Source of the DNA: Clostridia bacterium
GTDB lineage: Bacteria; Bacillota; Clostridia; Oscillospirales; CAG-272
Assembly (NCBI GenBank): GCA_017461365.1
Contig: JAFTYG010000067.1
Coordinates: 85,927-149,926, forward strand
DNA length: 64,000 bases
Direction: 5' to 3'
Shown: positions 1 through 64,000 of the stretch, one piece after another
How the letters are laid out: each line of letters begins with the position of its first letter
How positions within the stretch are numbered: position 1 is the stretch's first letter
Notes under the pieces: generated by a model
The model's input: only the letters and a program-made list of their open reading frames with translations
What the model was told of the DNA's origin: nothing
Database searches by the model: none
Made by a program: the position numbers and the translations under genes

Positions 1-1
1 G

Positions 2-694
2 CGTGTTGCGCTCGGTCGTGCTATCGTTCGTAATCCTAAGGTATTCCTTCTTGACGAGCCTCTTTCCAACTTGGACGCAAAGCTCCGTGCTGCCATGAGA
101 ACAGAGCTTACAAAGCTCCATAACCGCGTTGGTACTACGTTTGTGTACGTTACTCACGACCAGGTAGAGGCTATGACCATGGCTACGAGAATCGTTGTTA
201 TGAAGGACGGTCTCATTCAGCAGGTTGATACACCTCAGAACCTTTATGATTCTCCTTGCAACATCTTCGTTGCAGGCTTTATCGGAACACCTCAGATGAA
301 CTTCATTACAGGTAAGCTTGTAAAGAAGGATGGAGGCGTATATCTTGAATTTGACGGCGCTACCGTTAAGCTTCCCGAGTCTAAGGCAAATGCCCCTGAG
401 CTTGCTGAATACATAGGCAAGGAGGTCGTTGCAGGTCTTCGTCCCGAGGCTATTTCCGATGAGGCTAAGGCTGTTGAAAATACTCCCGAGGCAAGCTTTG
501 AGGTTGAGGTTGAAGTTACCGAGCTTATGGGCGCAGAGATCTATCTCTATCTCACCTGCGGCGAGGAGACAAGACTTATCGCGCGTGTTTCCAACCGTTC
601 TCAGTCCAGAGCGGGTGACAAGATCAAGGTTGCATTCGATATGTCCAGACTTCATGTATTCGACAAGGATACAGAGCGTTGCATTATTCACTGA
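2..694 (+). CDS. ABC sugar-importer ATP-binding protein, C-terminal part (MalK/MsmK/UgpC type)
   Basis: The 5' end lies outside the window; the frame is open from base 2, so at least 231 residues are present. The visible part begins just after the signature motif (RVALGRAIVRNPKVF), then shows Walker B with the D-loop (LLDEPLSNLDA), the H-loop (VTHDQ) and PTNLYDSP-like sequence (DTPQNLYDSPCN) before a C-terminal TOBE/OB region. That order and the NFITG and LRPE elements are typical of the MalK/MsmK/UgpC class, which energises importers of oligosaccharides or glycerol-3-phosphate and sits on the inner face of the membrane. The TTG at base 71 is internal, not a start. No permease or binding-protein gene follows; a strong hairpin terminator comes next, so any partners must lie upstream. 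The substrate cannot be told. Confidence 0.93.
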   Translation, partial: RVALGRAIVRNPKVFLLDEPLSNLDAKLRAAMRTELTKLHNRVGTTFVYVTHDQVEAMTMATRIVVMKDGLIQQVDTPQNLYDSPCNIFVAGFIGTPQMNFITGKLVKKDGGVYLEFDGATVKLPESKANAPELAEYIGKEVVAGLRPEAISDEAKAVENTPEASFEVEVEVTELMGAEIYLYLTCGEETRLIARVSNRSQSRAGDKIKVAFDMSRLHVFDKDTERCIIH

Positions 695-705
695 TTTTGG
701 TTTTC

Positions 706-740
706 AAATGCTACGCCGAAATTTCGGCGTAGCATTTTCT
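706..740 (+). terminator. Rho-independent terminator of the ABC ATPase gene
   Basis: A perfect inverted repeat of about 14 bp (ATGCTACGCCGAAA with its complement) lies 12 bases after the stop codon and is followed by TTTTCT. Confidence 0.85.
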
Positions 741-794
741 ATAGCACTTTTTTGTGTAAAAATACAATTTTTTTAAATAAAACCAAGCCGCCTG

Positions 795-823
795 TTGACA
801 AATTTCCCGTATTATGATATACT
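795..823 (+). promoter_or_regulatory. Sigma-A-type promoter for the repeat lipoprotein
   Basis: TTGACA (795-800) and TATACT (818-823) are separated by exactly 17 bp. The predicted start of transcription near 830 leaves a leader of about 45 bases before the ATG at 876. Confidence 0.75.
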
Positions 824-875
824 AAAACCAAGGAAGGCTTGTATAATGGGCAGGCTAATTGAAAGGAGATATTGT

Positions 876-1304
876 ATGAAAGCATTTTCTAAGTTTATGT
901 TGGTAGCTGTTCTTGTACTTAGTTTGGCTGCTACTGCGGTTGCGTGCTCGGACAACAATACTGATCCTGAGGACTCCAATACAGAGAGCGTTGAGACTCA
1001 GCCCGATGATGATCAAACTCCCGGAGACGATGAGCAGACTCCCGGTGATGATGAACAGACACCCGGTGATGACGAACAGACACCCGGTGATGACGAACAG
1101 ACTCCCGGCGATGACGAACAGACTCCCGGCGATGACGAACGGACTCCCGGCGATGACGAACAGACTCCCGGCGATGATGAGCAGACACCCGGTGATGACG
1201 AACAGACACCCGGTGATGGTGATCAGACACCCGGTGATGATAATCAGGGACTTCAAAACGGACAGGGTAATACCGAAGCTGGCTGGAGCGAAATTTTTGG
1301 CTGA
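876..1304 (+). CDS. Small acidic repeat lipoprotein
   Basis: A 142-residue protein. The ATG at 876 is chosen because GAAAGGAGAT precedes it at the right distance and it opens directly into a lipoprotein signal: basic start (MKAFSKF), hydrophobic core and lipobox TAVAC with Cys24 as the lipidation site. Residues about 47-123 are eleven copies of the heptad QTPGDDE with few changes (one R for Q, one D-G-D variant), giving a very acidic, Pro/Gly-rich and probably unstructured stalk. The last 20 residues (Gly/Asn-rich, ending in SEIFG) differ and carry no known domain. It has its own promoter and terminator, so it is monocistronic. Such sequences usually form wall spacers or cation-binding surface coats; no function is known. 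The repeat keeps other frames open as well, but only this one has a ribosome site and a signal peptide. Confidence 0.85.
   Translation: MKAFSKFMLVAVLVLSLAATAVACSDNNTDPEDSNTESVETQPDDDQTPGDDEQTPGDDEQTPGDDEQTPGDDEQTPGDDEQTPGDDERTPGDDEQTPGDDEQTPGDDEQTPGDGDQTPGDDNQGLQNGQGNTEAGWSEIFG
1014..1244 (+). repeat. Eleven 21-bp tandem repeats encoding QTPGDDE
   Basis: The unit starts at the CAG/CAA codon and repeats every 21 bases from 1014. At least two sequence sub-types alternate in blocks (CCCGGT...ACA and CCCGGC...ACT), which points to recent block duplication. The array is in frame throughout. Confidence 0.95.
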
Positions 1305-1320
1305 TTTGAATATATTTAAT

Positions 1321-1346
1321 AAAAGCCGCCTGTCAAGGCGGCTTTT
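1321..1346 (+). terminator. Terminator of the repeat lipoprotein
   Basis: AAAAGCCGCC and GGCGGCTTTT form a 10-bp stem around TGTCAA, ending in a short T run. The A run on the other side means it could also work for minus-strand transcripts. Confidence 0.8.
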
Positions 1347-1351
1347 GATTT

Positions 1352-1382
1352 CAAAAATATCCCCTTGCTTCTGCAAGGGGAT
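1352..1382 (-). terminator. Terminator of tyrS
   Basis: Reading the minus strand just after the tyrS stop, ATCCCCTTGC and GCAAGGGGAT form a stem followed by ATTTTTGA. Confidence 0.75.
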
Positions 1383-1386
1383 AAAA

Positions 1387-2607
1387 TTATTTAATTATAA
1401 CTTTTCTGAAGCTCTTTTTACCTCTGCGGAAAACAGGACCGTCTTTCAGATCGTCGGGGGTAAAGGTAGCTTTTACGTTGGTGATCTTTTCATTGTTCAT
1501 TGCAACGCCGCCTTGCTCGATCGCGCGTCTTGCCTCGGATTTTGTGGGTACAAGACCGCTCTTTACAAGTATGGTTCCAATGTCGATAACACCGCCTATG
1601 AAGTCATCTGCGGTGAGCTCTGCGGTGGGAATGTCAGCCTCCGCTCCTGCTCCGAAGAGAGCCTTTGCGCTTGCTTCTGCTTTCTTTGCTTCTTCCTCGC
1701 CGTGAACGAGCTTTGTAAGCTCATAAGCGAGAATTTCCTTGGCTCTGTTGAGCTGTGCGCCCTCCCACTTGTCCATAGCGTCGATCTCCTCCAAGGGAAG
1801 GAAGGTCAGCATACGGATACATTTGAGGACGTCAGAGTCGGCAACGTTTCTCCAATACTGGTAAAAATCGTAGGGCGACGTCTTTGCGGGATCGAGCCAT
1901 ACCGCTCCCGACTGCGTTTTCCCCATCTTCTTACCCTCTGAGTTGAGAAGAAGATTTATCGTCATAGCGTAAGCATCCTTGCCGAGCTTGCGTCGTATAA
2001 GCTCAGTACCGCCGAGCATATTCGACCACTGATCGTCTCCGCCAAACTGCATATTGCATCCCATCGTCTTGTAGAGATGATAGAAGTCGTAGGATTGCAT
2101 TATCATATAGTTGAACTCAAGGAAAGAAAGACCTTTTTCCATACGCTGCTTGTAGCATTCTGCGCGGAGCATATTGTTGACAGAGAAGCAAGATCCGACA
2201 TCGCGAAGTACCTCAACGTAGTTAAGGCCGAGCAACCAATCGGCGTTGTTTATCATAATAGCCTTTCCGTCGGAAAAATCGATAAAGCGGCTCATCTGCT
2301 TTTTGAAGCATTCGCAGTTGTGCTGTATTGTTTCTTCAGTCATCATCTGACGCATATCTGTTCTTCCCGAGGGATCGCCTATCATAGCGGTTCCGCCGCC
2401 GATAAGCGCGATGGGCTTGTTACCTGCCATTTGCAGACGCTTCATAAGACAGAGCGCCATAAAGTGACCAACGTGAAGGCTGTCAGCCGTGGGATCGAAG
2501 CCTATATAGAAAACGGCTTTTCCGTTGTTTATAAGTTCCTTTATTTCATTTTCATCCGTTACCTGAGCTATAAGTCCTCTGGCAACTAATTCGTCGTAGA
2601 TAGTCAT
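1387..2607 (-). CDS. tyrS: Tyrosyl-tRNA synthetase
   Basis: Charges tRNA-Tyr with tyrosine in the cytosol; class I synthetase. The 406-residue product has the HIGH-type signature HVGH (about residues 45-48) after FDPTADSL, the KMSKS-type loop KMGKT (about 230) and a C-terminal S4 RNA-binding domain (about 340-406). Length and domain order fit the bacterial TyrRS family fully. The start at 2607 is preferred to the GTG at 2622 because an AGGAGGA ribosome site lies just upstream of 2607, inside the longer reading. A strong promoter lies about 50 bases upstream and the leader is too short to hold a T-box, which often controls this gene in Bacillota, so tyrosine-dependent control of that kind is unlikely here. 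Confidence 0.97.
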
Positions 2608-2653
2608 AGTTCCTCCTGACACATAAACGTGGTAAATATTTGCGTTACATATA

Positions 2654-2682
2654 ATTATAACTTATAAATCGCGATCTGTCAA
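2654..2682 (-). promoter_or_regulatory. Sigma-A-type promoter of tyrS
   Basis: On the minus strand, consensus TTGACA (2677-2682) and TATAAT (2654-2659) with a 17 bp spacer, directly upstream of tyrS. Confidence 0.85.
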
Positions 2683-2717
2683 CCGATAAAGACGAAAAAC
2701 TTAACATTTTCGGTAAT

Positions 2718-3431
2718 TTATATTGCGTAGCCGCCATCTATACCGATAGTTTGACCTGTGATAAATCCCGCTTTTTCCGATGCTAAAAATTCGGCGAGCG
2801 CGGCGACCTCCTCGGGTTGTCCGAGTCGGCACAGCGGAGTGCTGTCTTTCAGCTCGGTCAGAGTATCCTCTGACAGTGAGGCGTTCATTTCAGTGGCTAT
2901 AACCCCCGGTTCAATGCAGTTGACGGTGATGCCCGACGGTCCGAGCTCCTTTGCAAGCGACATGGTCATACCCCTAAGCGCCGCTTTTGTTGCTGAATAA
3001 TGTACCTCGCAGGACGCGCCTACCTTGCCCCACATAGATCCGATGAATATTATCCGTCCGCTCTTTTGCGATACCATTCGCTTTGATACCTCTCGCGTGA
3101 TATAAAAGGCGCTTGACAGATTTGTATTTATCATATTTTGCCAATCGTCGTTTGTAATGTCGGAAAATAGCTTTATCTGCGATATGCCTGCATTATTTAT
3201 GAGCACATCGATATGTCCGAGCTTGGCGTATGCCGCATATGCCGCCGCTGTTGCCGACGCGCTATCGGATATATCTGCGCATATGGCGCAAGCGCCCGTT
3301 TCCTCGGACAGTGTTTTTGCGCTTTCGAAGCTCTGTTTATAGATAAACGCAACGCTGTGACCGAGGGAAGAGAAGTATTCAACGCAGGCTCTTCCGATGC
3401 CGCGAGAGCCGCCTGTGACAAGAATTTTCAT
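2718..3431 (-). CDS. Short-chain dehydrogenase/reductase, FabG-like
   Basis: A 237-residue classical SDR: cofactor motif TGGSRGIG (residues 6-13), NNAG (79-82), and the catalytic Ser132, Tyr145 and Lys149 in the YSATK context. The C-terminal GFITGQTIGIDGG is characteristic of the FabG branch, which reduces 3-oxoacyl-ACP with NADPH. The gene stands alone, away from fatty-acid synthesis genes, so another ketone substrate is equally possible and no gene symbol is given. A GGAGGA site precedes the ATG. It lies upstream of tyrS on the same strand, but tyrS has its own promoter. Confidence 0.9.
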   Translation of the reverse strand: MKILVTGGSRGIGRACVEYFSSLGHSVAFIYKQSFESAKTLSEETGACAICADISDSASATAAAYAAYAKLGHIDVLINNAGISQIKLFSDITNDDWQNMINTNLSSAFYITREVSKRMVSQKSGRIIFIGSMWGKVGASCEVHYSATKAALRGMTMSLAKELGPSGITVNCIEPGVIATEMNASLSEDTLTELKDSTPLCRLGQPEEVAALAEFLASEKAGFITGQTIGIDGGYAI

Positions 3432-3460
3432 ATAGTCCTCCGCTACTGTGTACTCAGTAC

Positions 3461-3489
3461 ATTATAAACCAAAAGCTGACAAAAATCAA
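3461..3489 (-). promoter_or_regulatory. Probable promoter of the SDR gene
   Basis: Minus strand TTGATT (3484-3489), 17 bp, TATAAT (3461-3466), about 30 bases upstream of the start codon. It is back to back with the forward promoter at 3533-3561. Confidence 0.6.
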
Positions 3490-3532
3490 TAGCTTGACCG
3501 AATTTTATATATCATCAGACGTAATTTGATAC

Positions 3533-3561
3533 TTGACATTGCTTTTGCGGCATGATATAAT
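3533..3561 (+). promoter_or_regulatory. Sigma-A-type promoter of the LRR lipoprotein
   Basis: Consensus TTGACA (3533-3538), 17 bp, TATAAT (3556-3561). The leader to the ATG at 3601 is about 33 bases. Confidence 0.85.
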
Positions 3562-3600
3562 TTATCAAAGACTAAAATCAGCATTAAAAGGGAGGTTGCC

Positions 3601-4968
3601 ATGAAAAGGATATTTTTAATTACTGTACTGTTAGCTGTATTGCTGACCTCACTTATGTCGTGTATTGAGATACCTCTTATCTTCGACAAGGTTAACGGAG
3701 AAGATACAGAGAGCATGACAGATACAGCGTCGAATATAGAGGCTGATACCGCCGACGGGCAGGAAAGCGAAAAGGATGAACAGGAAACGGTTAAGACTCC
3801 TGATCCCGAGCCTGCCCCCGAACCGGATCCATCGCCATATGCTCCAAGCACCGAAGGGTTGCGATTTGAGCTGAATGCAGATAAAAAGAGCTATACGCTC
3901 AAGTCTATAGGAAACTGTCAATCAAAAGATATATTTGTAGGCTCTTATAACGGGCTCACCGTTACGGCGATCGCTGAAGATGCCTTAAGGGGTACAAATA
4001 TCAAAAGCCTACAGCTTTCCGACGGAGTTGAGACTGTTGGCGAAGGGGCGTTCTATTACTGTACGTCGCTTGAGAGCGCAGAGCTTGGTAACGGAGTTAA
4101 AAAAATAGGCGCGTCTGCATTCGGTAACTGCAATTTGCTTCAAAACATCACTATTCCGGATAGTGTGACCGAGGTGGGCTATGACGCATTTGCATATTGC
4201 TACGCTGCAAAAAGTATCACAATAGGCAGCGGATTGAAGAAGGCGGGGCAGAAAGCTTTTCAATATGCAAGCGCCCTTGAACGCGTGGTATATAATGCCA
4301 CAGCAATGTCAGATCTTACCTCAGGGACAAAGCTGTTCTGTCATAGCGGTATCGAGAGCGAGGGGATACACGTTACCGTGGGCGCAAACGTAACGAATAT
4401 ACCTGCATATTTGTTTGATGGATACGATAGCTATAACTATCGTTACGGCGCAATAAATCTTTTGAGCGTTACATTTGAGGAGGGAAGTGTCTGCACCGAC
4501 ATAGGTAAGAGCGCCTTTGTCGGATGCACGAATCTGAAAAATATATCTGTTCCAAACGGCGTGACTAACATTGGCGAAAATGCATTTTCCTCCTGCAGCT
4601 CGCTTACGTCCTTTGTGATGCCCGACAGCATAAAGACGATAGGCGGAAACGCATTTAACAGATGCGAGGCTCTAATGAGCGTTGAGATGAAAAAAGGGAT
4701 AGAGACTATTGGGGATAGCGCTTTTTGGGGATGTATAAGGCTTTCAAGCATTTCTATTCCAGATACCGTGGTGTATATAGGACGTTATTGCTTTAGTGAT
4801 TGCATAAATCTGAAATCAGCACACTTTGAAGATCCCGAGGGATGGTGGAGAAAAGCGGATATGTATCCTTATGAGGTATATACCTTCGACAGCACAGCTT
4901 TGTCCAATCTCCAACAAGCTGCAAGATGTCTTACCCTCGAATATGATGGCGCAATATGGCAGCACTGA
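3601..4968 (+). CDS. BspA-like leucine-rich-repeat surface lipoprotein
   Basis: A 455-residue protein with a lipoprotein signal (MKRIFLITVLLAVLLTSLMSC, lipobox LMSC, Cys21), an acidic Ser/Thr/Pro-rich linker (about 30-80, including repeated Glu-Pro and Asp-Pro) and then a row of LRR_5/BspA-type repeats. Typical units are ADAFGNC, ENAFSSC, GNAFNRC and DSAFWGC, each followed by a strand such as LTSFVMPDSIKTIG, spaced about 23 residues. One longer insertion sits near residues 225-285. BspA-type LRR proteins are exported and bind host or bacterial surface ligands; the ligand here is unknown. GGGAGG lies upstream of the ATG. It has its own promoter and no clear terminator before rpsF, so read-through into the next unit is possible. 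Confidence 0.88.
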   Translation: MKRIFLITVLLAVLLTSLMSCIEIPLIFDKVNGEDTESMTDTASNIEADTADGQESEKDEQETVKTPDPEPAPEPDPSPYAPSTEGLRFELNADKKSYTLKSIGNCQSKDIFVGSYNGLTVTAIAEDALRGTNIKSLQLSDGVETVGEGAFYYCTSLESAELGNGVKKIGASAFGNCNLLQNITIPDSVTEVGYDAFAYCYAAKSITIGSGLKKAGQKAFQYASALERVVYNATAMSDLTSGTKLFCHSGIESEGIHVTVGANVTNIPAYLFDGYDSYNYRYGAINLLSVTFEEGSVCTDIGKSAFVGCTNLKNISVPNGVTNIGENAFSSCSSLTSFVMPDSIKTIGGNAFNRCEALMSVEMKKGIETIGDSAFWGCIRLSSISIPDTVVYIGRYCFSDCINLKSAHFEDPEGWWRKADMYPYEVYTFDSTALSNLQQAARCLTLEYDGAIWQH

Positions 4969-4996
4969 AAAAATTAAAAAAATATTTAAAAAAATC

Positions 4997-5025
4997 TTGA
5001 CAAATAAACCGAGTTATGGTATAAT
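4997..5025 (+). promoter_or_regulatory. Sigma-A-type promoter of rpsF-ssb-rpsR
   Basis: Consensus TTGACA (4997-5002), 17 bp, TATAAT (5020-5025). It leaves a leader of roughly 90 bases before rpsF. Confidence 0.88.
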
Positions 5026-5036
5026 CTTAATTCGGT

Positions 5037-5117
5037 ACGGGTAAATTTTATGCCCGTCTCCTTACCGTGGGTAAATTTTTAGTTCGATGTCCACGGTCAC
5101 AAGTCCATAGGGAGGTG
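5037..5117 (+). promoter_or_regulatory. Structured rpsF leader, candidate S6:S18 autoregulatory element
   Basis: Three helices can be drawn: ACGGG/CCCGT (5037-5041 with 5053-5057), CCGTGG/CCACGG (5065-5070 with 5091-5096), and CTCCTTA (5058-5064) with TAGGGAG (5108-5114). The last encloses the second hairpin and buries the Shine-Dalgarno of rpsF (GGGAGG). Leaders of rpsF in many bacteria bind the S6:S18 complex and repress the operon; both proteins are encoded here. Assignment to that known family is by position and shape, not by a covariance search. Confidence 0.5.
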
Positions 5118-5123
5118 TAAAAA

Positions 5124-5510
5124 ATGGAAAAGGTAATCAATTCTTACGAGTGCCTGTTCATTGTTGATGTAACCAAGGGTGAAACTGTTACCGATGCAAC
5201 TGTGAACAAGTTCATGTCTTTGATCGAGGCAAACGCTGAGGTCGTAGACGTGGTAAAGTGGGGTAAGCGCCGTCTTGCATACCTGATCAACGATATGCCC
5301 GAAGGCTATTACGTTGTCGTAACATTCAAGGCAGAGCCCTCTTTCCCCAGCGAGCTCGAGCGTCTCTTCAACATTGACGAGACTGTTATGCGCTCGATGG
5401 CAATAAAGCTCGAGTATGATGCTGCTGCTAAGAAGGCTGAAAAGCTTGCAAAGGCAGAGGCTGAAAAGGCTGAAGTTGCTGAAGAGACCGTTGCTGCGGA
5501 TGCAGAGTAA
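5124..5510 (+). CDS. rpsF: 30S ribosomal protein S6
   Basis: A 128-residue protein opening with MEKVINSYECLFIVD and continuing through VVKWGKRRLAYLIND and YYVVVTFKAEPSFPSELERLFNIDETVMRSM, the standard S6 fold. It binds S18 on the platform of the small subunit. The last 30 residues are an Ala/Glu/Lys-rich tail, longer than in many S6 proteins. It is first in the conserved rpsF-ssb-rpsR cluster and is preceded by GGGAGGTG. Confidence 0.98.
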   Translation: MEKVINSYECLFIVDVTKGETVTDATVNKFMSLIEANAEVVDVVKWGKRRLAYLINDMPEGYYVVVTFKAEPSFPSELERLFNIDETVMRSMAIKLEYDAAAKKAEKLAKAEAEKAEVAEETVAADAE

Positions 5511-5534
5511 TCACATTCATCGGGAGGTTTTGAC

Positions 5535-6002
5535 GTGTCAAATCTGAATTTGAATAAGGTCGTGCTTGCGGGCAGACTTACGGGTGATCCTGAATTGAAG
5601 CAAACTCAGACAGGTGTTTCCGTAACGAGCTTCAGCATCGCGATAAATCGCAGATACGTATCAAAAAACAACGAGCAAGCTGAGCAGCAAACTGATTTTA
5701 TCAATATTGTTGCTTGGAGACAGACCGCCGAGTTTATATGCAGATTTTTCAAAAAAGGCTCTGCTATATGTCTGACAGGAAGTATCCAGACCAGAAGCTG
5801 GCAGGATAACCAAGGTCAGAAGCGCTATGCTACCGAGGTCGTTGCGGATGATGCGATGTTTGTGGACTCCCGCAATGAAAGCGGAAATTCGCAGGGTGGC
5901 TATATGCCCGATGCGTATAATTCCGCACCCGCGTATTCTTCAAAGCAGGGAGCAGCTCCCAACTTTGAGGAACTTACCACCGACGACGATCTTCCGTTTT
6001 GA
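5535..6002 (+). CDS. ssb: Single-stranded DNA-binding protein
   Basis: A 155-residue SSB: an N-terminal OB fold ([17 protein letters not shown] to about residue 108, including [11 protein letters not shown]), a Gly/Ser/Ala/Tyr-rich linker and the acidic tip DDDLPF that recruits replication and repair proteins. The start codon is GTG at 5535, with GGGAGG placed correctly upstream; no better ATG exists. Binds and protects single-stranded DNA at forks. Its place between rpsF and rpsR is the usual Bacillota order. Confidence 0.97.
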
Positions 6003-6043
6003 GGATCGCAGGTAATCAACAATATTACAGGAGGAAAATTAAA

Positions 6044-6304
6044 ATGGATAGAGCTGAAAATACCGCAGCAGTACGCCCTCAGCGCCCTGTTGTCCGCAGA
6101 AGAAAAAAGATTTGCATTTTCTGCGCTGATAAGGTAGAGTTTATTGATTATAAGGATTCCGCAAAGCTTAGAAAGTTCATAAGCGAGCGCGGCAAGATCC
6201 TTCCCAGAAGAATTTCGGGAACTTGCGCAAAGCACCAGAGAGAGCTTAACACAGCTATCAAGCGTGCAAGACAGGTAGCGCTTCTTCCTTACGTAACAGA
6301 CTAA
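6044..6304 (+). CDS. rpsR: 30S ribosomal protein S18, zinc-binding form
   Basis: An 86-residue protein with the S18 core ([22 protein letters not shown], then [14 protein letters not shown]). The start at 6044 follows CAGGAGG; the upstream in-frame extension has no ribosome site. It carries CIFC near the N-terminus and CAKH in the core, the cysteine-rich C+ form of S18 that binds zinc, whereas many Bacillota have the zinc-free form. Pairs with S6 on the 30S platform. Confidence 0.97.
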
Positions 6305-6312
6305 TTCGGAAA

Positions 6313-6347
6313 TATGCCCATATGCTTTTTTGAGCGTATGGGCTTTT
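6313..6347 (+). terminator. Terminator of rpsF-ssb-rpsR
   Basis: GCCCATATGC (6316-6325) pairs with GCGTATGGGC (6333-6342, one G-T pair), followed by TTTTC. Confidence 0.85.
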
Positions 6348-6411
6348 CTATGAGCGGAGGTATTTTTTACCTGAAAGTAATTAAAATACTTTATTTTTTT
6401 CTAACTTTCTC

Positions 6412-6440
6412 TTGACATAAAGAGGGATATGTGATACAAT
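6412..6440 (+). promoter_or_regulatory. Sigma-A-type promoter of the pyr operon
   Basis: TTGACA (6412-6417), 17 bp, TACAAT (6435-6440). Transcripts from here pass through the attenuator before reaching pyrR. Confidence 0.85.
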
Positions 6441-6446
6441 ATTTAA

Positions 6447-6575
6447 GGTAAATCTTTAAAGCGATACAGAGATGTCGGTAAGAGCGTTTAATCATAATAT
6501 TCTTGATACTTGCGTTTGGGCGCAGTGTATCTTGTTGTGGGACGGTCTTGCCGATTGGCAGGACTTTTTTCTTTA
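6447..6575 (+). promoter_or_regulatory. PyrR-type transcription attenuator
   Basis: Three competing structures are visible. The PyrR-binding hairpin has stem CGATA (6462-6466)/TGTCG (6473-6477) around the hexaloop CAGAGA, which fits the CNGNGA loop that PyrR recognises. The terminator has GTCTTGCC (6545-6552)/GGCAGGAC (6557-6564) followed by six T. The antiterminator is a 10-bp pairing of GTCGGTAAGA (6474-6483) with TCTTGCCGAT (6546-6555), which would break both other structures. With UMP bound, PyrR should hold the first hairpin and so allow termination. This is the known Bacillus-type mechanism, and the gene right after it is pyrR. Confidence 0.88.
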
Positions 6576-6604
6576 AAAAAATACCCACTAAGGGGGAATG
6601 AGAC

Positions 6605-7144
6605 TTGAAGAAAAAAACAATGATAATGGATGAGGCGGCAATGCGAAGAGCAATGGCTCGCATCACTCATGAAATCATAGAGCACAACCGCGGCGCGGAG
6701 GACATATGTCTGCTCGGTGTGAAAAGGCGAGGAATATATCTTTCTGCTATGCTTGCTGAGAATATAAAGCGCTTTGAAGGCGTGGATGTACCTCTCGGGC
6801 ATCTTGATATAACGCTTCACAGAGATGACATCAGCGAGGCGGACAAGCAGGGCATTGAAAAGGCTTGCTTTATTCCTTGTGATATAAGGGAAAAGACGGT
6901 TATAATAGTTGACGATGTTCTTTATACGGGAAGAACGGCAAGAGCGGCTCTTGAGGCTATTTTCGCAAATGCCCGTCCTAAGGCCGTTCAGCTTGCGGTG
7001 CTCATAGACAGAGGCCACAGAGAGCTTCCCATACGCCCTGATTATGTGGGCAAAAACGTACCGACTTCAAAAAATGAGTTGGTCGCAGTTGCGGTCAGCG
7101 AAATAGATGGGGAAAACGGCGTTTACATTTGCGATAACGTATGA
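6605..7144 (+). CDS. pyrR: PyrR: pyr mRNA-binding attenuation protein / uracil phosphoribosyltransferase
   Basis: A 179-residue type I phosphoribosyltransferase with the PRPP loop VIIVDDVLYTGRT (residues 99-111) and the RRGIYLSAMLAENI and RGHRELPIRPDYVGKNVPTS segments typical of PyrR. It senses UMP/UTP against PRPP and binds the leader just upstream to end transcription of the operon. The start is taken as TTG at 6605 because AGGGGGAA lies 6-7 bases upstream; the next in-frame ATG is at 6620. It is the first gene of the operon it controls, the classical arrangement. Confidence 0.95.
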   Translation: MKKKTMIMDEAAMRRAMARITHEIIEHNRGAEDICLLGVKRRGIYLSAMLAENIKRFEGVDVPLGHLDITLHRDDISEADKQGIEKACFIPCDIREKTVIIVDDVLYTGRTARAALEAIFANARPKAVQLAVLIDRGHRELPIRPDYVGKNVPTSKNELVAVAVSEIDGENGVYICDNV

Positions 7145-7169
7145 TATTACAAAAAATAGGAGAATGGAA

Positions 7170-8378
7170 ATGATAACGAAAAAGATCGATCAGACAGCAA
7201 TAAATACCATCGGTATTTCTCCCGAGACAGTTATTTCTTTCGATCAGGCGAAGGCTTTTTTCCGCTCCCCCGAATATATTGCTTTCCCCGGCTTTTGTGA
7301 TGTGCACGTGCACTTTCGTGAGCCGGGCTTTTCATATAAAGAAACAATAAAGAGCGGAAGCATGGCTGCGGCACACGGCGGATACACTGCAGTTTGCACC
7401 ATGCCAAACCTGAAGCCTGTGCCTGACAATCCCGAGAATTTGAAAATACAGACCGACATAATAGAAAAAGACGCGGTAATAAACGTATATCCTTATGCTT
7501 CGATAACCAAAATGGAAATGGGGCTCGAGCTTGTGGATATGGATGCACTTGCCGATAAAGCAGTAGCCTTCTCGGATGACGGTCGTGGCGTACAGAGCGA
7601 AGATATGATGAGAGAGGCTATGTTGCGCGCCAAGAAGCTCGGAAAGATAATTGCGGCGCACTGCGAGGTCAATTCATTGCTCTTTGGCGGTTATATCCAC
7701 GACGGTGCGTATGCAAGAATTCACGGACATAAGGGAATATGCTCCGAGAGTGAATATGCTCAGATCGCGCGTGACTTAAAGCTTGCCGAGGAAACGGGAT
7801 GCGCGTATCATGTGTGTCACATATCCACAAAGGAAAGCGTTCAGTTTATACGCGAAGCGAAGGCGAGAGGCGTGGACGTTACCTGTGAGACAGGTCCTCA
7901 TTATCTTATTCTTGATGACAGCGATCTGAAGGAAGAGGGAAGGTTTAAAATGAATCCTCCTTTGCGCTCACGTGAAGACAAGGAAGCGCTTATTGAGGGA
8001 ATAGTGGACGGAACTATCGATATGATAGCTACCGACCATGCGCCACACTCGGAAGAGGAAAAGTCTATGGGGCTTGCAAAGAGTCCGTTTGGCATTGTTG
8101 GGCTTGAAACGGCGTTTTCGCTGATGTACACCCACCTTGTGAAAAAGGGTATTATAAGTCTCGAAAAGCTTATCGATCTTATGGCGATAGCACCGAGACG
8201 GAGATTTGGAATACCCCTTGGTAACGATTTTACCGTTTGGAATTTAAATGAGACGGTAAAGGTCGATCCAAATGAATTTTTATCTATGGGTAAAGCTACT
8301 CCTTTTGTCGGAGAAGAGCTTTTTGGAAAATGTATGCTTACAGTTATGGACGGTAAAGTAGTTTACCGCGCAGACTGA
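7170..8378 (+). CDS. pyrC: Dihydroorotase (class I)
   Basis: Closes carbamoyl-aspartate to dihydroorotate, third step of pyrimidine synthesis; zinc enzyme of the amidohydrolase fold. The 402-residue product has the metal motif DVHVHFREPG (His46, His48), FSDDG, TGPHYL and ATDHAPH. The start at 7170 is chosen because AGGAG lies 7 bases upstream; the ORF also reads upstream into pyrR without a ribosome site. The N-terminal 40 residues lack the usual opening strand pattern of dihydroorotases (LIKNGRV and similar) and look divergent, although the distance to the HVH motif is near normal. Confidence 0.93.
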   Translation: MITKKIDQTAINTIGISPETVISFDQAKAFFRSPEYIAFPGFCDVHVHFREPGFSYKETIKSGSMAAAHGGYTAVCTMPNLKPVPDNPENLKIQTDIIEKDAVINVYPYASITKMEMGLELVDMDALADKAVAFSDDGRGVQSEDMMREAMLRAKKLGKIIAAHCEVNSLLFGGYIHDGAYARIHGHKGICSESEYAQIARDLKLAEETGCAYHVCHISTKESVQFIREAKARGVDVTCETGPHYLILDDSDLKEEGRFKMNPPLRSREDKEALIEGIVDGTIDMIATDHAPHSEEEKSMGLAKSPFGIVGLETAFSLMYTHLVKKGIISLEKLIDLMAIAPRRRFGIPLGNDFTVWNLNETVKVDPNEFLSMGKATPFVGEELFGKCMLTVMDGKVVYRAD

Positions 8379-8415
8379 TCAACATAAATGAGTTTATTTT
8401 TTGGAGGAAACAAAA

Positions 8416-11400
8416 ATGGCAAAGAGAAAAGATCTAAAGAAGATTTTGATCATAGGTTCAGGTCCTATTATCATAGGACAGGCAGCGGAATTTGACTATG
8501 CGGGAACGCAGGCGTGTCTCGCGCTTAAGGAAGAGGGCTATGAGGTCGTTCTCGTCAATTCCAATCCTGCTACGATCATGACAGATACAACTATTGCCGA
8601 TAAAGTTTATATGGAGCCTTTGACGCTTGAATATATCGCAAAGATACTCCGATATGAAAGACCTGACGCTATCGTTCCCGGTATTGGCGGACAGACAGGT
8701 CTTAACCTTGCTATGCAGCTTGAAAAGAAGGGAATTTTGAAGGAGTGCCGTGTTGAGCTTCTCGGAACGAGCAGTGAAAGCATCGAGCGCGCCGAGGACA
8801 GAGAGCTTTTCAAAGAGATGTGTCAGTCAATAGGCGAGCCTACCATCCCTTCCGAAATAACGTACAGCCTTGAAGAAGCAAAGGCTGCTGCGGCTAAGAT
8901 CGGCTATCCCGTAGTGCTCCGTCCTGCGTTTACTCTCGGCGGTACAGGCGGCGGATTTGCAAACAATGAAGAAGAGCTTATCGAGATAGGCAGAAATGCA
9001 TTCAAGCTTTCTCCCGTTCATCAGGTGCTTATTGAGAAGAGTGTTAAGGGATATAAGGAGATAGAGTTTGAGGTCATGCGTGACTCCTCCGATAAGGCGA
9101 TCACCATTTGCGGAATGGAGAATATCGATCCTGTTGGCGTTCATACGGGTGACTCCATAGTTGTAGCTCCTATCCTTACGCTTAACGATCACGACCTGAA
9201 GATGCTCAATGATAGCGCTATCCGCATTATAAGAGAGCTGAAGATAGAGGGCGGATGTAACGTACAGTTTGCGCTCCATCCCGAAACGTCCGAATATTAT
9301 CTTATCGAGGTAAATCCCAGAGTTTCGCGTTCTTCTGCTCTTGCTTCTAAGGCAAGTGGATACCCCATAGCGCGTGTTACCGCTAAGATCGCCGTAGGTA
9401 TGACGCTTGACGAGATAGCTATTGCCAACGCAACTGCGGCTGTTGAGCCCAGACTTGATTATATCGTTGCTAAGTTTCCCCGTTTCCCGTTTGATAAGTT
9501 CTCCTCTGCATCAAACGTGCTCGGAACGCAGATGAAGGCTACGGGCGAGGTAATGGGTATAGGCTCTAACCTTGAGGAATGTATGCTCAAATCCGTTCGT
9601 TCTCTTGAGACAGGTGTTTGCCATTTGCATATGCCTAAGTTTGAGAAGATGGATACCGAGGCGTTGAAAGAATATACGCATCAGTTTAAGGATGACAACA
9701 TATTTGCTGTTACCGAGCTTCTCAGACGCGGCGTTTCGGTAGATGAGCTTTATGAGATGACAAAGATAACGCCTTACTTCCTTGAAACTATACTCGGCAT
9801 TGTTAAAATGGAAAGAAAGCTCGCGGAGAACAAGAACGACGTTGAACTGCTCCGCGCAGCGAAGAAGATGGGCTTCTGCGACAAGTTTATCGCAAAGCTC
9901 TGGGGATGCGGTGAGCTTGACGTATGCAAGCTCCGTAAGGATAACGGAATAATACCCGTATTCAGAATGGTAGATACGCTCCATACAGGCGCGTATATTC
10001 CTTATCTGTATTCCTCTTACTCGGGCAAGAACGACTCTATTCTTACCGATAAGAAGAAGATGCTTGTGCTTGGCGCAGGTCCCATCCGTATCGGTCAGGG
10101 TGTTGAATTTGACTATTCTACCGTTCATGCCGTTACCACCATACGCAAGTCGGGATATGAGGCTATAATTATCAACAACAACCCCGAAACCGTATCTACC
10201 GATTACACTACAAGCGACAAGCTTTATTTCGAGCCTCTTACTCCCGAGGACGTAATGAGCATCGTTGATTTCGAGAAGCCCGAGGGAGTTATAGCATCGC
10301 TCGGCGGTCAGACGGCAATCAACCTTGCAGAGCCTCTCATGAAGAGAGGAGTCGAGATAATCGGAACAGATTGCGACGCTATCGAGAGAGCAGAGAACAG
10401 AGACAGCTTTGAAAAGATACTCCATCAGCTCGGAATTCCTCAGCCTGAGGGTAAAGCTGTTACAAATATTGAGGACGGCGTAAAGGCGGCTGAAAAGATC
10501 GGTTATCCTGTACTCGTTCGCCCCAGCTTTGTCCTCGGCGGAAGAGCTATGCAGATAGTCGGAAATGAGGAACAGCTCCGTCAGTACCTCAAGACCGCCG
10601 TTGAGATAGATGAGGACAGACCTGTCCTTGTAGATAAGTACATTATCGGTAAGGAGGTCGAGGTCGACGCCATCTGTGACGGACGCGACGTGTTCGTTCC
10701 CGGTATTATGGAGCTTGTTGAGAGAACAGGAGTTCACTCTGGTGACTCTATAAGTGTATATCCCTCGTTCAGTATTTCCGATAAGGTAAAGGGAGTTATT
10801 CTCGGATACGCTAAGAAGCTCGGACTCGGAATAGGCATCAAGGGCTTGTTCAATATTCAGTTTATTGTCGATAAGGACGAAAAGGTATTTATAATCGAGG
10901 TAAATCCCCGTTCGTCGAGAACCGTTCCTTTCCTTTCTAAGGCGACGGGATACAGCCTTGCGGATATTGCCACCGAGGTAATTCTCGGAAAGAGTCTGAA
11001 GGAGCAGGGAATATTCGACATCTATCCCGAGGAAAAGAAGAGATGGTATGTAAAGGTGCCCGTATTCTCCTACAATAAGATAAGAGGTCTTGACGCTTAT
11101 CTGTCTCCCGAAATGAAGTCGACGGGTGAGGCTATCGGATACGACAATATGCTCAACCGCGCGCTTTACAAGGCGCTTCAGGCTTCGGGTATGCACCTGC
11201 AAAACTACGGAACGGTATTTGTTACCATTGCCGATAAGGATAAGGAGGAGGCGCTTCCTCTCATTCGCCGCTTCTACAATCTCGGATTTAATATCGAGGC
11301 TACCGAGGGAACGGCAAACTTCTTGAAGAGCAACGGTATAAAGACTCATGTACTTGCAAAGATCGAAACGGGCAGCAACGAGATACAGGATTCTATACGT

Positions 11401-11589
11401 CAGGGACACATTGCGTACGTTATAAATACGAGCGATGTTCAGTCTACAAATCAGCTCAGCGACGGAAAGCAGATAAGAGCTTGGGCGATAGAAAGCAACG
11501 TAACGCTCTTCTCCTCGCTTGATACTGTAAGAGTTCTTCTTGACGTTCTTGAAGAAACGACGCTTTGCATTTCTACGATCGACGCATAA
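8416..11589 (+). CDS. carB: Carbamoyl-phosphate synthase large subunit
   Basis: A 1057-residue protein with the two homologous halves of CPSase: each begins with a GxGPIxIGQxxEFDY segment (residues about 13-25 and about 555-567) and contains an ATP-grasp domain (GGTGGGF in the first, GGRAMQIV in the second), ending in the MGS-like allosteric domain that binds UMP or ornithine. It makes carbamoyl phosphate from bicarbonate, ammonia and two ATP. Ammonia normally comes from the glutaminase subunit CarA through a tunnel; carA is absent from this operon and from the window. GGAGGA precedes the ATG at 8416. Confidence 0.97.
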   Translation: MAKRKDLKKILIIGSGPIIIGQAAEFDYAGTQACLALKEEGYEVVLVNSNPATIMTDTTIADKVYMEPLTLEYIAKILRYERPDAIVPGIGGQTGLNLAMQLEKKGILKECRVELLGTSSESIERAEDRELFKEMCQSIGEPTIPSEITYSLEEAKAAAAKIGYPVVLRPAFTLGGTGGGFANNEEELIEIGRNAFKLSPVHQVLIEKSVKGYKEIEFEVMRDSSDKAITICGMENIDPVGVHTGDSIVVAPILTLNDHDLKMLNDSAIRIIRELKIEGGCNVQFALHPETSEYYLIEVNPRVSRSSALASKASGYPIARVTAKIAVGMTLDEIAIANATAAVEPRLDYIVAKFPRFPFDKFSSASNVLGTQMKATGEVMGIGSNLEECMLKSVRSLETGVCHLHMPKFEKMDTEALKEYTHQFKDDNIFAVTELLRRGVSVDELYEMTKITPYFLETILGIVKMERKLAENKNDVELLRAAKKMGFCDKFIAKLWGCGELDVCKLRKDNGIIPVFRMVDTLHTGAYIPYLYSSYSGKNDSILTDKKKMLVLGAGPIRIGQGVEFDYSTVHAVTTIRKSGYEAIIINNNPETVSTDYTTSDKLYFEPLTPEDVMSIVDFEKPEGVIASLGGQTAINLAEPLMKRGVEIIGTDCDAIERAENRDSFEKILHQLGIPQPEGKAVTNIEDGVKAAEKIGYPVLVRPSFVLGGRAMQIVGNEEQLRQYLKTAVEIDEDRPVLVDKYIIGKEVEVDAICDGRDVFVPGIMELVERTGVHSGDSISVYPSFSISDKVKGVILGYAKKLGLGIGIKGLFNIQFIVDKDEKVFIIEVNPRSSRTVPFLSKATGYSLADIATEVILGKSLKEQGIFDIYPEEKKRWYVKVPVFSYNKIRGLDAYLSPEMKSTGEAIGYDNMLNRALYKALQASGMHLQNYGTVFVTIADKDKEEALPLIRRFYNLGFNIEATEGTANFLKSNGIKTHVLAKIETGSNEIQDSIRQGHIAYVINTSDVQSTNQLSDGKQIRAWAIESNVTLFSSLDTVRVLLDVLEETTLCISTIDA

Positions 11590-11605
11590 GATAACGGAGT
11601 GAAAA

Positions 11606-12340
11606 ATGAAGCAAGGACTTTTTAAAATAACAGAAAACGTCCCGCTTACCGAAAACGTGATGCGTATGAGGCTTGAGGGTGATACTTCGGCTATAAGCGC
11701 ATCGGGACAGTTTATAAATATCAAGCTCGACGGACTTTACCTCCGCCGTCCCATATCGGTCTATGATTGCGATGACAAGGCGGTTACTATCATATATAAG
11801 GTGGTAGGTAAGGGAACAGAGCAGATGAAAAAAATGACCGAGGGGACACTTGACGTCCTCACAGGTCTCGGAAACGGATACGATCTGTCGGTAGCAGGGG
11901 ACAAGCCCCTGCTCATCGGCGGAGGTGTTGGTGTTCCGCCCATGTATTTGCTTGCAAAAATGCTCGTCGCTATGGGAAAGCAGGTATCGGTGATACTCGG
12001 TTTCAATACAAAGAACGAGGTCTTTTGCGAGGAGGATTTTAAGGCTCTCGGATGCAACGTCACGGTAGCTACGGCTGACGGCTCATACGGAGTAAAGGGC
12101 TTTGTTACCGATGCGATGAAGGATATGGATTACAGTTATTTTTATACCTGCGGTCCTGAGCCCATGCTGAAGGCTGTGTACAACACAAGTAAGACAAGCG
12201 GACAGTTCAGCTTTGAAGAAAGAATGGGATGTGGCTTTGGCGCTTGTATGGGATGCTCCTGCAAAACTCTTTACGGCAACAAGCGAATTTGTAAGGACGG
12301 TCCTGTTCTTGTAAAGGAGGAGATAATATGGGAAAAATGA
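11606..12340 (+). CDS. pyrK: Dihydroorotate dehydrogenase B, electron-transfer subunit
   Basis: A 244-residue FAD and [2Fe-2S] protein: FAD-binding LRRPISVYD (residues 46-54), NAD-site GGGVGVPPM (105-113) and the cluster cysteines Cys209, Cys214, Cys217 and Cys229 in the PyrK spacing C-x4-C-x2-C-x11-C. It passes electrons from dihydroorotate through PyrD to NAD. Its end overlaps the start of pyrD by 13 bases, so the two subunits are translationally coupled. Confidence 0.96.
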   Translation: MKQGLFKITENVPLTENVMRMRLEGDTSAISASGQFINIKLDGLYLRRPISVYDCDDKAVTIIYKVVGKGTEQMKKMTEGTLDVLTGLGNGYDLSVAGDKPLLIGGGVGVPPMYLLAKMLVAMGKQVSVILGFNTKNEVFCEEDFKALGCNVTVATADGSYGVKGFVTDAMKDMDYSYFYTCGPEPMLKAVYNTSKTSGQFSFEERMGCGFGACMGCSCKTLYGNKRICKDGPVLVKEEIIWEK

Positions 12341-13239
12341 GTGTTACACTGTGTGGAATAGAGCTTGACAATCCCGTTATCCCCGCAAGCGGTACGTTTG
12401 GATACGGATATGAATTTGCAGAGCTTTATGACATAAACATACTCGGAACGTTTTCCTTTAAGGGAACAACGAAAGATCCCCGATTTGGAAACCCCACGCC
12501 GAGAATTGCTGAATGTTATTCGGGTATGATAAATGCCGTCGGACTTCAAAATCCCGGTGTTGATAAGGTTATCTCAGAGGAGCTTCCAAAGCTTTCTAAG
12601 TGCTTTAGTAAAAAGGTTATGGCGAATGTCAGCGGCTTTTCTGTTGAGGATTACGCTTATACCTGCGAGCGTCTTGATCCGTGTGAACAGGTTGGTTGGC
12701 TTGAGGTAAACGTAAGCTGTCCAAACGTACACGGCGGCGGAATGAGCTTCGGCACGTCTCCCGAGGCGGCGGCTGAGGTTGTAAGAGCGGTAAAGAAGGT
12801 CACAACAAAGCCCGTGATAGTCAAGCTTTCTCCTAACGTTACCGACATCGTAAGCATTGCCAGGGCTTGCGAGGATGCGGGAGCGGACGGAATAAGCCTT
12901 ATAAACACGATGCTCGGAATGAGAATAGATCTTCGCAGACGCACTCCAGTTATCGCAAACAAAATGGGTGGATTTTCGGGCCCTGCCATTTTCCCCGTGG
13001 CGGTGAGAATGGTATATCAGGTAGCTAATGCCGTGAAAATTCCCGTTGTGGGAATGGGCGGTGTTTCGAGCGCCGAGGACGTTATCGAAATGATGATGGC
13101 GGGCGCTACGGCGGTAGAGGTAGGCGCGGCAAATCTTGTTGATCCCTTTGCTTGCAAGACTATCGTTGAGGAGCTTCCCGCGGTGATGGATAAATACGGA
13201 ATAAACGATCTGTCGGAGATAATAGGAGTTGTAAAATGA
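12328..13239 (+). CDS. pyrD: Dihydroorotate dehydrogenase B, catalytic subunit
   Basis: A 303-residue FMN enzyme of the class 1B type that oxidises dihydroorotate to orotate with NAD through PyrK. Class 1 enzymes use a catalytic cysteine, seen here as Cys131 in NVSCPN; FMN-binding segments ASGTFGYG, KLSPNVTD and GMGGVSSAEDV are present. A ribosome site (AAAGGAGG) lies inside the end of pyrK. It overlaps the next gene by four bases (ATGA). Confidence 0.97.
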   Translation: MGKMSVTLCGIELDNPVIPASGTFGYGYEFAELYDINILGTFSFKGTTKDPRFGNPTPRIAECYSGMINAVGLQNPGVDKVISEELPKLSKCFSKKVMANVSGFSVEDYAYTCERLDPCEQVGWLEVNVSCPNVHGGGMSFGTSPEAAAEVVRAVKKVTTKPVIVKLSPNVTDIVSIARACEDAGADGISLINTMLGMRIDLRRRTPVIANKMGGFSGPAIFPVAVRMVYQVANAVKIPVVGMGGVSSAEDVIEMMMAGATAVEVGAANLVDPFACKTIVEELPAVMDKYGINDLSEIIGVVK

Positions 13240-14036
13240 GATTTGAAAGAGTAATGCTCGATGATGAGGGCGCATATATAGATGCCTATATCGCAGATCC
13301 GACACCAAAATTTACACGAAAAGCTATTCTTGTTATTCCCGGTGGAGGCTACGGCAAGGTTTGCTCGGACAGAGAAGGCGAGCCGATAGCTCATGCATTT
13401 ATACCCTACGGATACAATGCCTTTGTATTGAACTATTATGTAGATAAGCAGAAGCCCTTTCCTATTCAGCTTATTCAAGCGACTAAGGCGATAAAGTATA
13501 TAAAGGATAATGCCGAAGCGCTCGGAATCGATCCTGAGGAGCTGTACGTAGTCGGATTTTCGGCAGGCGGTCACCTTGCCGCTTGCACGGGTATATTATG
13601 GAAGATCCCCGAGCTCTACGAGGCGAGTGATATGCCTTACGGTTACTGCAAGCCGAAGGGAATTATGCTTATATATCCTGTTGTAAACGATCATGCAGGC
13701 TCCTTCCGTAAGCTTCTTTGTGCAGAAGAGCCGACAGAGGAGATGCTCGAAAAGGTGTTTGTTGACAGACACGTGGATGCCGACAGCGCGCCTGCGTTTA
13801 TAATGCATACCTCAAACGATGAGATAGTGGACGTAAGAAATTCGCTGACACTTGCGGTGGCGTATAAGGCGGCGGGCTTGCAGTTTGAAATGCATATCTA
13901 TCCCGATGCTCCCCACGGCGGGGCGCTCGGAAACAAGATAACGTCAAACGGTAGAGCGAAGCATGAAAATCCCTCTATTGCCGAATGGGTGCGTTTGGCG
14001 GCTGTATGGGCAGAAAATCTGCCTGAAAATGAGTAA
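13236..14036 (+). CDS. Alpha/beta hydrolase (acetyl-esterase-like) inside the pyr operon
   Basis: A 266-residue enzyme with an oxyanion-hole segment PGGGY (35-39), the nucleophile elbow GFSAGGH (Ser109), a likely acid in SNDEIVD (Asp195 or Asp199) and catalytic His227 in APHGG. This pattern matches the BD-FAE/carbohydrate-esterase-like branch. It starts within the last codon of pyrD (ATGA overlap) and is followed after 25 bases by pyrF, so it is made with the pathway enzymes. No pyrimidine reaction needs a serine esterase. It could remove acyl groups from sugars or damaged metabolites, or be a passenger gene. Substrate unknown. Confidence 0.88.
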   Translation: MRFERVMLDDEGAYIDAYIADPTPKFTRKAILVIPGGGYGKVCSDREGEPIAHAFIPYGYNAFVLNYYVDKQKPFPIQLIQATKAIKYIKDNAEALGIDPEELYVVGFSAGGHLAACTGILWKIPELYEASDMPYGYCKPKGIMLIYPVVNDHAGSFRKLLCAEEPTEEMLEKVFVDRHVDADSAPAFIMHTSNDEIVDVRNSLTLAVAYKAAGLQFEMHIYPDAPHGGALGNKITSNGRAKHENPSIAEWVRLAAVWAENLPENE

Positions 14037-14061
14037 ATAATTTTGATAAGGAGATATAAAA

Positions 14062-14760
14062 ATGGGAAAAGACGTTATTATCGCCTGTGATTTTGACAGC
14101 GCGGAAAAGACTTTTGCCTTTCTTGACAAGTTTACGGGAAGAAAGCCCTTTGTCAAGATCGGAATGGAGCTTTATTATGCGGAAGGTCCTTCCATAGTAC
14201 GGGAGATCAAGAAGAGAGGACATAAGATATTCCTTGACCTGAAGCTTCACGATATTCCCAACACGGTAAAGAAATCCATGGCTGTACTTTCAAGACTGGA
14301 TGTCGACATGACAAATCTTCATGCGGCAGGTACGGTAAGAATGATGGAGGCGGCTATTGAAGGTCTTACAAGACCTGACGGAACAAGACCTCTGCTCATC
14401 GCTGTAACACAGCTTACGTCTACCGATCAGGAGAGTATGGAAAAGGATCTTCATATCGAGAAGCCTATTGCGGACGTTGTTATGCACTATGCTAATAATG
14501 CAAAGATAGCGGGACTTGACGGTGTTGTTTGCTCCCCCCTTGAGGCAGGCAAGGTACACGAGACTTGTGGAGAGAAGTTCTTGACAGTAACTCCCGGCGT
14601 AAGATTTGCCGATGGTGACATAGGCGACCAGAAGAGAGTTATGACTCCCGCAGAGGCAAAGAAGATCGGCTCGGATTATATCGTTGTAGGCAGACCTATC
14701 ACTGCTGCTGAAGATCCCGTTGCGGCATACGAGAGATGCGTAGCTGAATTCGTTGGATGA
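14062..14760 (+). CDS. pyrF: Orotidine-5'-phosphate decarboxylase
   Basis: A 232-residue TIM barrel that makes UMP from OMP. It begins DVIIACDF, carries the catalytic tetrad motif [10 protein letters not shown] (Asp59, Lys61, Asp64) and the phosphate-binding VVGRPIT near the C-terminus. The length suits the short type I family. AAGGAGA lies upstream of the ATG. It overlaps the following HAD gene by four bases. Confidence 0.97.
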
Positions 14761-15404
14761 GAAAATATCTGCTTTTCGATCTTGACGGAACTCTTACAGA
14801 TCCCGAGATAGGAATAACGAATTCTGTTTTATACGCTTTGCGTAAGTTGGGCATAGAAGAGAATGACAGAACAAAGTTGCGGTCGTTTATAGGACCTCCT
14901 CTGTACGACAGCTTCAGAGAAAAATACGGGCTGTCTGATTCTGATGCGAAGCTTGCAATAACGTATTACAGAGAATATTTCGCGCCTAAGGGAATATATG
15001 AGAATACGGTCTATGACGGCATATATTCTATGCTTGAAGCATTGAAAAAAGGCGGGAAAACGCTTATACTTGCGACATCCAAGCCCGAGCCGTTTGCAAA
15101 TAAGATACTTTGCCATTTCTCACTCGACAAATTTTTCGATAAAGTATATGGCGCTACGATGGACGAAAAACGGAACAAAAAGGAAGACGTTATCGCGTTT
15201 GCCTTGGATGATTTCGGAATATGTCCCGAGGAAGCCGTCATGGTTGGCGACAGGATATACGATATTGAGGGCGGTCATAAGTACGGACTTGTATCAGTCG
15301 GAGTCCTTTACGGATACGGTGACAAAGAAGAAATGGTTTTGGCGCGGGCTGACAAAACAGCGGCAGACGTTTATGAACTTAAAAAAATTTTAGAAGAAAT
15401 ATAG
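14757..15404 (+). CDS. HAD-superfamily phosphatase inside the pyr operon
   Basis: A 215-residue HAD hydrolase: motif [10 protein letters not shown] (Asp8 nucleophile, Asp10), motif II LATSKPE, motif III Lys in the KRNKKEDV region and motif [14 protein letters not shown]. The cap segment [10 protein letters not shown] is typical of the phosphoglycolate phosphatase / 5'-nucleotidase branch. The ATGA overlap with pyrF couples it to the enzyme that makes UMP. A role in dephosphorylating a pyrimidine nucleotide, or in removing a side product, is possible but is inferred only from context. Confidence 0.87.
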
Positions 15405-15414
15405 GAGATGAATT

Positions 15415-16056
15415 ATGTATAACGAAACAGAAAAGCTGATTGCAAAGGATCTTTTATCGATTAAGGCTGTATTTTTCAGACCTGAAGAGCCCTTTACGTG
15501 GGCAAGCGGCATAAAGAGCCCCGTTTACTGTGACAACAGACTCACTCTTACCGCTCCCGCTGTAAGAAATGACGTAGAAAAAGGACTTGCCGATCTTATC
15601 AAGACGTATTTTCCCACCGCAGAGGTTCTTATGGGTACGTCTACGGCAGGTATCGCACACGCGGCTATAACCGCCCATCTTCTTGATATGCCTATGGGTT
15701 ACGTTCGTTCGGGTGCAAAGGATCACGGCAGACAGAACCAGATCGAGGGTAAGCTCGAGAAAGGTCAGAAGGTCGTTGTAGTTGAGGATCTTATATCCAC
15801 GGGCGGAAGTGTTATCGAGGTGGTAAACGTTCTTCGTGAGGCAGGCGCTGATGTTCTCGGCGTTGTCAGCATCTTTACCTACGGAATGAAGAAAGGACTT
15901 GACCGTCTTGCAGAGGCTAATGTTATAAACTACTCTCTGACAAACTTTGACGTTATCGCAGAGGTAGCGGCAGAGGAGAAGTATATCCGTCAGGAGGATG
16001 TAAAGAGACTTATTGCGTTCCGTAATAATCCTTCGGATGAGAGTTGGATAGGCTGA
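15415..16056 (+). CDS. pyrE: Orotate phosphoribosyltransferase
   Basis: A 213-residue type I phosphoribosyltransferase joining orotate and PRPP to OMP. The PRPP-binding motif [12 protein letters not shown] is at 121-132, and the flexible catalytic loop ([12 protein letters not shown]) at about 101-112. GGAGATG precedes the ATG. Lies 10 bases after the HAD gene and 14 before pyrB. Confidence 0.97.
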
Positions 16057-16070
16057 TCGGAGGCAAAACA

Positions 16071-16997
16071 ATGAAAAGAAGTCTCATTGATATTTTGGAT
16101 TTTTCGGTTGAAGAGATTGACGAGCTTTTAGCTACGGCAAAGGATATGATCGCTGATCCCGACAAGTATGCAGAGTGCTGCAAAAGAAAAAAGCTTGCTA
16201 CGCTTTTCTTTGAGCCCTCTACAAGAACCCGTTTGAGCTTCGAGGCAGCTATGCTTGAGTTGGGTGGAAGTGTTATAGGCTTTTCTGATGCGGCAAATAC
16301 GTCCTCGTCTAAGGGTGAGAGCGTTTCTGATACCGCAAAAGTTATTAGCTGTTATGCCGACATAATCGCAATGCGTCATCCCAAGGAGGGCGCGCCGCTC
16401 GTTGCGGCAAATGCTGCGTCAATTCCCGTTATCAATGCGGGAGACGGCGGACATAACCATCCTACGCAGACTCTTGCAGATCTTCTTACCATTGATCGCG
16501 AAAAGGGAAGAATAGATAATTTTACCATAGGCTTTTGCGGAGACCTCAAATTCGGACGTACGGTACATTCGCTTATAAGCGCGCTGTCGCGTTACGAGAA
16601 CGTTAAGGTCATTCTCATATCGCCTCATGAGCTCAAGCTTCCAAGCTACGTTAAGAAAGACATACTTGACAAAAACAATATCGAGTACGTTGAGACTACC
16701 GATCTTGAAGCTGTAATGCCCGAGCTTGACGTGCTCTATATGACGCGTGTGCAAAAGGAAAGATTTTTCAACGAGGAGGATTACCTCCGCTTGAAGGACA
16801 GCTACATCCTTACGCCTCAGAAGCTGTCAAATGCAAAATCCGATCTTTGCATAATGCACCCCCTGCCAAGAGTAAACGAGATCAGCGTCGCTATCGACGA
16901 CGATCCGAGAGCTTGTTATTTCAAGCAGGTATATAACGCAAAGATAATGCGTAAGGCGCTTATTTTGAAGCTCTTAAAGGAGGCAGGAAGCATATGA
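16071..16997 (+). CDS. pyrB: Aspartate carbamoyltransferase, catalytic subunit
   Basis: A 308-residue ATCase catalytic chain with the carbamoyl-phosphate site FEPSTRTR (47-54), [12 protein letters not shown] (about 124-135) and the MHPLPR segment near the end. The start at 16071 follows CGGAGGC; the longer in-frame reading lies in pyrE. Makes carbamoyl-aspartate. It overlaps pyrI by four bases, so catalytic and regulatory chains are made together. Confidence 0.97.
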
Positions 16998-17410
16998 ATA
17001 TCGATTCCATTCAAAACGGATTTGTTATCGACCACATTCCCGCAGGAAAGGGAATGACTCTTTATGATCTTCTCGGTCTTGACGAGCTCGATTGTTCCAT
17101 AGCTCTCATAAAGAACGTAGGAAGCGAAAAACTCGGTAAAAAGGACATAATAAAGATCGATGCGGCTATCGAGATCAATTTCGATATAATCGGCTTTATC
17201 GCGCCCGAGGTTACGGTAAACATAATCAATGACGGTAAGATAGTTGAAAAGAAAAAAATGGAGCTTCCTCTTGAGCTCACGGGTGTTATAAGCTGCAAAA
17301 ATCCACGTTGCATAACGTCAACCGAGCAGGAGCTTGTTCACAGATTTAAGCTTACTGACAAGGAAAACAGAGTGTACCGTTGTATTTATTGCGAAACAAA
17401 AGCAAACTGA
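16994..17410 (+). CDS. pyrI: Aspartate carbamoyltransferase, regulatory subunit
   Basis: A 138-residue regulatory chain. The C-terminal zinc domain has Cys101, Cys106, Cys130 and Cys133, the same spacing as the four zinc cysteines of the E. coli chain. The N-terminal domain should bind CTP/ATP and give feedback control of PyrB. Bacilli lack pyrI; it is known in Clostridia. It is the last gene of the operon and is followed at once by a strong terminator. Confidence 0.96.
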
Positions 17411-17450
17411 AAAAACTCCAACACGGCTATTTCGTGTTGGAGTTTTTTTA
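17411..17450. terminator. Shared terminator of the pyr operon and spoIIR
   Basis: ACTCCAACACG (17415-17425) and CGTGTTGGAGT (17433-17443) form a perfect 11-bp stem, with A runs on the left and T runs on the right, so it can act on both strands. The spoIIR stop codon lies within it. Confidence 0.9.
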
Positions 17451-18050
17451 TCTCAGAGTTTCTTCTATAACTTCTAAAATACGAAAGCGTACGTTATATG
17501 TGGGATATTCGGTCTCGGTGATGATCCCGTATTGTTCTTTGCTGAGTCCCACAGATATAAATGCATCCTCGGGATCGGGTGTGCTTGCTGCCGACAGGCA
17601 CATCGGCGGGAAGAGAACACACCACCAATTTTGGCCCTCGCCGTTGCCTATGATTATACGCAACGACATATAGCTCCCCGACGGAAAACAAAATTCCTCG
17701 TAGTTTTTTGTGGGATAGACTTCCTCGCCAAGCTCAACAGAAACCTCATAAGTATAGCCTTCGGATCGTATGACCTCCGCTGCCTCTGCTTTGAGTAATT
17801 TAAGATTTTCGGCAGTTTTCTTGATTGCCTCCTCGCGTGTCGCGCAATCTCCGAAGAGCGTTTCGCTTTTTTGCAGCAGAGCGTCCCTTACCTTGAGCTT
17901 CAATTCCTGATCCTCATCGCTGTCCGAGTTAGCGATAACGTGCAGGCGTAGGACACTGTCGTATATTTCGCTTTCACCGTGTACGGGCATCAAGCCGAGA
18001 AAAAGAAATAAACAGCAGATAACTGCTATAACCGTAGTAGATCTTTGCAT
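17448..18050 (-). CDS. spoIIR: Stage II sporulation protein R
   Basis: A 200-residue secreted protein with an N-terminal signal or anchor (about 5-22) and the SpoIIR hallmarks LRLHVIANSDSDEDQELKLKVRD (in two parts, residues about 32-54) and GQNWWCVLFPPMC (about 137-149). In Bacillus it is made in the forespore under sigma-F and signals across the septum to SpoIIGA so that pro-sigma-E is cleaved in the mother cell. It shows the host to be a sporulator. Its ribosome site (AAAGGAG, 18060-18066) lies in the 3' arm of the upstream hairpin (see separate entries). Confidence 0.95.
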   Translation of the reverse strand: MQRSTTVIAVICCLFLFLGLMPVHGESEIYDSVLRLHVIANSDSDEDQELKLKVRDALLQKSETLFGDCATREEAIKKTAENLKLLKAEAAEVIRSEGYTYEVSVELGEEVYPTKNYEEFCFPSGSYMSLRIIIGNGEGQNWWCVLFPPMCLSAASTPDPEDAFISVGLSKEQYGIITETEYPTYNVRFRILEVIEETLR

Positions 18051-18053
18051 AAA

Positions 18054-18107
18054 TAAAAACTCCTTTAAAAAATGATTTACTCAATCATTCCACAAAAAGG
18101 AGTTTTT
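18054..18107 (-). terminator. Terminator-like hairpin that also holds the spoIIR ribosome site
   Basis: On the minus strand a 12-bp outer stem (AAAAACTCCTTT with AAAGGAGTTTTT) and a 7-bp inner stem (AATGATT with AATCATT, loop GAGTA) follow the stop codon of the MltG-like gene, ending in TTTTTATTT. The 3' arm contains the AAAGGAG of spoIIR, so read-through RNA would have this site paired. Confidence 0.8.
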
Positions 18108-18112
18108 TATTC
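18082..18112 (-). promoter_or_regulatory. Candidate sigma-F (or sigma-G) promoter of spoIIR
   Basis: Minus strand GAATA (18108-18112), 16 bp, GGAATGATTG (18082-18091). The known Bacillus sigma-F pattern is GYATA, about 15 bp, GGNNANANTR; the -10 fits at all but one fixed position. No sigma-A-like site was found here. Transcription would begin near 18075, after the 5' arm of the hairpin. Confidence 0.5.
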
Positions 18113-18473
18113 ATTGATTTTGAAAATTTATAAATTCATTCAATATGTCGCGGTAGCTCATATCCGAATTTAACTCGACCGAGCCGCGAAAGCTCTCCAA
18201 AAGCTCATCCTTGTTTTTTAATTTGACGTACGCCCAAAAAGCCAACGAGTTATCAATAACGCCCGACGTTTGAAGCTGTGATGACAATCCTTTCAGCGCG
18301 GTAGGTTCGGTTACCTCAAATGATACTGTATTTGACGGTTTTACAAAAGCAAACAGATCGTTTGCTAGCGACAGTATAAGACAGGCGCAAATAATTGCGA
18401 AAAGAGTTATGACGGTTATTTTTGAAAAAGCAAAGCGGTAAAGGATATTTTTCGGTGTTTCGGTATTTTGCAT
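18111..18473 (-). CDS. Short MltG/YceG-like membrane protein without the catalytic domain
   Basis: A 120-residue protein with one N-terminal membrane segment (about 17-37) and an outside domain that follows the N-terminal LysM-like part of endolytic transglycosylase MltG: VTEPTALKGLSSQLQTSGVI, then FWAYVKLKNKDE, then the MSYRDILNEF ending. Full MltG is about 340-380 residues, with the catalytic glutamate in the missing C-terminal part. The gene has a good ribosome site (GAGGAG) and a terminator, and no remnant of the missing domain follows, so it looks like a real short protein and not a fresh truncation. It may bind glycan or a partner near spoIIR; function unknown. Confidence 0.7.
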   Translation of the reverse strand: MQNTETPKNILYRFAFSKITVITLFAIICACLILSLANDLFAFVKPSNTVSFEVTEPTALKGLSSQLQTSGVIDNSLAFWAYVKLKNKDELLESFRGSVELNSDMSYRDILNEFINFQNQ

Positions 18474-18498
18474 ATTCGCTCCTCGCGGTACAGTGATC

Positions 18499-19512
18499 TC
18501 ACAGCCAAGAAATTATCAAGGCCAATATGTACACAGCAAAGCAGGCGATTGCGGAGGGCTGACGTATAATATCGGTATATGAGCGACGCAGTGTTGTGCT
18601 GTCTTTTATGACAGGTTGTCTGTAATCGGCGGAGTATGCCTTGTAGAGATATATTTTATAAAGTCTTGCGGCTTCTCCGCAGAATACTGCGGCTGAAAGT
18701 ATGCATACAGCGGCAACTATAAAGATAAAGAGCTTGGGGCTGTTGGTGATCTGATAAAGATTACTCATATAGGGTTGTCCGAAAAGCCCGAAAATATTAT
18801 AAAGAAAATGCGTTATGACGGCACCGAAGAGCGAGCGTGTAGCATACAGTGTCATTGCAAGGATAATTCCCGAAAAAAGATACATCGGCAGATTTTGAAG
18901 ATTGAAATGAAGTAGTGCGAAAAATATCGAGCTGACGATAACGGCGCGCATAACTCCGCCTTTTTCATATTCGTGGCAAAGGATGCCTCTGTATATAAAT
19001 TCCTCGCATATAGCGGGGAGCACCGCGTATGCCATAACAAGATAGATCTTATTTGGTATCGTTCCCTGATCCTTTGAAATAAATGTATCGTAAAGTGAAA
19101 AATTATTTGAAAGGCTTTCAAGACCGCCGAACAGAACTCCGAGCAAAAGACTTCCCGAAGCGATTAGCAGAGCACCCGAAATTATAATAAGTATCGAGTC
19201 TGCCTTTACCGTTCTGAGGCGAAGTCCCGACATATATTTTTCTCCGCTGAATTTACACCATATCGCGCCCGGGAGAATGAATATCATCATTTGCAATATA
19301 ACAACGCTGAAATATTCGTTTTCTCTGTTTATGAGCGTAATGTCTATGAGCTTTGTAAAAAGCAATAAAACATACGTTGCGAGAACGAGCGCCGTCGGAT
19401 GGATGATAAAGGTTCTGCTTTTGAGATTGGTATATATTCCCTCGATGGTTTTCAACGGAGGCGTAGCGTCAGTATTTTTCTTTACGCGTTTTTCTTTACG
19501 TTCTTTATTCAT
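18499..19512 (-). CDS. CPBP-family intramembrane metalloprotease (CAAX/Abi type)
   Basis: A 337-residue protein with about eight membrane segments and the CPBP/Abi motifs: EEFIYRG (Glu170, Glu171, Arg175), a His in ALLHF (His202) and HFLYN (His235). Bacterial members cleave membrane proteins or act in bacteriocin immunity; the substrate cannot be told. The N-terminal 20 residues are highly basic and face the cytosol. Its start overlaps the end of the formyl-THF cyclo-ligase gene by eight bases, so it belongs to the hisS-led operon. Confidence 0.88.
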   Translation of the reverse strand: MNKERKEKRVKKNTDATPPLKTIEGIYTNLKSRTFIIHPTALVLATYVLLLFTKLIDITLINRENEYFSVVILQMMIFILPGAIWCKFSGEKYMSGLRLRTVKADSILIIISGALLIASGSLLLGVLFGGLESLSNNFSLYDTFISKDQGTIPNKIYLVMAYAVLPAICEEFIYRGILCHEYEKGGVMRAVIVSSIFFALLHFNLQNLPMYLFSGIILAMTLYATRSLFGAVITHFLYNIFGLFGQPYMSNLYQITNSPKLFIFIVAAVCILSAAVFCGEAARLYKIYLYKAYSADYRQPVIKDSTTLRRSYTDIIRQPSAIACFAVYILALIISWL

Positions 19513-20098
19513 AAGGAAAAAAACCTCCGTTTTCCGTTATAATTATATCCACGGTGGAGTCGTGATCTTCTACGGGAAGTCTGTCTACGAAAAAGGCACT
19601 GTAAGCAAGTCCCAATGATACACCGTTGAAATCAGGCAGAAATCTGTCGTAATATCCTCCGCCGTAGCCGAGCCGGTAGCCGCTTTTATCGAAAGCAAGG
19701 GCTGGTACTAAGCAGAGTGAATTGGCGAACGACGTTACCACGGGTAATTCGCAAGGCGGTTCGGGAATTCCGTATGCGCCTATCACAAGCTCCGAAAGAT
19801 CGGATAGAACGTGAAATGACAGCCGTCTTTCTTTTATGTGCGAGATAGGAAACGCAATAGCTTTTCCCAGCGCCTGCGCGTGACGTACAAGGGGGAGAAT
19901 GTTCGGCTCTCCCTTTATAGGATAGTAACAAAGTAAGGTGTTCGCTTCCTTGAATTGCGGCAAAGCGGCGGCGTTCGAAAAAAGAGCCGTATCAAGTAAA
20001 AAACGACTTTCATTTGAGATGCTCTTTCTTTGTTCAAAAAAATGAGCGCGAGAGCGTTCCTTGTTTTCGCTTTCGGTGAGTATAATTTCCCTAGGCAT
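19505..20098 (-). CDS. 5-formyltetrahydrofolate cyclo-ligase
   Basis: A 197-residue enzyme that uses ATP to turn 5-formyl-THF into 5,10-methenyl-THF, returning folate to the one-carbon pool. The C-terminal signature LVPALAFDKSGYRLGYGGG followed by YYDRFL is the family hallmark, and the N-terminal basic helix with R residues (KERSRAHFFEQRKSI) fits. Its start overlaps the end of the DJ-1-like gene by eight bases. Confidence 0.93.
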   Translation of the reverse strand: MPREIILTESENKERSRAHFFEQRKSISNESRFLLDTALFSNAAALPQFKEANTLLCYYPIKGEPNILPLVRHAQALGKAIAFPISHIKERRLSFHVLSDLSELVIGAYGIPEPPCELPVVTSFANSLCLVPALAFDKSGYRLGYGGGYYDRFLPDFNGVSLGLAYSAFFVDRLPVEDHDSTVDIIITENGGFFPYE

Positions 20099-20630
20099 AA
20101 ATTACGGCTTTCTTCAAATCGTCTGCTTTCGCTTTTCCGCAAAAGACATTTACGATCTCCAAACCGAGATCGAGAGCTACGCCCATACCTGCCGCGGTTA
20201 TTATTTTACCGTCGCGCACTACTTTTTTCTCGGATACGACAGCTCCCGTAAGTCTGTCCTCAAATCCCGGGTAGCAGATAGCTTCTTTTCCGACAAGAAG
20301 TCCCATATCTCCGAGAATAGAAGGAGCGGCGCATATAGCGGCAATATATATATTTGCCGTTATGGCGTTATTTATCGCGTCAATAACGGTACTGCTGTCG
20401 GCAAGGTTGAGAGTTCCCGGCATACCTCCCGGGAGAAATATCATTTCTGCATCGCCGCCGTCAAACTCGCTGTCGGTAACGTCCGCTTTTACGGTAATAT
20501 TGTGTGAGCCTGTGATCTCGCGTCCGCCGACTCCAACGGTCTTTACGGAAAGTCCCGCGCGACGCATAATATCAAGAGGGCAGAGAGCTTCTACTTCTTC
20601 AAAGCCCTCGGCAAGAAACATATATATCAT
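20091..20630 (-). CDS. DJ-1/PfpI family protein (YajL/ThiJ-like)
   Basis: A 179-residue flavodoxin-like protein with the DJ-1 features: AEGFEEVEA near the start (Glu14), PGGMPGT and the nucleophile elbow AAICAAPSIL (Cys100). Members act as glyoxalase/deglycase-like stress proteins or chaperones; the exact activity is debated. Overlaps the next gene by eight bases and follows hisS by 34 bases, so it is in the same transcription unit. Confidence 0.9.
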   Translation of the reverse strand: MIYMFLAEGFEEVEALCPLDIMRRAGLSVKTVGVGGREITGSHNITVKADVTDSEFDGGDAEMIFLPGGMPGTLNLADSSTVIDAINNAITANIYIAAICAAPSILGDMGLLVGKEAICYPGFEDRLTGAVVSEKKVVRDGKIITAAGMGVALDLGLEIVNVFCGKAKADDLKKAVIYA

Positions 20631-20664
20631 AATTCGGTTTTGCCTTTCATATACTTCAGTATGT

Positions 20665-21966
20665 TTATTTTTTGAAGAATGCTACAAGCTCGTTTGCGTC
20701 TGTTGTGATCTCCTCACGGCTGAGAAGATCCTTTATCTTTACTTTATTTTCCGCAAGCTCCGAGCCACCCATAATAACGACGTGGGTGTAGTTGTTTTTA
20801 ACGGCGTAATCTATCTGCTTTCCGAATTTTTTAGATCCGAGATATACAGAAGCGGTTATATCCGCGTCACGAAGCTCATTTGTTATAGCTACATATTTTT
20901 CGTACGGAACATCGTCAAATCTTGTGACAAGCACCTTTACGTCGGTTGTAAGCATTTCGGGTATAAGACTGTGAGTTACAAGAAAGTTCTCAAGCGTAAC
21001 GTCTCCCATTCCGTAACCGACGCCTGAGATCTTTGCGTTCTTTACAAAGAGACCAACAAGGTTGTCATAGCGTCCGCCGCCGAACATTGCGCGATTGTTT
21101 TCGGGAGCATTATCAAATACCTCAAAAACAGTACCTGTATAATAATCAAGTCCGCGGATTATACCGAAGTCAAACAGGCAGTACTTAGAAAGTCCGAGCT
21201 TGTCAAGAGCTTCAAAGAGAAGGCGAAGCTCTGTAGCGCCTACAGAGTCGGGACAGATGGCGGTCGCATCGGTAACAGACATACCGTAAAGCTCATCTAT
21301 CTTTGCTATCTGCTCACCGTTAAGTCCGAGCGCGATAAGCTCCTTTTCATAGACTTCTCTCGGTATCTTGTTCTTTTTGTCGATGACCTTGGAAACGAGC
21401 TTGCTGTGCTCCGCATCGCCGCCCGAGATAGCTGCAATAACGTCATTGAAGAAGCGGCGGTTATTTATGCGAACCGTGAACATCGTTTCGTCCGCGCCGA
21501 ACGATCTCATAATGCGGATAGCGCTGACGATAGTTTCAAGGTCAGCTTCATAGGTATCACATCCGAAGATGTCGACGTTGAGCTGCCAGAACTCGCGCAG
21601 ACGTCCGCGTTGTGTGGCTTCGTAACGGTACATATTCGGTATCGAGAACCAACGGAGAGGAAAGCTGAGATCGTTCATCTTAGCGGCGACCATACGCGCT
21701 ACGGTAGGTGTCATTTCTGGACGGATAGCAACGCTTCTGTCGCCTCTGTCGACAAAATTATAGGTCTGCTTGTTTGCGATCTCCTCACCGCTTTTTGCGG
21801 CGTAGAGCTCAAGGGATTCAAGCATAGGTCCGTTATATTCATCGAAAGCGGCTGTCTCAAGTGTTTCTCTTATTTTACCGAAAAACCAATTGCGAAGACG
21901 CATATCATCGGGGTAAAAATCTCTTGTACCTTTATAGGGTTGTGTGGAAAGCAATTGTGCGCACAT
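20665..21966 (-). CDS. hisS: Histidyl-tRNA synthetase
   Basis: A 433-residue class II synthetase: YKGTRDFYPD near the start, motif 2 region YRYEATQRGRLREFWQLNVDIFG in two parts (about 112-134), the HisA motif RGLDYYTGTVFE and the C-terminal anticodon-binding domain starting near DVKVLVTRF. Charges tRNA-His in the cytosol. GAAAGGA lies 10 bases upstream of the ATG. The leader from the promoter is only about 40 bases, so no T-box fits. Confidence 0.96.
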   Translation of the reverse strand: MCAQLLSTQPYKGTRDFYPDDMRLRNWFFGKIRETLETAAFDEYNGPMLESLELYAAKSGEEIANKQTYNFVDRGDRSVAIRPEMTPTVARMVAAKMNDLSFPLRWFSIPNMYRYEATQRGRLREFWQLNVDIFGCDTYEADLETIVSAIRIMRSFGADETMFTVRINNRRFFNDVIAAISGGDAEHSKLVSKVIDKKNKIPREVYEKELIALGLNGEQIAKIDELYGMSVTDATAICPDSVGATELRLLFEALDKLGLSKYCLFDFGIIRGLDYYTGTVFEVFDNAPENNRAMFGGGRYDNLVGLFVKNAKISGVGYGMGDVTLENFLVTHSLIPEMLTTDVKVLVTRFDDVPYEKYVAITNELRDADITASVYLGSKKFGKQIDYAVKNNYTHVVIMGGSELAENKVKIKDLLSREEITTDANELVAFFKK

Positions 21967-22011
21967 AAATAGTATATCCTTTCAAAGAAAAAACAAAATA
22001 TAATCTTTATA

Positions 22012-22040
22012 ATTATATCACAGACTATATATTTTGTCAA
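22012..22040 (-). promoter_or_regulatory. Sigma-A-type promoter of the hisS operon
   Basis: Minus strand TTGACA (22035-22040), 17 bp, TATAAT (22012-22017). The operon probably runs hisS, DJ-1-like, cyclo-ligase, CPBP protease, MltG-like. Confidence 0.88.
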
Positions 22041-22132
22041 TCGACATTATCAATTTTTGCATAAAGAGGTTAAAAAACGCGTTGGATTTTAATAAATATT
22101 TTCGTATAATTTATATTTTTTTGCAAAAGCTA

Positions 22133-22161
22133 TTGAATTTCAAATAAAAATAAGTTATAAT
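22133..22161 (+). promoter_or_regulatory. Promoter of the phosphohexomutase gene
   Basis: TTGAAT (22133-22138), 17 bp, TATAAT (22156-22161), diverging from the hisS promoter across a 90-bp A/T-rich gap that shows nothing else. Confidence 0.75.
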
Positions 22162-22201
22162 ATTAGTCTAAGACAAGCTATTGTTTATGAGGTGTTTCAA
22201 A

Positions 22202-23881
22202 ATGGAATATTATTCAAAGTATCAGAAATGGTGCGAAAATGCAAATATCGACGAGGCGACAAGAGAGGAGCTTTTGTCTATTGCCGATGACGATAAGGAA
22301 ATAAAAGAGAGATTTTATTGCGATCTCGCTTTTGGAACGGGAGGCTTGCGCGGAGTTATAGGCGCGGGTACGAACCGTATAAATAAGTACATCGTTCGCA
22401 AGACCACGCAGGGCTATGCGAATTATATAAAGAACTGTGGCAAGGAAGCTATGGAGCGGGGTGTTGTTATCGCCCACGATAACAGACGCTTCAGCATAGA
22501 ATTTTCCGAGGAAACGGCAGGCGTTCTTGCCGCAAACGGAATACGCGCATATCTCTTTGACAGTCTTCGTCCCACACCCGAGCTTTCCTTTGCCGTAAGA
22601 GAACTCGGAGCATTTGGTGGTGTTGTTATAACGGCGTCTCACAATCCTCCCGAATATAACGGATATAAGCTTTACGATGAACGCGGATGCCAGCTCGTTT
22701 CCGAGATAAACGACGTCGTTATCGCAGAAATAGCCAAGATCGACGATCCGTTGTCGGTAAAGGCACTTACCGTTGCAGAGGCGGGCGATCTTATCGTTAC
22801 TCTCGGCGCGGATATGGATGAAAAATACTACAAGATGGTAATGTCTATCACGCTCAACCCCGAAATGGATAAGAGTGGCATAAAGATAGTATATTCGCCT
22901 CAGCACGGAACGGGTAACGTACCCGTAAGAACGGTTCTCGACCGTCTCGGATACAACGTTGTTCCCGTAGAGGAGCAGTGTTTCCCAAATACCGAATTTG
23001 TAAATACCCCCAACCCCAACCCCGAGACAGACGCGGCGTATGAGATGGCGTTCAAGTACGCAAAGGATACGGATGCTGATATAATTATTACCACCGATCC
23101 CGACTGCGACAGACTTGGCGTTGCAGTAAAGAGAAACGGCGAATATGTGAGAATGACAGGTAACCAGAGCGCCGCTGTTCTTCTCGAATATATTCTTTCC
23201 CAGAGAGCCGAGAAGGGAACTCTTCCCGAAAACGGCGTTATGTTCAACACGGTAGTTACCTCTAACCTCGGAGATAAGGTATGCGAAAAATACGGTGTAA
23301 GCGTTGAAAAGACCTTGACGGGCTTTAAGTATATAGGTGAAAAGGTATATCGCCATGAGCTTGCGGGAGACAAGACGTTTGTTTTCGGATATGAGGAGAG
23401 TTATGGCTGTCTTATTTCCGATTGCGTACGCGACAAAGACGGCGTTCAGGCATCAATGATGCTTTGCGAGGCGGCGGCTTACTACAATGCTAAGGGAAAG
23501 ACACTCCTTGACGTTCTTGAGGATATTTATGCCGAGCACGGATTTTTCCTTGACGCTCTCGACAACTTTGCTTTCAAGGGCATAGATGGCGCAGAAAAAA
23601 TAACCGCGCTTGTCAACGGTCTGCGCAATGATCCGCCTAAGAAGGCAGGTGACGTTGACGTCGTTGAAATGGAGGACTATATGTCCGAGGAGATGGCTGC
23701 AAAGGGATTCCCGGCATCCAATGTTCTCAGGTTTTTGCTTTCGGACGGAAGCTGGGTTGCAGTCCGTCCCAGCGGAACAGAGCCCAAATGTAAATTTTAT
23801 TTCAGCGTAGTAGCTCCCGACAAAGAGCAGGCAAAGGCAAAGCTTGCCATTATGAAAGCTGCGTTTGAAGCAAACTGCTGA
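22202..23881 (+). CDS. pgcA: Phosphoglucomutase / phosphomannomutase (alpha-D-phosphohexomutase)
   Basis: A 559-residue four-domain phosphohexomutase linking glucose-1-phosphate and glucose-6-phosphate (or the mannose pair). It has the phosphoserine loop TASHNP (Ser146), the metal loop DPDCDR (Asp299, Asp301, Asp303), the sugar-binding EESYG (about 399-403) and the C-terminal phosphate site RPSGTEPK. The 550-580 length matches the Bacillus PgcA subgroup. The start at 22202 is preferred because GAGGTG lies 8 bases upstream. Feeds wall, teichoic-acid and glycogen sugar supply. Confidence 0.93.
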   Translation: MEYYSKYQKWCENANIDEATREELLSIADDDKEIKERFYCDLAFGTGGLRGVIGAGTNRINKYIVRKTTQGYANYIKNCGKEAMERGVVIAHDNRRFSIEFSEETAGVLAANGIRAYLFDSLRPTPELSFAVRELGAFGGVVITASHNPPEYNGYKLYDERGCQLVSEINDVVIAEIAKIDDPLSVKALTVAEAGDLIVTLGADMDEKYYKMVMSITLNPEMDKSGIKIVYSPQHGTGNVPVRTVLDRLGYNVVPVEEQCFPNTEFVNTPNPNPETDAAYEMAFKYAKDTDADIIITTDPDCDRLGVAVKRNGEYVRMTGNQSAAVLLEYILSQRAEKGTLPENGVMFNTVVTSNLGDKVCEKYGVSVEKTLTGFKYIGEKVYRHELAGDKTFVFGYEESYGCLISDCVRDKDGVQASMMLCEAAAYYNAKGKTLLDVLEDIYAEHGFFLDALDNFAFKGIDGAEKITALVNGLRNDPPKKAGDVDVVEMEDYMSEEMAAKGFPASNVLRFLLSDGSWVAVRPSGTEPKCKFYFSVVAPDKEQAKAKLAIMKAAFEANC

Positions 23882-23883
23882 CA

Positions 23884-23923
23884 TTTCGGCTGTCGCAATT
23901 TATATGCGACAGCCGAATTTTTT
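23884..23923 (+). terminator. Terminator of the phosphohexomutase gene
   Basis: TTCGGCTGTCGCA and TGCGACAGCCGAA form a 13-bp stem followed by six T. Confidence 0.9.
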
Positions 23924-23932
23924 AAAAATCTA

Positions 23933-23961
23933 TTTTCATTGTCGGATTTTTGTGGTATAAT
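23933..23961 (+). promoter_or_regulatory. Probable promoter of dxs
   Basis: TATAAT (23956-23961) with a weak -35, TTTTCA (23933-23938), 17 bp upstream. Confidence 0.5.
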
Positions 23962-23999
23962 ATAGAAACACGAAAAAGACAGAGAAAGGTTATAACGGA

Positions 24000-25913
24000 A
24001 TGAACACGTCAGACAACAAAACGGAAAATCATTCGATTAAATACCTTGACAGTATAAATTCCCCCGACGATCTTAAAGCGCTTCCTAAGGAAAATATGGG
24101 TGAGCTTGCCGAGGAGATAAGATCCGAGCTTGTCCGTATCACCTCGCACAACGGAGGACATCTTGCGTCAAATCTCGGCGTAGTCGAGCTTACTATGGCG
24201 ATACACCGAGTTTTTGACGTTCCCAAGGATCATCTTATCTTTGACGTCGGACACCAGAGCTACGTTCATAAAATGCTGACGGGCAGATACGGCAAAATGG
24301 ACACGCTTCGCATATCGGGAGGGATCAGCGGATTTACAAACAGGAGCGAGAGTGAATACGATTGCTTTGGCGCAGGTCACAGCTCTACGTCTATCTCGGC
24401 GGCACTTGGCTTTGCAATATCTGATAAGCTCTCGGAAAGCGATGCGTACACGATAGCCGTGGTGGGTGACGGAGCATATACGGGCGGTATGATACACGAG
24501 GCGCTCAACAATTGCAGAAAAGACCTCAATCTCATAATCGTTATGAATGAGAACGAAATGTCAATCTCTAAAAATATCGGACGTTTTGCGACAAATCTTG
24601 CAAAGCTCCGCACCACGTCAGGGTATTTTAAGACTAAAAAAGCGACGGGCGCGTTTCTAAAGAATATCCCACTTGTCGGAAAATATCTTTTCAAATTCGT
24701 TCTCGGAGTAAAGAAATCCCTGAAAAACGTGCTGTACGGCTCGAATTATTTTGAGAGCATGGGGCTTACATACTTAGGCCCCATAGACGGCAACGATTAC
24801 GAAGCGGTTGAAAATCTTTTGAGAGAGGCGAAAAAGCTCAACGAGAGCGTTGTGGTTCACCTCAAGACCAAAAAGGGAAAGGGCTTTGAGCCTGCGGAAC
24901 GCTCGCCCGAATTTTATCACGGGATGCAGCCTTGTACGGCTCAGAACAGAAACGGAAATAATTTTTCCTGTGAAATGGGTAAGATCATATCCGAGCTTGC
25001 CGAAAAGGATAGCCGCGTATGCGCGATAACTGCCGCTATGTGCGACGGAACAGGGCTCGTCGAATTTCGGAGTAAATATCCTGAAAGATTTTTTGACGTC
25101 GGAATTGCCGAGGAGCACGCCCTGACCTTTGCAGCGGGACTTGCGGCGAACGGCAAAAAGCCATATACTGCCATATATTCCACCTTCTTGCAGAGGGGAT
25201 ACGATAATATTATACACGATATTGCTCTGCAAAAGCTCAACTGCGTTATCTGTGTGGACAGAGCGGGGCTTAATGCGGGCGACGGTGCTACGCATCACGG
25301 TATATTTGACGTGGCGTTTCTGTCGCAGATACCGAATATGCGCATATATACTCCCGCGACGTTCGGTTCTCTCAGAGCCGCGATCGATGACGCGCACCGC
25401 AGAGAAGAGCCTTGCGCGGTGAGATACCCAAGCGGTGGAGAGGACAGTGCGGTGCTTGAAGCCTTTTACGGTGACGGCGAATATAAAACGCCCTCGGCTG
25501 TGTGTGACTTTGACGCGGATGAAAGTCCAAGTCTTGTTATAATTACCCACGGCAGGATGGTATCTGAGGCGATGAGAGCGAAAAGTGAGCTTGCCGCGCG
25601 AGGAATATCAACGGGTATTATTCTGCTTGAAATGATAAAGCCCTATGGCGAGTGCGCAGAGAACGTGGCAAGGTTTATGCCGAAAAGCGCGAGGTCGGTT
25701 ATTTTTCTCGAAGAGGAGATACGAAGCGGCGGTATGGGTATGAACCTTTCGGATATGATGGAAAGAAGAAATATGCTTGACGGTGTCAGGTATGATACCA
25801 TCGCTACAGATGATAGCTTTGTGGATAAGCGCGCTGTCGGGCAGAGTGTTTACAATGCCGCAGGCGTTGATTGCGAGCATATTGTAAACGTCGCAGTAAA
25901 AATGCTTTTGTGA
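24000..25913 (+). CDS. dxs: 1-deoxy-D-xylulose-5-phosphate synthase
   Basis: A 637-residue thiamine-diphosphate enzyme, first step of the MEP isoprenoid pathway, condensing pyruvate and glyceraldehyde-3-phosphate. Motifs: GHQSYVHKMLTGR (about 82-94), the ThDP motif GDGAYTGGMIHEALNN (about 157-172), DVGIAEEHA (about 365-373) and the transketolase C-terminal domain. Relative to common DXS there is a Lys-rich segment near residues 205-245 in the linker. Other MEP genes are not in the window. DXS product can also feed thiamine and pyridoxal. Confidence 0.95.
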   Translation: MNTSDNKTENHSIKYLDSINSPDDLKALPKENMGELAEEIRSELVRITSHNGGHLASNLGVVELTMAIHRVFDVPKDHLIFDVGHQSYVHKMLTGRYGKMDTLRISGGISGFTNRSESEYDCFGAGHSSTSISAALGFAISDKLSESDAYTIAVVGDGAYTGGMIHEALNNCRKDLNLIIVMNENEMSISKNIGRFATNLAKLRTTSGYFKTKKATGAFLKNIPLVGKYLFKFVLGVKKSLKNVLYGSNYFESMGLTYLGPIDGNDYEAVENLLREAKKLNESVVVHLKTKKGKGFEPAERSPEFYHGMQPCTAQNRNGNNFSCEMGKIISELAEKDSRVCAITAAMCDGTGLVEFRSKYPERFFDVGIAEEHALTFAAGLAANGKKPYTAIYSTFLQRGYDNIIHDIALQKLNCVICVDRAGLNAGDGATHHGIFDVAFLSQIPNMRIYTPATFGSLRAAIDDAHRREEPCAVRYPSGGEDSAVLEAFYGDGEYKTPSAVCDFDADESPSLVIITHGRMVSEAMRAKSELAARGISTGIILLEMIKPYGECAENVARFMPKSARSVIFLEEEIRSGGMGMNLSDMMERRNMLDGVRYDTIATDDSFVDKRAVGQSVYNAAGVDCEHIVNVAVKMLL

Positions 25914-25920
25914 GGTGGTT

Positions 25921-26136
25921 ATGGATACGGAGATCAAACTCGGGAAATGGAAGCATTTCAAGGGTGGAGAGTATGAGGTGATAGGTGTTGCCAAGCATTC
26001 CGAAACTCTTGAACCGATGGTTGTCTACCGTGCTCTTTACGGCGACGGTGGACTTTGGACACGTCCGCTGTCAATGTGGAATGAGACGGTGGAGCGTGAG
26101 GGGAAATTTTATCAAAGATTTACTTTTATTGAATAA
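25921..26136 (+). CDS. DUF1653 small protein
   Basis: A 71-residue protein matching the DUF1653 pattern: GKWKHFKGGEYEVIGVAKHSETLEPMVVY split around residue 20, then WTRPLSMW and the FIE-type end. The GAGGTGG preceding the ATG at 25921 overlaps the dxs stop codon, so it is co-transcribed with dxs. The family is widespread and has no assigned role; the compact beta-rich pattern suggests a nucleic-acid- or protein-binding fold. Confidence 0.85.
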   Translation: MDTEIKLGKWKHFKGGEYEVIGVAKHSETLEPMVVYRALYGDGGLWTRPLSMWNETVEREGKFYQRFTFIE

Positions 26137-26144
26137 ATAATTTG

Positions 26145-26178
26145 GAAAGCAACCGAAGTTAAGGTCGGTTGCTTTTGC
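26145..26178. terminator. Bidirectional terminator between DUF1653 and the flippase gene
   Basis: AAGCAACCGA and TCGGTTGCTT form a 10-bp stem at 26147-26174, with TTTTGCG after it on the plus strand. The stop codon of the minus-strand flippase lies in it. Confidence 0.75.
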
Positions 26179-27709
26179 GTTTAATTACTATTCCTTTCAT
26201 TATCACCAACAATATCAAATAAATTGCCGTTGTTAATACAATGTAAAACGTTAGCTCCCACGCGCCGACGATCGCGCCCGTAAGATGGGCGGCGATAAAA
26301 CGCGCGACGGCAGAGGCGATCACAACGGCAAGCAGAGGCTTTACTATCCAATCTCCCATCCGAGGCTTTACTTTTGCTACCGTTAAAAGTCTTGCGATAC
26401 TCAGTGTAGCATTGACTGTCTCGGTGAAATATACTGTAAGTATGTATCCCGTGATGCCCATATTGGGAAGAAGTATCCATACAAGTATTACCGATAAAAG
26501 AGCGTCTACGATATTTACCACCATACAGTAGACCTGCTCGCCAAGCCCCTTGAGTATGCCATCTACCGAGGTGTCAAGATACATCACGGGTATAAGCGGC
26601 GCGATCATAAGTATGTATCTGCCCGCGCCTGCGTCGGGATAAACGGTATTTGCAAGCTCATATGAAAAGCACATCATAATGCCTGCCGTACCGATGGCAA
26701 AGGTCAGTACAGCGTGAAATACTCGGTGGATTATACGTCCTATGCGCGCCTCATTACCCGACGCCTGCGATTCCGCTACCTCGGGAACGAGGAGCCCCGC
26801 AAATGAGCCCGACAGAGCAGAGGGAAAGAGAACTAACGGAAATACCATACTGTGCACCGTTCCGTATGCCGCCAAGGACTTATCGCGGCTGCTGCCGCTT
26901 CGTTCAAGCCCCCAAGGAATGAGCATATGCTCGATAGTAACGAGCCCCGAACGTAAATAGGCGCTGAACGCTACGGGCAGAGCGGTGTGAAGTACCCTGC
27001 GCCATATTGACGAAGAGGTCTTTTTGTCGATCTCGGCATCTTTTTCCGCACTTTTTTCGAGAATGTAGAAGATATACTGTACGGCAAAGGAAAGAAGCTC
27101 CGAAACGGTTCCGCCTATGACGACAGAGAGGCAGGCGCTCTCAACGTCCGACGAGCCGAGGAGCGCGATAAGTCCCATACAGGCAAATATCTTTATTCCC
27201 TGACCGAGCACCTGAACTATGGCGTTTTTATATACACGTCGTACGGCGGTAAAATATCCGTTATATACCGATGACAGCGCGACGGGTGGCAGGGAAATAG
27301 CAAGAACCTTTAGGGACGATACCGTTCTTTCATCTCCCAGCAATACAGTACCTATGTACGGCGCGAACAAATATAAAATAACAGCCGAGCCAAGGCTGAA
27401 GAAAAGAGAATAGGTAACACATTTTCTTACGATGCCTCTTACGGATAGGCTTTTACAAGCGGGAATACCCTTGTTTGCGTCCTCACCTACAGCCTCGGCA
27501 ATATGACGTGTTGCGGCAAGTCCTATTCCCGAGGTGGCTACCGTCAGTGCAAATCCATACACTGTTGATATGAGGGTAAAAACACCCATGGCTACAGCAC
27601 CGATCTTATTTGACAGGTAAACATTGAAGCTTACGGACACCGATCGCATAAGAAGTGATACTGCTGTTATAAGTAATCCGTTAAAAATAAATTTACGAAA
27701 TCTGTTCAT
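26159..27709 (-). CDS. Polysaccharide/lipid-linked flippase, SpoVB/MurJ-like (MOP superfamily)
   Basis: A 516-residue polytopic membrane protein of about 14 segments. The opening (FIFNGLLITAVSLLMRSVSVSFNVYLSNKIGA) and the internal ISLPPVALSSVYNGYFTAVRR and IKIFACMGLIALLG regions resemble stage V sporulation protein B and related exporters, which flip lipid-linked glycans across the membrane. SpoVB is needed for spore cortex; whether this copy serves cortex, wall or capsule cannot be told because no neighbour is a glycan gene. GAAAGGCG lies upstream of the ATG. No clear promoter was found in the gap to rubredoxin. Confidence 0.85.
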   Translation of the reverse strand: MNRFRKFIFNGLLITAVSLLMRSVSVSFNVYLSNKIGAVAMGVFTLISTVYGFALTVATSGIGLAATRHIAEAVGEDANKGIPACKSLSVRGIVRKCVTYSLFFSLGSAVILYLFAPYIGTVLLGDERTVSSLKVLAISLPPVALSSVYNGYFTAVRRVYKNAIVQVLGQGIKIFACMGLIALLGSSDVESACLSVVIGGTVSELLSFAVQYIFYILEKSAEKDAEIDKKTSSSIWRRVLHTALPVAFSAYLRSGLVTIEHMLIPWGLERSGSSRDKSLAAYGTVHSMVFPLVLFPSALSGSFAGLLVPEVAESQASGNEARIGRIIHRVFHAVLTFAIGTAGIMMCFSYELANTVYPDAGAGRYILMIAPLIPVMYLDTSVDGILKGLGEQVYCMVVNIVDALLSVILVWILLPNMGITGYILTVYFTETVNATLSIARLLTVAKVKPRMGDWIVKPLLAVVIASAVARFIAAHLTGAIVGAWELTFYIVLTTAIYLILLVIMKGIVIKRKSNRP

Positions 27710-27848
27710 ATACGCCTTTCTTTTTCGTTTTTCTTACTGTTTGATTAAAATTACTCAAAAAACACACGTTATATTGTACGTTATTTAAAGATTATTTAAG
27801 AAAAATATTGTAATATATCACAAAATTGACATTATAGAAAAATTTTTC

Positions 27849-27877
27849 TTGACAACGGACTCAAACAGTATTATTAT
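27849..27877 (+). promoter_or_regulatory. Promoter of the rubredoxin gene
   Basis: TTGACA (27849-27854), 17 bp, TATTAT (27872-27877). The rest of the gap (27710-27848) is A/T-rich and shows nothing else that can be supported. Confidence 0.75.
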
Positions 27878-27925
27878 ATTATGGTGTTACAGTTAATGAA
27901 TTTTTTAAAAAATTTGGAGGATACG

Positions 27926-28105
27926 ATGAACTACATATGTGAATTGTGCGGATATGTTTATAATCCCAAAAAAGGTGACGTTGAAAACGGTATTGCTCCC
28001 GGAACAGATTTTGAAGATGTAAGCGAGGATTGGACCTGTCCTCTCTGCGGAGCAATGAAAGAAGATTTCGAGCCTTCCGAGGGCGACGATTACGACGAGG
28101 CATAA
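27926..28105 (+). CDS. Rubredoxin
   Basis: A 59-residue protein with one iron held by Cys5, Cys8, Cys38 and Cys41 (CELCGYVY and CPLCGAMKEDFE), the full rubredoxin signature. It carries single electrons in anaerobes, often to rubrerythrin, superoxide reductase or flavodiiron protein in oxygen defence; none of these is adjacent. The start at 27926 follows TTGGAGGA; the longer reading has no ribosome site. The C-terminal acidic tail (EGDDYDEA) is a few residues longer than the minimal form. Confidence 0.97.
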   Translation: MNYICELCGYVYNPKKGDVENGIAPGTDFEDVSEDWTCPLCGAMKEDFEPSEGDDYDEA

Positions 28106-28117
28106 GAGAATGCCGAT

Positions 28118-28152
28118 ATAAGACACTGCGGCTTGCGGTGTCTTATTTTTTT
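28118..28152 (+). terminator. Terminator of the rubredoxin gene
   Basis: ATAAGACACTGC and GCGGTGTCTTAT form a 12-bp stem (one G-T pair) followed by a T-rich run. Confidence 0.88.
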
Positions 28153-28185
28153 TGTTTTTTATTGCCGCTTATGGATAACTCATCC

Positions 28186-28215
28186 TTGACAAAAGGGTAT
28201 AAAAAATGATATACT
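28186..28215 (+). promoter_or_regulatory. Promoter of polA
   Basis: TTGACA (28186-28191), 18 bp, TATACT (28210-28215). Confidence 0.7.
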
Positions 28216-28267
28216 ATATGGTATGAAGCTAAAGTGAAAAATATAGATGTTTGGAGATATTGAGCTT

Positions 28268-30799
28268 ATGAAAAAAATGTTGGTTGTAGACGGAAACAGC
28301 ATACTTAACAGGGCCTTTTACGGCATACGTTTGCTGACGAATAAGGATGGCTTATATACCAACGCCGTTTACGGCATGGTAACGATACTTTCAAAGCATA
28401 TAGAGACGCTGAAGCCTGATTACTGCGCGGTGGCATTTGACCTGAAAGCTCCCACTTTCAGACATAAGATGTATGACGGTTATAAGGCGAACCGAAAGGG
28501 AATGCCAGAGGAGCTTGCAGTTCAGCTTCCCGTTGCAAAGGAATGTATGACGGATATGGGCTTGCAAGTAGTCACCTGTGAGGGCTATGAGGCTGATGAT
28601 ATTCTCGGAACACTTGCTGATAAAATGAGCAAGCAGGATATTTTTGTGTATGTTCTTACGGGAGACAGAGACTCGTTACAGCTTATTGATGACAATGTTT
28701 CGGTCCTGCTTGCAAAGACAAAAGAGACGCTTACCGTTGACAGGGCGGAATTTCGAAATATGTACGGTGTAGAGCCTGAGAGCTTTGTTGACGTAAAAGC
28801 GCTTATGGGAGACTCTTCGGATAACATTCCCGGTGTTGCGGGGATAGGAGAGAAGACCGCATTGAAGCTCATTTCGGATTTCGGTTCGCTCGGAAAGCTG
28901 TACGAGGAATACGAAGCCTCCAAGCTCTCGGACGGCGTAAAGAAAAAGCTGAGCAGCGGCAGAGAGATGGCGTTTTTATCAAGAGACCTTGCCGAGATAT
29001 GCAGGGAAGCGCCTATCGAGCTGTCTTGCGAAGCGTATGAATACAACGGTATTGATGCGCCCAAGCTGCGCGATATGTTTTTGAGGCTTGATTTTACGGC
29101 GCTTATAAAAAAGTTTGGGCTTGACAGTATAGTTTCGGAGGATGTTGCCGAAGCTGTTGCTTCGAGCGCGCCTGAAAGAACTGCTGTCAAAGTAATCAGT
29201 GCGAAAGAGCTTACGGGTGAGGTACTGTATGCGGATATTTCAGATGGCGAGCTTTCGCTTTTTGACGGCGAACGTTTTTTTGTGTGCGCTGTTTCGGATA
29301 TAGATGATACCGCGGCTGAGGTAATTAACAAAAGCTCGGTCGTTTGCTATGATTCAAAGACTCTTTATAAGGAGCTTGCAGGTGTTGGAGCGCGTCTCGG
29401 CTCTTGCGCCTTTGACTGTATGCTTGCGGCGTACGTTCTCGATTCGGGCAGGGGAAACTACGGCCTATCCGAGCTCTATGTGAGATACTTGAATATGCCG
29501 CTTCCCGAGGGTAAGCCTACGGCTGTCCTTATTGAAGCGCTTTACAAAACGCTTTCAGATGAAATAAAAAATAGCGGGGCTTCGTCGTTACTTTACGACA
29601 TAGAGCTTCCTCTTTCCTTCGTTCTTGCTGAGATGGAGCTTACGGGCTTCAAGATAGACAGCAAGGGTATTTCTGAATACGGAGAAGAATTGCACATGAT
29701 GGAGGAGGATCTGAAGCAGAGAATATACAGCTACGCGGGCGAAGAGTTCAATATCGGATCGCCTAAGCAGCTTGGCGAGGTGCTTTTTGAGAAGATGGGA
29801 CTTCCAAGCTTCAAAAAGACAAAGACGGGCTATTCTACCGATGCGGAGACCTTGCAAAAGCTCATAAACAAGCATCCGATAATAGAGGATATTCTTGATT
29901 ACAGACAGGTCTCGAAGCTCCGCTCCACCTACGCCGAGGGGCTCGTTAAGGCTGTCGCGGAGGACGGAAGGATACACTGTATGCTCAATCAGACGGGTAC
30001 GGCGACAGGAAGATTATCTTCCTCAGAGCCAAATTTGCAGAACATACCCGTAAAGACAGAGCTTGGCAGACGCTTTCGAAAATATTTTATTCCCGAAAAC
30101 GAAAATTATGTGCTTATAGATGCCGATTACTCACAGATAGAGCTGAGACTTCTTGCTCATATTGCGGGGGATGAGGAGATGATAAACTCATTCTTGTCGG
30201 GTGAGGACATCCACGCAATGACGGCATCCCGTGTTTTTTCGGTTCCTTTGGAAAGCGTAAGCTCGGAGTTAAGAAAGAGAGCCAAGGCGGTAAATTTCGG
30301 AATAATGTACGGTATAGGCGAATACTCCTTATCCGAAGATCTCGGTATATCGAGATCGGCGGCGAAGGAATATATACAGAGCTATTTTGAGAAATTTCCC
30401 AAGATAAAGGAATATCTTGACAGAGTAAAATTAGAGGCAAAGAGCGACAGATACGTTACAACGTCGTTCGGACGCAGGCGCTATATTCCCGAGCTCGCGT
30501 CGTCGAACAAAAATCTTCAGCATTTCGGTGAAAGAGTAGCTATGAACAGCCCTATACAGGGTACTGCCGCCGATATTATTAAGGTCGCAATGATACACAC
30601 GGCAAATAAGCTCAGGGAGAGCGGATATGATGCCAAGCTTGTTATGCAGGTGCACGATGAACTTATTATCGAGTCTCACCGCGAATGCGCCGAAGATGTA
30701 CTTTCTTTGCTTGTCGACTGCATGGAGAATGCCGTGAAACTGTCTGTTCCTATGTCTGTTGACGCTCATATAGGCAATACATGGTATGATGCTAAATAG
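28268..30799 (+). CDS. polA: DNA polymerase I
   Basis: An 843-residue Pol I that fills gaps and removes RNA primers. The N-terminal 5'-3' exonuclease (about 1-290) has the acidic residues expected (LVVDGNSILNRAFY, DLKAPTFRH, GYEADDILGTLA, TGDRDSLQL, GDSSDNIPGV). The middle domain (about 300-470) keeps the 3'-5' exonuclease outline but shows LYADISDGE where the active DTE-type motif should be, so proofreading is probably lost, as in Bacillus and Taq enzymes. The polymerase domain has YSQIELRLLAHIAGDE (motif A), the O-helix region RAKAVNFGIMYG and QVHDELIIE (motif C). The ATG at 28268 gives the usual opening; an upstream in-frame ATG at 28247 lacks family similarity. Confidence 0.95.
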   Translation: MKKMLVVDGNSILNRAFYGIRLLTNKDGLYTNAVYGMVTILSKHIETLKPDYCAVAFDLKAPTFRHKMYDGYKANRKGMPEELAVQLPVAKECMTDMGLQVVTCEGYEADDILGTLADKMSKQDIFVYVLTGDRDSLQLIDDNVSVLLAKTKETLTVDRAEFRNMYGVEPESFVDVKALMGDSSDNIPGVAGIGEKTALKLISDFGSLGKLYEEYEASKLSDGVKKKLSSGREMAFLSRDLAEICREAPIELSCEAYEYNGIDAPKLRDMFLRLDFTALIKKFGLDSIVSEDVAEAVASSAPERTAVKVISAKELTGEVLYADISDGELSLFDGERFFVCAVSDIDDTAAEVINKSSVVCYDSKTLYKELAGVGARLGSCAFDCMLAAYVLDSGRGNYGLSELYVRYLNMPLPEGKPTAVLIEALYKTLSDEIKNSGASSLLYDIELPLSFVLAEMELTGFKIDSKGISEYGEELHMMEEDLKQRIYSYAGEEFNIGSPKQLGEVLFEKMGLPSFKKTKTGYSTDAETLQKLINKHPIIEDILDYRQVSKLRSTYAEGLVKAVAEDGRIHCMLNQTGTATGRLSSSEPNLQNIPVKTELGRRFRKYFIPENENYVLIDADYSQIELRLLAHIAGDEEMINSFLSGEDIHAMTASRVFSVPLESVSSELRKRAKAVNFGIMYGIGEYSLSEDLGISRSAAKEYIQSYFEKFPKIKEYLDRVKLEAKSDRYVTTSFGRRRYIPELASSNKNLQHFGERVAMNSPIQGTAADIIKVAMIHTANKLRESGYDAKLVMQVHDELIIESHRECAEDVLSLLVDCMENAVKLSVPMSVDAHIGNTWYDAK

Positions 30800-30802
30800 T
30801 AA

Positions 30803-30819
30803 TTGTTGAATATCAACAA
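30803..30819 (+). promoter_or_regulatory. Inverted repeat upstream of the hydrogenase operon promoter
   Basis: TTGTTGA-ATA-TCAACAA, 7-bp perfect arms, just after the polA stop and 25 bases before the -35 box. There is no T run after it, so it is not a normal terminator. It resembles a Rex (NADH sensor) site but is one base shorter. Confidence 0.4.
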
Positions 30820-30844
30820 AAAATAATAATTTTGTAAAAAAATA

Positions 30845-30882
30845 TAGACATTTTGCAAAATATATTGTATAATATACAATAT
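30845..30882 (+). promoter_or_regulatory. Promoter of the hydrogenase operon with overlapping palindromes
   Basis: TAGACA (30845-30850), 17 bp, TATAAT (30868-30873). A perfect 12-bp palindrome (30850-30861) fills most of the spacer, and a 21-base inverted repeat with 10-bp arms (30862-30882) covers the -10 box, as an operator would. Confidence 0.6.
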
Positions 30883-30950
30883 ATAATATATAAGATAATG
30901 GATATTTATAATTTCTCCGTGTTAAAATACGATGTCAAGAGGTACTTCAG

Positions 30951-31304
30951 ATGAAAATTCAACAAATTGCCGAGCTTCTTAACGCAAAAGTCCTGTGCGG
31001 AGCAGACCGCCTTGACGGAACGGTAAATTCTGCTTGCGGATGTGACATGATGAGTGACGTCCTTGCTTTTGTTAAGGATCAGGCGGTGCTTCTGACGGGA
31101 CTTTGCAATCCTCAGGTAGTAAGGACAGCTGAGATGATGGACATGAAGTGTATCGTATTCGTTCGTGGAAAGATTCCCCCAAAGGAGGTCATCGACCTTG
31201 CGGTAGACTGCGGTATAGTGGTCATGGCTACCTCTGAGAGAATGTACGTTGCCTGCGGTAAGCTATATGCAGGAGGTCTTGCGGGGGGAGATACTGTATC
31301 GTGA
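30951..31304 (+). CDS. DRTGG-domain protein, first gene of the hydrogenase operon
   Basis: A 117-residue protein made of one DRTGG-type domain (KIQQIAELLNAKVLCG, then CGCDMMSDVLAFVKDQAVLLTG, then GIVVMATSERMYVACGKLY). In larger proteins this domain sits beside phosphotransacetylase or CBS domains and is thought to bind a small ligand. Free-standing DRTGG proteins recur beside hydrogenase clusters in Clostridia. It has five cysteines. Its stop overlaps the next start (TGATG). Role in this operon: probably ligand or redox sensing, by inference. Confidence 0.8.
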   Translation: MKIQQIAELLNAKVLCGADRLDGTVNSACGCDMMSDVLAFVKDQAVLLTGLCNPQVVRTAEMMDMKCIVFVRGKIPPKEVIDLAVDCGIVVMATSERMYVACGKLYAGGLAGGDTVS

Positions 31305-31723
31305 TGGATAAGGTCAATTTTCATTTTGAAATAGACGGAGATAATTTTACATCCGCGGGAGAGGCGTCTGTAAAGATCAAAAAGCTTCTTCGGGAGATGG
31401 GATTTGATCCCGAGGTGATAAGAAGAGTTTCCGTGGCAATGTATGAGGGCGAGATAAACATGGTCATCCATGCGAACGGCGGAACAGCCGATGTGGATGT
31501 GTACTGCGACAGAATAGATATTATTCTTGCCGACAAAGGACCGGGGATATCCGATATTTCTCTTGCCATGCAAGAGGGGTATTCTACGGCTCCCGATAAT
31601 ATACGCTCGCTCGGGTTTGGAGCGGGCATGGGATTGCCGAATATGAAACGCTATACCGACGAGATGAAGATCGAATCAGAGGTAGGAAAGGGAACTACCG
31701 TATATATGACGGTCAAGGTCTGA
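31304..31723 (+). CDS. RsbW/SpoIIAB-like GHKL ATPase
   Basis: A 139-residue ATP-binding protein of the anti-sigma-factor kinase type: N-box YEGEINMVIHA (Glu48, Asn52), DKGPG (77-81) and GAGMGL (106-111), with no histidine-phosphorylation domain. Proteins of this kind phosphorylate a partner on Ser/Thr or bind a sigma factor. No anti-sigma antagonist or sigma gene is nearby; the next gene is a sensory-type hydrogenase, its likely partner. The ATG at 31304 overlaps the previous stop by one base; a GTG at 31301 is also possible. Confidence 0.85.
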   Translation: MDKVNFHFEIDGDNFTSAGEASVKIKKLLREMGFDPEVIRRVSVAMYEGEINMVIHANGGTADVDVYCDRIDIILADKGPGISDISLAMQEGYSTAPDNIRSLGFGAGMGLPNMKRYTDEMKIESEVGKGTTVYMTVKV

Positions 31724-31746
31724 TGCTGCCTCGAAAGGGGGCAGTT

Positions 31747-33009
31747 ATGTCTAAGTATAAGCATTCCGTTACTCTTGACGTTTCCAAATGTAAGGGGTGC
31801 ACTAACTGTATAAAAAGATGTCCTACCGAGGCTATACGCGTCCGCGACGGTCACGCGATAATCCTTGAGGAGAGATGTATTGATTGCGGAGAGTGTATAA
31901 GAACCTGCCCGTACCAAGCTAAAAAAGCTACATACGATAAATTTGAGAGCTTTGAAAATTACAAATACAAGATAGCCTTGCCCGCGCCTGCTCTTTATGG
32001 GCAGTTTGATGAGCTCGATGATGTGGATTACATTCTTACGGCGTTGCTTGAATGCGGCTTCGATGCCGTGTTTGAGGTATCGAGAGCGGCGGAGATAGTT
32101 ACCGAATATACAAGGCGGTATATGAAAAATACCGATTTCGAAAAGCCCTTGATAAGCTCGGCTTGCCCTGCGATAGTCAGGTTGACAACGCTGAGGTTTC
32201 CTTATCTCAAGGATAATCTTCTTCCGATACTGCCGCCCATCGAATATGCGGCTATGCTTGCGAGGAAGGAAGCAAAGCACGCGCATCCCGAGCTTACGGA
32301 CGATGATATATGCGTTCTTTTTATATCTCCCTGTCCCGCAAAGGTAAGCTATGTGAAAAATCCTTTGGGTGTTAGCAAAAGTGCTGTAACGGGAGCGGTA
32401 TCTGTAAATGATTTCTATTTTAAGCTCAGGTCTAAGCGAAAAGAGATAGTCGATCCACTGCCGCTGTCGAAAACGGGCATTATAGGTCTTAATTGGGCAG
32501 GCTCAGGCGGAGAGGCAACGTCGTTGCTTTCCGATAAATATCTCGCGGCGGACGGTATAGAGAATTGCATTAAGGTGCTTGACGAGATCGAGAACGGTAC
32601 ACTCGGTACGCTTGACTTTGTAGAGCTAAATGCTTGTACGGGCGGATGCGTAGGCGGAACACTGAACGTTGAAAATCCGTTTATTGCCAAGGCGCGTTTG
32701 AGGTCTTTGAGAAAATATCTTCCAATATCGCGTAATAGGGTGGCTGAAAATGCCGAGATCCCCGACGAGGCTCTTTGGAGTGCGACGATCTCCACTGACA
32801 AGTCCGAGACACTTTCCGAAAACAGAATTACGGCTATCGCAAAAATGGCTGAGATAGAGGCCATATACAAGGAACTTCCGCATCTTGATTGCGGCTCTTG
32901 CGGTGCGCCGAACTGTCATGCGCTTGCCGAGGATATTGTCAAGGGTGTTGCCGATATGGAGGACTGTCTGATAAAGCTCAGAAGAGATATGGAACAACAA
33001 AATAAATAA
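31747..33009 (+). CDS. Sensory-type (group C) [FeFe] hydrogenase-like protein
   Basis: A 420-residue iron-sulfur protein. Two [4Fe-4S] sites lie at Cys15/18/21/25 and Cys44/47/50/54. The H-cluster domain (about 75-330) has the four expected cysteines: Cys140 in SSACP, Cys196 in SPCPAK, and Cys297 and Cys301 in ACTGGCVGG. A C-terminal FeS domain holds Cys382, Cys385, Cys390 and Cys407. The motifs differ from catalytic enzymes (TSCCP, PCTAKK, ACPGGC) in the way known for the sensory HydS group; Ala139 stands where catalytic enzymes have the proton-relay cysteine. Unlike many group C proteins there is no PAS or kinase domain. The start at 31747 follows AAAGGGGGC. Confidence 0.87.
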   Translation: MSKYKHSVTLDVSKCKGCTNCIKRCPTEAIRVRDGHAIILEERCIDCGECIRTCPYQAKKATYDKFESFENYKYKIALPAPALYGQFDELDDVDYILTALLECGFDAVFEVSRAAEIVTEYTRRYMKNTDFEKPLISSACPAIVRLTTLRFPYLKDNLLPILPPIEYAAMLARKEAKHAHPELTDDDICVLFISPCPAKVSYVKNPLGVSKSAVTGAVSVNDFYFKLRSKRKEIVDPLPLSKTGIIGLNWAGSGGEATSLLSDKYLAADGIENCIKVLDEIENGTLGTLDFVELNACTGGCVGGTLNVENPFIAKARLRSLRKYLPISRNRVAENAEIPDEALWSATISTDKSETLSENRITAIAKMAEIEAIYKELPHLDCGSCGAPNCHALAEDIVKGVADMEDCLIKLRRDMEQQNK

Positions 33010-33028
33010 TACATAGGGGGCGGAATAT

Positions 33029-33355
33029 ATGACTGTTAAAAATTTTGCTGAAAAATTCGGATATGAAGTGCTGTGTATTCCAAGTCCCGAAAGAGATATA
33101 CTCGGAGGATATACGGGAGATCTTCTCAGTTGGGTTATGGGAAGACTCGGTGAGGGCGAAGCGTGGGTAACGATAATGTCAAATATTAACGTTGTCGCGG
33201 TAGCTTCGCTTTCTGATCCGTCCTGCATAATACTTTCCGAAAGCGTTCTTCCTGACGAGGGCGTTATTGAGCGCGCCGAGGGGCAGGGAATAAATATATT
33301 GAGGTCGGCAAAATCTTCATTTGACGTTTGTTCCGATATAAGAAGCGCGATATGA
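33029..33355 (+). CDS. Second DRTGG-like small protein
   Basis: A 108-residue protein of the same fold class as the operon's first gene but distant in sequence (VKNFAEKFGYEVLC, GGYTGDLLSWVMGRLGEGEAWVTI, INVVAVASLSDPSCIIL). Homologues are usually named serine kinase or DRTGG protein, though no kinase motif is present. It overlaps the PHP gene by four bases (ATGA). It probably forms a pair with the first protein or with the PHP enzyme; inference from context only. Confidence 0.75.
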   Translation: MTVKNFAEKFGYEVLCIPSPERDILGGYTGDLLSWVMGRLGEGEAWVTIMSNINVVAVASLSDPSCIILSESVLPDEGVIERAEGQGINILRSAKSSFDVCSDIRSAI

Positions 33356-34113
33356 CACGCTATTTTTACGATCTGCACGTTCATTCCTGTTTGTCGCCAT
33401 GCGCCGATAACGATATGACTCCAAATAATATTGCGGGGATGGCGGCGCTCAAGGGACTTAACCTGGTCGCGCTTACAGATCATAATTCTTGCAAGAACTG
33501 TCCCGCCTTTTTTGAAGCATGCCGAAGGCAAGGAATTATTCCTATCGCGGGAATGGAGCTTTCCACTGCTGAGGACATACATCTTGTTTGTCTGTTTCCT
33601 ACGTTGGATGCCGCGATGAATTTTGACGGGATAGTAGAAAAGCATCTTATGAACGTGAAGAACCGTCCCGAAATATTTGGCGATCAGATCGTCACCGATG
33701 AAAATGACGAAGCTATCGCGATAGAGGACAGGTTGCTTATTTCCGTGACCGATCTTTGGATAGGAGACGCCGTGAGGCTTGTTCGGGAATACGGAGGATA
33801 CATCAGACCTGCTCATATAGACAGAGAGTCCAACGGCATAGTGGCGATACTCGGTGATATTCCGTCGGAGTACGGCTTTGGGTGCTTTGAGTTTAACGAT
33901 CCGAGCAATATCGAAGAGTACCGAAAGCGTTTTCCGTATATAACGGACGATAGGTTGCTTGTCTGCTCGGACGCTCATCGTTTATGGGAAATAAACGAGG
34001 CGGAGCATTTTTTGATGATAGACGATGAGCCGTACAGCTCGGCTCTTGTAAGAGAAAGGTTTTTCGGGTATCTCGGAGAGCTTGACGAATTTAAAAAAAG
34101 AATTAAAACATAA
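33352..34113 (+). CDS. PHP-domain phosphoesterase
   Basis: A 253-residue PHP protein. Metal-binding residues are visible in YDLHVHSCLSPCAD (His9, His11), ALTDHNSCKN, GMELSTAEDIHLVC, IRPAHIDRES and CSDAHRL. PHP enzymes hydrolyse phosphate esters, for example in nucleotides or histidinol phosphate; small stand-alone forms often act on unknown nucleotide signals. It sits between regulatory and catalytic hydrogenase genes, and the same neighbour recurs in group C hydrogenase loci, so it may remove a signal made or bound by the sensor. Confidence 0.9.
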   Translation: MTRYFYDLHVHSCLSPCADNDMTPNNIAGMAALKGLNLVALTDHNSCKNCPAFFEACRRQGIIPIAGMELSTAEDIHLVCLFPTLDAAMNFDGIVEKHLMNVKNRPEIFGDQIVTDENDEAIAIEDRLLISVTDLWIGDAVRLVREYGGYIRPAHIDRESNGIVAILGDIPSEYGFGCFEFNDPSNIEEYRKRFPYITDDRLLVCSDAHRLWEINEAEHFLMIDDEPYSSALVRERFFGYLGELDEFKKRIKT

Positions 34114-34150
34114 TAAAATATAAAACTAAAAAACGGAGGATATTTTCAGT

Positions 34151-34645
34151 ATGAAAAAAAATTTGACCACAGTAATGTTTCGTGGTACAAAGGCTCAGGA
34201 AGAACAGCTTGATGCTGTGATCGAGCAGTATCGCGGCACACCGGGGGCTCTTATGCCTGTGCTTCAAAAGGCTCAGGATATTTACGGATATTTGCCCTAT
34301 GAGGTACAGCGTATGGTTGCGTTGAAGATGGGGATATCTATGGAAGAGGTGTACGGCGTAAGCACGTTTTATTCGCAATTTGTTCTCAACCCCAAGGGAG
34401 AGGTTGCTATTGCAGTATGTCTCGGAACCGCCTGCTACGTTAAGGGCAGCGGAGAGATATTGGACAGAATAACACAGATACTCGGATTGCCCACAGGATC
34501 TACAACACCCGACGGAAAATATTCTCTTGAAGCTACAAGATGTATTGGCGCTTGCGGACTTGCCCCCGTGCTTACCATCAACAATGAGGTGTACGGCAGA
34601 CTTGCTCCATCAGATATGGATAAGATCCTCGAGAAATACAAATAA
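34151..34645 (+). CDS. hydC: Bifurcating [FeFe] hydrogenase gamma subunit (NuoE-like)
   Basis: A 164-residue thioredoxin-fold [2Fe-2S] protein like NuoE, with Cys90, Cys95, Cys131 and Cys135 (CLGTAC and RCIGAC). In HydABC enzymes this subunit is next to the flavin of HydB and takes part in electron bifurcation between NADH and ferredoxin. The ATG is preceded by GGAGGA. It is separated from hydB by two accessory genes. Confidence 0.93.
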   Translation: MKKNLTTVMFRGTKAQEEQLDAVIEQYRGTPGALMPVLQKAQDIYGYLPYEVQRMVALKMGISMEEVYGVSTFYSQFVLNPKGEVAIAVCLGTACYVKGSGEILDRITQILGLPTGSTTPDGKYSLEATRCIGACGLAPVLTINNEVYGRLAPSDMDKILEKYK

Positions 34646-34651
34646 GCCGTT

Positions 34652-35191
34652 ATGAAAGAACTGTCTCTTAATATTCTTGATATAGTCAAGAATTCTGTCA
34701 GGGCAGGGGCAACGAAGATAGAGATATATTTGAATACCAATCTGGACGGTATATTGACGGTAAGGATCGTCGATAACGGTTGCGGTATGGACGAAGAGAC
34801 GCTCAAGAGAGTCACCGATCCTTTTTATACAACGAGGACGACACGGAAGGTCGGTCTTGGGCTTCCGCTTCTGAAAATGGCGGCGGAGCAGACGGGCGGA
34901 AGCCTGAATATATGTTCGAGTACAGAAAAGGGAAAAAGCGGAACTTCGCTTTCGGCAGTTTTTGACACAAAAAATATAGATTGTATGCCTATGGGTGATA
35001 TAATCTCTACCGTCTGTGTCCTTATTTCGGGAAGTCCCGAAATAGATTTTGAATTTACCGATGTGAATTCGGATAGGTGCGTTTCGCTAAAGACCGCAGA
35101 ATTGCGCGAGGTGCTTGGAGATATATCATTGGCAGAGCCCGAGGTTCAGAGTTGGATCGCGGAATATCTGAAAGATCAATATTCACAGTAA
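34652..35191 (+). CDS. GHKL ATPase without kinase dimerisation domain
   Basis: A 179-residue protein whose first 110 residues are a histidine-kinase-type ATP-binding domain: N-box LDIVKNSVRAGA (Asn14), DNGCGM (41-46), FYTTRTT and GLGLPLLK (68-75). No phospho-accepting histidine domain or sensor is present. The last 70 residues hold no known domain. The same gene type sits between the NuoE- and NuoF-like subunits in many clostridial hydrogenase operons. It is unrelated in detail to the RsbW-like protein at 31304, so the operon encodes two ATPases. Role unknown, probably regulatory. Confidence 0.85.
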   Translation: MKELSLNILDIVKNSVRAGATKIEIYLNTNLDGILTVRIVDNGCGMDEETLKRVTDPFYTTRTTRKVGLGLPLLKMAAEQTGGSLNICSSTEKGKSGTSLSAVFDTKNIDCMPMGDIISTVCVLISGSPEIDFEFTDVNSDRCVSLKTAELREVLGDISLAEPEVQSWIAEYLKDQYSQ

Positions 35192-35229
35192 AAAATTTAA
35201 GAACATAAATCGAACGGAGGATTTGAATT

Positions 35230-35601
35230 ATGAAATCATTGGCTGAGCTTGCGGCTATAAGAGAAAGGATGCAGAGCAAGGTCGTTATTCGCGAGGGTAC
35301 AGCGAACACAAGAGTGGTCGTAGGTATGGCTACCTGCGGAATCGCGGCAGGAGCAAGACCTGTTCTTAACGCTTTCGTTGAAGGAGTCAGCAAGGAAGGT
35401 CTCAGTGATAAGATAACCGTTACGCAGACGGGATGTATCGGTATCTGTCAGTATGAGCCTGTTGTTGAGATCTATGAGGACGGAAAAGAAAAGGTAACGT
35501 ATGTGAAGCTTGATGCAGAGAAGGCTGCCGAGATCGTTGAAAAGCATCTTAAAGGCGGAAATGTCGTTACTGAATACACAATAGGCGCATATAAAAACTG
35601 A
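35230..35601 (+). CDS. Thioredoxin-like [2Fe-2S] ferredoxin (HydD type)
   Basis: A 123-residue protein resembling the N-terminal part of HydB/NuoF fusions: GMATCGIAAGA (Cys36) and TGCIGICQYEP (Cys69, Cys73). Only these three cysteines are visible, whereas a [2Fe-2S] site needs four ligands, so either a non-cysteine ligand is used or no stable cluster is held. Probably an accessory electron-carrier subunit or remnant of one. Good ribosome site (CGGAGG). It lies 24 bases before hydB. Confidence 0.83.
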   Translation: MKSLAELAAIRERMQSKVVIREGTANTRVVVGMATCGIAAGARPVLNAFVEGVSKEGLSDKITVTQTGCIGICQYEPVVEIYEDGKEKVTYVKLDAEKAAEIVEKHLKGGNVVTEYTIGAYKN

Positions 35602-35625
35602 TTTTAACGAAGAAAGGAAATAGAT

Positions 35626-37443
35626 ATGTATAGATCGCACGTTTTGATTTGTGGCGGAACAGGCTGTACGTCTTCCGGAAGCGTTAAGATCATGGAAACG
35701 ATGAACAGTGAGATCGCCGCTATGGGGCTTGCAGAAGAAGTAAAGGTCGTCGGAACAGGCTGTTTCGGACTTTGCGCGCTCGGTCCTATTATGATCGTTT
35801 ATCCCGAGGGAACGTTTTACAGTAACGTAAAGGTAGAGGACGTTCACGAAATAGTTGAGGAGCATCTTCTCAAAGGACGTCCTGTTGAAAGACTTGTTTA
35901 TCACGAAACAAAGAGCGAGGATATTCACCACGCTACGTCTCTGTCCGAGACCTCCTTCTATAAGAAGCAGAAGAGAGTTGCGCTCCGTAACTGCGGAGTT
36001 ATCAACCCCGAGGTTATTGACGAGTACATAGCGATGGACGGATACCGTGCGCTGGGTAAGGTGCTTACCGAGATGACTCCCGATGAGGTAATTCAGACTA
36101 TTCTTGATTCGGGACTCCGCGGAAGAGGCGGCGGCGGATTTCCTACGGGACTTAAATGGAAATTCGCATCGGGTAATCGCGGAAACGTAAAGAAATACGT
36201 TGCTTGTAACGCTGATGAGGGAGATCCCGGAGCATTTATGGACCGTTCCATTCTTGAGGGAGATCCGCATACCGTTCTTGAAGCGATGGCGATAGCAGGC
36301 TATGCTATCGGCGCTGATGAGGGCTACATATACGTTCGCGCAGAGTATCCTATTGCTATCCACCGCTTGGAGGTGGCTATCAAGCAGGCGCGTGAGTACG
36401 GTCTGCTTGGCAAGGATATTTTCGGTACGGGCTTTAACTTTGATATTCAGCTTCGCTTTGGTGCGGGCGCGTTCGTCTGCGGTGAGGAAACTGCGCTTAT
36501 GACTTCTATAGAAGGTAACAGAGGCGAGCCCCGTCCCCGTCCTCCTTTCCCTGCGGTAAAGGGACTTTTCGGACAGCCTACAATACTCAACAACGTTGAG
36601 ACATACGCTAATATCTGCCAAATCATCCTTAACGGTCCCGAGTGGTTTGCTTCTATGGGAACAGAGAAGTCCAAGGGAACAAAGGTATTTGCTCTCGGCG
36701 GTAAGATAGTAAATACGGGACTTGTCGAGGTTCCTATGGGAACAACGCTCCGTGAGGTTATCGAGGAGATTGGCGGCGGTATCCCCGGCGGCAAGAAGTT
36801 TAAGGCTGCGCAGACAGGCGGACCTTCGGGCGGATGTATCCCCGCGTCTCTTATAGATACACCTATTGATTACGATAACCTTATAGCTATCGGATCTATG
36901 ATGGGATCGGGCGGACTTATTGTAATGGATGAGAATACCTGTATGGTAGATCTTGCCCGTTTCTTCCTTGATTTTACTGTTGACGAGTCTTGCGGTAAGT
37001 GTACGCCTTGCCGTGTAGGTACAAAGAGACTTCTTGAAATTCTTGATAAGATAATCGCGGGTAACGGTGAGCTTGAAGATCTTGACAGACTTGAAGAGCT
37101 TGCAAACTACATAAAGAGCGCGTCTCTTTGCGGACTTGGACAGACAGCTCCTAACCCCGTTCTTTCTACGCTTCGTTATTTCAGAGACGAGTACGTCGCG
37201 CATATCGTTGATAAGAAGTGTCCCGCAGGCGTATGTAAGAGCTTGCTTCAGTTCAAGATCGACGCGGACAAGTGTATCGGATGCGGAATGTGCGCGAGAA
37301 ACTGTCCTGCGGATGCTATTTCCAGAACCGATTATATCGCTCCCGGACACAAGCTGGCGTCCTTTGCGATAGATCCCAAGAAGTGTGTTAAGTGCGGAGC
37401 TTGTATGGAAAAATGTAAGCCTCATGCAATTTTTAAGGACTAA
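35626..37443 (+). CDS. hydB: Bifurcating [FeFe] hydrogenase beta subunit (NuoF-like, NADH and FMN site)
   Basis: A 605-residue flavoprotein in three parts: an N-terminal thioredoxin-like [2Fe-2S] domain (Cys9, Cys14, Cys46, Cys50), the NuoF core with the FMN/NADH motif GLRGRGGGGFPTGLKW and GAGAFVCGEETAL, an SLBB domain and the [4Fe-4S] site ESCGKCTPCRVGTKR, and a C-terminal pair of [4Fe-4S] motifs (CIGCGMCARNCP and CVKCGACMEKCK). In HydABC enzymes the FMN bifurcates electrons between NADH and reduced ferredoxin. 18 bases before hydA. Confidence 0.95.
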   Translation: MYRSHVLICGGTGCTSSGSVKIMETMNSEIAAMGLAEEVKVVGTGCFGLCALGPIMIVYPEGTFYSNVKVEDVHEIVEEHLLKGRPVERLVYHETKSEDIHHATSLSETSFYKKQKRVALRNCGVINPEVIDEYIAMDGYRALGKVLTEMTPDEVIQTILDSGLRGRGGGGFPTGLKWKFASGNRGNVKKYVACNADEGDPGAFMDRSILEGDPHTVLEAMAIAGYAIGADEGYIYVRAEYPIAIHRLEVAIKQAREYGLLGKDIFGTGFNFDIQLRFGAGAFVCGEETALMTSIEGNRGEPRPRPPFPAVKGLFGQPTILNNVETYANICQIILNGPEWFASMGTEKSKGTKVFALGGKIVNTGLVEVPMGTTLREVIEEIGGGIPGGKKFKAAQTGGPSGGCIPASLIDTPIDYDNLIAIGSMMGSGGLIVMDENTCMVDLARFFLDFTVDESCGKCTPCRVGTKRLLEILDKIIAGNGELEDLDRLEELANYIKSASLCGLGQTAPNPVLSTLRYFRDEYVAHIVDKKCPAGVCKSLLQFKIDADKCIGCGMCARNCPADAISRTDYIAPGHKLASFAIDPKKCVKCGACMEKCKPHAIFKD

Positions 37444-37461
37444 GAAAGGAGAACGGCTGAT

Positions 37462-39204
37462 ATGGAAACAATCAATGTTAAAATTAACGGCGTAGACTAT
37501 GCTGTTCCTAAGGGCTCGACCGTGCTTGAAGCGGCAAGAGCCGCAAAAATAGAAATTCCTACCCTTTGCTATCTTAAAGATATAAATGAGATAGGAGCGT
37601 GCCGTCTCTGCCTTGTTGAGGTATCCGAGGGCGGCAGACCTTTCCGTCTTGTTACGGCGTGTGTATATCCCGCGACTGACGGAATGGTCGTACTTACAAA
37701 TACACCGAGAATAAACAAGTCGAGAAAGACCAATCTTGAATTGCTTCTGTCAAACCACGATCGCAAGTGCCTTTCCTGCGTTCGCAGTACAACCTGCGAG
37801 CTCCAGAAGCTCTGTCTTGAATACGGAGTAGATGAGGATAAATTCAAGGGCGTAAAAAATGAGTATAAGATAGATAATTCAACTCCGATCATCCGCGATA
37901 ACAACAAGTGTATTCTTTGCCGCCGTTGCGTTGCGGCTTGTAAGAATATGCAGGGAATAGGCGTTATCGGAGCTAATGACAGAGGCTTTGATACCCACAT
38001 CGGATCTATATTTGAAAAGCCTCTTTCCGAGACGAGTTGTATCAACTGCGGTCAGTGTATCGTAGCTTGTCCCGTTGGTGCGCTTTATGAGAGAGACGAT
38101 ACCGATAAGGTACTTGACGCGATTGCCGATCCTTCCAAGCACGTTCTTATTTGTACCGCTCCTTCGGTAAGAGCGCAGATCGGAGAGTGCTTTGGATATG
38201 AGCCCGGTACCGATTGCGAGGGCAAGATGGTTGCGGCTCTTAAGCGTCTCGGATTTGACGGCGTTTACGATATGAACCTTACCGCCGATCTTACGATTAT
38301 GGAAGAGGCTACCGAGTTCCTCGGCAGAGTAAACAACGGCGGAGCGCTTCCCATGATAACATCCTGCTCGCCAGGTTGGATAAAATACTGCGAGCATTAT
38401 TATCCCGAGTTTACGGAGAATTTATCTACCTGTAAGTCTCCTCAGCAGATGTTCGGAGCTATGGCAAAGACGTATTATGCGGAGAAGAAGGGCTGGGATC
38501 CCAAGGATATTGTATTTGTTTCTGCAATTCCTTGTACGGCAAAGAAGTTTGAGGTAGGCAGACCGGGACAGTCGGCGGCGGGCGTTCCCGACGTTGATAT
38601 TGCTATCACTACCCGTGAGGTAGGCAGAATGATCACAAAGGTGGGTATCGACTTTAAGTCACTGCCCGATGAAGCCTTTGACGATCCTTTCTCGGTAGGA
38701 AGTAGCGCAGGCGCAATATTCGGTGCTACGGGAGGCGTTATGGAGGCGGCACTCCGTACGGCGGCTGAGATCATTGAGGGCAAGCCTCTTGAAAAGCTTG
38801 AGTTTGACGCTGTGAGAGGTGTAGAGGGCGTTAAGGTGGCATCCTATAAGCTCGGAGGCATCAATCTCAACGTAGCTGTCGCATCTGGTACTGCTAACGC
38901 TAAAAAGGTGCTTGACGCAGTTAAGTCGGGTGAGCTTGACGTTCAATTTATTGAGATCATGGCGTGTCCGGGCGGATGCGTAAACGGAGGCGGTCAGCCT
39001 ATTCAGCCTGCAAGCGTAAGAATGACAACAGATCTCAGAGCGGTAAGAGCGGCGGTTCTTTACAATGACGATAAGAACAGCGATCTTCGCAAGTCGCATG
39101 AGAACTCTGCCGTTAAGAAGCTTTATGATGAGTATCTTGGAGAGCCCAATAGTCATAAGGCGCACGAGATACTTCACACTCACTACGTAAAGCGCGGTCT
39201 GTAA
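37462..39204 (+). CDS. hydA: Bifurcating [FeFe] hydrogenase alpha subunit with H-cluster
   Basis: A 580-residue enzyme that makes or uses H2. Domains in order: plant-type [2Fe-2S] (Cys36, Cys47, Cys50, Cys67); His-Cys3 [4Fe-4S] (His99, Cys103, Cys106, Cys112); two [4Fe-4S] (Cys150/153/156/160 and Cys193/196/199/203); H-cluster domain with TSCSPGW (300-306), PCTAKKFE (Cys358) and MACPGGCVNGGG (Cys502, Cys506); small C-terminal tail. This is the layout of trimeric NAD-linked enzymes. The first H-cluster motif reads Cys-Ser, not the common Cys-Cys (see findings). Maturation genes hydE, hydF and hydG are not in the window. Confidence 0.95.
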   Translation: METINVKINGVDYAVPKGSTVLEAARAAKIEIPTLCYLKDINEIGACRLCLVEVSEGGRPFRLVTACVYPATDGMVVLTNTPRINKSRKTNLELLLSNHDRKCLSCVRSTTCELQKLCLEYGVDEDKFKGVKNEYKIDNSTPIIRDNNKCILCRRCVAACKNMQGIGVIGANDRGFDTHIGSIFEKPLSETSCINCGQCIVACPVGALYERDDTDKVLDAIADPSKHVLICTAPSVRAQIGECFGYEPGTDCEGKMVAALKRLGFDGVYDMNLTADLTIMEEATEFLGRVNNGGALPMITSCSPGWIKYCEHYYPEFTENLSTCKSPQQMFGAMAKTYYAEKKGWDPKDIVFVSAIPCTAKKFEVGRPGQSAAGVPDVDIAITTREVGRMITKVGIDFKSLPDEAFDDPFSVGSSAGAIFGATGGVMEAALRTAAEIIEGKPLEKLEFDAVRGVEGVKVASYKLGGINLNVAVASGTANAKKVLDAVKSGELDVQFIEIMACPGGCVNGGGQPIQPASVRMTTDLRAVRAAVLYNDDKNSDLRKSHENSAVKKLYDEYLGEPNSHKAHEILHTHYVKRGL

Positions 39205-39208
39205 TCAA

Positions 39209-39249
39209 ATACTACAACGCAGTGTACGTTGTACACTGCGTTGTAGTAT
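39209..39249 (+). repeat. Long perfect inverted repeat after hydA
   Basis: Two 19-base arms (39209-39227 and 39231-39249) are exact complements around GTT. It starts just after the hydA stop. No T run follows, so it is not a textbook terminator. It may protect the 3' end of the hyd mRNA or bind a protein. Confidence 0.8.
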
Positions 39250-39295
39250 AGAATTCATTTGCAGATCAGGTTAATCGAAAGGTTCATTAAAGGAT

Positions 39296-39874
39296 ATGAA
39301 AGCGTTAGAGCAAAAGATAATCAAGGAAGGCAAGGTCTATGGCGGTGATATTTTAAAGGTAGATTGTTTTCTGAATCACCGAATAGATGTTGAATTTTTA
39401 AACGAGATAGGAAAGGAATTTTATTCCATATACAAGGGAAACGGAATAAATAAGATACTGACTATTGAAGCATCGGGAATAGGTATCGCTTGTGTGACGG
39501 CGCTTAATTTTGATCCCATAGTTCCTGCTGTTTTTGCTAAAAAATCGGCATCGAAAAATATCAGCGGAGACGTGTACACGTCAAAGGTCTTTTCTTATAC
39601 TCACGGAAAGACGTATGACGTTATGGTCGCAAAGGAACACCTCGGCTCTTCCGATAAGGTGCTTATCATAGACGATTTTCTTGCAAAGGGAGCGGCTCTT
39701 GAAGCTCTGGTGGATATATGCGATCAGGCGGGCGCCGAGGTCGTAGGTGTCGGTATCGTTATCGAAAAAGCATATCAGGGCGGAGGAAGCAAATTGCGTC
39801 AAAAGGGAATAAGAATAGAGTCCCTTGCTCAGATTGCTTCAATGGGAAAAGACGGCACTATTGAATTTTGCTGA
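39296..39874 (+). CDS. xpt: Xanthine phosphoribosyltransferase
   Basis: A 192-residue type I phosphoribosyltransferase matching Xpt in length and sequence: LEQKIIKEGKVYGGDILKVD split at the start, EASGIGIA, AVFAKKSASKN and the PRPP loop VLIIDDFLAKGAAL. It salvages xanthine to XMP. The expected purine riboswitch in front of xpt in Bacillus is absent: only 46 bases separate the ATG from the hairpin after hydA. AAAGGAT is a weak ribosome site. Confidence 0.95.
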   Translation: MKALEQKIIKEGKVYGGDILKVDCFLNHRIDVEFLNEIGKEFYSIYKGNGINKILTIEASGIGIACVTALNFDPIVPAVFAKKSASKNISGDVYTSKVFSYTHGKTYDVMVAKEHLGSSDKVLIIDDFLAKGAALEALVDICDQAGAEVVGVGIVIEKAYQGGGSKLRQKGIRIESLAQIASMGKDGTIEFC

Positions 39875-39906
39875 GCGGCAGATAAAACAGATAATAATTT
39901 CGAGTG

Positions 39907-39949
39907 AAACGGAAGAATACGCGTAAAAGTGTGTTGCTTCCGTTTTTAT
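39907..39949 (+). terminator. Terminator of xpt
   Basis: AAACGGAAG (39907-39915) pairs with CTTCCGTTT (39937-39945), with a weaker inner pairing, followed by a T-rich run. Confidence 0.75.
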
Positions 39950-39963
39950 TTTCTGAAATACTA

Positions 39964-39992
39964 TTTCAATTTTGCGTGAAATGTGATATAAT
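39964..39992 (+). promoter_or_regulatory. Possible promoter of the 795-residue membrane protein and dnaE
   Basis: TATAAT (39987-39992) with a poor -35 (TTTCAA, 39964-39969) at 17 bp. Confidence 0.45.
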
Positions 39993-40027
39993 ATCTATGT
40001 ATTTATTTTTGCGAAAGGAGATTGCGT

Positions 40028-42415
40028 ATGAAAAGACTTGCAGCCCTTATTATTGCTGTTATTACTGCTATTGCTTTTGCCGCGCAGATAGTATCTGCAG
40101 AAGCGCATGACGGCACAGCGGCGAATGATACCGCTCTGTCATCGGGCGCTTATGAGAGCTTAGGATCGGGTGCGGTCACTTTTATATGTGAATACAGTGA
40201 TGACGCAAAAAGAATAGAGGTAAGCGGCAACGTAAATTATAATATCCTCGTTAAATACGGAAAATATACTTTGGAGATATTGCGTATAGCGCCCAATCAA
40301 AGTATAGAGGAAGCAATAACCTCCGATGAGCCGAATATAGCCGCGAGGATGAATATTGCGGCAAAATTTGAAATGTCATTTGAGATAAAAACGGCGACAG
40401 AGCGTTTTTCAAGGTATGCTGTCATATTGCGCTCTCCCGAGGGAGGTGTGGCACTTGCGTCAACACCGCAGGGCATATTTGTGTCTTCAAATCACACTTA
40501 TCTGAGCTCGTCGAAGGATGATTTTAAAGGAATTTTGCCGACCGATACCGCCGATGTGTCCGTGAGTGGAGATATGGGATTTGGAAGCGCTGTTATTCCC
40601 GTGTATTATGACCGTCTTATAAACGAGTCGATGAACGGATATATGTACCCGCATGAGGATATGCACTGTTTTTTTGATAAGACGTATATAGATGAGCTTG
40701 ATGCCAAAATTCGTACATATTCCGCTACAGGGGCGCGCGTTTATTTGCAGCTTTTATTACCGACGGGCGGACAGGCTTCGACGCTTTTGGGCGCGGGCAC
40801 GGCGGCTTCGGACGCGTACTACGGTATGCCCGATGTTTATGATGAAGAAACACTTTCCAAAATATATACATACGTTAAATTTCTCGTGTCGCGCTACAAC
40901 GGATATACCGACGGGCAGATAGGCGGAATAATAGTCGGTAAGCAAATAGACGTTGCAAAATATAATTATAACGGCGGTTTGCCATTGAACGAATATGCCG
41001 AAAAATACGCGTTTTATCTTACGGTAGTCGCAAATACTGCGAGATTTGAAAATTCGGATATAGATATAGTTATACCGTTCAGCAACTATAATTCATACAG
41101 TAGCTCATCCGAAACGCGTGTATCCGATTATTCGCCGTCGGAGCTCCTTGAAAATATTTTGGCAGAGCTTGACGGCTTCTTTTCGACAGGATTTAATTGC
41201 AGTACAATGATCGAATCAGGCACTGTTCCTTTGGGAATATATGAACAAAGTACCGAAGGTGGTACTGAAACGGATAATGATGATCTGATCTTCAGCTTGC
41301 TGACCGAAGATAAAAATGAGATCGGGGTAAATAATATCAGCCTTTACGATCAGTTTTTGGCAAATCTGAGAGGAAATTATAAAAGCGCTCCCAAAAGCTA
41401 TATTTACTGTTGGCAAGTGCCCGAGGGGCTTTCGGGGAATGCTTTGGAATGTTCATACGTTTATAGCTACTATACGTTGATCTCAAAATACAGGATCTCA
41501 TCTTTTGTTGTGTCGTTCTCAGATGCTGATACGGATGCGATGGAAAGTATAAAAAAGACTGTTGAACGTATTGATACGGCAAGCGGAAGCGATGAGTGCG
41601 CGAAGCTATTAAAATATTTTGGCGCGAAGTCTTGGAGCGATATTATAAAAGCCTATTCGGAAGATGATCTTATACTCAGGACGGAGTATCCGTCAAGCAA
41701 CAACAAGCTTTCAAATTCCGAATGGAAGGGTGGATTTTCGTATTTTAATTTTTCTACGGGTGACATAAACGGATGGTATGACGCTTCATACAGTAAGGGT
41801 ATAAAATCGGACTATGGAGAAGGCGGACAGCGCGTATTGAGACAAACGGTTGAAAAGACATCGGGAGCGGCACATTCGGATATGTTCTGCCTTTATGAAT
41901 ACGACGAAAATCTGATATACACGCCTGCGCTTAAATTTGAGATGCAGGTAACCGACGGCGAGACATCATCGGGCGCGGTGTATGAGATAACCGTTACTGT
42001 GGGGACTGAGGGAAGCTCAGTAAGTAAAAGCCAAATTGTAAGATCGGGTGAGCTCTTTGAGATATGGCTCGATGCGGAAAGCTACGGTAAGGAACATAAA
42101 GCAAGCTACATAAAGGTAAGCACGCGAAGCATATCGGGCGATGCAGGTGAATATTCTGTGTGGATATACGACGTTGTGGGGTACAGCCGTGTGTATGATA
42201 GCGAACAGTTGAGCTTGTTGATAAACGAGGAGAGAAGGAGCATAAGAAACCAATCGCTTGAGGCTGACAGCGAGGCTAACGACGGAATTATATATTGGAT
42301 AGTATTTTCAATAGTTATTGTAGCCATATTTGTTGGCGGTATTATGGTAATGGTAATACGCCGCGATGACGGTGTCCGAGGTGTAAAGCACCGTAAAAAC
42401 GAGGAAGATCAATGA
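40028..42415 (+). CDS. Large secreted protein with C-terminal membrane anchor, unknown function
   Basis: A 795-residue protein with a signal peptide (1 to about 25, ending VSAEA), a large outside part and one membrane segment near the C-terminus (IIYWIVFSIVIVAIFVGGIMV) followed by a short basic tail. Residues about 170-480 (VIPVYYDRLINESMNGYM, ARVYLQLLLPTGG, IVGKQIDV) look like a TIM-barrel glycosidase-type domain and recall the DUF5722 family; the later part (about 560-720) looks like a carbohydrate-binding beta-sandwich. I do not recognise catalytic residues with certainty. AAAGGAGA precedes the ATG at 40028. dnaE follows after 16 bases, so both may be in one mRNA. Confidence 0.7.
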   Translation: MKRLAALIIAVITAIAFAAQIVSAEAHDGTAANDTALSSGAYESLGSGAVTFICEYSDDAKRIEVSGNVNYNILVKYGKYTLEILRIAPNQSIEEAITSDEPNIAARMNIAAKFEMSFEIKTATERFSRYAVILRSPEGGVALASTPQGIFVSSNHTYLSSSKDDFKGILPTDTADVSVSGDMGFGSAVIPVYYDRLINESMNGYMYPHEDMHCFFDKTYIDELDAKIRTYSATGARVYLQLLLPTGGQASTLLGAGTAASDAYYGMPDVYDEETLSKIYTYVKFLVSRYNGYTDGQIGGIIVGKQIDVAKYNYNGGLPLNEYAEKYAFYLTVVANTARFENSDIDIVIPFSNYNSYSSSSETRVSDYSPSELLENILAELDGFFSTGFNCSTMIESGTVPLGIYEQSTEGGTETDNDDLIFSLLTEDKNEIGVNNISLYDQFLANLRGNYKSAPKSYIYCWQVPEGLSGNALECSYVYSYYTLISKYRISSFVVSFSDADTDAMESIKKTVERIDTASGSDECAKLLKYFGAKSWSDIIKAYSEDDLILRTEYPSSNNKLSNSEWKGGFSYFNFSTGDINGWYDASYSKGIKSDYGEGGQRVLRQTVEKTSGAAHSDMFCLYEYDENLIYTPALKFEMQVTDGETSSGAVYEITVTVGTEGSSVSKSQIVRSGELFEIWLDAESYGKEHKASYIKVSTRSISGDAGEYSVWIYDVVGYSRVYDSEQLSLLINEERRSIRNQSLEADSEANDGIIYWIVFSIVIVAIFVGGIMVMVIRRDDGVRGVKHRKNEEDQ

Positions 42416-42431
42416 CCGAAAGGAGGGTATT

Positions 42432-45400
42432 ATGGCGGATTTTGTTCATCTTCATTTACACAGTGAGTACAGCCTTCTTGACGGCGCGTGCAGAATAAAG
42501 GATATACCCGAGCGCGCGCTCGAATGTGGTCATACTGCCGTTGCCCTTACCGATCACGGCGCGATGTACGGCGCAGTGGCGTTTTACCGCGCTTGCAAAA
42601 AAGCGGGAATAAAACCGATAATAGGTTGTGAGGTCTACGTTGCAACGGGCTCTCGTTTTGATAAGCATAGCGGAAGCGCCGACAGAAAATACAATCATCT
42701 CGTTTTGCTTTGTAAAAACGATGTTGGCTATAAAAATCTTATTGCTATGGTATCAAAAGGATATACCGAGGGATTTTATTCAAAGCCGAGAGTGGATATT
42801 GAGCTTTTGCGTGAATATTCTGATGGGCTTATCGCTTTATCTGGATGCCTTGCGGGAAAGATACCGTCGCTTATCCTTCGCGGAGAATATGATGAGGCAG
42901 TGAAGCACGCAAAAGAGCTTTCAGGTATATTCGGTAAGGATAATTTTTATATTGAGATACAGGATCACGGGCTTTCTGAGCAGAAGTCTGTTTTGCCCCA
43001 GCTTTGCAGATTGGCAAAAGAATGTGAGTTGCCCCTGGTGGCGACAAATGACTGTCACTATCTGCGCAGGCAGGATGCTCAAACGCAGGCGATACTTATG
43101 TGTGTTCAAACGAATACGCAAATAACCGACGGACGCCCAATAGGCTTTGAGACGGATGAGTTTTATTATAAGACCGATACCGAAATGAAGCTTTTGTTCT
43201 CTAAATACGAGGGAGCGATAGAGAATACGGTAAAGATTGCTGACAGATGTAATTTCGAGTTTGAATTCGATAAACCAAAGCTTCCAACGTTTCCAACACC
43301 CATGGGCAGACCTGCGGGAGAATATCTTAGAGAGCTGACCGAAAAGGGATTTGAGCGCCGCAAACGTGATGGTACATTGAAGATCCCCGAGGAAAAGGAA
43401 AGGGAATACTCGGAAAGAATAGAATATGAGCTCGGCGTGATCGATGCTATGGGCTATTCCGATTATTTTCTTATCGTACAGGACTACGTTGGATTCGCCC
43501 GCTCAAGAGGTATTCCCGTGGGCCCCGGAAGAGGCTCGGGGGCGGGAAGCCTTGTAGCTTTTCTGACGGGAATTACGGATATAGATCCTATACGCTTTGA
43601 TCTTCTTTTTGAAAGATTTCTCAATCCCGAGCGAGTAAGTATGCCCGATATAGATATAGACTTCTGTTACAACAGACGCGATGAGGTCATAGACTATATG
43701 TACGATAAGTACGGTAAGGATAGAGTTTCACAGATAATCGCGTTCGGTACATTGGCGGCAAGAGCGGCGATACGTGACGTGGGGCGTGCTTTGGGACTTT
43801 CTTACGCGGAAGTGGATGTCGTTGCAAAGGCAGTTCCGCAAGAGCTCGGAGTTACAATTTCAGATGCTTTAAAGCGCAAGGCGTTGCGCGATCAGTATGA
43901 GTCATACGAAAAGGTAAAAAAGCTTGTTGATACGGCGTTGCAGATAGAGGGAATGCCGAGAAACATTACTGTGCACGCTGCGGGACTTGTTGTGACCGAC
44001 CTTCCAATATCGCAATACGTTCCTCTTGCCGTAAGCAATGACGCTATAGTTACGCAGTTCGATATGGACACGATCGCTGAGCTTGGGCTTTTAAAGTTTG
44101 ACTTTTTAGCTCTCAGGTATCTTACGATAATTAACGATGCTTGCGTAACGATAAAGGAGAGCGATCCCGATTTCGATATTGAAAAAATACCGTTGGATGA
44201 CAGCGATACCTACAATATGATCTCCAAGGGAATGACCTTGGGCGTTTTCCAGCTTGAGTCGGGTGGGATGAGGCAGATGCTCTCCGAACTGAAGCCCGAT
44301 GCGTTTGACGATATAATTGCGGCTATCGCGCTCTACCGCCCGGGACCTATGGACTCTATTCCGCAATATATCGAAGCTCGGCATAATCCTCAAAAAATAA
44401 AATATGCGCATCCGTTGCTTGAGCCGATATTGAAGTCGACATACGGTTGTACTGTCTATCAGGAGCAGGTAATGAGCATATTCCGCGTGGTTGCGGGATA
44501 TACCTACGGACACGCCGATATAGTTCGCCGCGCCATGTCCAAGAAAAAGGGCGACGTACTGATGGCTGAGCGCACAAGCTTTATAGAGGGCGCTGAGAAA
44601 AACGGAGTGGATGTCGGAACAGCTACAGCGCTTTTTGAAGATATGGCAACCTTTGCAAATTATGCTTTTAACAAGAGCCACGCGGCGGCGTATGCCGTAA
44701 TATCTTACAGAACGGCTTATTTAAAACAGCATTATCCCTGCGAATATCTCGCGGCGCTTATGACATCCGTGCTCGGCAATCTTCCAAAGCTTGCTGAATA
44801 TATTTCGGAATGTTCGCGGTACGGTATAAAGGTGCTTCCCCCTGATATAAACGAAAGCCATATATACTTTCATCCGATGAACGGAAACATCGTATTCGGT
44901 CTGCTTGCTCTGAAAAATGTCGGAAAGCAGTTTGTCGAGGCGATAATCCGCGAGCGGGTGTCGGGACGGTTTGAGGATTTTGAAGATTTTATCAACAGAA
45001 TGTCTGCTTACGATCTGAATAAGCGAATGGTGGAAACGCTTATAAAGGTGGGCGCATTTGATAAGATGGGGATTTACCGCTCACAGCTTTTGTCGGCATA
45101 TGAGTCGCTTATAGATAAAATACAGCAAAAGGACAGAAATAACGTATCGGGACAGCTTGATATGTTTTCCATGTCTGCTGATACCGCAGATATTTCTCCG
45201 AAATACAGCTATCCTGAAGTACGCGATTTTTCGCTTCGTGAAAAGCTCTTGCTTGAAAAGGAATGCTCGGGGATGTATTTTTCGGGACATCCGATCGACA
45301 GCTATAAAAAGCATATCGAGCATTTCGGCGTAACCTCAATAGCCGAAATAAACGGAATGGATGATGCTGAGGATAAAGCTCCCGTGAGGGTGGCAGGCAT

Positions 45401-45950
45401 AGTATCCGCAACAAAGCCTAAGACCACCAAAAAGGGCGACAGTATGATGTTCTTTACGGTAGAGGACAGATACGGTGAGATCGAGTGTATTGCCTTTCCG
45501 TCTCAATATGCAAAGTATTCTCATTTTATACGGCTCGAAGCTCCGCTTTATATTCAGGGCGTTATTGCATCGCGTGACGGCGATGAGGACAGCTTGAAAA
45601 TAATAGTAAACGATGTTGTAGAGCTCATCGAGAACAGCCGCTTTGATGCTATTTCGGAAAAGCAGAAAAAAGCAGAGCCCACTGAGAAGCAGAATACCGT
45701 AACTGTCGGAGCCTTTAGAAATGCCCCAAAGCCCATATCGAAGGTCTACCTGAGAGTTCCCGATATGAGCTGTGTAAAATATTTAAAAGCAAAAAATATA
45801 GTAGATATTTTTGACGGAAATACAAGTGTTATTTTTTATGACAGCTCGTCGGCAAGCTATAAGGCGTACAGTATAGGAATTGAAGCTACTCCTTACGTTT
45901 TGTCCGAGCTGAAAGAAATACTCGGAGAAGATAACGTTGTGGCAAAATAG
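42432..45950 (+). CDS. dnaE: DNA polymerase III alpha subunit (DnaE)
   Basis: A 1172-residue replicative polymerase subunit. The N-terminal PHP domain (FVHLHLHSEYSLLDGA, ALTDHGAMYG, GCEVYV) is followed by the Pol III core with GRGSGAGSLVAF and the catalytic PDIDIDF near residue 400, the RAMSKKKGD and NKSHAAAYA motifs, tandem HhH region and an OB domain (VRVAGIVSATKPKTTKKGD, about residue 985 on). In Bacillota DnaE works with PolC, extending primers; PolC is not in the window. The ribosome site AAAGGAGGG is strong. It ends four bases from a gene on the other strand. Confidence 0.97.
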   Translation: MADFVHLHLHSEYSLLDGACRIKDIPERALECGHTAVALTDHGAMYGAVAFYRACKKAGIKPIIGCEVYVATGSRFDKHSGSADRKYNHLVLLCKNDVGYKNLIAMVSKGYTEGFYSKPRVDIELLREYSDGLIALSGCLAGKIPSLILRGEYDEAVKHAKELSGIFGKDNFYIEIQDHGLSEQKSVLPQLCRLAKECELPLVATNDCHYLRRQDAQTQAILMCVQTNTQITDGRPIGFETDEFYYKTDTEMKLLFSKYEGAIENTVKIADRCNFEFEFDKPKLPTFPTPMGRPAGEYLRELTEKGFERRKRDGTLKIPEEKEREYSERIEYELGVIDAMGYSDYFLIVQDYVGFARSRGIPVGPGRGSGAGSLVAFLTGITDIDPIRFDLLFERFLNPERVSMPDIDIDFCYNRRDEVIDYMYDKYGKDRVSQIIAFGTLAARAAIRDVGRALGLSYAEVDVVAKAVPQELGVTISDALKRKALRDQYESYEKVKKLVDTALQIEGMPRNITVHAAGLVVTDLPISQYVPLAVSNDAIVTQFDMDTIAELGLLKFDFLALRYLTIINDACVTIKESDPDFDIEKIPLDDSDTYNMISKGMTLGVFQLESGGMRQMLSELKPDAFDDIIAAIALYRPGPMDSIPQYIEARHNPQKIKYAHPLLEPILKSTYGCTVYQEQVMSIFRVVAGYTYGHADIVRRAMSKKKGDVLMAERTSFIEGAEKNGVDVGTATALFEDMATFANYAFNKSHAAAYAVISYRTAYLKQHYPCEYLAALMTSVLGNLPKLAEYISECSRYGIKVLPPDINESHIYFHPMNGNIVFGLLALKNVGKQFVEAIIRERVSGRFEDFEDFINRMSAYDLNKRMVETLIKVGAFDKMGIYRSQLLSAYESLIDKIQQKDRNNVSGQLDMFSMSADTADISPKYSYPEVRDFSLREKLLLEKECSGMYFSGHPIDSYKKHIEHFGVTSIAEINGMDDAEDKAPVRVAGIVSATKPKTTKKGDSMMFFTVEDRYGEIECIAFPSQYAKYSHFIRLEAPLYIQGVIASRDGDEDSLKIIVNDVVELIENSRFDAISEKQKKAEPTEKQNTVTVGAFRNAPKPISKVYLRVPDMSCVKYLKAKNIVDIFDGNTSVIFYDSSSASYKAYSIGIEATPYVLSELKEILGEDNVVAK

Positions 45951-45953
45951 CCA

Positions 45954-46325
45954 TCAATCCGAGTAGGCTTCTATAATCGAATAAAGTTCTTTTTCGCTGT
46001 TTACCCAAAAGCCCTCTTCGATCTCGGCTCTGTCGACTTCGGGGAGGGTTTTTACATATGTGTCTATAACCTGTATTAGCTTGCCGTCGATGTCAAATAC
46101 TCCGATCTTACCGTTATAGTCCTTTATTTGCCATGCGTCTTTTTTTGTGATGGCTTCTGTTTCGGTATCATTTTGGCTGACGTAAATATATACGGCATCC
46201 GTATCCTTTGGCAAAGAGTGCTTTTTTCTGAGAGCGAACAGCAAAGTAAACGTAACGGAGGTCAGCAGTACAAGAAACAGAAGAGCAATAGCTGCGGCGG
46301 CAATGTGCGGTATTTTTCGTTTCAT
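45954..46325 (-). CDS. BofC C-terminal-domain-like membrane-anchored protein
   Basis: A 123-residue protein with one N-terminal membrane segment (about 8-32) and an outside domain resembling the C-terminal half of BofC: WQIKDYNGKIGVFDIDGK, then TYVKTLPEVDRAEIEEGFWVNSEKEL, then IIEAY. BofC in Bacillus is a forespore protein that restrains the SpoIVB protease during sigma-K activation. Only the C-terminal domain is present here. The start at 46325 is preferred because AAGGTGA precedes it. Whether it is a sporulation protein in this host is inferred from the family. Confidence 0.75.
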   Translation of the reverse strand: MKRKIPHIAAAAIALLFLVLLTSVTFTLLFALRKKHSLPKDTDAVYIYVSQNDTETEAITKKDAWQIKDYNGKIGVFDIDGKLIQVIDTYVKTLPEVDRAEIEEGFWVNSEKELYSIIEAYSD

Positions 46326-46414
46326 AACGATCACCTTATGATTTTTTTATTATTATCTGCCGTTTTGTGATTATCTATACTTTATATTGGAATAATATAT
46401 AAAAAGGTAATTTT

Positions 46415-46425
46415 GGAGGTGATCC
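46415..46425 (+). promoter_or_regulatory. Extended Shine-Dalgarno of the class A PBP gene
   Basis: GGAGGTGATCC is complementary over 11 bases to the conserved 3' end of 16S rRNA, and sits 7 bases (counted from GGAGG) before a TTG start codon. Confidence 0.8.
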
Positions 46426-46426
46426 T

Positions 46427-48886
46427 TTGAAAGGTAGGTTTTTGAAGGCTTTTTTAAAGACTGTATGTATCATCCTTATATTTTTGATGGCGTTTTCATT
46501 GACGGTCGGCGGAGTATTGGCGGTGTATGTGGAAAAAACTTTTGAAAAGAGTATTGATGAAAGCCTGTTTTCAATAGTTGGAAGCGGAAGTGATACGTCT
46601 CTGTACTATTATGAGACGAATGAAGAAACAGGAGCCGTCGAAGCGCACAAGCTCGAGGGAGAAATCATTTACGGCGGATACAGATGTGTTTATGCCGATT
46701 ATGAAAGTATTCCCGACGATTTGAAGGATGCTTTTGTCAGTATTGAGGACAAGCGGTTTTATAAACATAATGGAGTCGATTGGAAAAGAACACTGTCGGC
46801 AGGGCTCAATTATTTTCTGAAATTCAGCGATAGCTACGGCGGCTCTACCATAACGCAACAGCTTATCAAAAATATAACCGATGAAGATGATTATTCACTG
46901 CAACGAAAGATACAGGAGATATTCTGGGCGCTTGATCTTGAAACAAAAATGGATAAAAAAGAGATATTGGGACTCTATTTGAATATAATCAATTTGTCTC
47001 AGGGATGTTACGGCGTGGGCGCGGCGGCAGATTATTATTTTTCCAAGGACGTGTCAGAGCTTACTCTTAATGAATGTGCCTGTATTGCCGCAATAACCAA
47101 CAGCCCGTCTTATTACGATCCGCTGAGAAATCCCGAAAACAATAAAAAAAGAAAGGACATCATACTCGACCAGATGTATGAGCAGGGATATATCGACAGT
47201 GAAGAATACGCATCCGCTAAGGGCGTGGATATTGTATTGAACGTAAATCAAAAATACGATTCAGACGAGATAAATTCGTGGTACACGGATATGGTAGTAG
47301 AGGACATAATAAATGATCTTGTCGAGCAAAAGGGGTATAGCCGCGCTATGGCTAATCTGCTTATATATACGGGTGGATTGAAGATATATACGGCGATGGA
47401 TCCCGAAATTCAGGATATACTTGAAGAATATTATGCCGAGACCTCGCATTTTTATAACAACGGTGAAGGGGAGACTCCGCAATCATCAATGATAATAATA
47501 GATCCGTATAACGGAGATATTCTGGGAGTTGCGGGAGCTGTCGGAGAAAAAAATGCAAACAGAATACAGAATTTTTCCACGCAGACATTGCGTCCGCCGG
47601 GATCTGTTATAAAGCCGCTTTCGGTCTATGCGCCCGCTATGGAGGAAAATATTCTTAATTGGGCGACCGTATATGACGACGTTCCCGTAAATTTCGGAAA
47701 TTACAATACCGATCCTGAAAAAGGGGAGATTATTGAACCTGTGGCGTGGCCCGCAAATTCAAACGGCATATACAGAGGACTTACAAATATAAATTATGCG
47801 ATAAAGCAATCAATAAATACCGTAACGGTACGCGCTCTTGAGGATCTCGGACTTGAAAAATCATTTGACTTTTTGTATGAAAAGGTTGGACTTACAAGCA
47901 TGATAAGATCGGGCTCAGACGCAAACGGCTCGTTTATTACCGATATGGACGTGGCGGCTCTTGCCTTGGGACAGTTGAATTACGGTGTGACGGTAAGAGA
48001 GATAACGGCGGCATATTCTATATTCGTAAATAGCGGAATATACAGCGCCCCCCGTTCTTATTATAAGGTTACGGACAGCTACGGAAGCATCCTGCTTGAA
48101 AATAAATACAACGGAAACGCGGTAATATCCGAGGAAAATGCTACCGTTATGAGTATGATGCTTGAAAACGTTGTGGATGACGGAACTGCAAAGGCAATTA
48201 CCTTGAAAGAGCAGATCGCTTGCGCGGGAAAAACGGGAACGACGCAAAACAATTATGACCGATGGTTTATCGGATATACTCCGTACTTCATAGGCGGAGT
48301 ATGGTTCGGCTACGAATATCCGAAATCTCTCAGCGGATCTAATCTCTGCCTTGCTATATGGGATGATATTATGACTGAGATACACGAAAGAAAGGCATAT
48401 ATTTCGGAAGAAAAATTTTTCAACTATTCGGATAACGTAGTTGAGGTTGAATACTGTGTCGATTCGGGCAAGCTGATGACAGAGGCGTGTAAAAGAGATC
48501 CGAGAGGAAGCCGCGCAGAGCGAGGATATTTTGCGCTCGGGAACGCACCCGTAGGTTACTGTGACTGTCATATACCCGTCGCATATGACAATGAGGAAGG
48601 CGGAGTATCGCTTGAGGGAATGTGTAACGAAAATGTCTCATATATCGGAATGATAACCGTTGAAAGAAATTTTCCCATGCAGATATACGTTACCGACGCT
48701 CAGTATGTATGGCGAGACATCGGAGATGATATTTTTCCCGAAACCTCTCCTAAGCTCGCATTTTTTAACAATATATTCGGAGAGAATCAATATTGCGGTG
48801 TGAGCAATACCGAATACCAGTTCAACCGTCTTTGCCGAGCTCATTTTGACTATTATCAGTGGATAGAAAAAAGAAACAAATATTAA
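46427..48886 (+). CDS. Class A penicillin-binding protein (transglycosylase/transpeptidase)
   Basis: An 819-residue bifunctional wall-building enzyme, anchored by one N-terminal membrane segment (about 10-35). The GT51 domain has the catalytic IEDKRFYKHNGVDW (Glu107) and GGSTITQQLIKN (138-149). The transpeptidase domain has the SxxK motif in PPGSVIKP (Ser393, Lys396), SIN (462-464) and KTGTT (602-606). Polymerises and cross-links peptidoglycan at the outer face of the membrane. The TTG start is fixed by an unusually long Shine-Dalgarno. No ATG in frame lies nearby upstream. A role in vegetative wall or in spore cortex cannot be separated by sequence alone. Confidence 0.95.
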   Translation: MKGRFLKAFLKTVCIILIFLMAFSLTVGGVLAVYVEKTFEKSIDESLFSIVGSGSDTSLYYYETNEETGAVEAHKLEGEIIYGGYRCVYADYESIPDDLKDAFVSIEDKRFYKHNGVDWKRTLSAGLNYFLKFSDSYGGSTITQQLIKNITDEDDYSLQRKIQEIFWALDLETKMDKKEILGLYLNIINLSQGCYGVGAAADYYFSKDVSELTLNECACIAAITNSPSYYDPLRNPENNKKRKDIILDQMYEQGYIDSEEYASAKGVDIVLNVNQKYDSDEINSWYTDMVVEDIINDLVEQKGYSRAMANLLIYTGGLKIYTAMDPEIQDILEEYYAETSHFYNNGEGETPQSSMIIIDPYNGDILGVAGAVGEKNANRIQNFSTQTLRPPGSVIKPLSVYAPAMEENILNWATVYDDVPVNFGNYNTDPEKGEIIEPVAWPANSNGIYRGLTNINYAIKQSINTVTVRALEDLGLEKSFDFLYEKVGLTSMIRSGSDANGSFITDMDVAALALGQLNYGVTVREITAAYSIFVNSGIYSAPRSYYKVTDSYGSILLENKYNGNAVISEENATVMSMMLENVVDDGTAKAITLKEQIACAGKTGTTQNNYDRWFIGYTPYFIGGVWFGYEYPKSLSGSNLCLAIWDDIMTEIHERKAYISEEKFFNYSDNVVEVEYCVDSGKLMTEACKRDPRGSRAERGYFALGNAPVGYCDCHIPVAYDNEEGGVSLEGMCNENVSYIGMITVERNFPMQIYVTDAQYVWRDIGDDIFPETSPKLAFFNNIFGENQYCGVSNTEYQFNRLCRAHFDYYQWIEKRNKY

Positions 48887-48889
48887 AAA

Positions 48890-48930
48890 ATATCGGATGC
48901 TTCTAAAGTACGGAAGCATCCGATATTTTA
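48890..48930. terminator. Bidirectional terminator after the PBP gene
   Basis: ATATCGGATGCTTC (48890-48903) pairs with GAAGCATCCGATAT (48913-48926), flanked by A/T runs on both sides. It also ends the minus-strand gene at 48928. Confidence 0.85.
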
Positions 48931-49890
48931 CTGAATTATCTGCCAATTCGTTATTCCGCCCGTTTCGGTTGCGGATATGATAGAGCTCTGAATTTCTTTA
49001 TCCGCATTGTAGGGAAGGAGCACACGCATTTTATACATATGAAGATAGAGCTGTTCGGCATTTATTTTGTTATTTATATCTGTTAGTACGTCGGCGCTGT
49101 CGTCTGTCGATACTTCCATTGCAAGAAAATCAATTTTCTCATAAAGACGGGTTATGATCTCGGAAGTTTTGTAGGCATCTTCAAGCTCCAATATGCTATC
49201 CGAAACAGCGAGTCCCACAGCTCCGTTCGGAGCAAGCGATCTTATGCTTTCCACAAAGGCGATCACTTCTTCCGTATGTTCCTCAGTCATATGCGGCGCG
49301 ATGATGACGACATCGTCAAATCCTGCTGCCAATGCCTCTGCGATAAGCGCGGCGGCTCGTGATAGCTCTACGGAGCGAAGCAGAGCATCGTCGTTGGAAA
49401 AAGCGTTTACGTAAAATATACCGCTAAGATACATATTTCGTGTGTCGGCGGTCGAGACAGCTTTTTCCAAGGTAACGTTAGCGGTTCCCACAGAGTAGCC
49501 TATTTCATCTGCTATATCTGATTTAAAGAGGAGTATCTCATCTTTTGTATTTAACGGAATACTCGCCTCGAGAATATTTTGCTCAACGAGCGCATCGAGT
49601 CTGTCGGATAAAAAGGTATTATCGTCGGTCTCAAGCAAAACACAATGTCCCGTTATGCTTTGCACGGGAGCTTTTACATTATCTTGCTCGTTATTTTGTA
49701 CGGCGGAGGTATCGGTGTCTGAAACCTCGTTGCTTCGCCTCTCGCTTTGAGCGTGCAACAGATTGCCTATGACCAGAAACAGAACGATCAGCGCAATCAG
49801 GGATATGACTGATATGAGAACGATCATACCTATATTATGGCGTCTGTAAACACTGTTTCTGTATTTATTATGACGGTTTCGACCGTTCAT
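48928..49890 (-). CDS. Membrane-anchored envelope protein of unknown function
   Basis: A 320-residue protein with a basic N-terminus (about 20 residues rich in Arg/Asn/His), one membrane segment (about 22-46) and an outside part. After an acidic Ser/Thr linker (about 50-80) the rest looks like an alpha/beta barrel fragment: repeated strand-helix units with FDDVVIIAPHMTEEH, GAVGLAVSDSIL and KIDFLAMEVSTDD, a pattern seen in chitinase-like (GH18) barrels, but the catalytic DxxDxDxE motif is not seen. Its ATG overlaps by one base the stop of the PrsA-like gene, so the two are coupled. Function unknown. Confidence 0.75.
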   Translation of the reverse strand: MNGRNRHNKYRNSVYRRHNIGMIVLISVISLIALIVLFLVIGNLLHAQSERRSNEVSDTDTSAVQNNEQDNVKAPVQSITGHCVLLETDDNTFLSDRLDALVEQNILEASIPLNTKDEILLFKSDIADEIGYSVGTANVTLEKAVSTADTRNMYLSGIFYVNAFSNDDALLRSVELSRAAALIAEALAAGFDDVVIIAPHMTEEHTEEVIAFVESIRSLAPNGAVGLAVSDSILELEDAYKTSEIITRLYEKIDFLAMEVSTDDSADVLTDINNKINAEQLYLHMYKMRVLLPYNADKEIQSSIISATETGGITNWQIIQ

Positions 49891-51029
49891 TATTTCCTCC
49901 TATCGGTCTTTGCTTTGTAAGAAATATTTTTCTTCTTGTGGATCTGCTTTATAACTATTACGGTAACGACAGCTATGACAGCAACGGCAACAATCGCAGA
50001 GATAATGATCACAGCGGTCATATTTGAAGTTTTGGGAAGATCTGTGAGATCAAGCTTGTTATATCTGTCGTTCGGTTCAAATTTGAGAGTTTTTCTCAGC
50101 TCCTGAAGATCTTCGTTTATAACGCTGTTGTAGTAATCGTTTTTGAGAGACATATAGTATTCATCTATATACTCGTCGCTCATTTCAAGGCGCTGTATAA
50201 CGTAAAAGCAAGAAACGTATTCTCCGTTATTATTTTCACTGTATGCGGAAATTACGTCGCTGTATTCTCCGATCTCGAGCGCAAATGCCGCCTGCTCGTA
50301 TTCATCTGTCATAGTACCTTTGCAAATGTAGTAGCCGCTTGCATCGGGATCGCCAAAGTCTTCGGAATAGCCTCTGCCTATAAGTGAATTTATATTTTCA
50401 CCGCTGTCGAGAAGCGTTTTTGCTTCGCGTATCTTCTGCTCGTTTGCATTCACGTCATCGCCGTTATCGTTGAAGAGCACAAGATGATTGACTCTAATGA
50501 AGTTTTCCTTTATGTAGTTGATAATATCTGTTTCTTCAGAATAAACAAGCCCGTTTTCTGCATATTTGGCAGGGAGTTGTTCGCAAAGAAGATCAAGCCC
50601 CAATGTGTAGCGTACATATCTTTCTGAGAGTCCGAATTCTTTACAGTTGTCTTCAAACTCGTCGCTGTCTCCGTTGAAGTTTTCCTGTATATATGCCTCC
50701 AACTCGTTGTCTATATCTTCATCGGATATATCCTCATATTTAAGCCCCCATTTTTCACACAGCGCGAGCTTTGCATAGTTCGTTATTATATTTTCTTTTA
50801 TAAGTCGGTCAAGCTCTGTCTGCATGAGTACGGGATCGTTGTTACATTTTTCGGCAACCGAGCTCTTATAATTGGATACCAAAAAGTAAAGCTCATCGTA
50901 GTACACATCATCACCGTTTACGGTGCCTACTACCGTTTTGTTCTGAGTGCAGGACGAAAGAAAGGGAACTGTCAAAAGTATCGCTAAAATCGCGGCGCAT
51001 ATCTTAAAGTACATCTTACTTTTTTTCAT
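49890..51029 (-). CDS. PrsA/SurA-like peptidyl-prolyl isomerase lipoprotein with C-terminal membrane segment
   Basis: A 379-residue exported foldase candidate: lipobox LSSC (Cys27), a SurA_N-like chaperone region with VNGDDVYYDEL and LIKENIITNYA, and a parvulin-type rotamase domain (about 180-295: VNHLVLF, REAKTLLDSGENINSLI, AAFALEIGEYSDVI). PrsA proteins fold exported proteins at the outside of the membrane. Unusually, a second membrane segment (about 342-364) and a basic tail follow, so the protein would be held at both ends. The start at 51029 follows AAGGATG; the longer reading is not needed. Coupled to the downstream envelope protein. Confidence 0.85.
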   Translation of the reverse strand: MKKSKMYFKICAAILAILLTVPFLSSCTQNKTVVGTVNGDDVYYDELYFLVSNYKSSVAEKCNNDPVLMQTELDRLIKENIITNYAKLALCEKWGLKYEDISDEDIDNELEAYIQENFNGDSDEFEDNCKEFGLSERYVRYTLGLDLLCEQLPAKYAENGLVYSEETDIINYIKENFIRVNHLVLFNDNGDDVNANEQKIREAKTLLDSGENINSLIGRGYSEDFGDPDASGYYICKGTMTDEYEQAAFALEIGEYSDVISAYSENNNGEYVSCFYVIQRLEMSDEYIDEYYMSLKNDYYNSVINEDLQELRKTLKFEPNDRYNKLDLTDLPKTSNMTAVIIISAIVAVAVIAVVTVIVIKQIHKKKNISYKAKTDRRK

Positions 51030-51146
51030 ACATATCATCCTTATAGATCTAAAATATATTCCATATAATTGTACAATAATTTTATTACGATACTGTGAAT
51101 AAAATCAACATTAAAAAAATTCAATAAAAAACTTTAAAAAACATCT

Positions 51147-51175
51147 TCCATTTAGTAGAAAAATATGATATAATT
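51147..51175 (+). promoter_or_regulatory. Possible promoter of hprK
   Basis: TATAAT (51170-51175) with a poor -35 (TTCCAT) 17 bp upstream. Confidence 0.45.
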
Positions 51176-51220
51176 AAGTGGATGTATGGACCATGCGTCA
51201 ATCTTTTTTGGAGGAAGCCT

Positions 51221-52150
51221 ATGGAATCAAAATACAGCATACCTTTAAGCAACGTGATAAATGAATTTCAGCTTGAAACGGTATATCTTCCCGAGAACTC
51301 GGATGATATAAAGGTAACAAGCCCCGAGGTCAGCCGCCCCGGCCTTGCGCTTACGGGATTTGTGGAGGTTTTTGAGCCTTTCAGAATTCAGATCATAGGT
51401 AAGGCTGAGCACAAATATCTGTCTGAGCTTTCGGCTACTCAGAGAAGCATAAGACTTGAAAAGTTTTTCAAAATGAAGCCTGTTGCCGTTGTAGTTACAA
51501 GCCATCTTACCATTTTTGACGAGATGAAGCCACACGCAGCAGAATACGGAGTGCCGCTTCTTCGTACCAATGAGCGTACAAGCTCGTTTATGGCGGCGGT
51601 TATCGCATCGCTTAATACAAGCCTTGCTCCGAGAATAACGAGACACGGCGTTCTTGTCGAGGTGTACGGCGAGGGTATGCTTATTCTTGGAGAAAGTGGA
51701 ATAGGTAAAAGTGAGACTGCCATTGAGCTTGTAAAGCGAGGACATAGACTTATTGCCGATGATGCGGTTGAAATAAAGCGTGTATCAGCTAAAACTCTTG
51801 TAGGAACAGCTCCCGAGCTGATACGCTACTATATTGAGCTTCGCGGTATAGGTATTGTTGACGTAAGGCGAATATTCGGTATGGGCGCTGTCAAGGCGAC
51901 CGAAAGAATAGATATGGTAATAAATTTGGAGCATTGGAACCCTGAAAAAATGTATGACCGCTTCGGGCTTGACGAGGAGCACGCTAATATATTGGGCATT
52001 GACATACCGTCTTTGACTATTCCCGTTCACCCGGGGCGAAATCTCGCTATTATTCTTGAGATTGCCGCAATGAATAACCGACAGAAGAAGATGGGTTATA
52101 ATACGGCAGAAGAATTTAACAAGCGGCTTATGGAGCAGGAATTTAATTAA
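51221..52150 (+). CDS. hprK: HPr kinase/phosphorylase
   Basis: A 309-residue bifunctional enzyme that phosphorylates HPr on Ser46 and reverses it, the key switch of carbon catabolite control in Bacillota. The Walker A motif GESGIGKS is at 157-164, the family signature RHGVLVEVYG precedes it (His142), and LRGIGIVDVRRIFG with the C-terminal IPVHPGRNLAIILEIAAMN completes the catalytic core. The start at 51221 follows GGAGGA. HPr itself is not in the window. Confidence 0.96.
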   Translation: MESKYSIPLSNVINEFQLETVYLPENSDDIKVTSPEVSRPGLALTGFVEVFEPFRIQIIGKAEHKYLSELSATQRSIRLEKFFKMKPVAVVVTSHLTIFDEMKPHAAEYGVPLLRTNERTSSFMAAVIASLNTSLAPRITRHGVLVEVYGEGMLILGESGIGKSETAIELVKRGHRLIADDAVEIKRVSAKTLVGTAPELIRYYIELRGIGIVDVRRIFGMGAVKATERIDMVINLEHWNPEKMYDRFGLDEEHANILGIDIPSLTIPVHPGRNLAIILEIAAMNNRQKKMGYNTAEEFNKRLMEQEFN

Positions 52151-52187
52151 AAATAAAAATATTTATACATAAGAAAGGACATTTACT

Positions 52188-53153
52188 ATGAAACTTAGTG
52201 TACTTGCAAATCTGTACGGAGCAAAATCTCTTGATGAAACGCTGAAGATTCTTACAGGTCTCGGTGTTCATACTGTTGAGATCGGAGCGGGCGGATACCC
52301 TGGAAAGGCGCATTGCAACCCCGAGGAGCTTCTTGCAGATAGCAAAAAGTATGACGAATTTGTCGCAACCTTTAAGAAGTATGACGTTGAGATCTGCGCA
52401 TTGGCTGCTCACGGAAATCCTCTTCACCCCGACAAGGAGATCGCTGCTCAGTATGACAAGGATTTCAAAAATGCCGTATTGCTTGCTGAAAAGCTCGGCG
52501 TAGATACTGTTATCACCTTCTCGGGTTGCCCCGGCGATCATGAGGGCGCTAAATACCCAAACTGGGTAACTTGTCCTTGGCCCGAGGATTTCCTTGCTAT
52601 ACTTGATTGGCAGTGGAACGAAAAGGTAATTCCTTATTGGCAGGAAACAGGCGCATTCGCAAAGGCACACGGCGTGAAGATCGCATTTGAGATGCACCCC
52701 GGTTTCTGCGTTTACAATCCCGAAACTCTTCTCAGACTTCGCGCGGCTGTTGGTGACGTTATAGGCGCAAACTTCGATCCTTCGCACCTTATTTGGCAGG
52801 GAATGGATCCCGTTGCCGCTATCCGTGAGCTCAAGGGCGCTATCTATCACGTACACGCTAAGGATACAAAGATCGATAAGTACAACACGGCTAAGAACGG
52901 TGTACTCGATACAAAGCATTACGGACGTGAGCTCGAGCGCGCTTGGGTATTCCGTACCGTCGGTTACGGAAACGACGAGAGCTATTGGAGAGATCTCGTT
53001 TCCAATCTCCGTCTTTGCGGATATGACAAGGTATTGTCTATTGAGCACGAGGACAGCGTAATGTCTATCGACGAGGGACTTCGCAAGGCTGTTAACTTCC
53101 TTAAGGATATTGTTATCTACGAGGAGAAGCCCACAACGATGAGCTGGGCATAA
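52188..53153 (+). CDS. Sugar-phosphate isomerase/epimerase-like TIM barrel (AP endonuclease family 2 fold)
   Basis: A 321-residue barrel of the xylose-isomerase-like group. The metal ligands fit: Glu in AFEMHPGF (about 164), Asp and His in FDPSHLIWQ (about 190-194), His in YHVHAKDTK and Glu in SIEHEDS (about 285). Such enzymes isomerise or epimerise keto-sugars or inositol derivatives; the precise substrate cannot be read from sequence. It follows hprK by 37 bases with a good ribosome site (AAAGGAC) and has its own terminator, so the two form an operon, which puts it under the same control as the carbon-regulation switch. Confidence 0.88.
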   Translation: MKLSVLANLYGAKSLDETLKILTGLGVHTVEIGAGGYPGKAHCNPEELLADSKKYDEFVATFKKYDVEICALAAHGNPLHPDKEIAAQYDKDFKNAVLLAEKLGVDTVITFSGCPGDHEGAKYPNWVTCPWPEDFLAILDWQWNEKVIPYWQETGAFAKAHGVKIAFEMHPGFCVYNPETLLRLRAAVGDVIGANFDPSHLIWQGMDPVAAIRELKGAIYHVHAKDTKIDKYNTAKNGVLDTKHYGRELERAWVFRTVGYGNDESYWRDLVSNLRLCGYDKVLSIEHEDSVMSIDEGLRKAVNFLKDIVIYEEKPTTMSWA

Positions 53154-53163
53154 AATTTTACAG

Positions 53164-53204
53164 AAATATCCGATACGGCTGAAAAACGTATCGGATATTT
53201 TTTT
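53164..53204 (+). terminator. Terminator of hprK-isomerase
   Basis: AATATCCGATACG (53165-53177) and CGTATCGGATATT (53187-53199) form a 13-bp stem followed by a T run. Confidence 0.9.
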
Positions 53205-53273
53205 GCTTTTTTGAAGTATTTTCAAAGATTAAAAACAGCAAATCGAAAAATAATAAATTCGGGAGGTGAAAAA

Positions 53274-54059
53274 ATGAAAAAAATCATTACGGCATTAACG
53301 TGCGTTATGTGCGTATGTCTCTTCCTGATAACTCAGGCATATGCGGTGTCGGACGAGGCTCTTAACTGGTATTGTGTAAGAAACAAAGAGCATAAGCAAC
53401 CGAGACTTGACACTAATATGAGCTTTATAGATCAATATGACGCTTATTACGTCGATAAAGCGCATACCGAAAGCTCTGACGAAAAGGTAATATATCTTAC
53501 CTTTGACGCGGGATATGAAAACGGTAATATTGAAAAGGTGCTTGATGTAATGAAAGCGGAAGACGTTACGGGTGCTTTTTTTATCCTTGAAAATCTTATC
53601 AATAAGAATCCCGAGCTTGTATGTCGGATGGCGGATGAAGGGCATATAGTTGCAAATCATACAAGCCACCATAAGGATATGACAAAAATCGATAATATAG
53701 AAGATTTTGCGGCTGAGCTTGACGAATTGAATGAGCTGTATAAGGCGACGACGGGCAAAGATATGGCGAAATATTACAGACCTCCCGAGGGCAGATTTGA
53801 CGAGCGCTCTTTGTCATTCGCCAAGGAGCTTGGATATAAAACAGTATTCTGGAGCTTTGCGTACGCCGATTGGGATAACCAAAAACAACCCTCGGCGGAT
53901 GCAGCAAAGGCGAAGATATTTGAAAATCTTCATAACGGAGCGATCATTCTTCTGCATCCCACGTCCGCTACGAACGCCGAAATTCTTTCGGATGTAATAA
54001 AAACGCTCAAAGCGGACGGATACAGATTTGGAACGCTTGACGAGCTGACCGAAAAATGA
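53274..54059 (+). CDS. pdaA: PdaA-like polysaccharide deacetylase (muramic-lactam type)
   Basis: A 261-residue secreted deacetylase (signal peptide about 1-22, ending TQAYA). The opening LNWYCVRNKEHKQP and the LTFDAGYENGN motif are those of PdaA, which removes acetyl from N-acetylmuramic acid so that muramic delta-lactam can form in the spore cortex, a mark needed for germination. Catalytic elements: FDAGYE, the zinc pair NHTSHH, YRPPEGRFD and LLHPTS. GGGAGGTGA precedes the ATG at 53274. It overlaps the next deacetylase by four bases. Confidence 0.85.
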   Translation: MKKIITALTCVMCVCLFLITQAYAVSDEALNWYCVRNKEHKQPRLDTNMSFIDQYDAYYVDKAHTESSDEKVIYLTFDAGYENGNIEKVLDVMKAEDVTGAFFILENLINKNPELVCRMADEGHIVANHTSHHKDMTKIDNIEDFAAELDELNELYKATTGKDMAKYYRPPEGRFDERSLSFAKELGYKTVFWSFAYADWDNQKQPSADAAKAKIFENLHNGAIILLHPTSATNAEILSDVIKTLKADGYRFGTLDELTEK

Positions 54060-54739
54060 GACGGGCAGTGAGTCTTTCCGTGGCTATCATATTGACACTT
54101 GTGGTATTAACCTCAAGTGTGAGTGCCGATGACGGTTACGGACACGTTTACTGTAAAAGCACGCAAGGGCAGAAAAGAGTAGCCTTGACCTTTGACGACG
54201 GACCTCATCCGAGATATACTGCGCAGATACTTTCGATACTTGAAGAATACGGTGTAACAGCTACATTCTTTATAATCGGCGTTAATGCGGAGAATTATCC
54301 CGAAAGTTTAAGGATGATAGCCGAGTCGGGATGTGAGATAGGCAATCACACCTATTCGCATGTTCGTATTGACAGAATGAGCGGCGATGCGATTGAAGAA
54401 GAGATATTGAGATGCGAACAGGTGATATATTCGATGACGGGAAAAAGGCCTACGCTTTTCAGACCTCCCGAGGGAAGAATACCGAAAAATCTTTTATCTA
54501 TATCAACAAAGCTTGATTACAACGTAGTTCTCTGGAGTATAGATACCTTGGATTGGTCGCACAATCCTTCGGACAAGATATGCTCTGCTGTGATAGATAA
54601 TCTGAATGGCGGAGATATAATTCTTATGCACGATTATGTATCGGGAAAGAATACTACCTGTGATGCTTTACGTGTATTTATTCCGAAGCTGCTGTCAATG
54701 GGATACGAATTTGTTACGGTGTCTGAGCTTATAGGTTGA
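54056..54739 (+). CDS. Second polysaccharide deacetylase (NodB domain)
   Basis: A 227-residue secreted NodB-type deacetylase with a signal peptide (about 1-23, ending VSA) and the motifs LTFDDGPHPRYT (motif 1), GNHTYSHVRID (zinc His pair), RPPEGRIPKN, WSIDTLDW and ILMHDYVSGK. This is closer to PdaB/general peptidoglycan or chitin deacetylases than to PdaA. It starts in the stop codon of the PdaA-like gene (ATGA), so both are made in the same compartment and probably act on the same polymer. Confidence 0.92.
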   Translation: MRRAVSLSVAIILTLVVLTSSVSADDGYGHVYCKSTQGQKRVALTFDDGPHPRYTAQILSILEEYGVTATFFIIGVNAENYPESLRMIAESGCEIGNHTYSHVRIDRMSGDAIEEEILRCEQVIYSMTGKRPTLFRPPEGRIPKNLLSISTKLDYNVVLWSIDTLDWSHNPSDKICSAVIDNLNGGDIILMHDYVSGKNTTCDALRVFIPKLLSMGYEFVTVSELIG

Positions 54740-54740
54740 A

Positions 54741-54774
54741 AAAGGGTTGTCTCATCCTTTGAGACAACCCTTAA
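54741..54774. terminator. Bidirectional terminator between deacetylase and FolC-like genes
   Basis: AAGGGTTGTCTCA (54742-54754) pairs with TGAGACAACCCTT (54760-54772). The A run on the left favours the minus-strand transcript. Confidence 0.8.
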
Positions 54775-54777
54775 ATA

Positions 54778-56043
54778 TTAAAATCCCATCTGAGCGAGAA
54801 GCTCATAACGAACCTCGAGCGTAAATGATGAAGGTCCTGAGATGAGTAATATCTCATCTTTTTCGAGATTTTCAAGCACTCGCTTTATCAGCTCTTTCGT
54901 TTTTTTACAGTATATAAATTTATCCTTCTGAACCTTATCGGCTGAGCTTTCGACGGCAACGATAACCTTATCAATATCATAATTTTGATCGGAAAGTACC
55001 TTTACGTACTTATCGACGATAGCTCCTTCGGGAAGGCAAAGGCGAACCTTTGAGCCGATCATATTGCGAAATTCCGACATTGATTCGCAAACGGTGGAAA
55101 TAGCTACCTCCGAATGTGTACTGTCAGCAATTATGGTAGGCATAATGGAAAGTATCTCGAATTTTGCGGGTATCTTAGTATTTTGCAGCCCTTCACCTAT
55201 CTGCTCGTCGGAAAGTCCGTATCCTCTGACAGAGAGCCTCTCAAGAAGTTCAAGCACAAAAATTGCGTTGCTTATCTGAAATTTTCCGCACAGCCCTATC
55301 TTATAATCTTTTCCTCTGTAAGAAAATTCACTTCCGCCAAGCGTTATTTTCTTTATTTCAAGCTCGGATTTTGCGGGAATGGTCAGACGGCAGTTTACCG
55401 CTGCGCAAGTATCGGAGATTATCTTATAGGCGGCTTGGTCCTGTGGCGCACTTACGATCTCCTGAATACCGTGGCATATATAAGAACGTATCATGTGTAT
55501 ATCATCCTTGCTGTTGCAGGGAATAGCTCCGCATATAGCTACGGAAAAGGGCGGGGGAAGAAACACGGTGGGATCTGCATGCTTGTGGTCGCTCTCAATA
55601 ATGCAGAGCGCACAATCGTTAGCCTTGAATGCAAGGAGCGCGGCACTGAGCAGTATTTCTTGTTTTGTCAAAATAAAGTCGGCTTCATTGCCGCGAGTAC
55701 TTGCGGATTTTCCGAGATCGTATGCTATGCGATATATTTTTTCAACGTATTCAGCCATCTGCTCATATGACAGAGGCGCACCGTTGATAAGTATATTGCT
55801 TCGAAGATCGTTTCTCAACGTGGTCGTCAAACAGCCTACCGTATATTCCGAATTTTTATAGGCGGACATAAGCATTTCAGCGCATACCGTTTTTCCGTTA
55901 CTGCCAGCCAACCTGAGATATTTTATATTACGCTGTGGATTACCCAGAAGCGTCCAGAGCTTTCGCAGATTATTTCCCGCAGATGAGCTTGCAGTATCAT
56001 TCGGGGAATTCATAATATATTTTTGCGCGTTGTGGTAGGTCAT
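54778..56043 (-). CDS. Divergent FolC-like (folylpolyglutamate synthase) Mur-ligase-type protein
   Basis: A 421-residue protein with the FolC ground plan: YHNAQKYI at the start, LRKLWTLLGNPQRNIKYLRLAGS, the P-loop AGSNGKT (46-52) and a central and C-terminal Mur-ligase outline (GGSEFSYRGKDYKIGLCGKFQISNAI in two parts, IIADSTHSEVAIS). In true FolC the P-loop is GTNGKGS, the EAGLGGRLDATN loop binds metal and a DGAHNP motif sits near residue 300. Here these read IESDHKHADP and ADSTHSE, so key positions have changed. It may have another substrate or a regulatory role. It ends the plsY-methyltransferase-FolC-like operon. Confidence 0.75.
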   Translation of the reverse strand: MTYHNAQKYIMNSPNDTASSSAGNNLRKLWTLLGNPQRNIKYLRLAGSNGKTVCAEMLMSAYKNSEYTVGCLTTTLRNDLRSNILINGAPLSYEQMAEYVEKIYRIAYDLGKSASTRGNEADFILTKQEILLSAALLAFKANDCALCIIESDHKHADPTVFLPPPFSVAICGAIPCNSKDDIHMIRSYICHGIQEIVSAPQDQAAYKIISDTCAAVNCRLTIPAKSELEIKKITLGGSEFSYRGKDYKIGLCGKFQISNAIFVLELLERLSVRGYGLSDEQIGEGLQNTKIPAKFEILSIMPTIIADSTHSEVAISTVCESMSEFRNMIGSKVRLCLPEGAIVDKYVKVLSDQNYDIDKVIVAVESSADKVQKDKFIYCKKTKELIKRVLENLEKDEILLISGPSSFTLEVRYELLAQMGF

Positions 56044-56071
56044 GTAGATTCTCCTGAATTTTTATTTGTTT

Positions 56072-57274
56072 TCAGAAATGGAGTTTTTCGTCAAAATCCT
56101 TACCGCAAAGAAATTTCTTAGCGGAAAGATATTTTTCATATGCCTTTTTAGCTTCCTTTGAGTTTTCATCAAAGTTATGCTTCCTTACTGCTCTGAGCAT
56201 TATATTTTTCGGTGTTTCATCGGGATCGATAAGCTCAAGCGCCGTTACGGTATATCCTTGCGCTTCGAGTCGGCAGAGACGCAACGCATCGGTGGCTGCG
56301 TCGCAGAGCTTTTGACGGAGCATCGAATGATCTGTAATAAACGAAAGCTCGGGACAGTTTATATTGTGGTTTAATTCGTGATGACAGCACGGTGTTGAAA
56401 GAATGACGTCAGTTTTCCACTCGGCGGCCTTTGTCAACACAAGATCTGTCGCAATATCGCAGGCGTGTAACGAGATCACAAGCGACGGAAGCACATCGGG
56501 ATGATAATCGTTTATATCCTTGCATATAAATTCCAATCCGTCAAATCCGAGAGATTGAGCCGTCTTATTACAGCGCTCAACAACATCGGGCTTCAGATCG
56601 ACACCCGTCATGGATACCGTATAGCCCTTTACGACCGAAAAATAGTGATAAACAGCAAAGGACAAATAGCTTTTTCCGCAACAAAGGTCGCATATGCGTA
56701 TCTCGCTTTTCGGGAGCTTGTCCTCTACGTCGCGTATAAGCTCTAAAAATCTGTTTATCTGTCTGAATTTCGGCTGACGTCTGTCATATACGCGTCCATT
56801 TTCGTCCGATACGTCAAGATATTTTAAAAATTGCTCCGAGCCATTAAGAATATATTTCTTTTCACGGTTGTTGGAGATTGGGGAGAGAAGCTTTTCAGCG
56901 GTATATTCCATACGTTTTTCGAGCTTTTCTGCGCCCAAAAGCACTTTTTTACCCGAGGCGGAGCATCTGTATTCGCAATCTCCGTCGGCGGTAAGAAGAT
57001 TTATCTGTGAAAAATTCTCTGCCATTTCGTACAGAGATTTTTCGGCGTTACTGTCAAGATTTATGTTTTTGTGTGTTACTTTGTTATCTTTATGAAAATA
57101 TTCTGCCTGTAAAAAGCGTTTGCTTTTACTCTCGCGAAGCGTCAGCACGGCTTTTTGCAACGCTTTATCGTCGGGCTTTGAAAAAACAGCCTTGCGAAGA
57201 GTTTGTCTATTGGCGGCGCTTAATATAAGGCGGGAAATATTTTCAAGCAGATCCCTTGGGGTATTTTCGCTCAT
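56072..57274 (-). CDS. SAM-dependent methyltransferase (Methyltransf_32-like)
   Basis: A 400-residue protein with an N-terminal domain of about 170 residues of unknown fold and a C-terminal Rossmann methyltransferase domain: CDLCCGKSYLSFAVYHYF (SAM loop, about 194-211), MTGVDLKPDVVERC, SLHACDIATDL and the STPCCHHELN motif, then PDETPKNIMLRAVRK. The Cys-Cys-His-His motif is typical of this family, whose targets are thought to be RNA but are not established. It overlaps plsY by four bases. Confidence 0.85.
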   Translation of the reverse strand: MSENTPRDLLENISRLILSAANRQTLRKAVFSKPDDKALQKAVLTLRESKSKRFLQAEYFHKDNKVTHKNINLDSNAEKSLYEMAENFSQINLLTADGDCEYRCSASGKKVLLGAEKLEKRMEYTAEKLLSPISNNREKKYILNGSEQFLKYLDVSDENGRVYDRRQPKFRQINRFLELIRDVEDKLPKSEIRICDLCCGKSYLSFAVYHYFSVVKGYTVSMTGVDLKPDVVERCNKTAQSLGFDGLEFICKDINDYHPDVLPSLVISLHACDIATDLVLTKAAEWKTDVILSTPCCHHELNHNINCPELSFITDHSMLRQKLCDAATDALRLCRLEAQGYTVTALELIDPDETPKNIMLRAVRKHNFDENSKEAKKAYEKYLSAKKFLCGKDFDEKLHF

Positions 57275-58047
57275 GTTTTATCTTCCTTATTTTCTTCTTT
57301 GCTTTCCGTCGTTTCTTCCTTGGGCGACTTTACGCTTTTCTTGAAAGAGAACTTGCTTTCAGTTCCGTTAAGTAACCGCTTTATATTAGGAATATGCTTG
57401 AATACGATTATTACAGCCATAAGTATAGCAAAAATACCGCCGATACTTCCTTCTGTGCCATCGTAAACTCCCCATATGGGCAGAAGCTTGTCAACTCTGT
57501 CAAGAATAACGGGGTAGAGAAGCATAGATATAACCGAACCGAAAGAAATGTATCTCGTGCAAACTACGAGAATAAGGAAGATGGCAAGAACGATAACAAA
57601 TACGATAGGATTGCACATCAGAATGGTGATTCCCGCCGTAACAACGCCCTTACCGCCCTTGAACTTGTAGTATATGGGGAAAACGTGTCCCAGAATACAG
57701 AAAAGTCCCGCGATATACGCACCTATCTGACCGAGAAAAACATAGCCGATCACACATGAGACCACAGCTTTTAGCGCGTCTCCGATAAGTGTGAATGCCG
57801 CTGCCTTTCTTCCGTATGTACGCATCATATTAGTCATTCCCGCATTATTACTTCCGTAATTTCGGATGTCTTGATTGTATTTCTTGGACGATATGATGAT
57901 AGCAAAATTAAGGCTTCCGAGAAAATATGCGGCAGCCGCAACAAGGAGCGCTGCGAGTGCATAGACAACTACTCGGGTGGTCTCGCCCCATTGATACATA
58001 TACTTACCGACAAGTCCTAACATTATAAATTCAAAAAATTTTTCCAT
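57271..58047 (-). CDS. plsY: Glycerol-3-phosphate acyltransferase PlsY
   Basis: A 258-residue polytopic enzyme that puts the first acyl chain on glycerol-3-phosphate from acyl-phosphate. PlsY motifs: GSLNFAIIIS, IRNYGSNNAGMTNMMRT, FCILGHVFPIYYKFKGGKGVVTAG in two parts and FKHIPNIKRLLNGTE. Compared with typical PlsY (about 200 residues) it has an N-terminal extension of about 35 residues and a charged Lys/Glu-rich tail (about 235-258). AAGGAGA precedes the ATG. Confidence 0.93.
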   Translation of the reverse strand: MEKFFEFIMLGLVGKYMYQWGETTRVVVYALAALLVAAAAYFLGSLNFAIIISSKKYNQDIRNYGSNNAGMTNMMRTYGRKAAAFTLIGDALKAVVSCVIGYVFLGQIGAYIAGLFCILGHVFPIYYKFKGGKGVVTAGITILMCNPIVFVIVLAIFLILVVCTRYISFGSVISMLLYPVILDRVDKLLPIWGVYDGTEGSIGGIFAILMAVIIVFKHIPNIKRLLNGTESKFSFKKSVKSPKEETTESKEENKEDKT

Positions 58048-58087
58048 TTATTCATTCTCCTTAAATGCGCATTGGACACACACCATT

Positions 58088-58116
58088 ATTATATCATAAA
58101 ACTTTGTCATAATCAA
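58088..58116 (-). promoter_or_regulatory. Promoter of the plsY operon
   Basis: Minus strand TTGATT (58111-58116), 17 bp, TATAAT (58088-58093). Confidence 0.7.
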
Positions 58117-58129
58117 GATATTTTACAAA

Positions 58130-58170
58130 TATTAGTAAAAAAACAGCCTGTAATTTTTTACAAGCTGTCA
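58130..58170 (-). terminator. Terminator of trmL-mnmA
   Basis: ACAGCCTGTAA (58143-58153) pairs with TTACAAGCTGT (58158-58168) with one mismatch; T run on the minus strand follows. Confidence 0.7.
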
Positions 58171-58194
58171 TATTACGCTCTATTTATTGTAAAT

Positions 58195-59262
58195 TTATTC
58201 TATAATTCCTCCGCCGATGAGGATGTCACCATCATACAGAACGACCGATTGTCCCGAGGTTATGGCTCGCTGAGGCTCGTCAAACGTAACCTTTAATCTA
58301 CCGTCGGGTAAGAACTCAGCTGTGGCGGGGGCGGGCGTATGGCGGTAACGTATTTTTGCTTCGATCCGCTGAGGCGTTTGTAATGCTCCGTTTTTGAGAA
58401 TATTTACCGAATTTGCGGTAAGCTCTGTTGAAAAAAGATATTCGTTATCTGAGAGCGTCACAGTGTTGTCCGCAACGTTTTTACTTGCCACAAATACAGG
58501 TCTGCCAAGGGCTATTCCGAGTCCCTTTCGCTGACCTACAGTGTAATTTATTATTCCGCTGTGTTTTCCGAGAACGGTTCCGTCGACTGACAGAAAGTTT
58601 CCCTCGGGAAAGGTTTTGTCGGTATGCTGACATATAAAGGACGCATAGTCTCCGTTGGGAATAAAGCATATGTCCTGGCTGTCCGAACGGTGCGCACTTT
58701 CGTATCCGTTATCCTCGGCAATAGCTCTTATTTCATTTTTCGCATAGCCGCCCAAAGGGAAGAGAATGTGCGGAAGATATTCTTTTTTTATCGACCATAA
58801 AAAATATGTCTGATCCTTTTTTTCATCCGATGCTTTTTTTATTAAGTATTCGCCGTCTATCTTTTCTATTTTTGCATAGTGGCCTGTTGCAAGGTGATCA
58901 AAGCCGTTGTTTATGGCGTAACTCATCAGCGCACCGAATTTAATATGCTTATTACATTCAACGCACGGGTTGGGAGTCAAGCCGTTGATATAGTCGGAAA
59001 TAAATCTGTCTACCACGTTTTTTCTGAAGCTGTCGCCCAAGGCTATTGAGTTATGCTTTATACCGAGCTTGTCGCAGGCGCTTTTGGCGTCAATACAGTT
59101 CTGATCGGGCACGGGACAGAGGCAGTCGGTGACTGTTTCGGCATCCGACCAAAGGCACATTGTTATTCCTTCGGTGCCAAAGCCCGCGTTTTTTATCAAA
59201 TGAGCGCACACTGTGCTATCAACACCGCCGCTCATAGCCACAAGCACTTTTTTGTTTTTCAT
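58195..59262 (-). CDS. mnmA: tRNA-specific 2-thiouridylase MnmA
   Basis: A 355-residue enzyme that adds sulfur to C2 of U34 in tRNA for Lys, Glu and Gln. The ATP pyrophosphatase loop SGGVDS is at 11-16, the catalytic Cys100 in NPCVECN, Cys199 in DICFIP, and SVDGTVLGKHSGIINYTVGQRKG starts the central domain (in two parts). Sulfur is normally delivered by IscS; no cysteine desulfurase is in the window. AGAGGTC precedes the ATG. Downstream of trmL with an 11-base gap, so both tRNA wobble-position modifiers are in one operon. Confidence 0.95.
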   Translation of the reverse strand: MKNKKVLVAMSGGVDSTVCAHLIKNAGFGTEGITMCLWSDAETVTDCLCPVPDQNCIDAKSACDKLGIKHNSIALGDSFRKNVVDRFISDYINGLTPNPCVECNKHIKFGALMSYAINNGFDHLATGHYAKIEKIDGEYLIKKASDEKKDQTYFLWSIKKEYLPHILFPLGGYAKNEIRAIAEDNGYESAHRSDSQDICFIPNGDYASFICQHTDKTFPEGNFLSVDGTVLGKHSGIINYTVGQRKGLGIALGRPVFVASKNVADNTVTLSDNEYLFSTELTANSVNILKNGALQTPQRIEAKIRYRHTPAPATAEFLPDGRLKVTFDEPQRAITSGQSVVLYDGDILIGGGIIE

Positions 59263-59273
59263 TTATTGACCTC

Positions 59274-59780
59274 TTACCATGTATATTTTGTCAACTGCCC
59301 GTCCTCGCGCAAGCCATCAAAGTCCCAACCGCGCAATATCTCAAAAACGGCTATTGCAACTGAGTTTGAAAGATTTAGCGACCGTATGGTATCTCTCATT
59401 GGTATCCTTACGCAACGGTCTTTGTTTTCGTAGAGCAGTTCTTCGGGAAGCCCCTTTGTTTCTTTGCCGAACATAATATATACGCCGTCAGGATAGGGGG
59501 TTATATCTGTGTACGCCTTGGGCGCTTTTGTGGTGAAGAAATAGATCTTATCCCTTGCATCGGGATTTTTTGACGTAAAATCCTCATAATTATCGTAATA
59601 GGTTATATCAAGCTTGTCCCAATAATCAAGACCTGCGCGTTTCAGCTTTTTGTCATCTATCTCAAATCCCATAGGGCGGATTATGTGAAGTGAAGCTCCC
59701 GTTGCGGCGCAGGTACGGGCGATATTTCCCGTATTTTGAGGTATCTCGGGCTCGTGTAAAACAATATTTATCTTTTTCAT
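59274..59780 (-). CDS. trmL: tRNA (cytidine/uridine-34-2'-O)-methyltransferase TrmL
   Basis: A 168-residue SPOUT methyltransferase that methylates the ribose of the wobble base in some leucine tRNAs. Motifs: VLHEPEIPQNTGNIARTCAA split near the start, LDYWDKL, MFGKETKGLPEELL and the knot segment RIPMRDTIRSLNLSNSVAIAV in two parts. These give a confident assignment to TrmL and not to the longer TrmH/RlmB forms. Confidence 0.94.
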   Translation of the reverse strand: MKKINIVLHEPEIPQNTGNIARTCAATGASLHIIRPMGFEIDDKKLKRAGLDYWDKLDITYYDNYEDFTSKNPDARDKIYFFTTKAPKAYTDITPYPDGVYIMFGKETKGLPEELLYENKDRCVRIPMRDTIRSLNLSNSVAIAVFEILRGWDFDGLREDGQLTKYTW

Positions 59781-59818
59781 ATGTCATTTTTCCTCATTGT
59801 TTGCATCTTGTAAGCAAT

Positions 59819-59847
59819 ATTATATTATATTTGGAGCGCGTTTTCAA
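59819..59847 (-). promoter_or_regulatory. Promoter of trmL-mnmA
   Basis: Minus strand TTGAAA (59842-59847), 17 bp, TATAAT (59819-59824). Confidence 0.75.
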
Positions 59848-59898
59848 GAGAATGTAAAAAAATTTACAAACAAAAACAGAGCTAATAGGGTAAAGGTC

Positions 59899-59927
59899 TT
59901 GAAAAATCAGACAAAATGTAGTATAAT
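59899..59927 (+). promoter_or_regulatory. Promoter of secA
   Basis: TTGAAA (59899-59904), 17 bp, TATAAT (59922-59927). It diverges from the trmL promoter. Confidence 0.75.
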
Positions 59928-59961
59928 AAACTGTATGATTATAATTTTTTGGAGGTCTTTG

Positions 59962-62718
59962 ATGGGACTCATTAACAAGATATTCGGAACATATAGCGAT
60001 AGACAGCTCAAAAAGCTCGAAAAGTACGTTGACTATATTGAATCCTTAGCGCCAAAATACGCGGCAATGTCAAACGAGGAGCTGTCGGGTACTACCTCTG
60101 TTCTTAAAGAACGCCTTGAAAAGGGAGAGACTCTTGATGATATTATGGCTGACGCATACGCAGCTATACGCGAGGCTGATTACCGTATTCTCGGAAAGCG
60201 TCCTTTTCGCGTACAGATAATAGGCGGTATTATTCTTCATCAGGGAAGAATTGCGGAAATGAAAACGGGTGAGGGTAAAACGCTTGTTGCTACTATGCCC
60301 GCTTACCTGAACGCGTTGAGCGGAAAGGGAGTACACGTTGTTACGGTAAACGACTATCTTGCGCGCCGTGACAGCGAGGAAATGGGAAGAGTCTATGAAT
60401 TTATGGGACTTTCCACAGGTCTTGTGGTTCACGGTCTCACGCCCGAACAGAAAAAAGCGGCGTATATGGCAGATATAACCTACGGTACCAACAATGAGTA
60501 CGGATTTGACTACCTCCGTGACAATATGGTGGTATATAAAGAGCGAATGGTACAGAGAGGTCACAACTTCGCTATCGTGGACGAGGTAGACTCTATCCTT
60601 ATAGACGAGGCGAGAACTCCTCTTATCATTTCGGGTGCGGGAGAAAAATCGACAGATATGTATGACAGAGCCGACGCGTTTGCAAGAAGGCTCAGAAAGT
60701 ACGTTATCAAGGAGATGGATAATAAGGAAAGCTATGACGATATTGAAGCCGATTACATTGTCGATGAAAAGGCGAACAATGCTATCCTTACGCCGAGCGG
60801 CGCGAAAAAAGCGGAAGAATTTTTTGCTATCGAAAATCTTTCCGACGCGTCAAACTCCGAGATCTCTCACCATATAAATCAGGCTATCCGCGCTCACGGT
60901 GTTATGAAGCGCGATGTGGACTACGTTGTAAACGATCAGGGCGTTATGATAGTCGACGCCTTTACGGGCCGTCTTATGCCGGGACGCAGATATTCCAACG
61001 GTCTGCACCAGGCGATAGAAGCTAAGGAAGGCGTTAAGATCGAAAAAGAAAACAAAACTCTTGCTACGATCACCTTTCAGAATTACTTCAGAATGTATTC
61101 AAAGCTTTCGGGTATGACGGGTACGGCTCTGACCGAGGAAAATGAATTCCGTGAAATATACAATCTTGACGTCGTTGAGATACCGACAAACAAGCCTATG
61201 ATACGCAAGGATCATGACGATGCGGTGTATAAGACGGTCGACGCTAAATATTCCGCCGTTGTAAAGCAGATAGTGGAATGTCATGAAAAGGGGCAGCCCG
61301 TGCTTGTTGGTACGGTTTCCATTGATAAATCAGAGGAACTTTCAAGACGCCTTAAAAGAGAAGGCATAAAGCATACCGTACTCAACGCAAAATATCATGA
61401 CAGAGAAGCCGAAATAGTAGCGCAGGCAGGTAAGCTCGGAGCGGTAACCATTTCCACCAATATGGCGGGACGCGGAACCGATATTATGCTTGGCGGCAAC
61501 CCTGAGTATATGGCGAAAAAGGAAATGCGCAAGATGGAGATCGACGAGGATCTTATTGCGATGGCTACGGGTACTGCCGATATTGATAACGATGACGTGC
61601 GCGAGGCTCGTCGTGTGTTCGGAGAGCTTTACGAAAAGTTCAAGGCGGAGATCGCGCCCGAGGCGGATGCCGTAAGAGCGGCGGGAGGCTTGTTTATTCT
61701 CGGTACGGAGCGTCACGAAAGCAGACGTATCGACAACCAGCTCAGAGGCCGTTCGGGACGTCAGGGCGATCCCGGTGAGTCAAGATTTTACCTTTCCTTG
61801 CAGGATGATCTTATGAGGCTTTTCGGCTCGGAAAGACTTATAAACGTAGTTGAAAGGATGGGACTTCCCGACGATACGCCTATTGATGCGAAGATACTTT
61901 CCAACACAATAGAGTCCGCGCAGAAGAAGATAGAGGATCAGAACTTCAAGCGCCGTAAATACGTTCTTACCTACGACGACGTAATGAATCAGCAGAGAAA
62001 CGTTATCTACAAGCAGAGAAACGACGTTCTCAACGGCGAGGATATAAGCGAGACCGTCAAGAAGATGATAGAGGCGACGATCACAAGCAACGTGGAGACA
62101 TATCTGCACGGAGACGACGTAACGCTTTGGGATTTCAACGGTCTCAGAGAAGCATACAAGGGCTTGCTTACTACTCCCGAAGATTTCAAATACAGTGAGT
62201 CCGAGCTCAAGCATATGAAAAATTCCGATATACGCGACGAGCTTTGCGATCGCGCGATGAAGCTGTACGCCGAGAAGGAGGAGACTATCGGCGTTGAGCG
62301 CTTCAGAGAAATAGAACGTGCCGTTCTTTTGCAGAATGTCGATCGCAATTGGATGGATCATATCGACGCTATGGATGATCTTAAAGACAGCATACGTCTG
62401 CAATCTTACGCTCAGCGCGATCCCGTAAACGAATATCGCTTACAGGGCGCGGATATGTTTGACGCAATGGTTGATGACATCCGCGACAGGACTACAAGAA
62501 TGGTGCTCTCTGTTACGATCAAGACTCCCGAGGTTAAGAGAGTTCAGCTTGCAAAGCCTATTACAGAAGGCTTTGAGGGTAACGAAGCCAAAGCTCCGAA
62601 AAAAATATCCGTAGTAAAAAAAGCTGACGCAAGCGTAGGAAGAAACGATCTCTGTCCTTGCGGTTCAGGTAAGAAATATAAGAAGTGCTGCGGCGCGCCC
62701 ACAAATAACAATGACTGA
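59962..62718 (+). CDS. secA: Preprotein translocase ATPase SecA
   Basis: A 918-residue motor that drives exported proteins through SecYEG. Walker A GEGKT is at 103-107, followed by VHVVTVNDYLARRDSEE in two parts, VDEVDSILIDEARTPLIISG, TNMAGRGTDIMLGGN and GRSGRQGDPG. The C-terminal zinc motif (CPCGSGKKYKKCC, within the last 25 residues) binds SecB-like partners or the ribosome. The start at 59962 follows TTGGAGG; the longer reading has no ribosome site. The length is a little above the Bacillus form (841 residues). Confidence 0.97.
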   Translation: MGLINKIFGTYSDRQLKKLEKYVDYIESLAPKYAAMSNEELSGTTSVLKERLEKGETLDDIMADAYAAIREADYRILGKRPFRVQIIGGIILHQGRIAEMKTGEGKTLVATMPAYLNALSGKGVHVVTVNDYLARRDSEEMGRVYEFMGLSTGLVVHGLTPEQKKAAYMADITYGTNNEYGFDYLRDNMVVYKERMVQRGHNFAIVDEVDSILIDEARTPLIISGAGEKSTDMYDRADAFARRLRKYVIKEMDNKESYDDIEADYIVDEKANNAILTPSGAKKAEEFFAIENLSDASNSEISHHINQAIRAHGVMKRDVDYVVNDQGVMIVDAFTGRLMPGRRYSNGLHQAIEAKEGVKIEKENKTLATITFQNYFRMYSKLSGMTGTALTEENEFREIYNLDVVEIPTNKPMIRKDHDDAVYKTVDAKYSAVVKQIVECHEKGQPVLVGTVSIDKSEELSRRLKREGIKHTVLNAKYHDREAEIVAQAGKLGAVTISTNMAGRGTDIMLGGNPEYMAKKEMRKMEIDEDLIAMATGTADIDNDDVREARRVFGELYEKFKAEIAPEADAVRAAGGLFILGTERHESRRIDNQLRGRSGRQGDPGESRFYLSLQDDLMRLFGSERLINVVERMGLPDDTPIDAKILSNTIESAQKKIEDQNFKRRKYVLTYDDVMNQQRNVIYKQRNDVLNGEDISETVKKMIEATITSNVETYLHGDDVTLWDFNGLREAYKGLLTTPEDFKYSESELKHMKNSDIRDELCDRAMKLYAEKEETIGVERFREIERAVLLQNVDRNWMDHIDAMDDLKDSIRLQSYAQRDPVNEYRLQGADMFDAMVDDIRDRTTRMVLSVTIKTPEVKRVQLAKPITEGFEGNEAKAPKKISVVKKADASVGRNDLCPCGSGKKYKKCCGAPTNNND

Positions 62719-62733
62719 GTCAGAGGAATAGCG

Positions 62734-63459
62734 ATGGGCTTTGGATTACTTTTTATCGGTTATATCATGACTATGCTCAACGTCCCGATGCTCGGGATGT
62801 TGGGCACGTTGATAAGAATAGGCGGATGCGCTATAATGATTTGCGCTGTGCTGAAGCTTAGGCGGTACTGTAAGGCGTTTGATCTGTCTCTTGTGGGAGT
62901 CGCTTTGATGGCGGCAATATCTGTGATACTTTTGGCTGTCAACGTCGACGGATTTTTATACGACAATCTGATAACCTCCGATAAGCTCATAACCGATTTT
63001 GCCAAGAACGTTATCGGATATACAGAGCAGGGAGTATCCTTCGTTTTCAATTCCTTACTTTTGTGGGGCGTTCTTTGTATCGCAAGGGAAACAGAGGTAA
63101 AGAAGATAGCCAACGGAGCTATAAGAAATTACGTTTTTGTGTGCGCTTATTATATGGTTTATCTTGCCAGCTTTTTGCCCCTTTCGGGAATTCGCGCGGC
63201 TCAGTCTGAGTTTGCGCTGATTACATGGGTGCTTTATTTTGTTTGGATAGGCTTGAACCTTTGGCTGCTGTTTTCTTGCTATGCGCAGATATGCGACGAG
63301 GACGACGTGGAAATGGACAAGCGTCCTATAAATATTTCCGCCGTGAACAAGCTTATGGATGCTTTTGATAAAAAGGCGCAGAAGGCAAGAGCGGATGATG
63401 CGCTTTACAGACAGGAAAAGCGAAAGAAAAAAGAAGAAAAAAAGAAAAGGAGAAAATAA
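62734..63459 (+). CDS. Polytopic membrane protein of unknown function with basic tail
   Basis: A 241-residue protein with about six membrane segments (first about 1-22, last about 157-177) and a cytosolic tail that ends in a run of Lys/Arg/Glu (about 205-241). No enzyme motif is visible. It lies 15 bases after secA and overlaps the next gene by one base. The tail could bind nucleic acid or acidic lipid. I do not recognise a family; the fold size is similar to the protein that follows, so they may be distant relatives. Confidence 0.75.
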   Translation: MGFGLLFIGYIMTMLNVPMLGMLGTLIRIGGCAIMICAVLKLRRYCKAFDLSLVGVALMAAISVILLAVNVDGFLYDNLITSDKLITDFAKNVIGYTEQGVSFVFNSLLLWGVLCIARETEVKKIANGAIRNYVFVCAYYMVYLASFLPLSGIRAAQSEFALITWVLYFVWIGLNLWLLFSCYAQICDEDDVEMDKRPINISAVNKLMDAFDKKAQKARADDALYRQEKRKKKEEKKKRRK

Positions 63460-64000
63460 TGACGACCAAAAAGAAGATAATGAACTTACCGTTCATTGTG
63501 ATCGCGGCGCTGTTTTTATTTAATCCTAACATAGCGGTGATAGACCTTTTGCCCGATTTTATCGGATATATTCTTTTGTGCGTTGCTATCAGCAGATTGG
63601 CAGACGTACACGAAAGAGTGGGAGAAGCATATAACGCATTCAAAAAAATGATACTCATTGACGCGGGAAAATGGATCGCCGTGTTTTGGATATTCGGAAT
63701 GACGGTTCCAAGTGAAAGAAATACGTCTATGTTGCTGTGGACCTTCGTTTTCTCGGTATTGGAAATGATATTCCTGCTTCCTGCTTATAACAAGCTCTTT
63801 GACGGAATAACACAACTCGGCTATCTTTATCCCTGTCAAGCGGTTTTCGGAAAAAGGGAAAAGCGGAGCAAGACCGACCGAATGAGAAATTTTACGTTTG
63901 TTTTTGTTACGGTCAAGGCGCTGCTTACCGTACTTCCGGAGCTTTCTGACCTTACTAATTCTACATACGATGAGACGGTGAGCGGCTCGTTAAATCTTTA
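63459..64000 (+). CDS. Membrane protein of unknown function, 3' end outside the window
   Basis: Starts at ATG 63459, overlapping the previous stop by one base, with AAAGGAGAAA upstream. The 180 residues visible contain an N-terminal membrane segment with the pattern NPNIAVIDLLPDFIGYIL, further segments near residues 75 and 95-110 and a basic stretch (KREKRSKTDRMR) before another segment. The DLLPDFIGY pattern recurs in hypothetical clostridial membrane proteins; no function is known. It is open to the end of the window. Confidence 0.7.
   Translation, partial: MTTKKKIMNLPFIVIAALFLFNPNIAVIDLLPDFIGYILLCVAISRLADVHERVGEAYNAFKKMILIDAGKWIAVFWIFGMTVPSERNTSMLLWTFVFSVLEMIFLLPAYNKLFDGITQLGYLYPCQAVFGKREKRSKTDRMRNFTFVFVTVKALLTVLPELSDLTNSTYDETVSGSLNL

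Follow-up and report, generated by a model that had tools for sequence, protein, structure and literature searches.

The window analysed here, a stretch of 64,000 nucleotides, is part of one contig of a host assembly of 2.38 Mb over 92 contigs. Its minus strand carries, in this order, hisS, genes for DJ-1/PfpI, 5-FTHF ligase and a CAAX protease, a short YceG/MltG-like ORF and spoIIR (Table 1). The first-pass annotation had called the gene next to spoIIR "MltG-like". A YceG/MltG match was found for it; however, the match was weak and partial and did not reach the Pfam cut-off. The ORF stands alone and covers just the first 62 of the 275 YceG/MltG profile positions. In 19 of the 30 genus members, the called neighbour of spoIIR was a co-directional ORF of 355-425 nt (two of these were checked against Pfam). 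It is from the YceG/MltG-like ORF that the read-through considered below would originate.

Table 1 Features at the spoIIR locus (positions are those of the window)
Feature	Position	Strand	Evidence
spoIIR CDS, 200 aa	17448..18050	-	PF09551 Spore_II_R, E 3.6e-47
spoIIR ATG	18050-18048	-	sequence
spoIIR Shine-Dalgarno (SD) AAAGGAG, 9 nt ahead of ATG	18060..18066	-	whole SD inside 3' arm
Outer stem, 5' arm AAAAACTCCTTT, 12 of the 15 promoter-spacer bases	18096..18107	-	fold, spacer shuffling
Outer stem, 3' arm AAAGGAGTTTTT, SD and T run	18055..18066	-	fold z -6.0, covariation score
Inner 9-bp hairpin within the outer-stem loop; 5' strand shares bases with the -10	18069..18091	-	fold
-35 GAATA	18108..18112	-	order-wide motif; invariant in 29 genus alignment rows
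-10 TGGAATGAT, sigma-F-type promoter	18084..18092	-	motif score
Predicted transcription start, 7 nt past the last T of the -10 (+/- a few bases)	18077	-	motif geometry
YceG/MltG-like ORF, 120 aa, co-directional, upstream; presumed end of the hisS operon	18111..18473	-	PF02618 E 2.9e-4, under Pfam cut-off
Remaining presumed upstream operon: hisS, DJ-1/PfpI, 5-FTHF ligase, CAAX protease	18499..21966	-	Pfam, ORFs
Terminator-like hairpin, 16 bp, separating convergent pyrI and spoIIR	17410..17448		-22.1 kcal/mol, z -8.4

A 12-bp stem ahead of spoIIR, with the SD in its 3' arm, had been described in the first-pass annotation and is borne out by the sequence (18107-18096 with 18066-18055). The computed fold of 18044-18118 on the minus strand reached -23.7 kcal/mol (z -6.0), a value that none of 200 shuffles equalled. 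An inner 9-bp stem (18091-18083 with 18077-18069) is an addition to the earlier description, which had the outer stem alone. When RNA from 18083 onward was folded, the structure was gone (-3.0 kcal/mol, z +1.1). A search of 17300-18600 against Rfam at gathering scores gave 0 matches, and the reading of the region as a curated riboswitch or RNA thermometer was therefore dropped.

The promoter was located with a motif that started from a sigma-F-like consensus of B. subtilis, adjusted once the sequences had been inspected, and that was then refined with the upstream regions of spoIIR. The refined motif reads TG(A/T)ATAA and G(T/G)CAATA(A/C)T, and the spacing from G(A/T)ATA to the -10 was most often 15 nt. 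Scores above 8 were reached by 135 of the 154 spoIIR regions, which are the training set, by 7 of 440 controls and by 8 of 462 shuffles. A fairer check of the motif than its own training set is given by the sigG regions of the order, which played no part in the refinement, and 19 of 23 of them scored above 8. Within the genus, all 30 members scored above 8 and all 30 had a spacer of 15 nt, other lengths being permitted by the scan. Beyond the -10, conservation between genus-mates was poor in the alignment of 29 of the 30 members (one of L013 and L014, which are identical here, was omitted). The first-pass annotation had proposed an element GAATA-16-GGAATGATTG; such an element is present, but the reading was one base off, and the order-wide motif fits GAATA-15-TGGAATGAT. 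Its statement that the promoter spacer is the 5' arm of the hairpin proved correct, as the arm sits between the -35 and the -10. The -35 GAATA also shares bases with the TGA stop of the upstream gene, an overlap found in 2 of the 30 genus members.

Judged by sequence, the geometry of this promoter, with -35 and -10 at 15-16 nt, appears to be of the sigma-F type. Sigma-G may contribute as well. The -10 of the genus is somewhat unlike the order consensus, and for C. difficile, where some spoIIR transcription persists in a sigF mutant, a possible role of sigma-G in transcribing spoIIR was suggested on this ground (PMC7438776). A scan of the own genome for the exact motif returned one exact match (spoIIR) and four matches with one mismatch; these four were set aside as they look like chance (5 in total against 3 for the control).

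The energy needed to open the SD was then compared between the read-through RNA and the short RNA that would start at the promoter. The order set consisted of 160 fetched loci, of which 159 had a start placed and 154 an SD scored (L057 was masked, and the partial matches G066 and G094 were excluded). A spoIIR promoter was considered usable when its motif score was above 6 (139 of 154) and its start lay far enough before the SD (122). As controls, 440 genes were taken from the window and from 32 further 20-kb stretches belonging to the genus and the order, each gene with a pseudo-start drawn at the same distances; 394 of them were usable.

In this genome, the predicted opening cost was 12.2 kcal/mol in the read-through RNA, with an SD pairing of 0.999, and 1.4 kcal/mol in the short RNA. 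The order medians were 9.1 (long) and 1.9 kcal/mol (short) for the 122 spoIIR genes, compared with 2.3 and 2.0 kcal/mol for the controls. A drop of more than 5 kcal/mol was predicted for 72 of the 122 genes (23 of 30 in the genus and 49 of 92 in the others) against 13 of the 394 controls; with all scored loci counted, the figures are 72 of 154 and 13 of 440. In 62 of the 72 drop cases, the bases that pair with the SD were within the promoter, from the -35 through the -10; the other 10 had a different geometry. The choice of the start had little influence, since offsets of 4, 7 and 10 nt gave a drop in 72/110, 74/110 and 70/104 of the order loci, respectively. The first-pass annotation had supposed that forespore RNA begins past the 5' arm and leaves the SD free. 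Motif geometry places the predicted start at about 18077, past the arm, and the predicted energies agree with a freed SD both here and in the 72 order genes.

Two further loci stood out. One control gene (L202:3349 (+), genome G005) has a strong SD-holding hairpin together with an upstream GAATA, and its opening energy goes from 8.1 to 4.5 kcal/mol. The other, at 46320-46430 of the window, is a divergent pair whose TTG-start gene looks PBP (penicillin-binding-protein)-like by eye; the SD of this gene is predicted to be paired (7.8 kcal/mol), with a promoter-like score of only 6.1.

To our knowledge, the sequence of a promoter spacer is not expected to be read by the sigma factor, so shuffling the spacer alone is the clearest test of selection on the stem. 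It was applied to 110 of the 122 order loci and to 31 of 45 class loci (motif score above 8 and -35 inside the folded stretch). In the genus, the median SD opening energy fell from 12.4 to 3.1 kcal/mol, and in 26 of 30 members none of 15 shuffles matched the natural spacer. In the rest of the order it fell from 8.7 to 4.2 kcal/mol, with the natural spacer unmatched in 45 of 80 loci. Outside the order the change from 3.5 to 3.0 kcal/mol was not significant (p 0.1; natural spacer unmatched in 6 of 31).

Compensatory changes in the stem, which the first-pass annotation had proposed to look for, were found in part. The covariation score of the genus alignment was 0.195 against 0.148 for shuffled alignments; none of 500 shuffles reached it, and versions with the stem slid along the alignment stayed at or below 0.150. 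However, changes on both sides, seen in 7 of 15 pairs, were not above chance (294 of 500 shuffles reach this number, and slid versions gave up to 11), and neither was the number of covariation pair types in the genus alignment (168 of 500). RNAalifold returned no consensus pairs on the full genus alignment, in which stemless rows are included. Selection on the promoter spacer at the RNA level is supported by these sequence comparisons.

The T run TTTTTATTT follows GGAG, which is the stem-then-T-run arrangement of an intrinsic terminator. The outer stem has just four G-C pairs, and a terminator scan that covered loops of 3-8 only gave no entry for the spoIIR outer hairpin. A hairpin that had 9 bp or more, contained the SD and was accompanied by a run of four or more T ahead of the start codon was counted in 22 of 29 genus spoIIR genes, 23 of 110 in the rest of the order and 7 of 440 controls; without the T-run condition the counts were 25 of 29, 55 of 110 and 68 of 440 (SD words shorter than 4 letters were excluded for spoIIR and controls, leaving 139 spoIIR genes). 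We infer that the hairpin probably stops part of the read-through transcripts.

This raises the alternative that the hairpin acts solely as an intrinsic terminator for the upstream operon. In so tightly packed an arrangement the 3' arm of the terminator would also serve as SD, the promoter would overlap the terminator, and pairing of the SD would be without a role in its own right. A run of four or more T past the SD indeed accompanies the hairpin, being present in 48 of 72 hairpin cases against 2 of 29 genes with a drop of 2 kcal/mol or less, and the other terminator-like hairpin, at 17410-17448, has the same CTCC...GGAGTTTTTT style. In L313 (Flintibacter muris), a sigma-F-like promoter lies within a terminator-like hairpin with the SD outside, possibly a termination-only form. 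However, the T run is missing in 24 of the 72 hairpin cases, and few other genes place their SD in such an arm ahead of a T run (the 7 of 440 above). The element also accompanies spoIIR behind varied upstream genes: YceG-like or CAAX protease genes in the genus, and elsewhere RF-1 (L083), GHMP kinase (L091) and heptaprenyl diphosphate synthase component I (L076). Because these genes vary, the element seems tied to spoIIR rather than to any single upstream gene. That termination is the whole function is thus rather unlikely in our estimation.

A second alternative is that the hairpin lowers translation of the very RNA made in the forespore, as a small hairpin at the RBS does in B. subtilis sigG. 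A few loci keep structure in the short RNA, with 5-9 kcal/mol remaining (L006, 6.0; L019; and L083 outside the genus, 8.6). However, the median short-RNA opening of 1.9 kcal/mol is near that of the controls, and we consider this alternative very improbable.

If the element guards against read-through, it is expected to fade where the upstream gene is divergent. Orientation was taken from homology-supported neighbours, which were callable for 224 of 295 loci (287 of the 295 upstream regions are distinct). In the order outside the genus, a drop was present in 41 of 60 loci with a co-directional neighbour versus 2 of 8 with a divergent one (Fisher p 0.04). Among the named loci (80 of 291), a partly overlapping set with the order, it was 20 of 34 versus 3 of 23 (p 0.0008). 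The genus gave 22 of 29 versus 1 of 1, and the class outside the order 6 of 25 versus 0 of 7, which is not significant (rank test p 0.57). On the spoIIR tree, each divergent clade was set against the co-directional relative nearest to it, and in 9 of 12 such contrasts the drop was lower in the divergent clade (p 0.03). A cruder test with orientation from ORF calls was weaker (order outside genus 36/60 versus 12/27, Fisher p 0.24; named loci p 0.05; class p 0.08), and this version was replaced as it had wrongly placed L001 among the divergent loci. Several loci called divergent have the hairpin anyway (L253, L171, L173 and L030, the call for L030 being possibly spurious).

At least one drop case was present in 16 of 25 family groups (24 families, with the own genus kept apart), and the stem sequences differ among them. 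The other 9 groups were without a case, and two of all groups had no usable case. Outside the order the signal was weak, with a drop in only 8 of 45 loci (295 of 309 loci were scored, including 62 class loci of which 45 had a usable start; L302, Anaeromassilibacillus senegalensis, was left unscored). The own family beyond the genus gave a drop in 0 of 10 loci. For its 11 loci a neighbour was callable in five, all of them divergent, and three were more than 500 bases off. The named relatives (80 of 291) consist almost entirely of metagenome-assembled Clostridia, Oscillospiraceae or Ruminococcus bacteria, many of them from the ruminant gut, with a few isolates such as Flintibacter muris.

Within the genus, 7 of 30 members (L003, L007, L009, L010, L019, L022 and L024) had a drop below 5 kcal/mol with a co-directional neighbour called, and opening energies were 1.8 kcal/mol or less in L007, L009, L024 and L022. 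The T run was gone in L007, L009, L010, L011 and L024, while the SD and the -35 were kept and the 5' arm aligned poorly; L011 was nonetheless above the energy cut (7.4 to 1.5 kcal/mol). The first-pass annotation had regarded loss of the stem with retention of the SD as evidence against its proposal. Most genus members do not show this state; the minority that does comprises L007, L009, L024 and L022, with poor alignment in L010 and L011. As the SD is kept without the stem in this minority, the element can be lost, and its absence from part of the genus indicates that it is dispensable in some backgrounds.

Other forespore genes were also analyzed. The sigG gene is a classic sigma-F target. In the own genome (L222, contig C81), judging by the ORFs in the fetched stretch, the gene ahead of it appears to encode an ABC transporter ATPase and is not sigE. 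By inspection, its -10 and next bases AATACTCCTGACAT pair with the SD and T run ATGTCGGGAGTATT in a terminator-like hairpin, and the predicted SD opening energy is 14.2 kcal/mol in the long RNA and 1.5 kcal/mol in the short one. In sigG of the genus, the -10 box CAATACTCC would itself be the anti-SD arm. A drop was predicted for 20 of the 22 order sigG genes with a usable promoter (26 loci, 23 scored; 18 of 19 in an earlier parse) and for 10 of 24 in the wider class (28 loci, 27 scored). For gpr (17 of 18 loci scored), a motif above 8 was found in 2 of 17 and an opening above 5 kcal/mol in 2 of 17, with no drop above 5 among the 3 with a usable promoter. For spoIVB (20 of 24 loci given, 14 scored), the motif was above 8 in 0 of 14 and the opening above 5 kcal/mol in 2 of 14, and none had a usable promoter. 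We put at even chances the broader proposal that promoter-split insulating hairpins belong to the regular design of the forespore cell-fate genes of this order (spoIIR and sigG), in which stems would turn over between families while the geometry stays, and the spacer or the -10 would carry a second, RNA-level code selected to silence read-through behind vegetative genes.

The remaining alternative, that AT-rich upstream regions containing GGAG and runs of T adopt such folds unselected, as a matter of chance or genome style, can point to the 68 of 440 controls with some SD hairpin of at least 9 bp; it is already disfavoured and highly improbable, because control genes of the same genus and order differ (7/440 hairpins, 13/394 drops), spacer shuffling lowers the opening energy, the element recurs with differing stems in 16 of 25 family groups, and it is scarce at gpr and spoIVB.

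We consider it likely that the spoIIR element is a promoter-split insulating hairpin. Read-through RNA from the hisS operon would carry both arms and form the hairpin, which would end some of the transcripts and, in the remainder, pair the spoIIR SD; we infer that ribosomes could not start on such unterminated RNA since its SD is paired. In the forespore, the sigma-F polymerase would use the DNA of the 5' arm as promoter spacer and start in or just beyond the loop. The RNA made there would hold the 3' arm alone, so that its SD would be free. The earlier interpretation, that spoIIR is insulated from read-through, is supported in this respect, and the steps of it that can be tested by genome comparison came out mostly favourable.

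Hairpins confined to read-through RNA that cover a ribosome site are known from IS10-type protection from impinging transcription. The likeness to IS10 lies in this arrangement, and the difference is that IS10 is a mobile element whereas spoIIR is a developmental gene. In phage T4, the longer early RNA of gene e (also of soc, 49 and I-TevI) buries the ribosome site in a helix, and RNA from late promoters, which lie just ahead of that site, is missing the 5' portion of the helix and is translated well; for e, the cited effect is 100-fold (PMC3014915). At spoIIR, by the folding predictions, the SD likewise appears to be paired in the long RNA and free in the short RNA, in which the 5' strand would be absent. 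The cases differ in that gene e concerns the timing of phage lysis and spoIIR a cell fate, with another sigma factor; moreover, the T4 helix is not described as a terminator in the available part of PMC3014915.

For B. subtilis sigG (spoIIIG), a large hairpin has been put forward as what keeps RNA reading through from the spoIIG operon untranslated; RNA made from the sigG promoter cannot form it (PMC5942855). Early sigG read-through is stated to be untranslated (PMC2530871). The logic of a hairpin made only in read-through RNA is shared, and is predicted also for sigG of this order (20 of 22). The differences are that the gene here is spoIIR, that the upstream genes examined are of other kinds, that one arm is the promoter spacer, and that the T run suggests termination as well. 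In the open-access literature, as far as its text was available, no report of such an element at spoIIR was found. Thus, T4 gene e and B. subtilis sigG already illustrate the principle, and what is possibly new here is the gene, spoIIR, the two levels that one element may combine, and a geometry conserved through sequence turnover.

SpoIIR is the signal that links sigma-F of the forespore to sigma-E of the mother cell in B. subtilis. Judging from that organism, leaky vegetative synthesis of a protein that couples the two factors could trip the cell-fate switch, and protection from it would be the benefit to the cell. An element of about 60 bases, maybe acting at two levels and with an otherwise "free" spacer selected at the RNA level, would be a simple answer to the position of spoIIR directly behind a housekeeping operon. 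A mechanism described for T4 lysozyme and for B. subtilis sigG would thereby gain another sporulation gene and an order rich in uncultured gut bacteria, and the layout of the element is kept across many of these related bacteria despite differing hairpin sequences.
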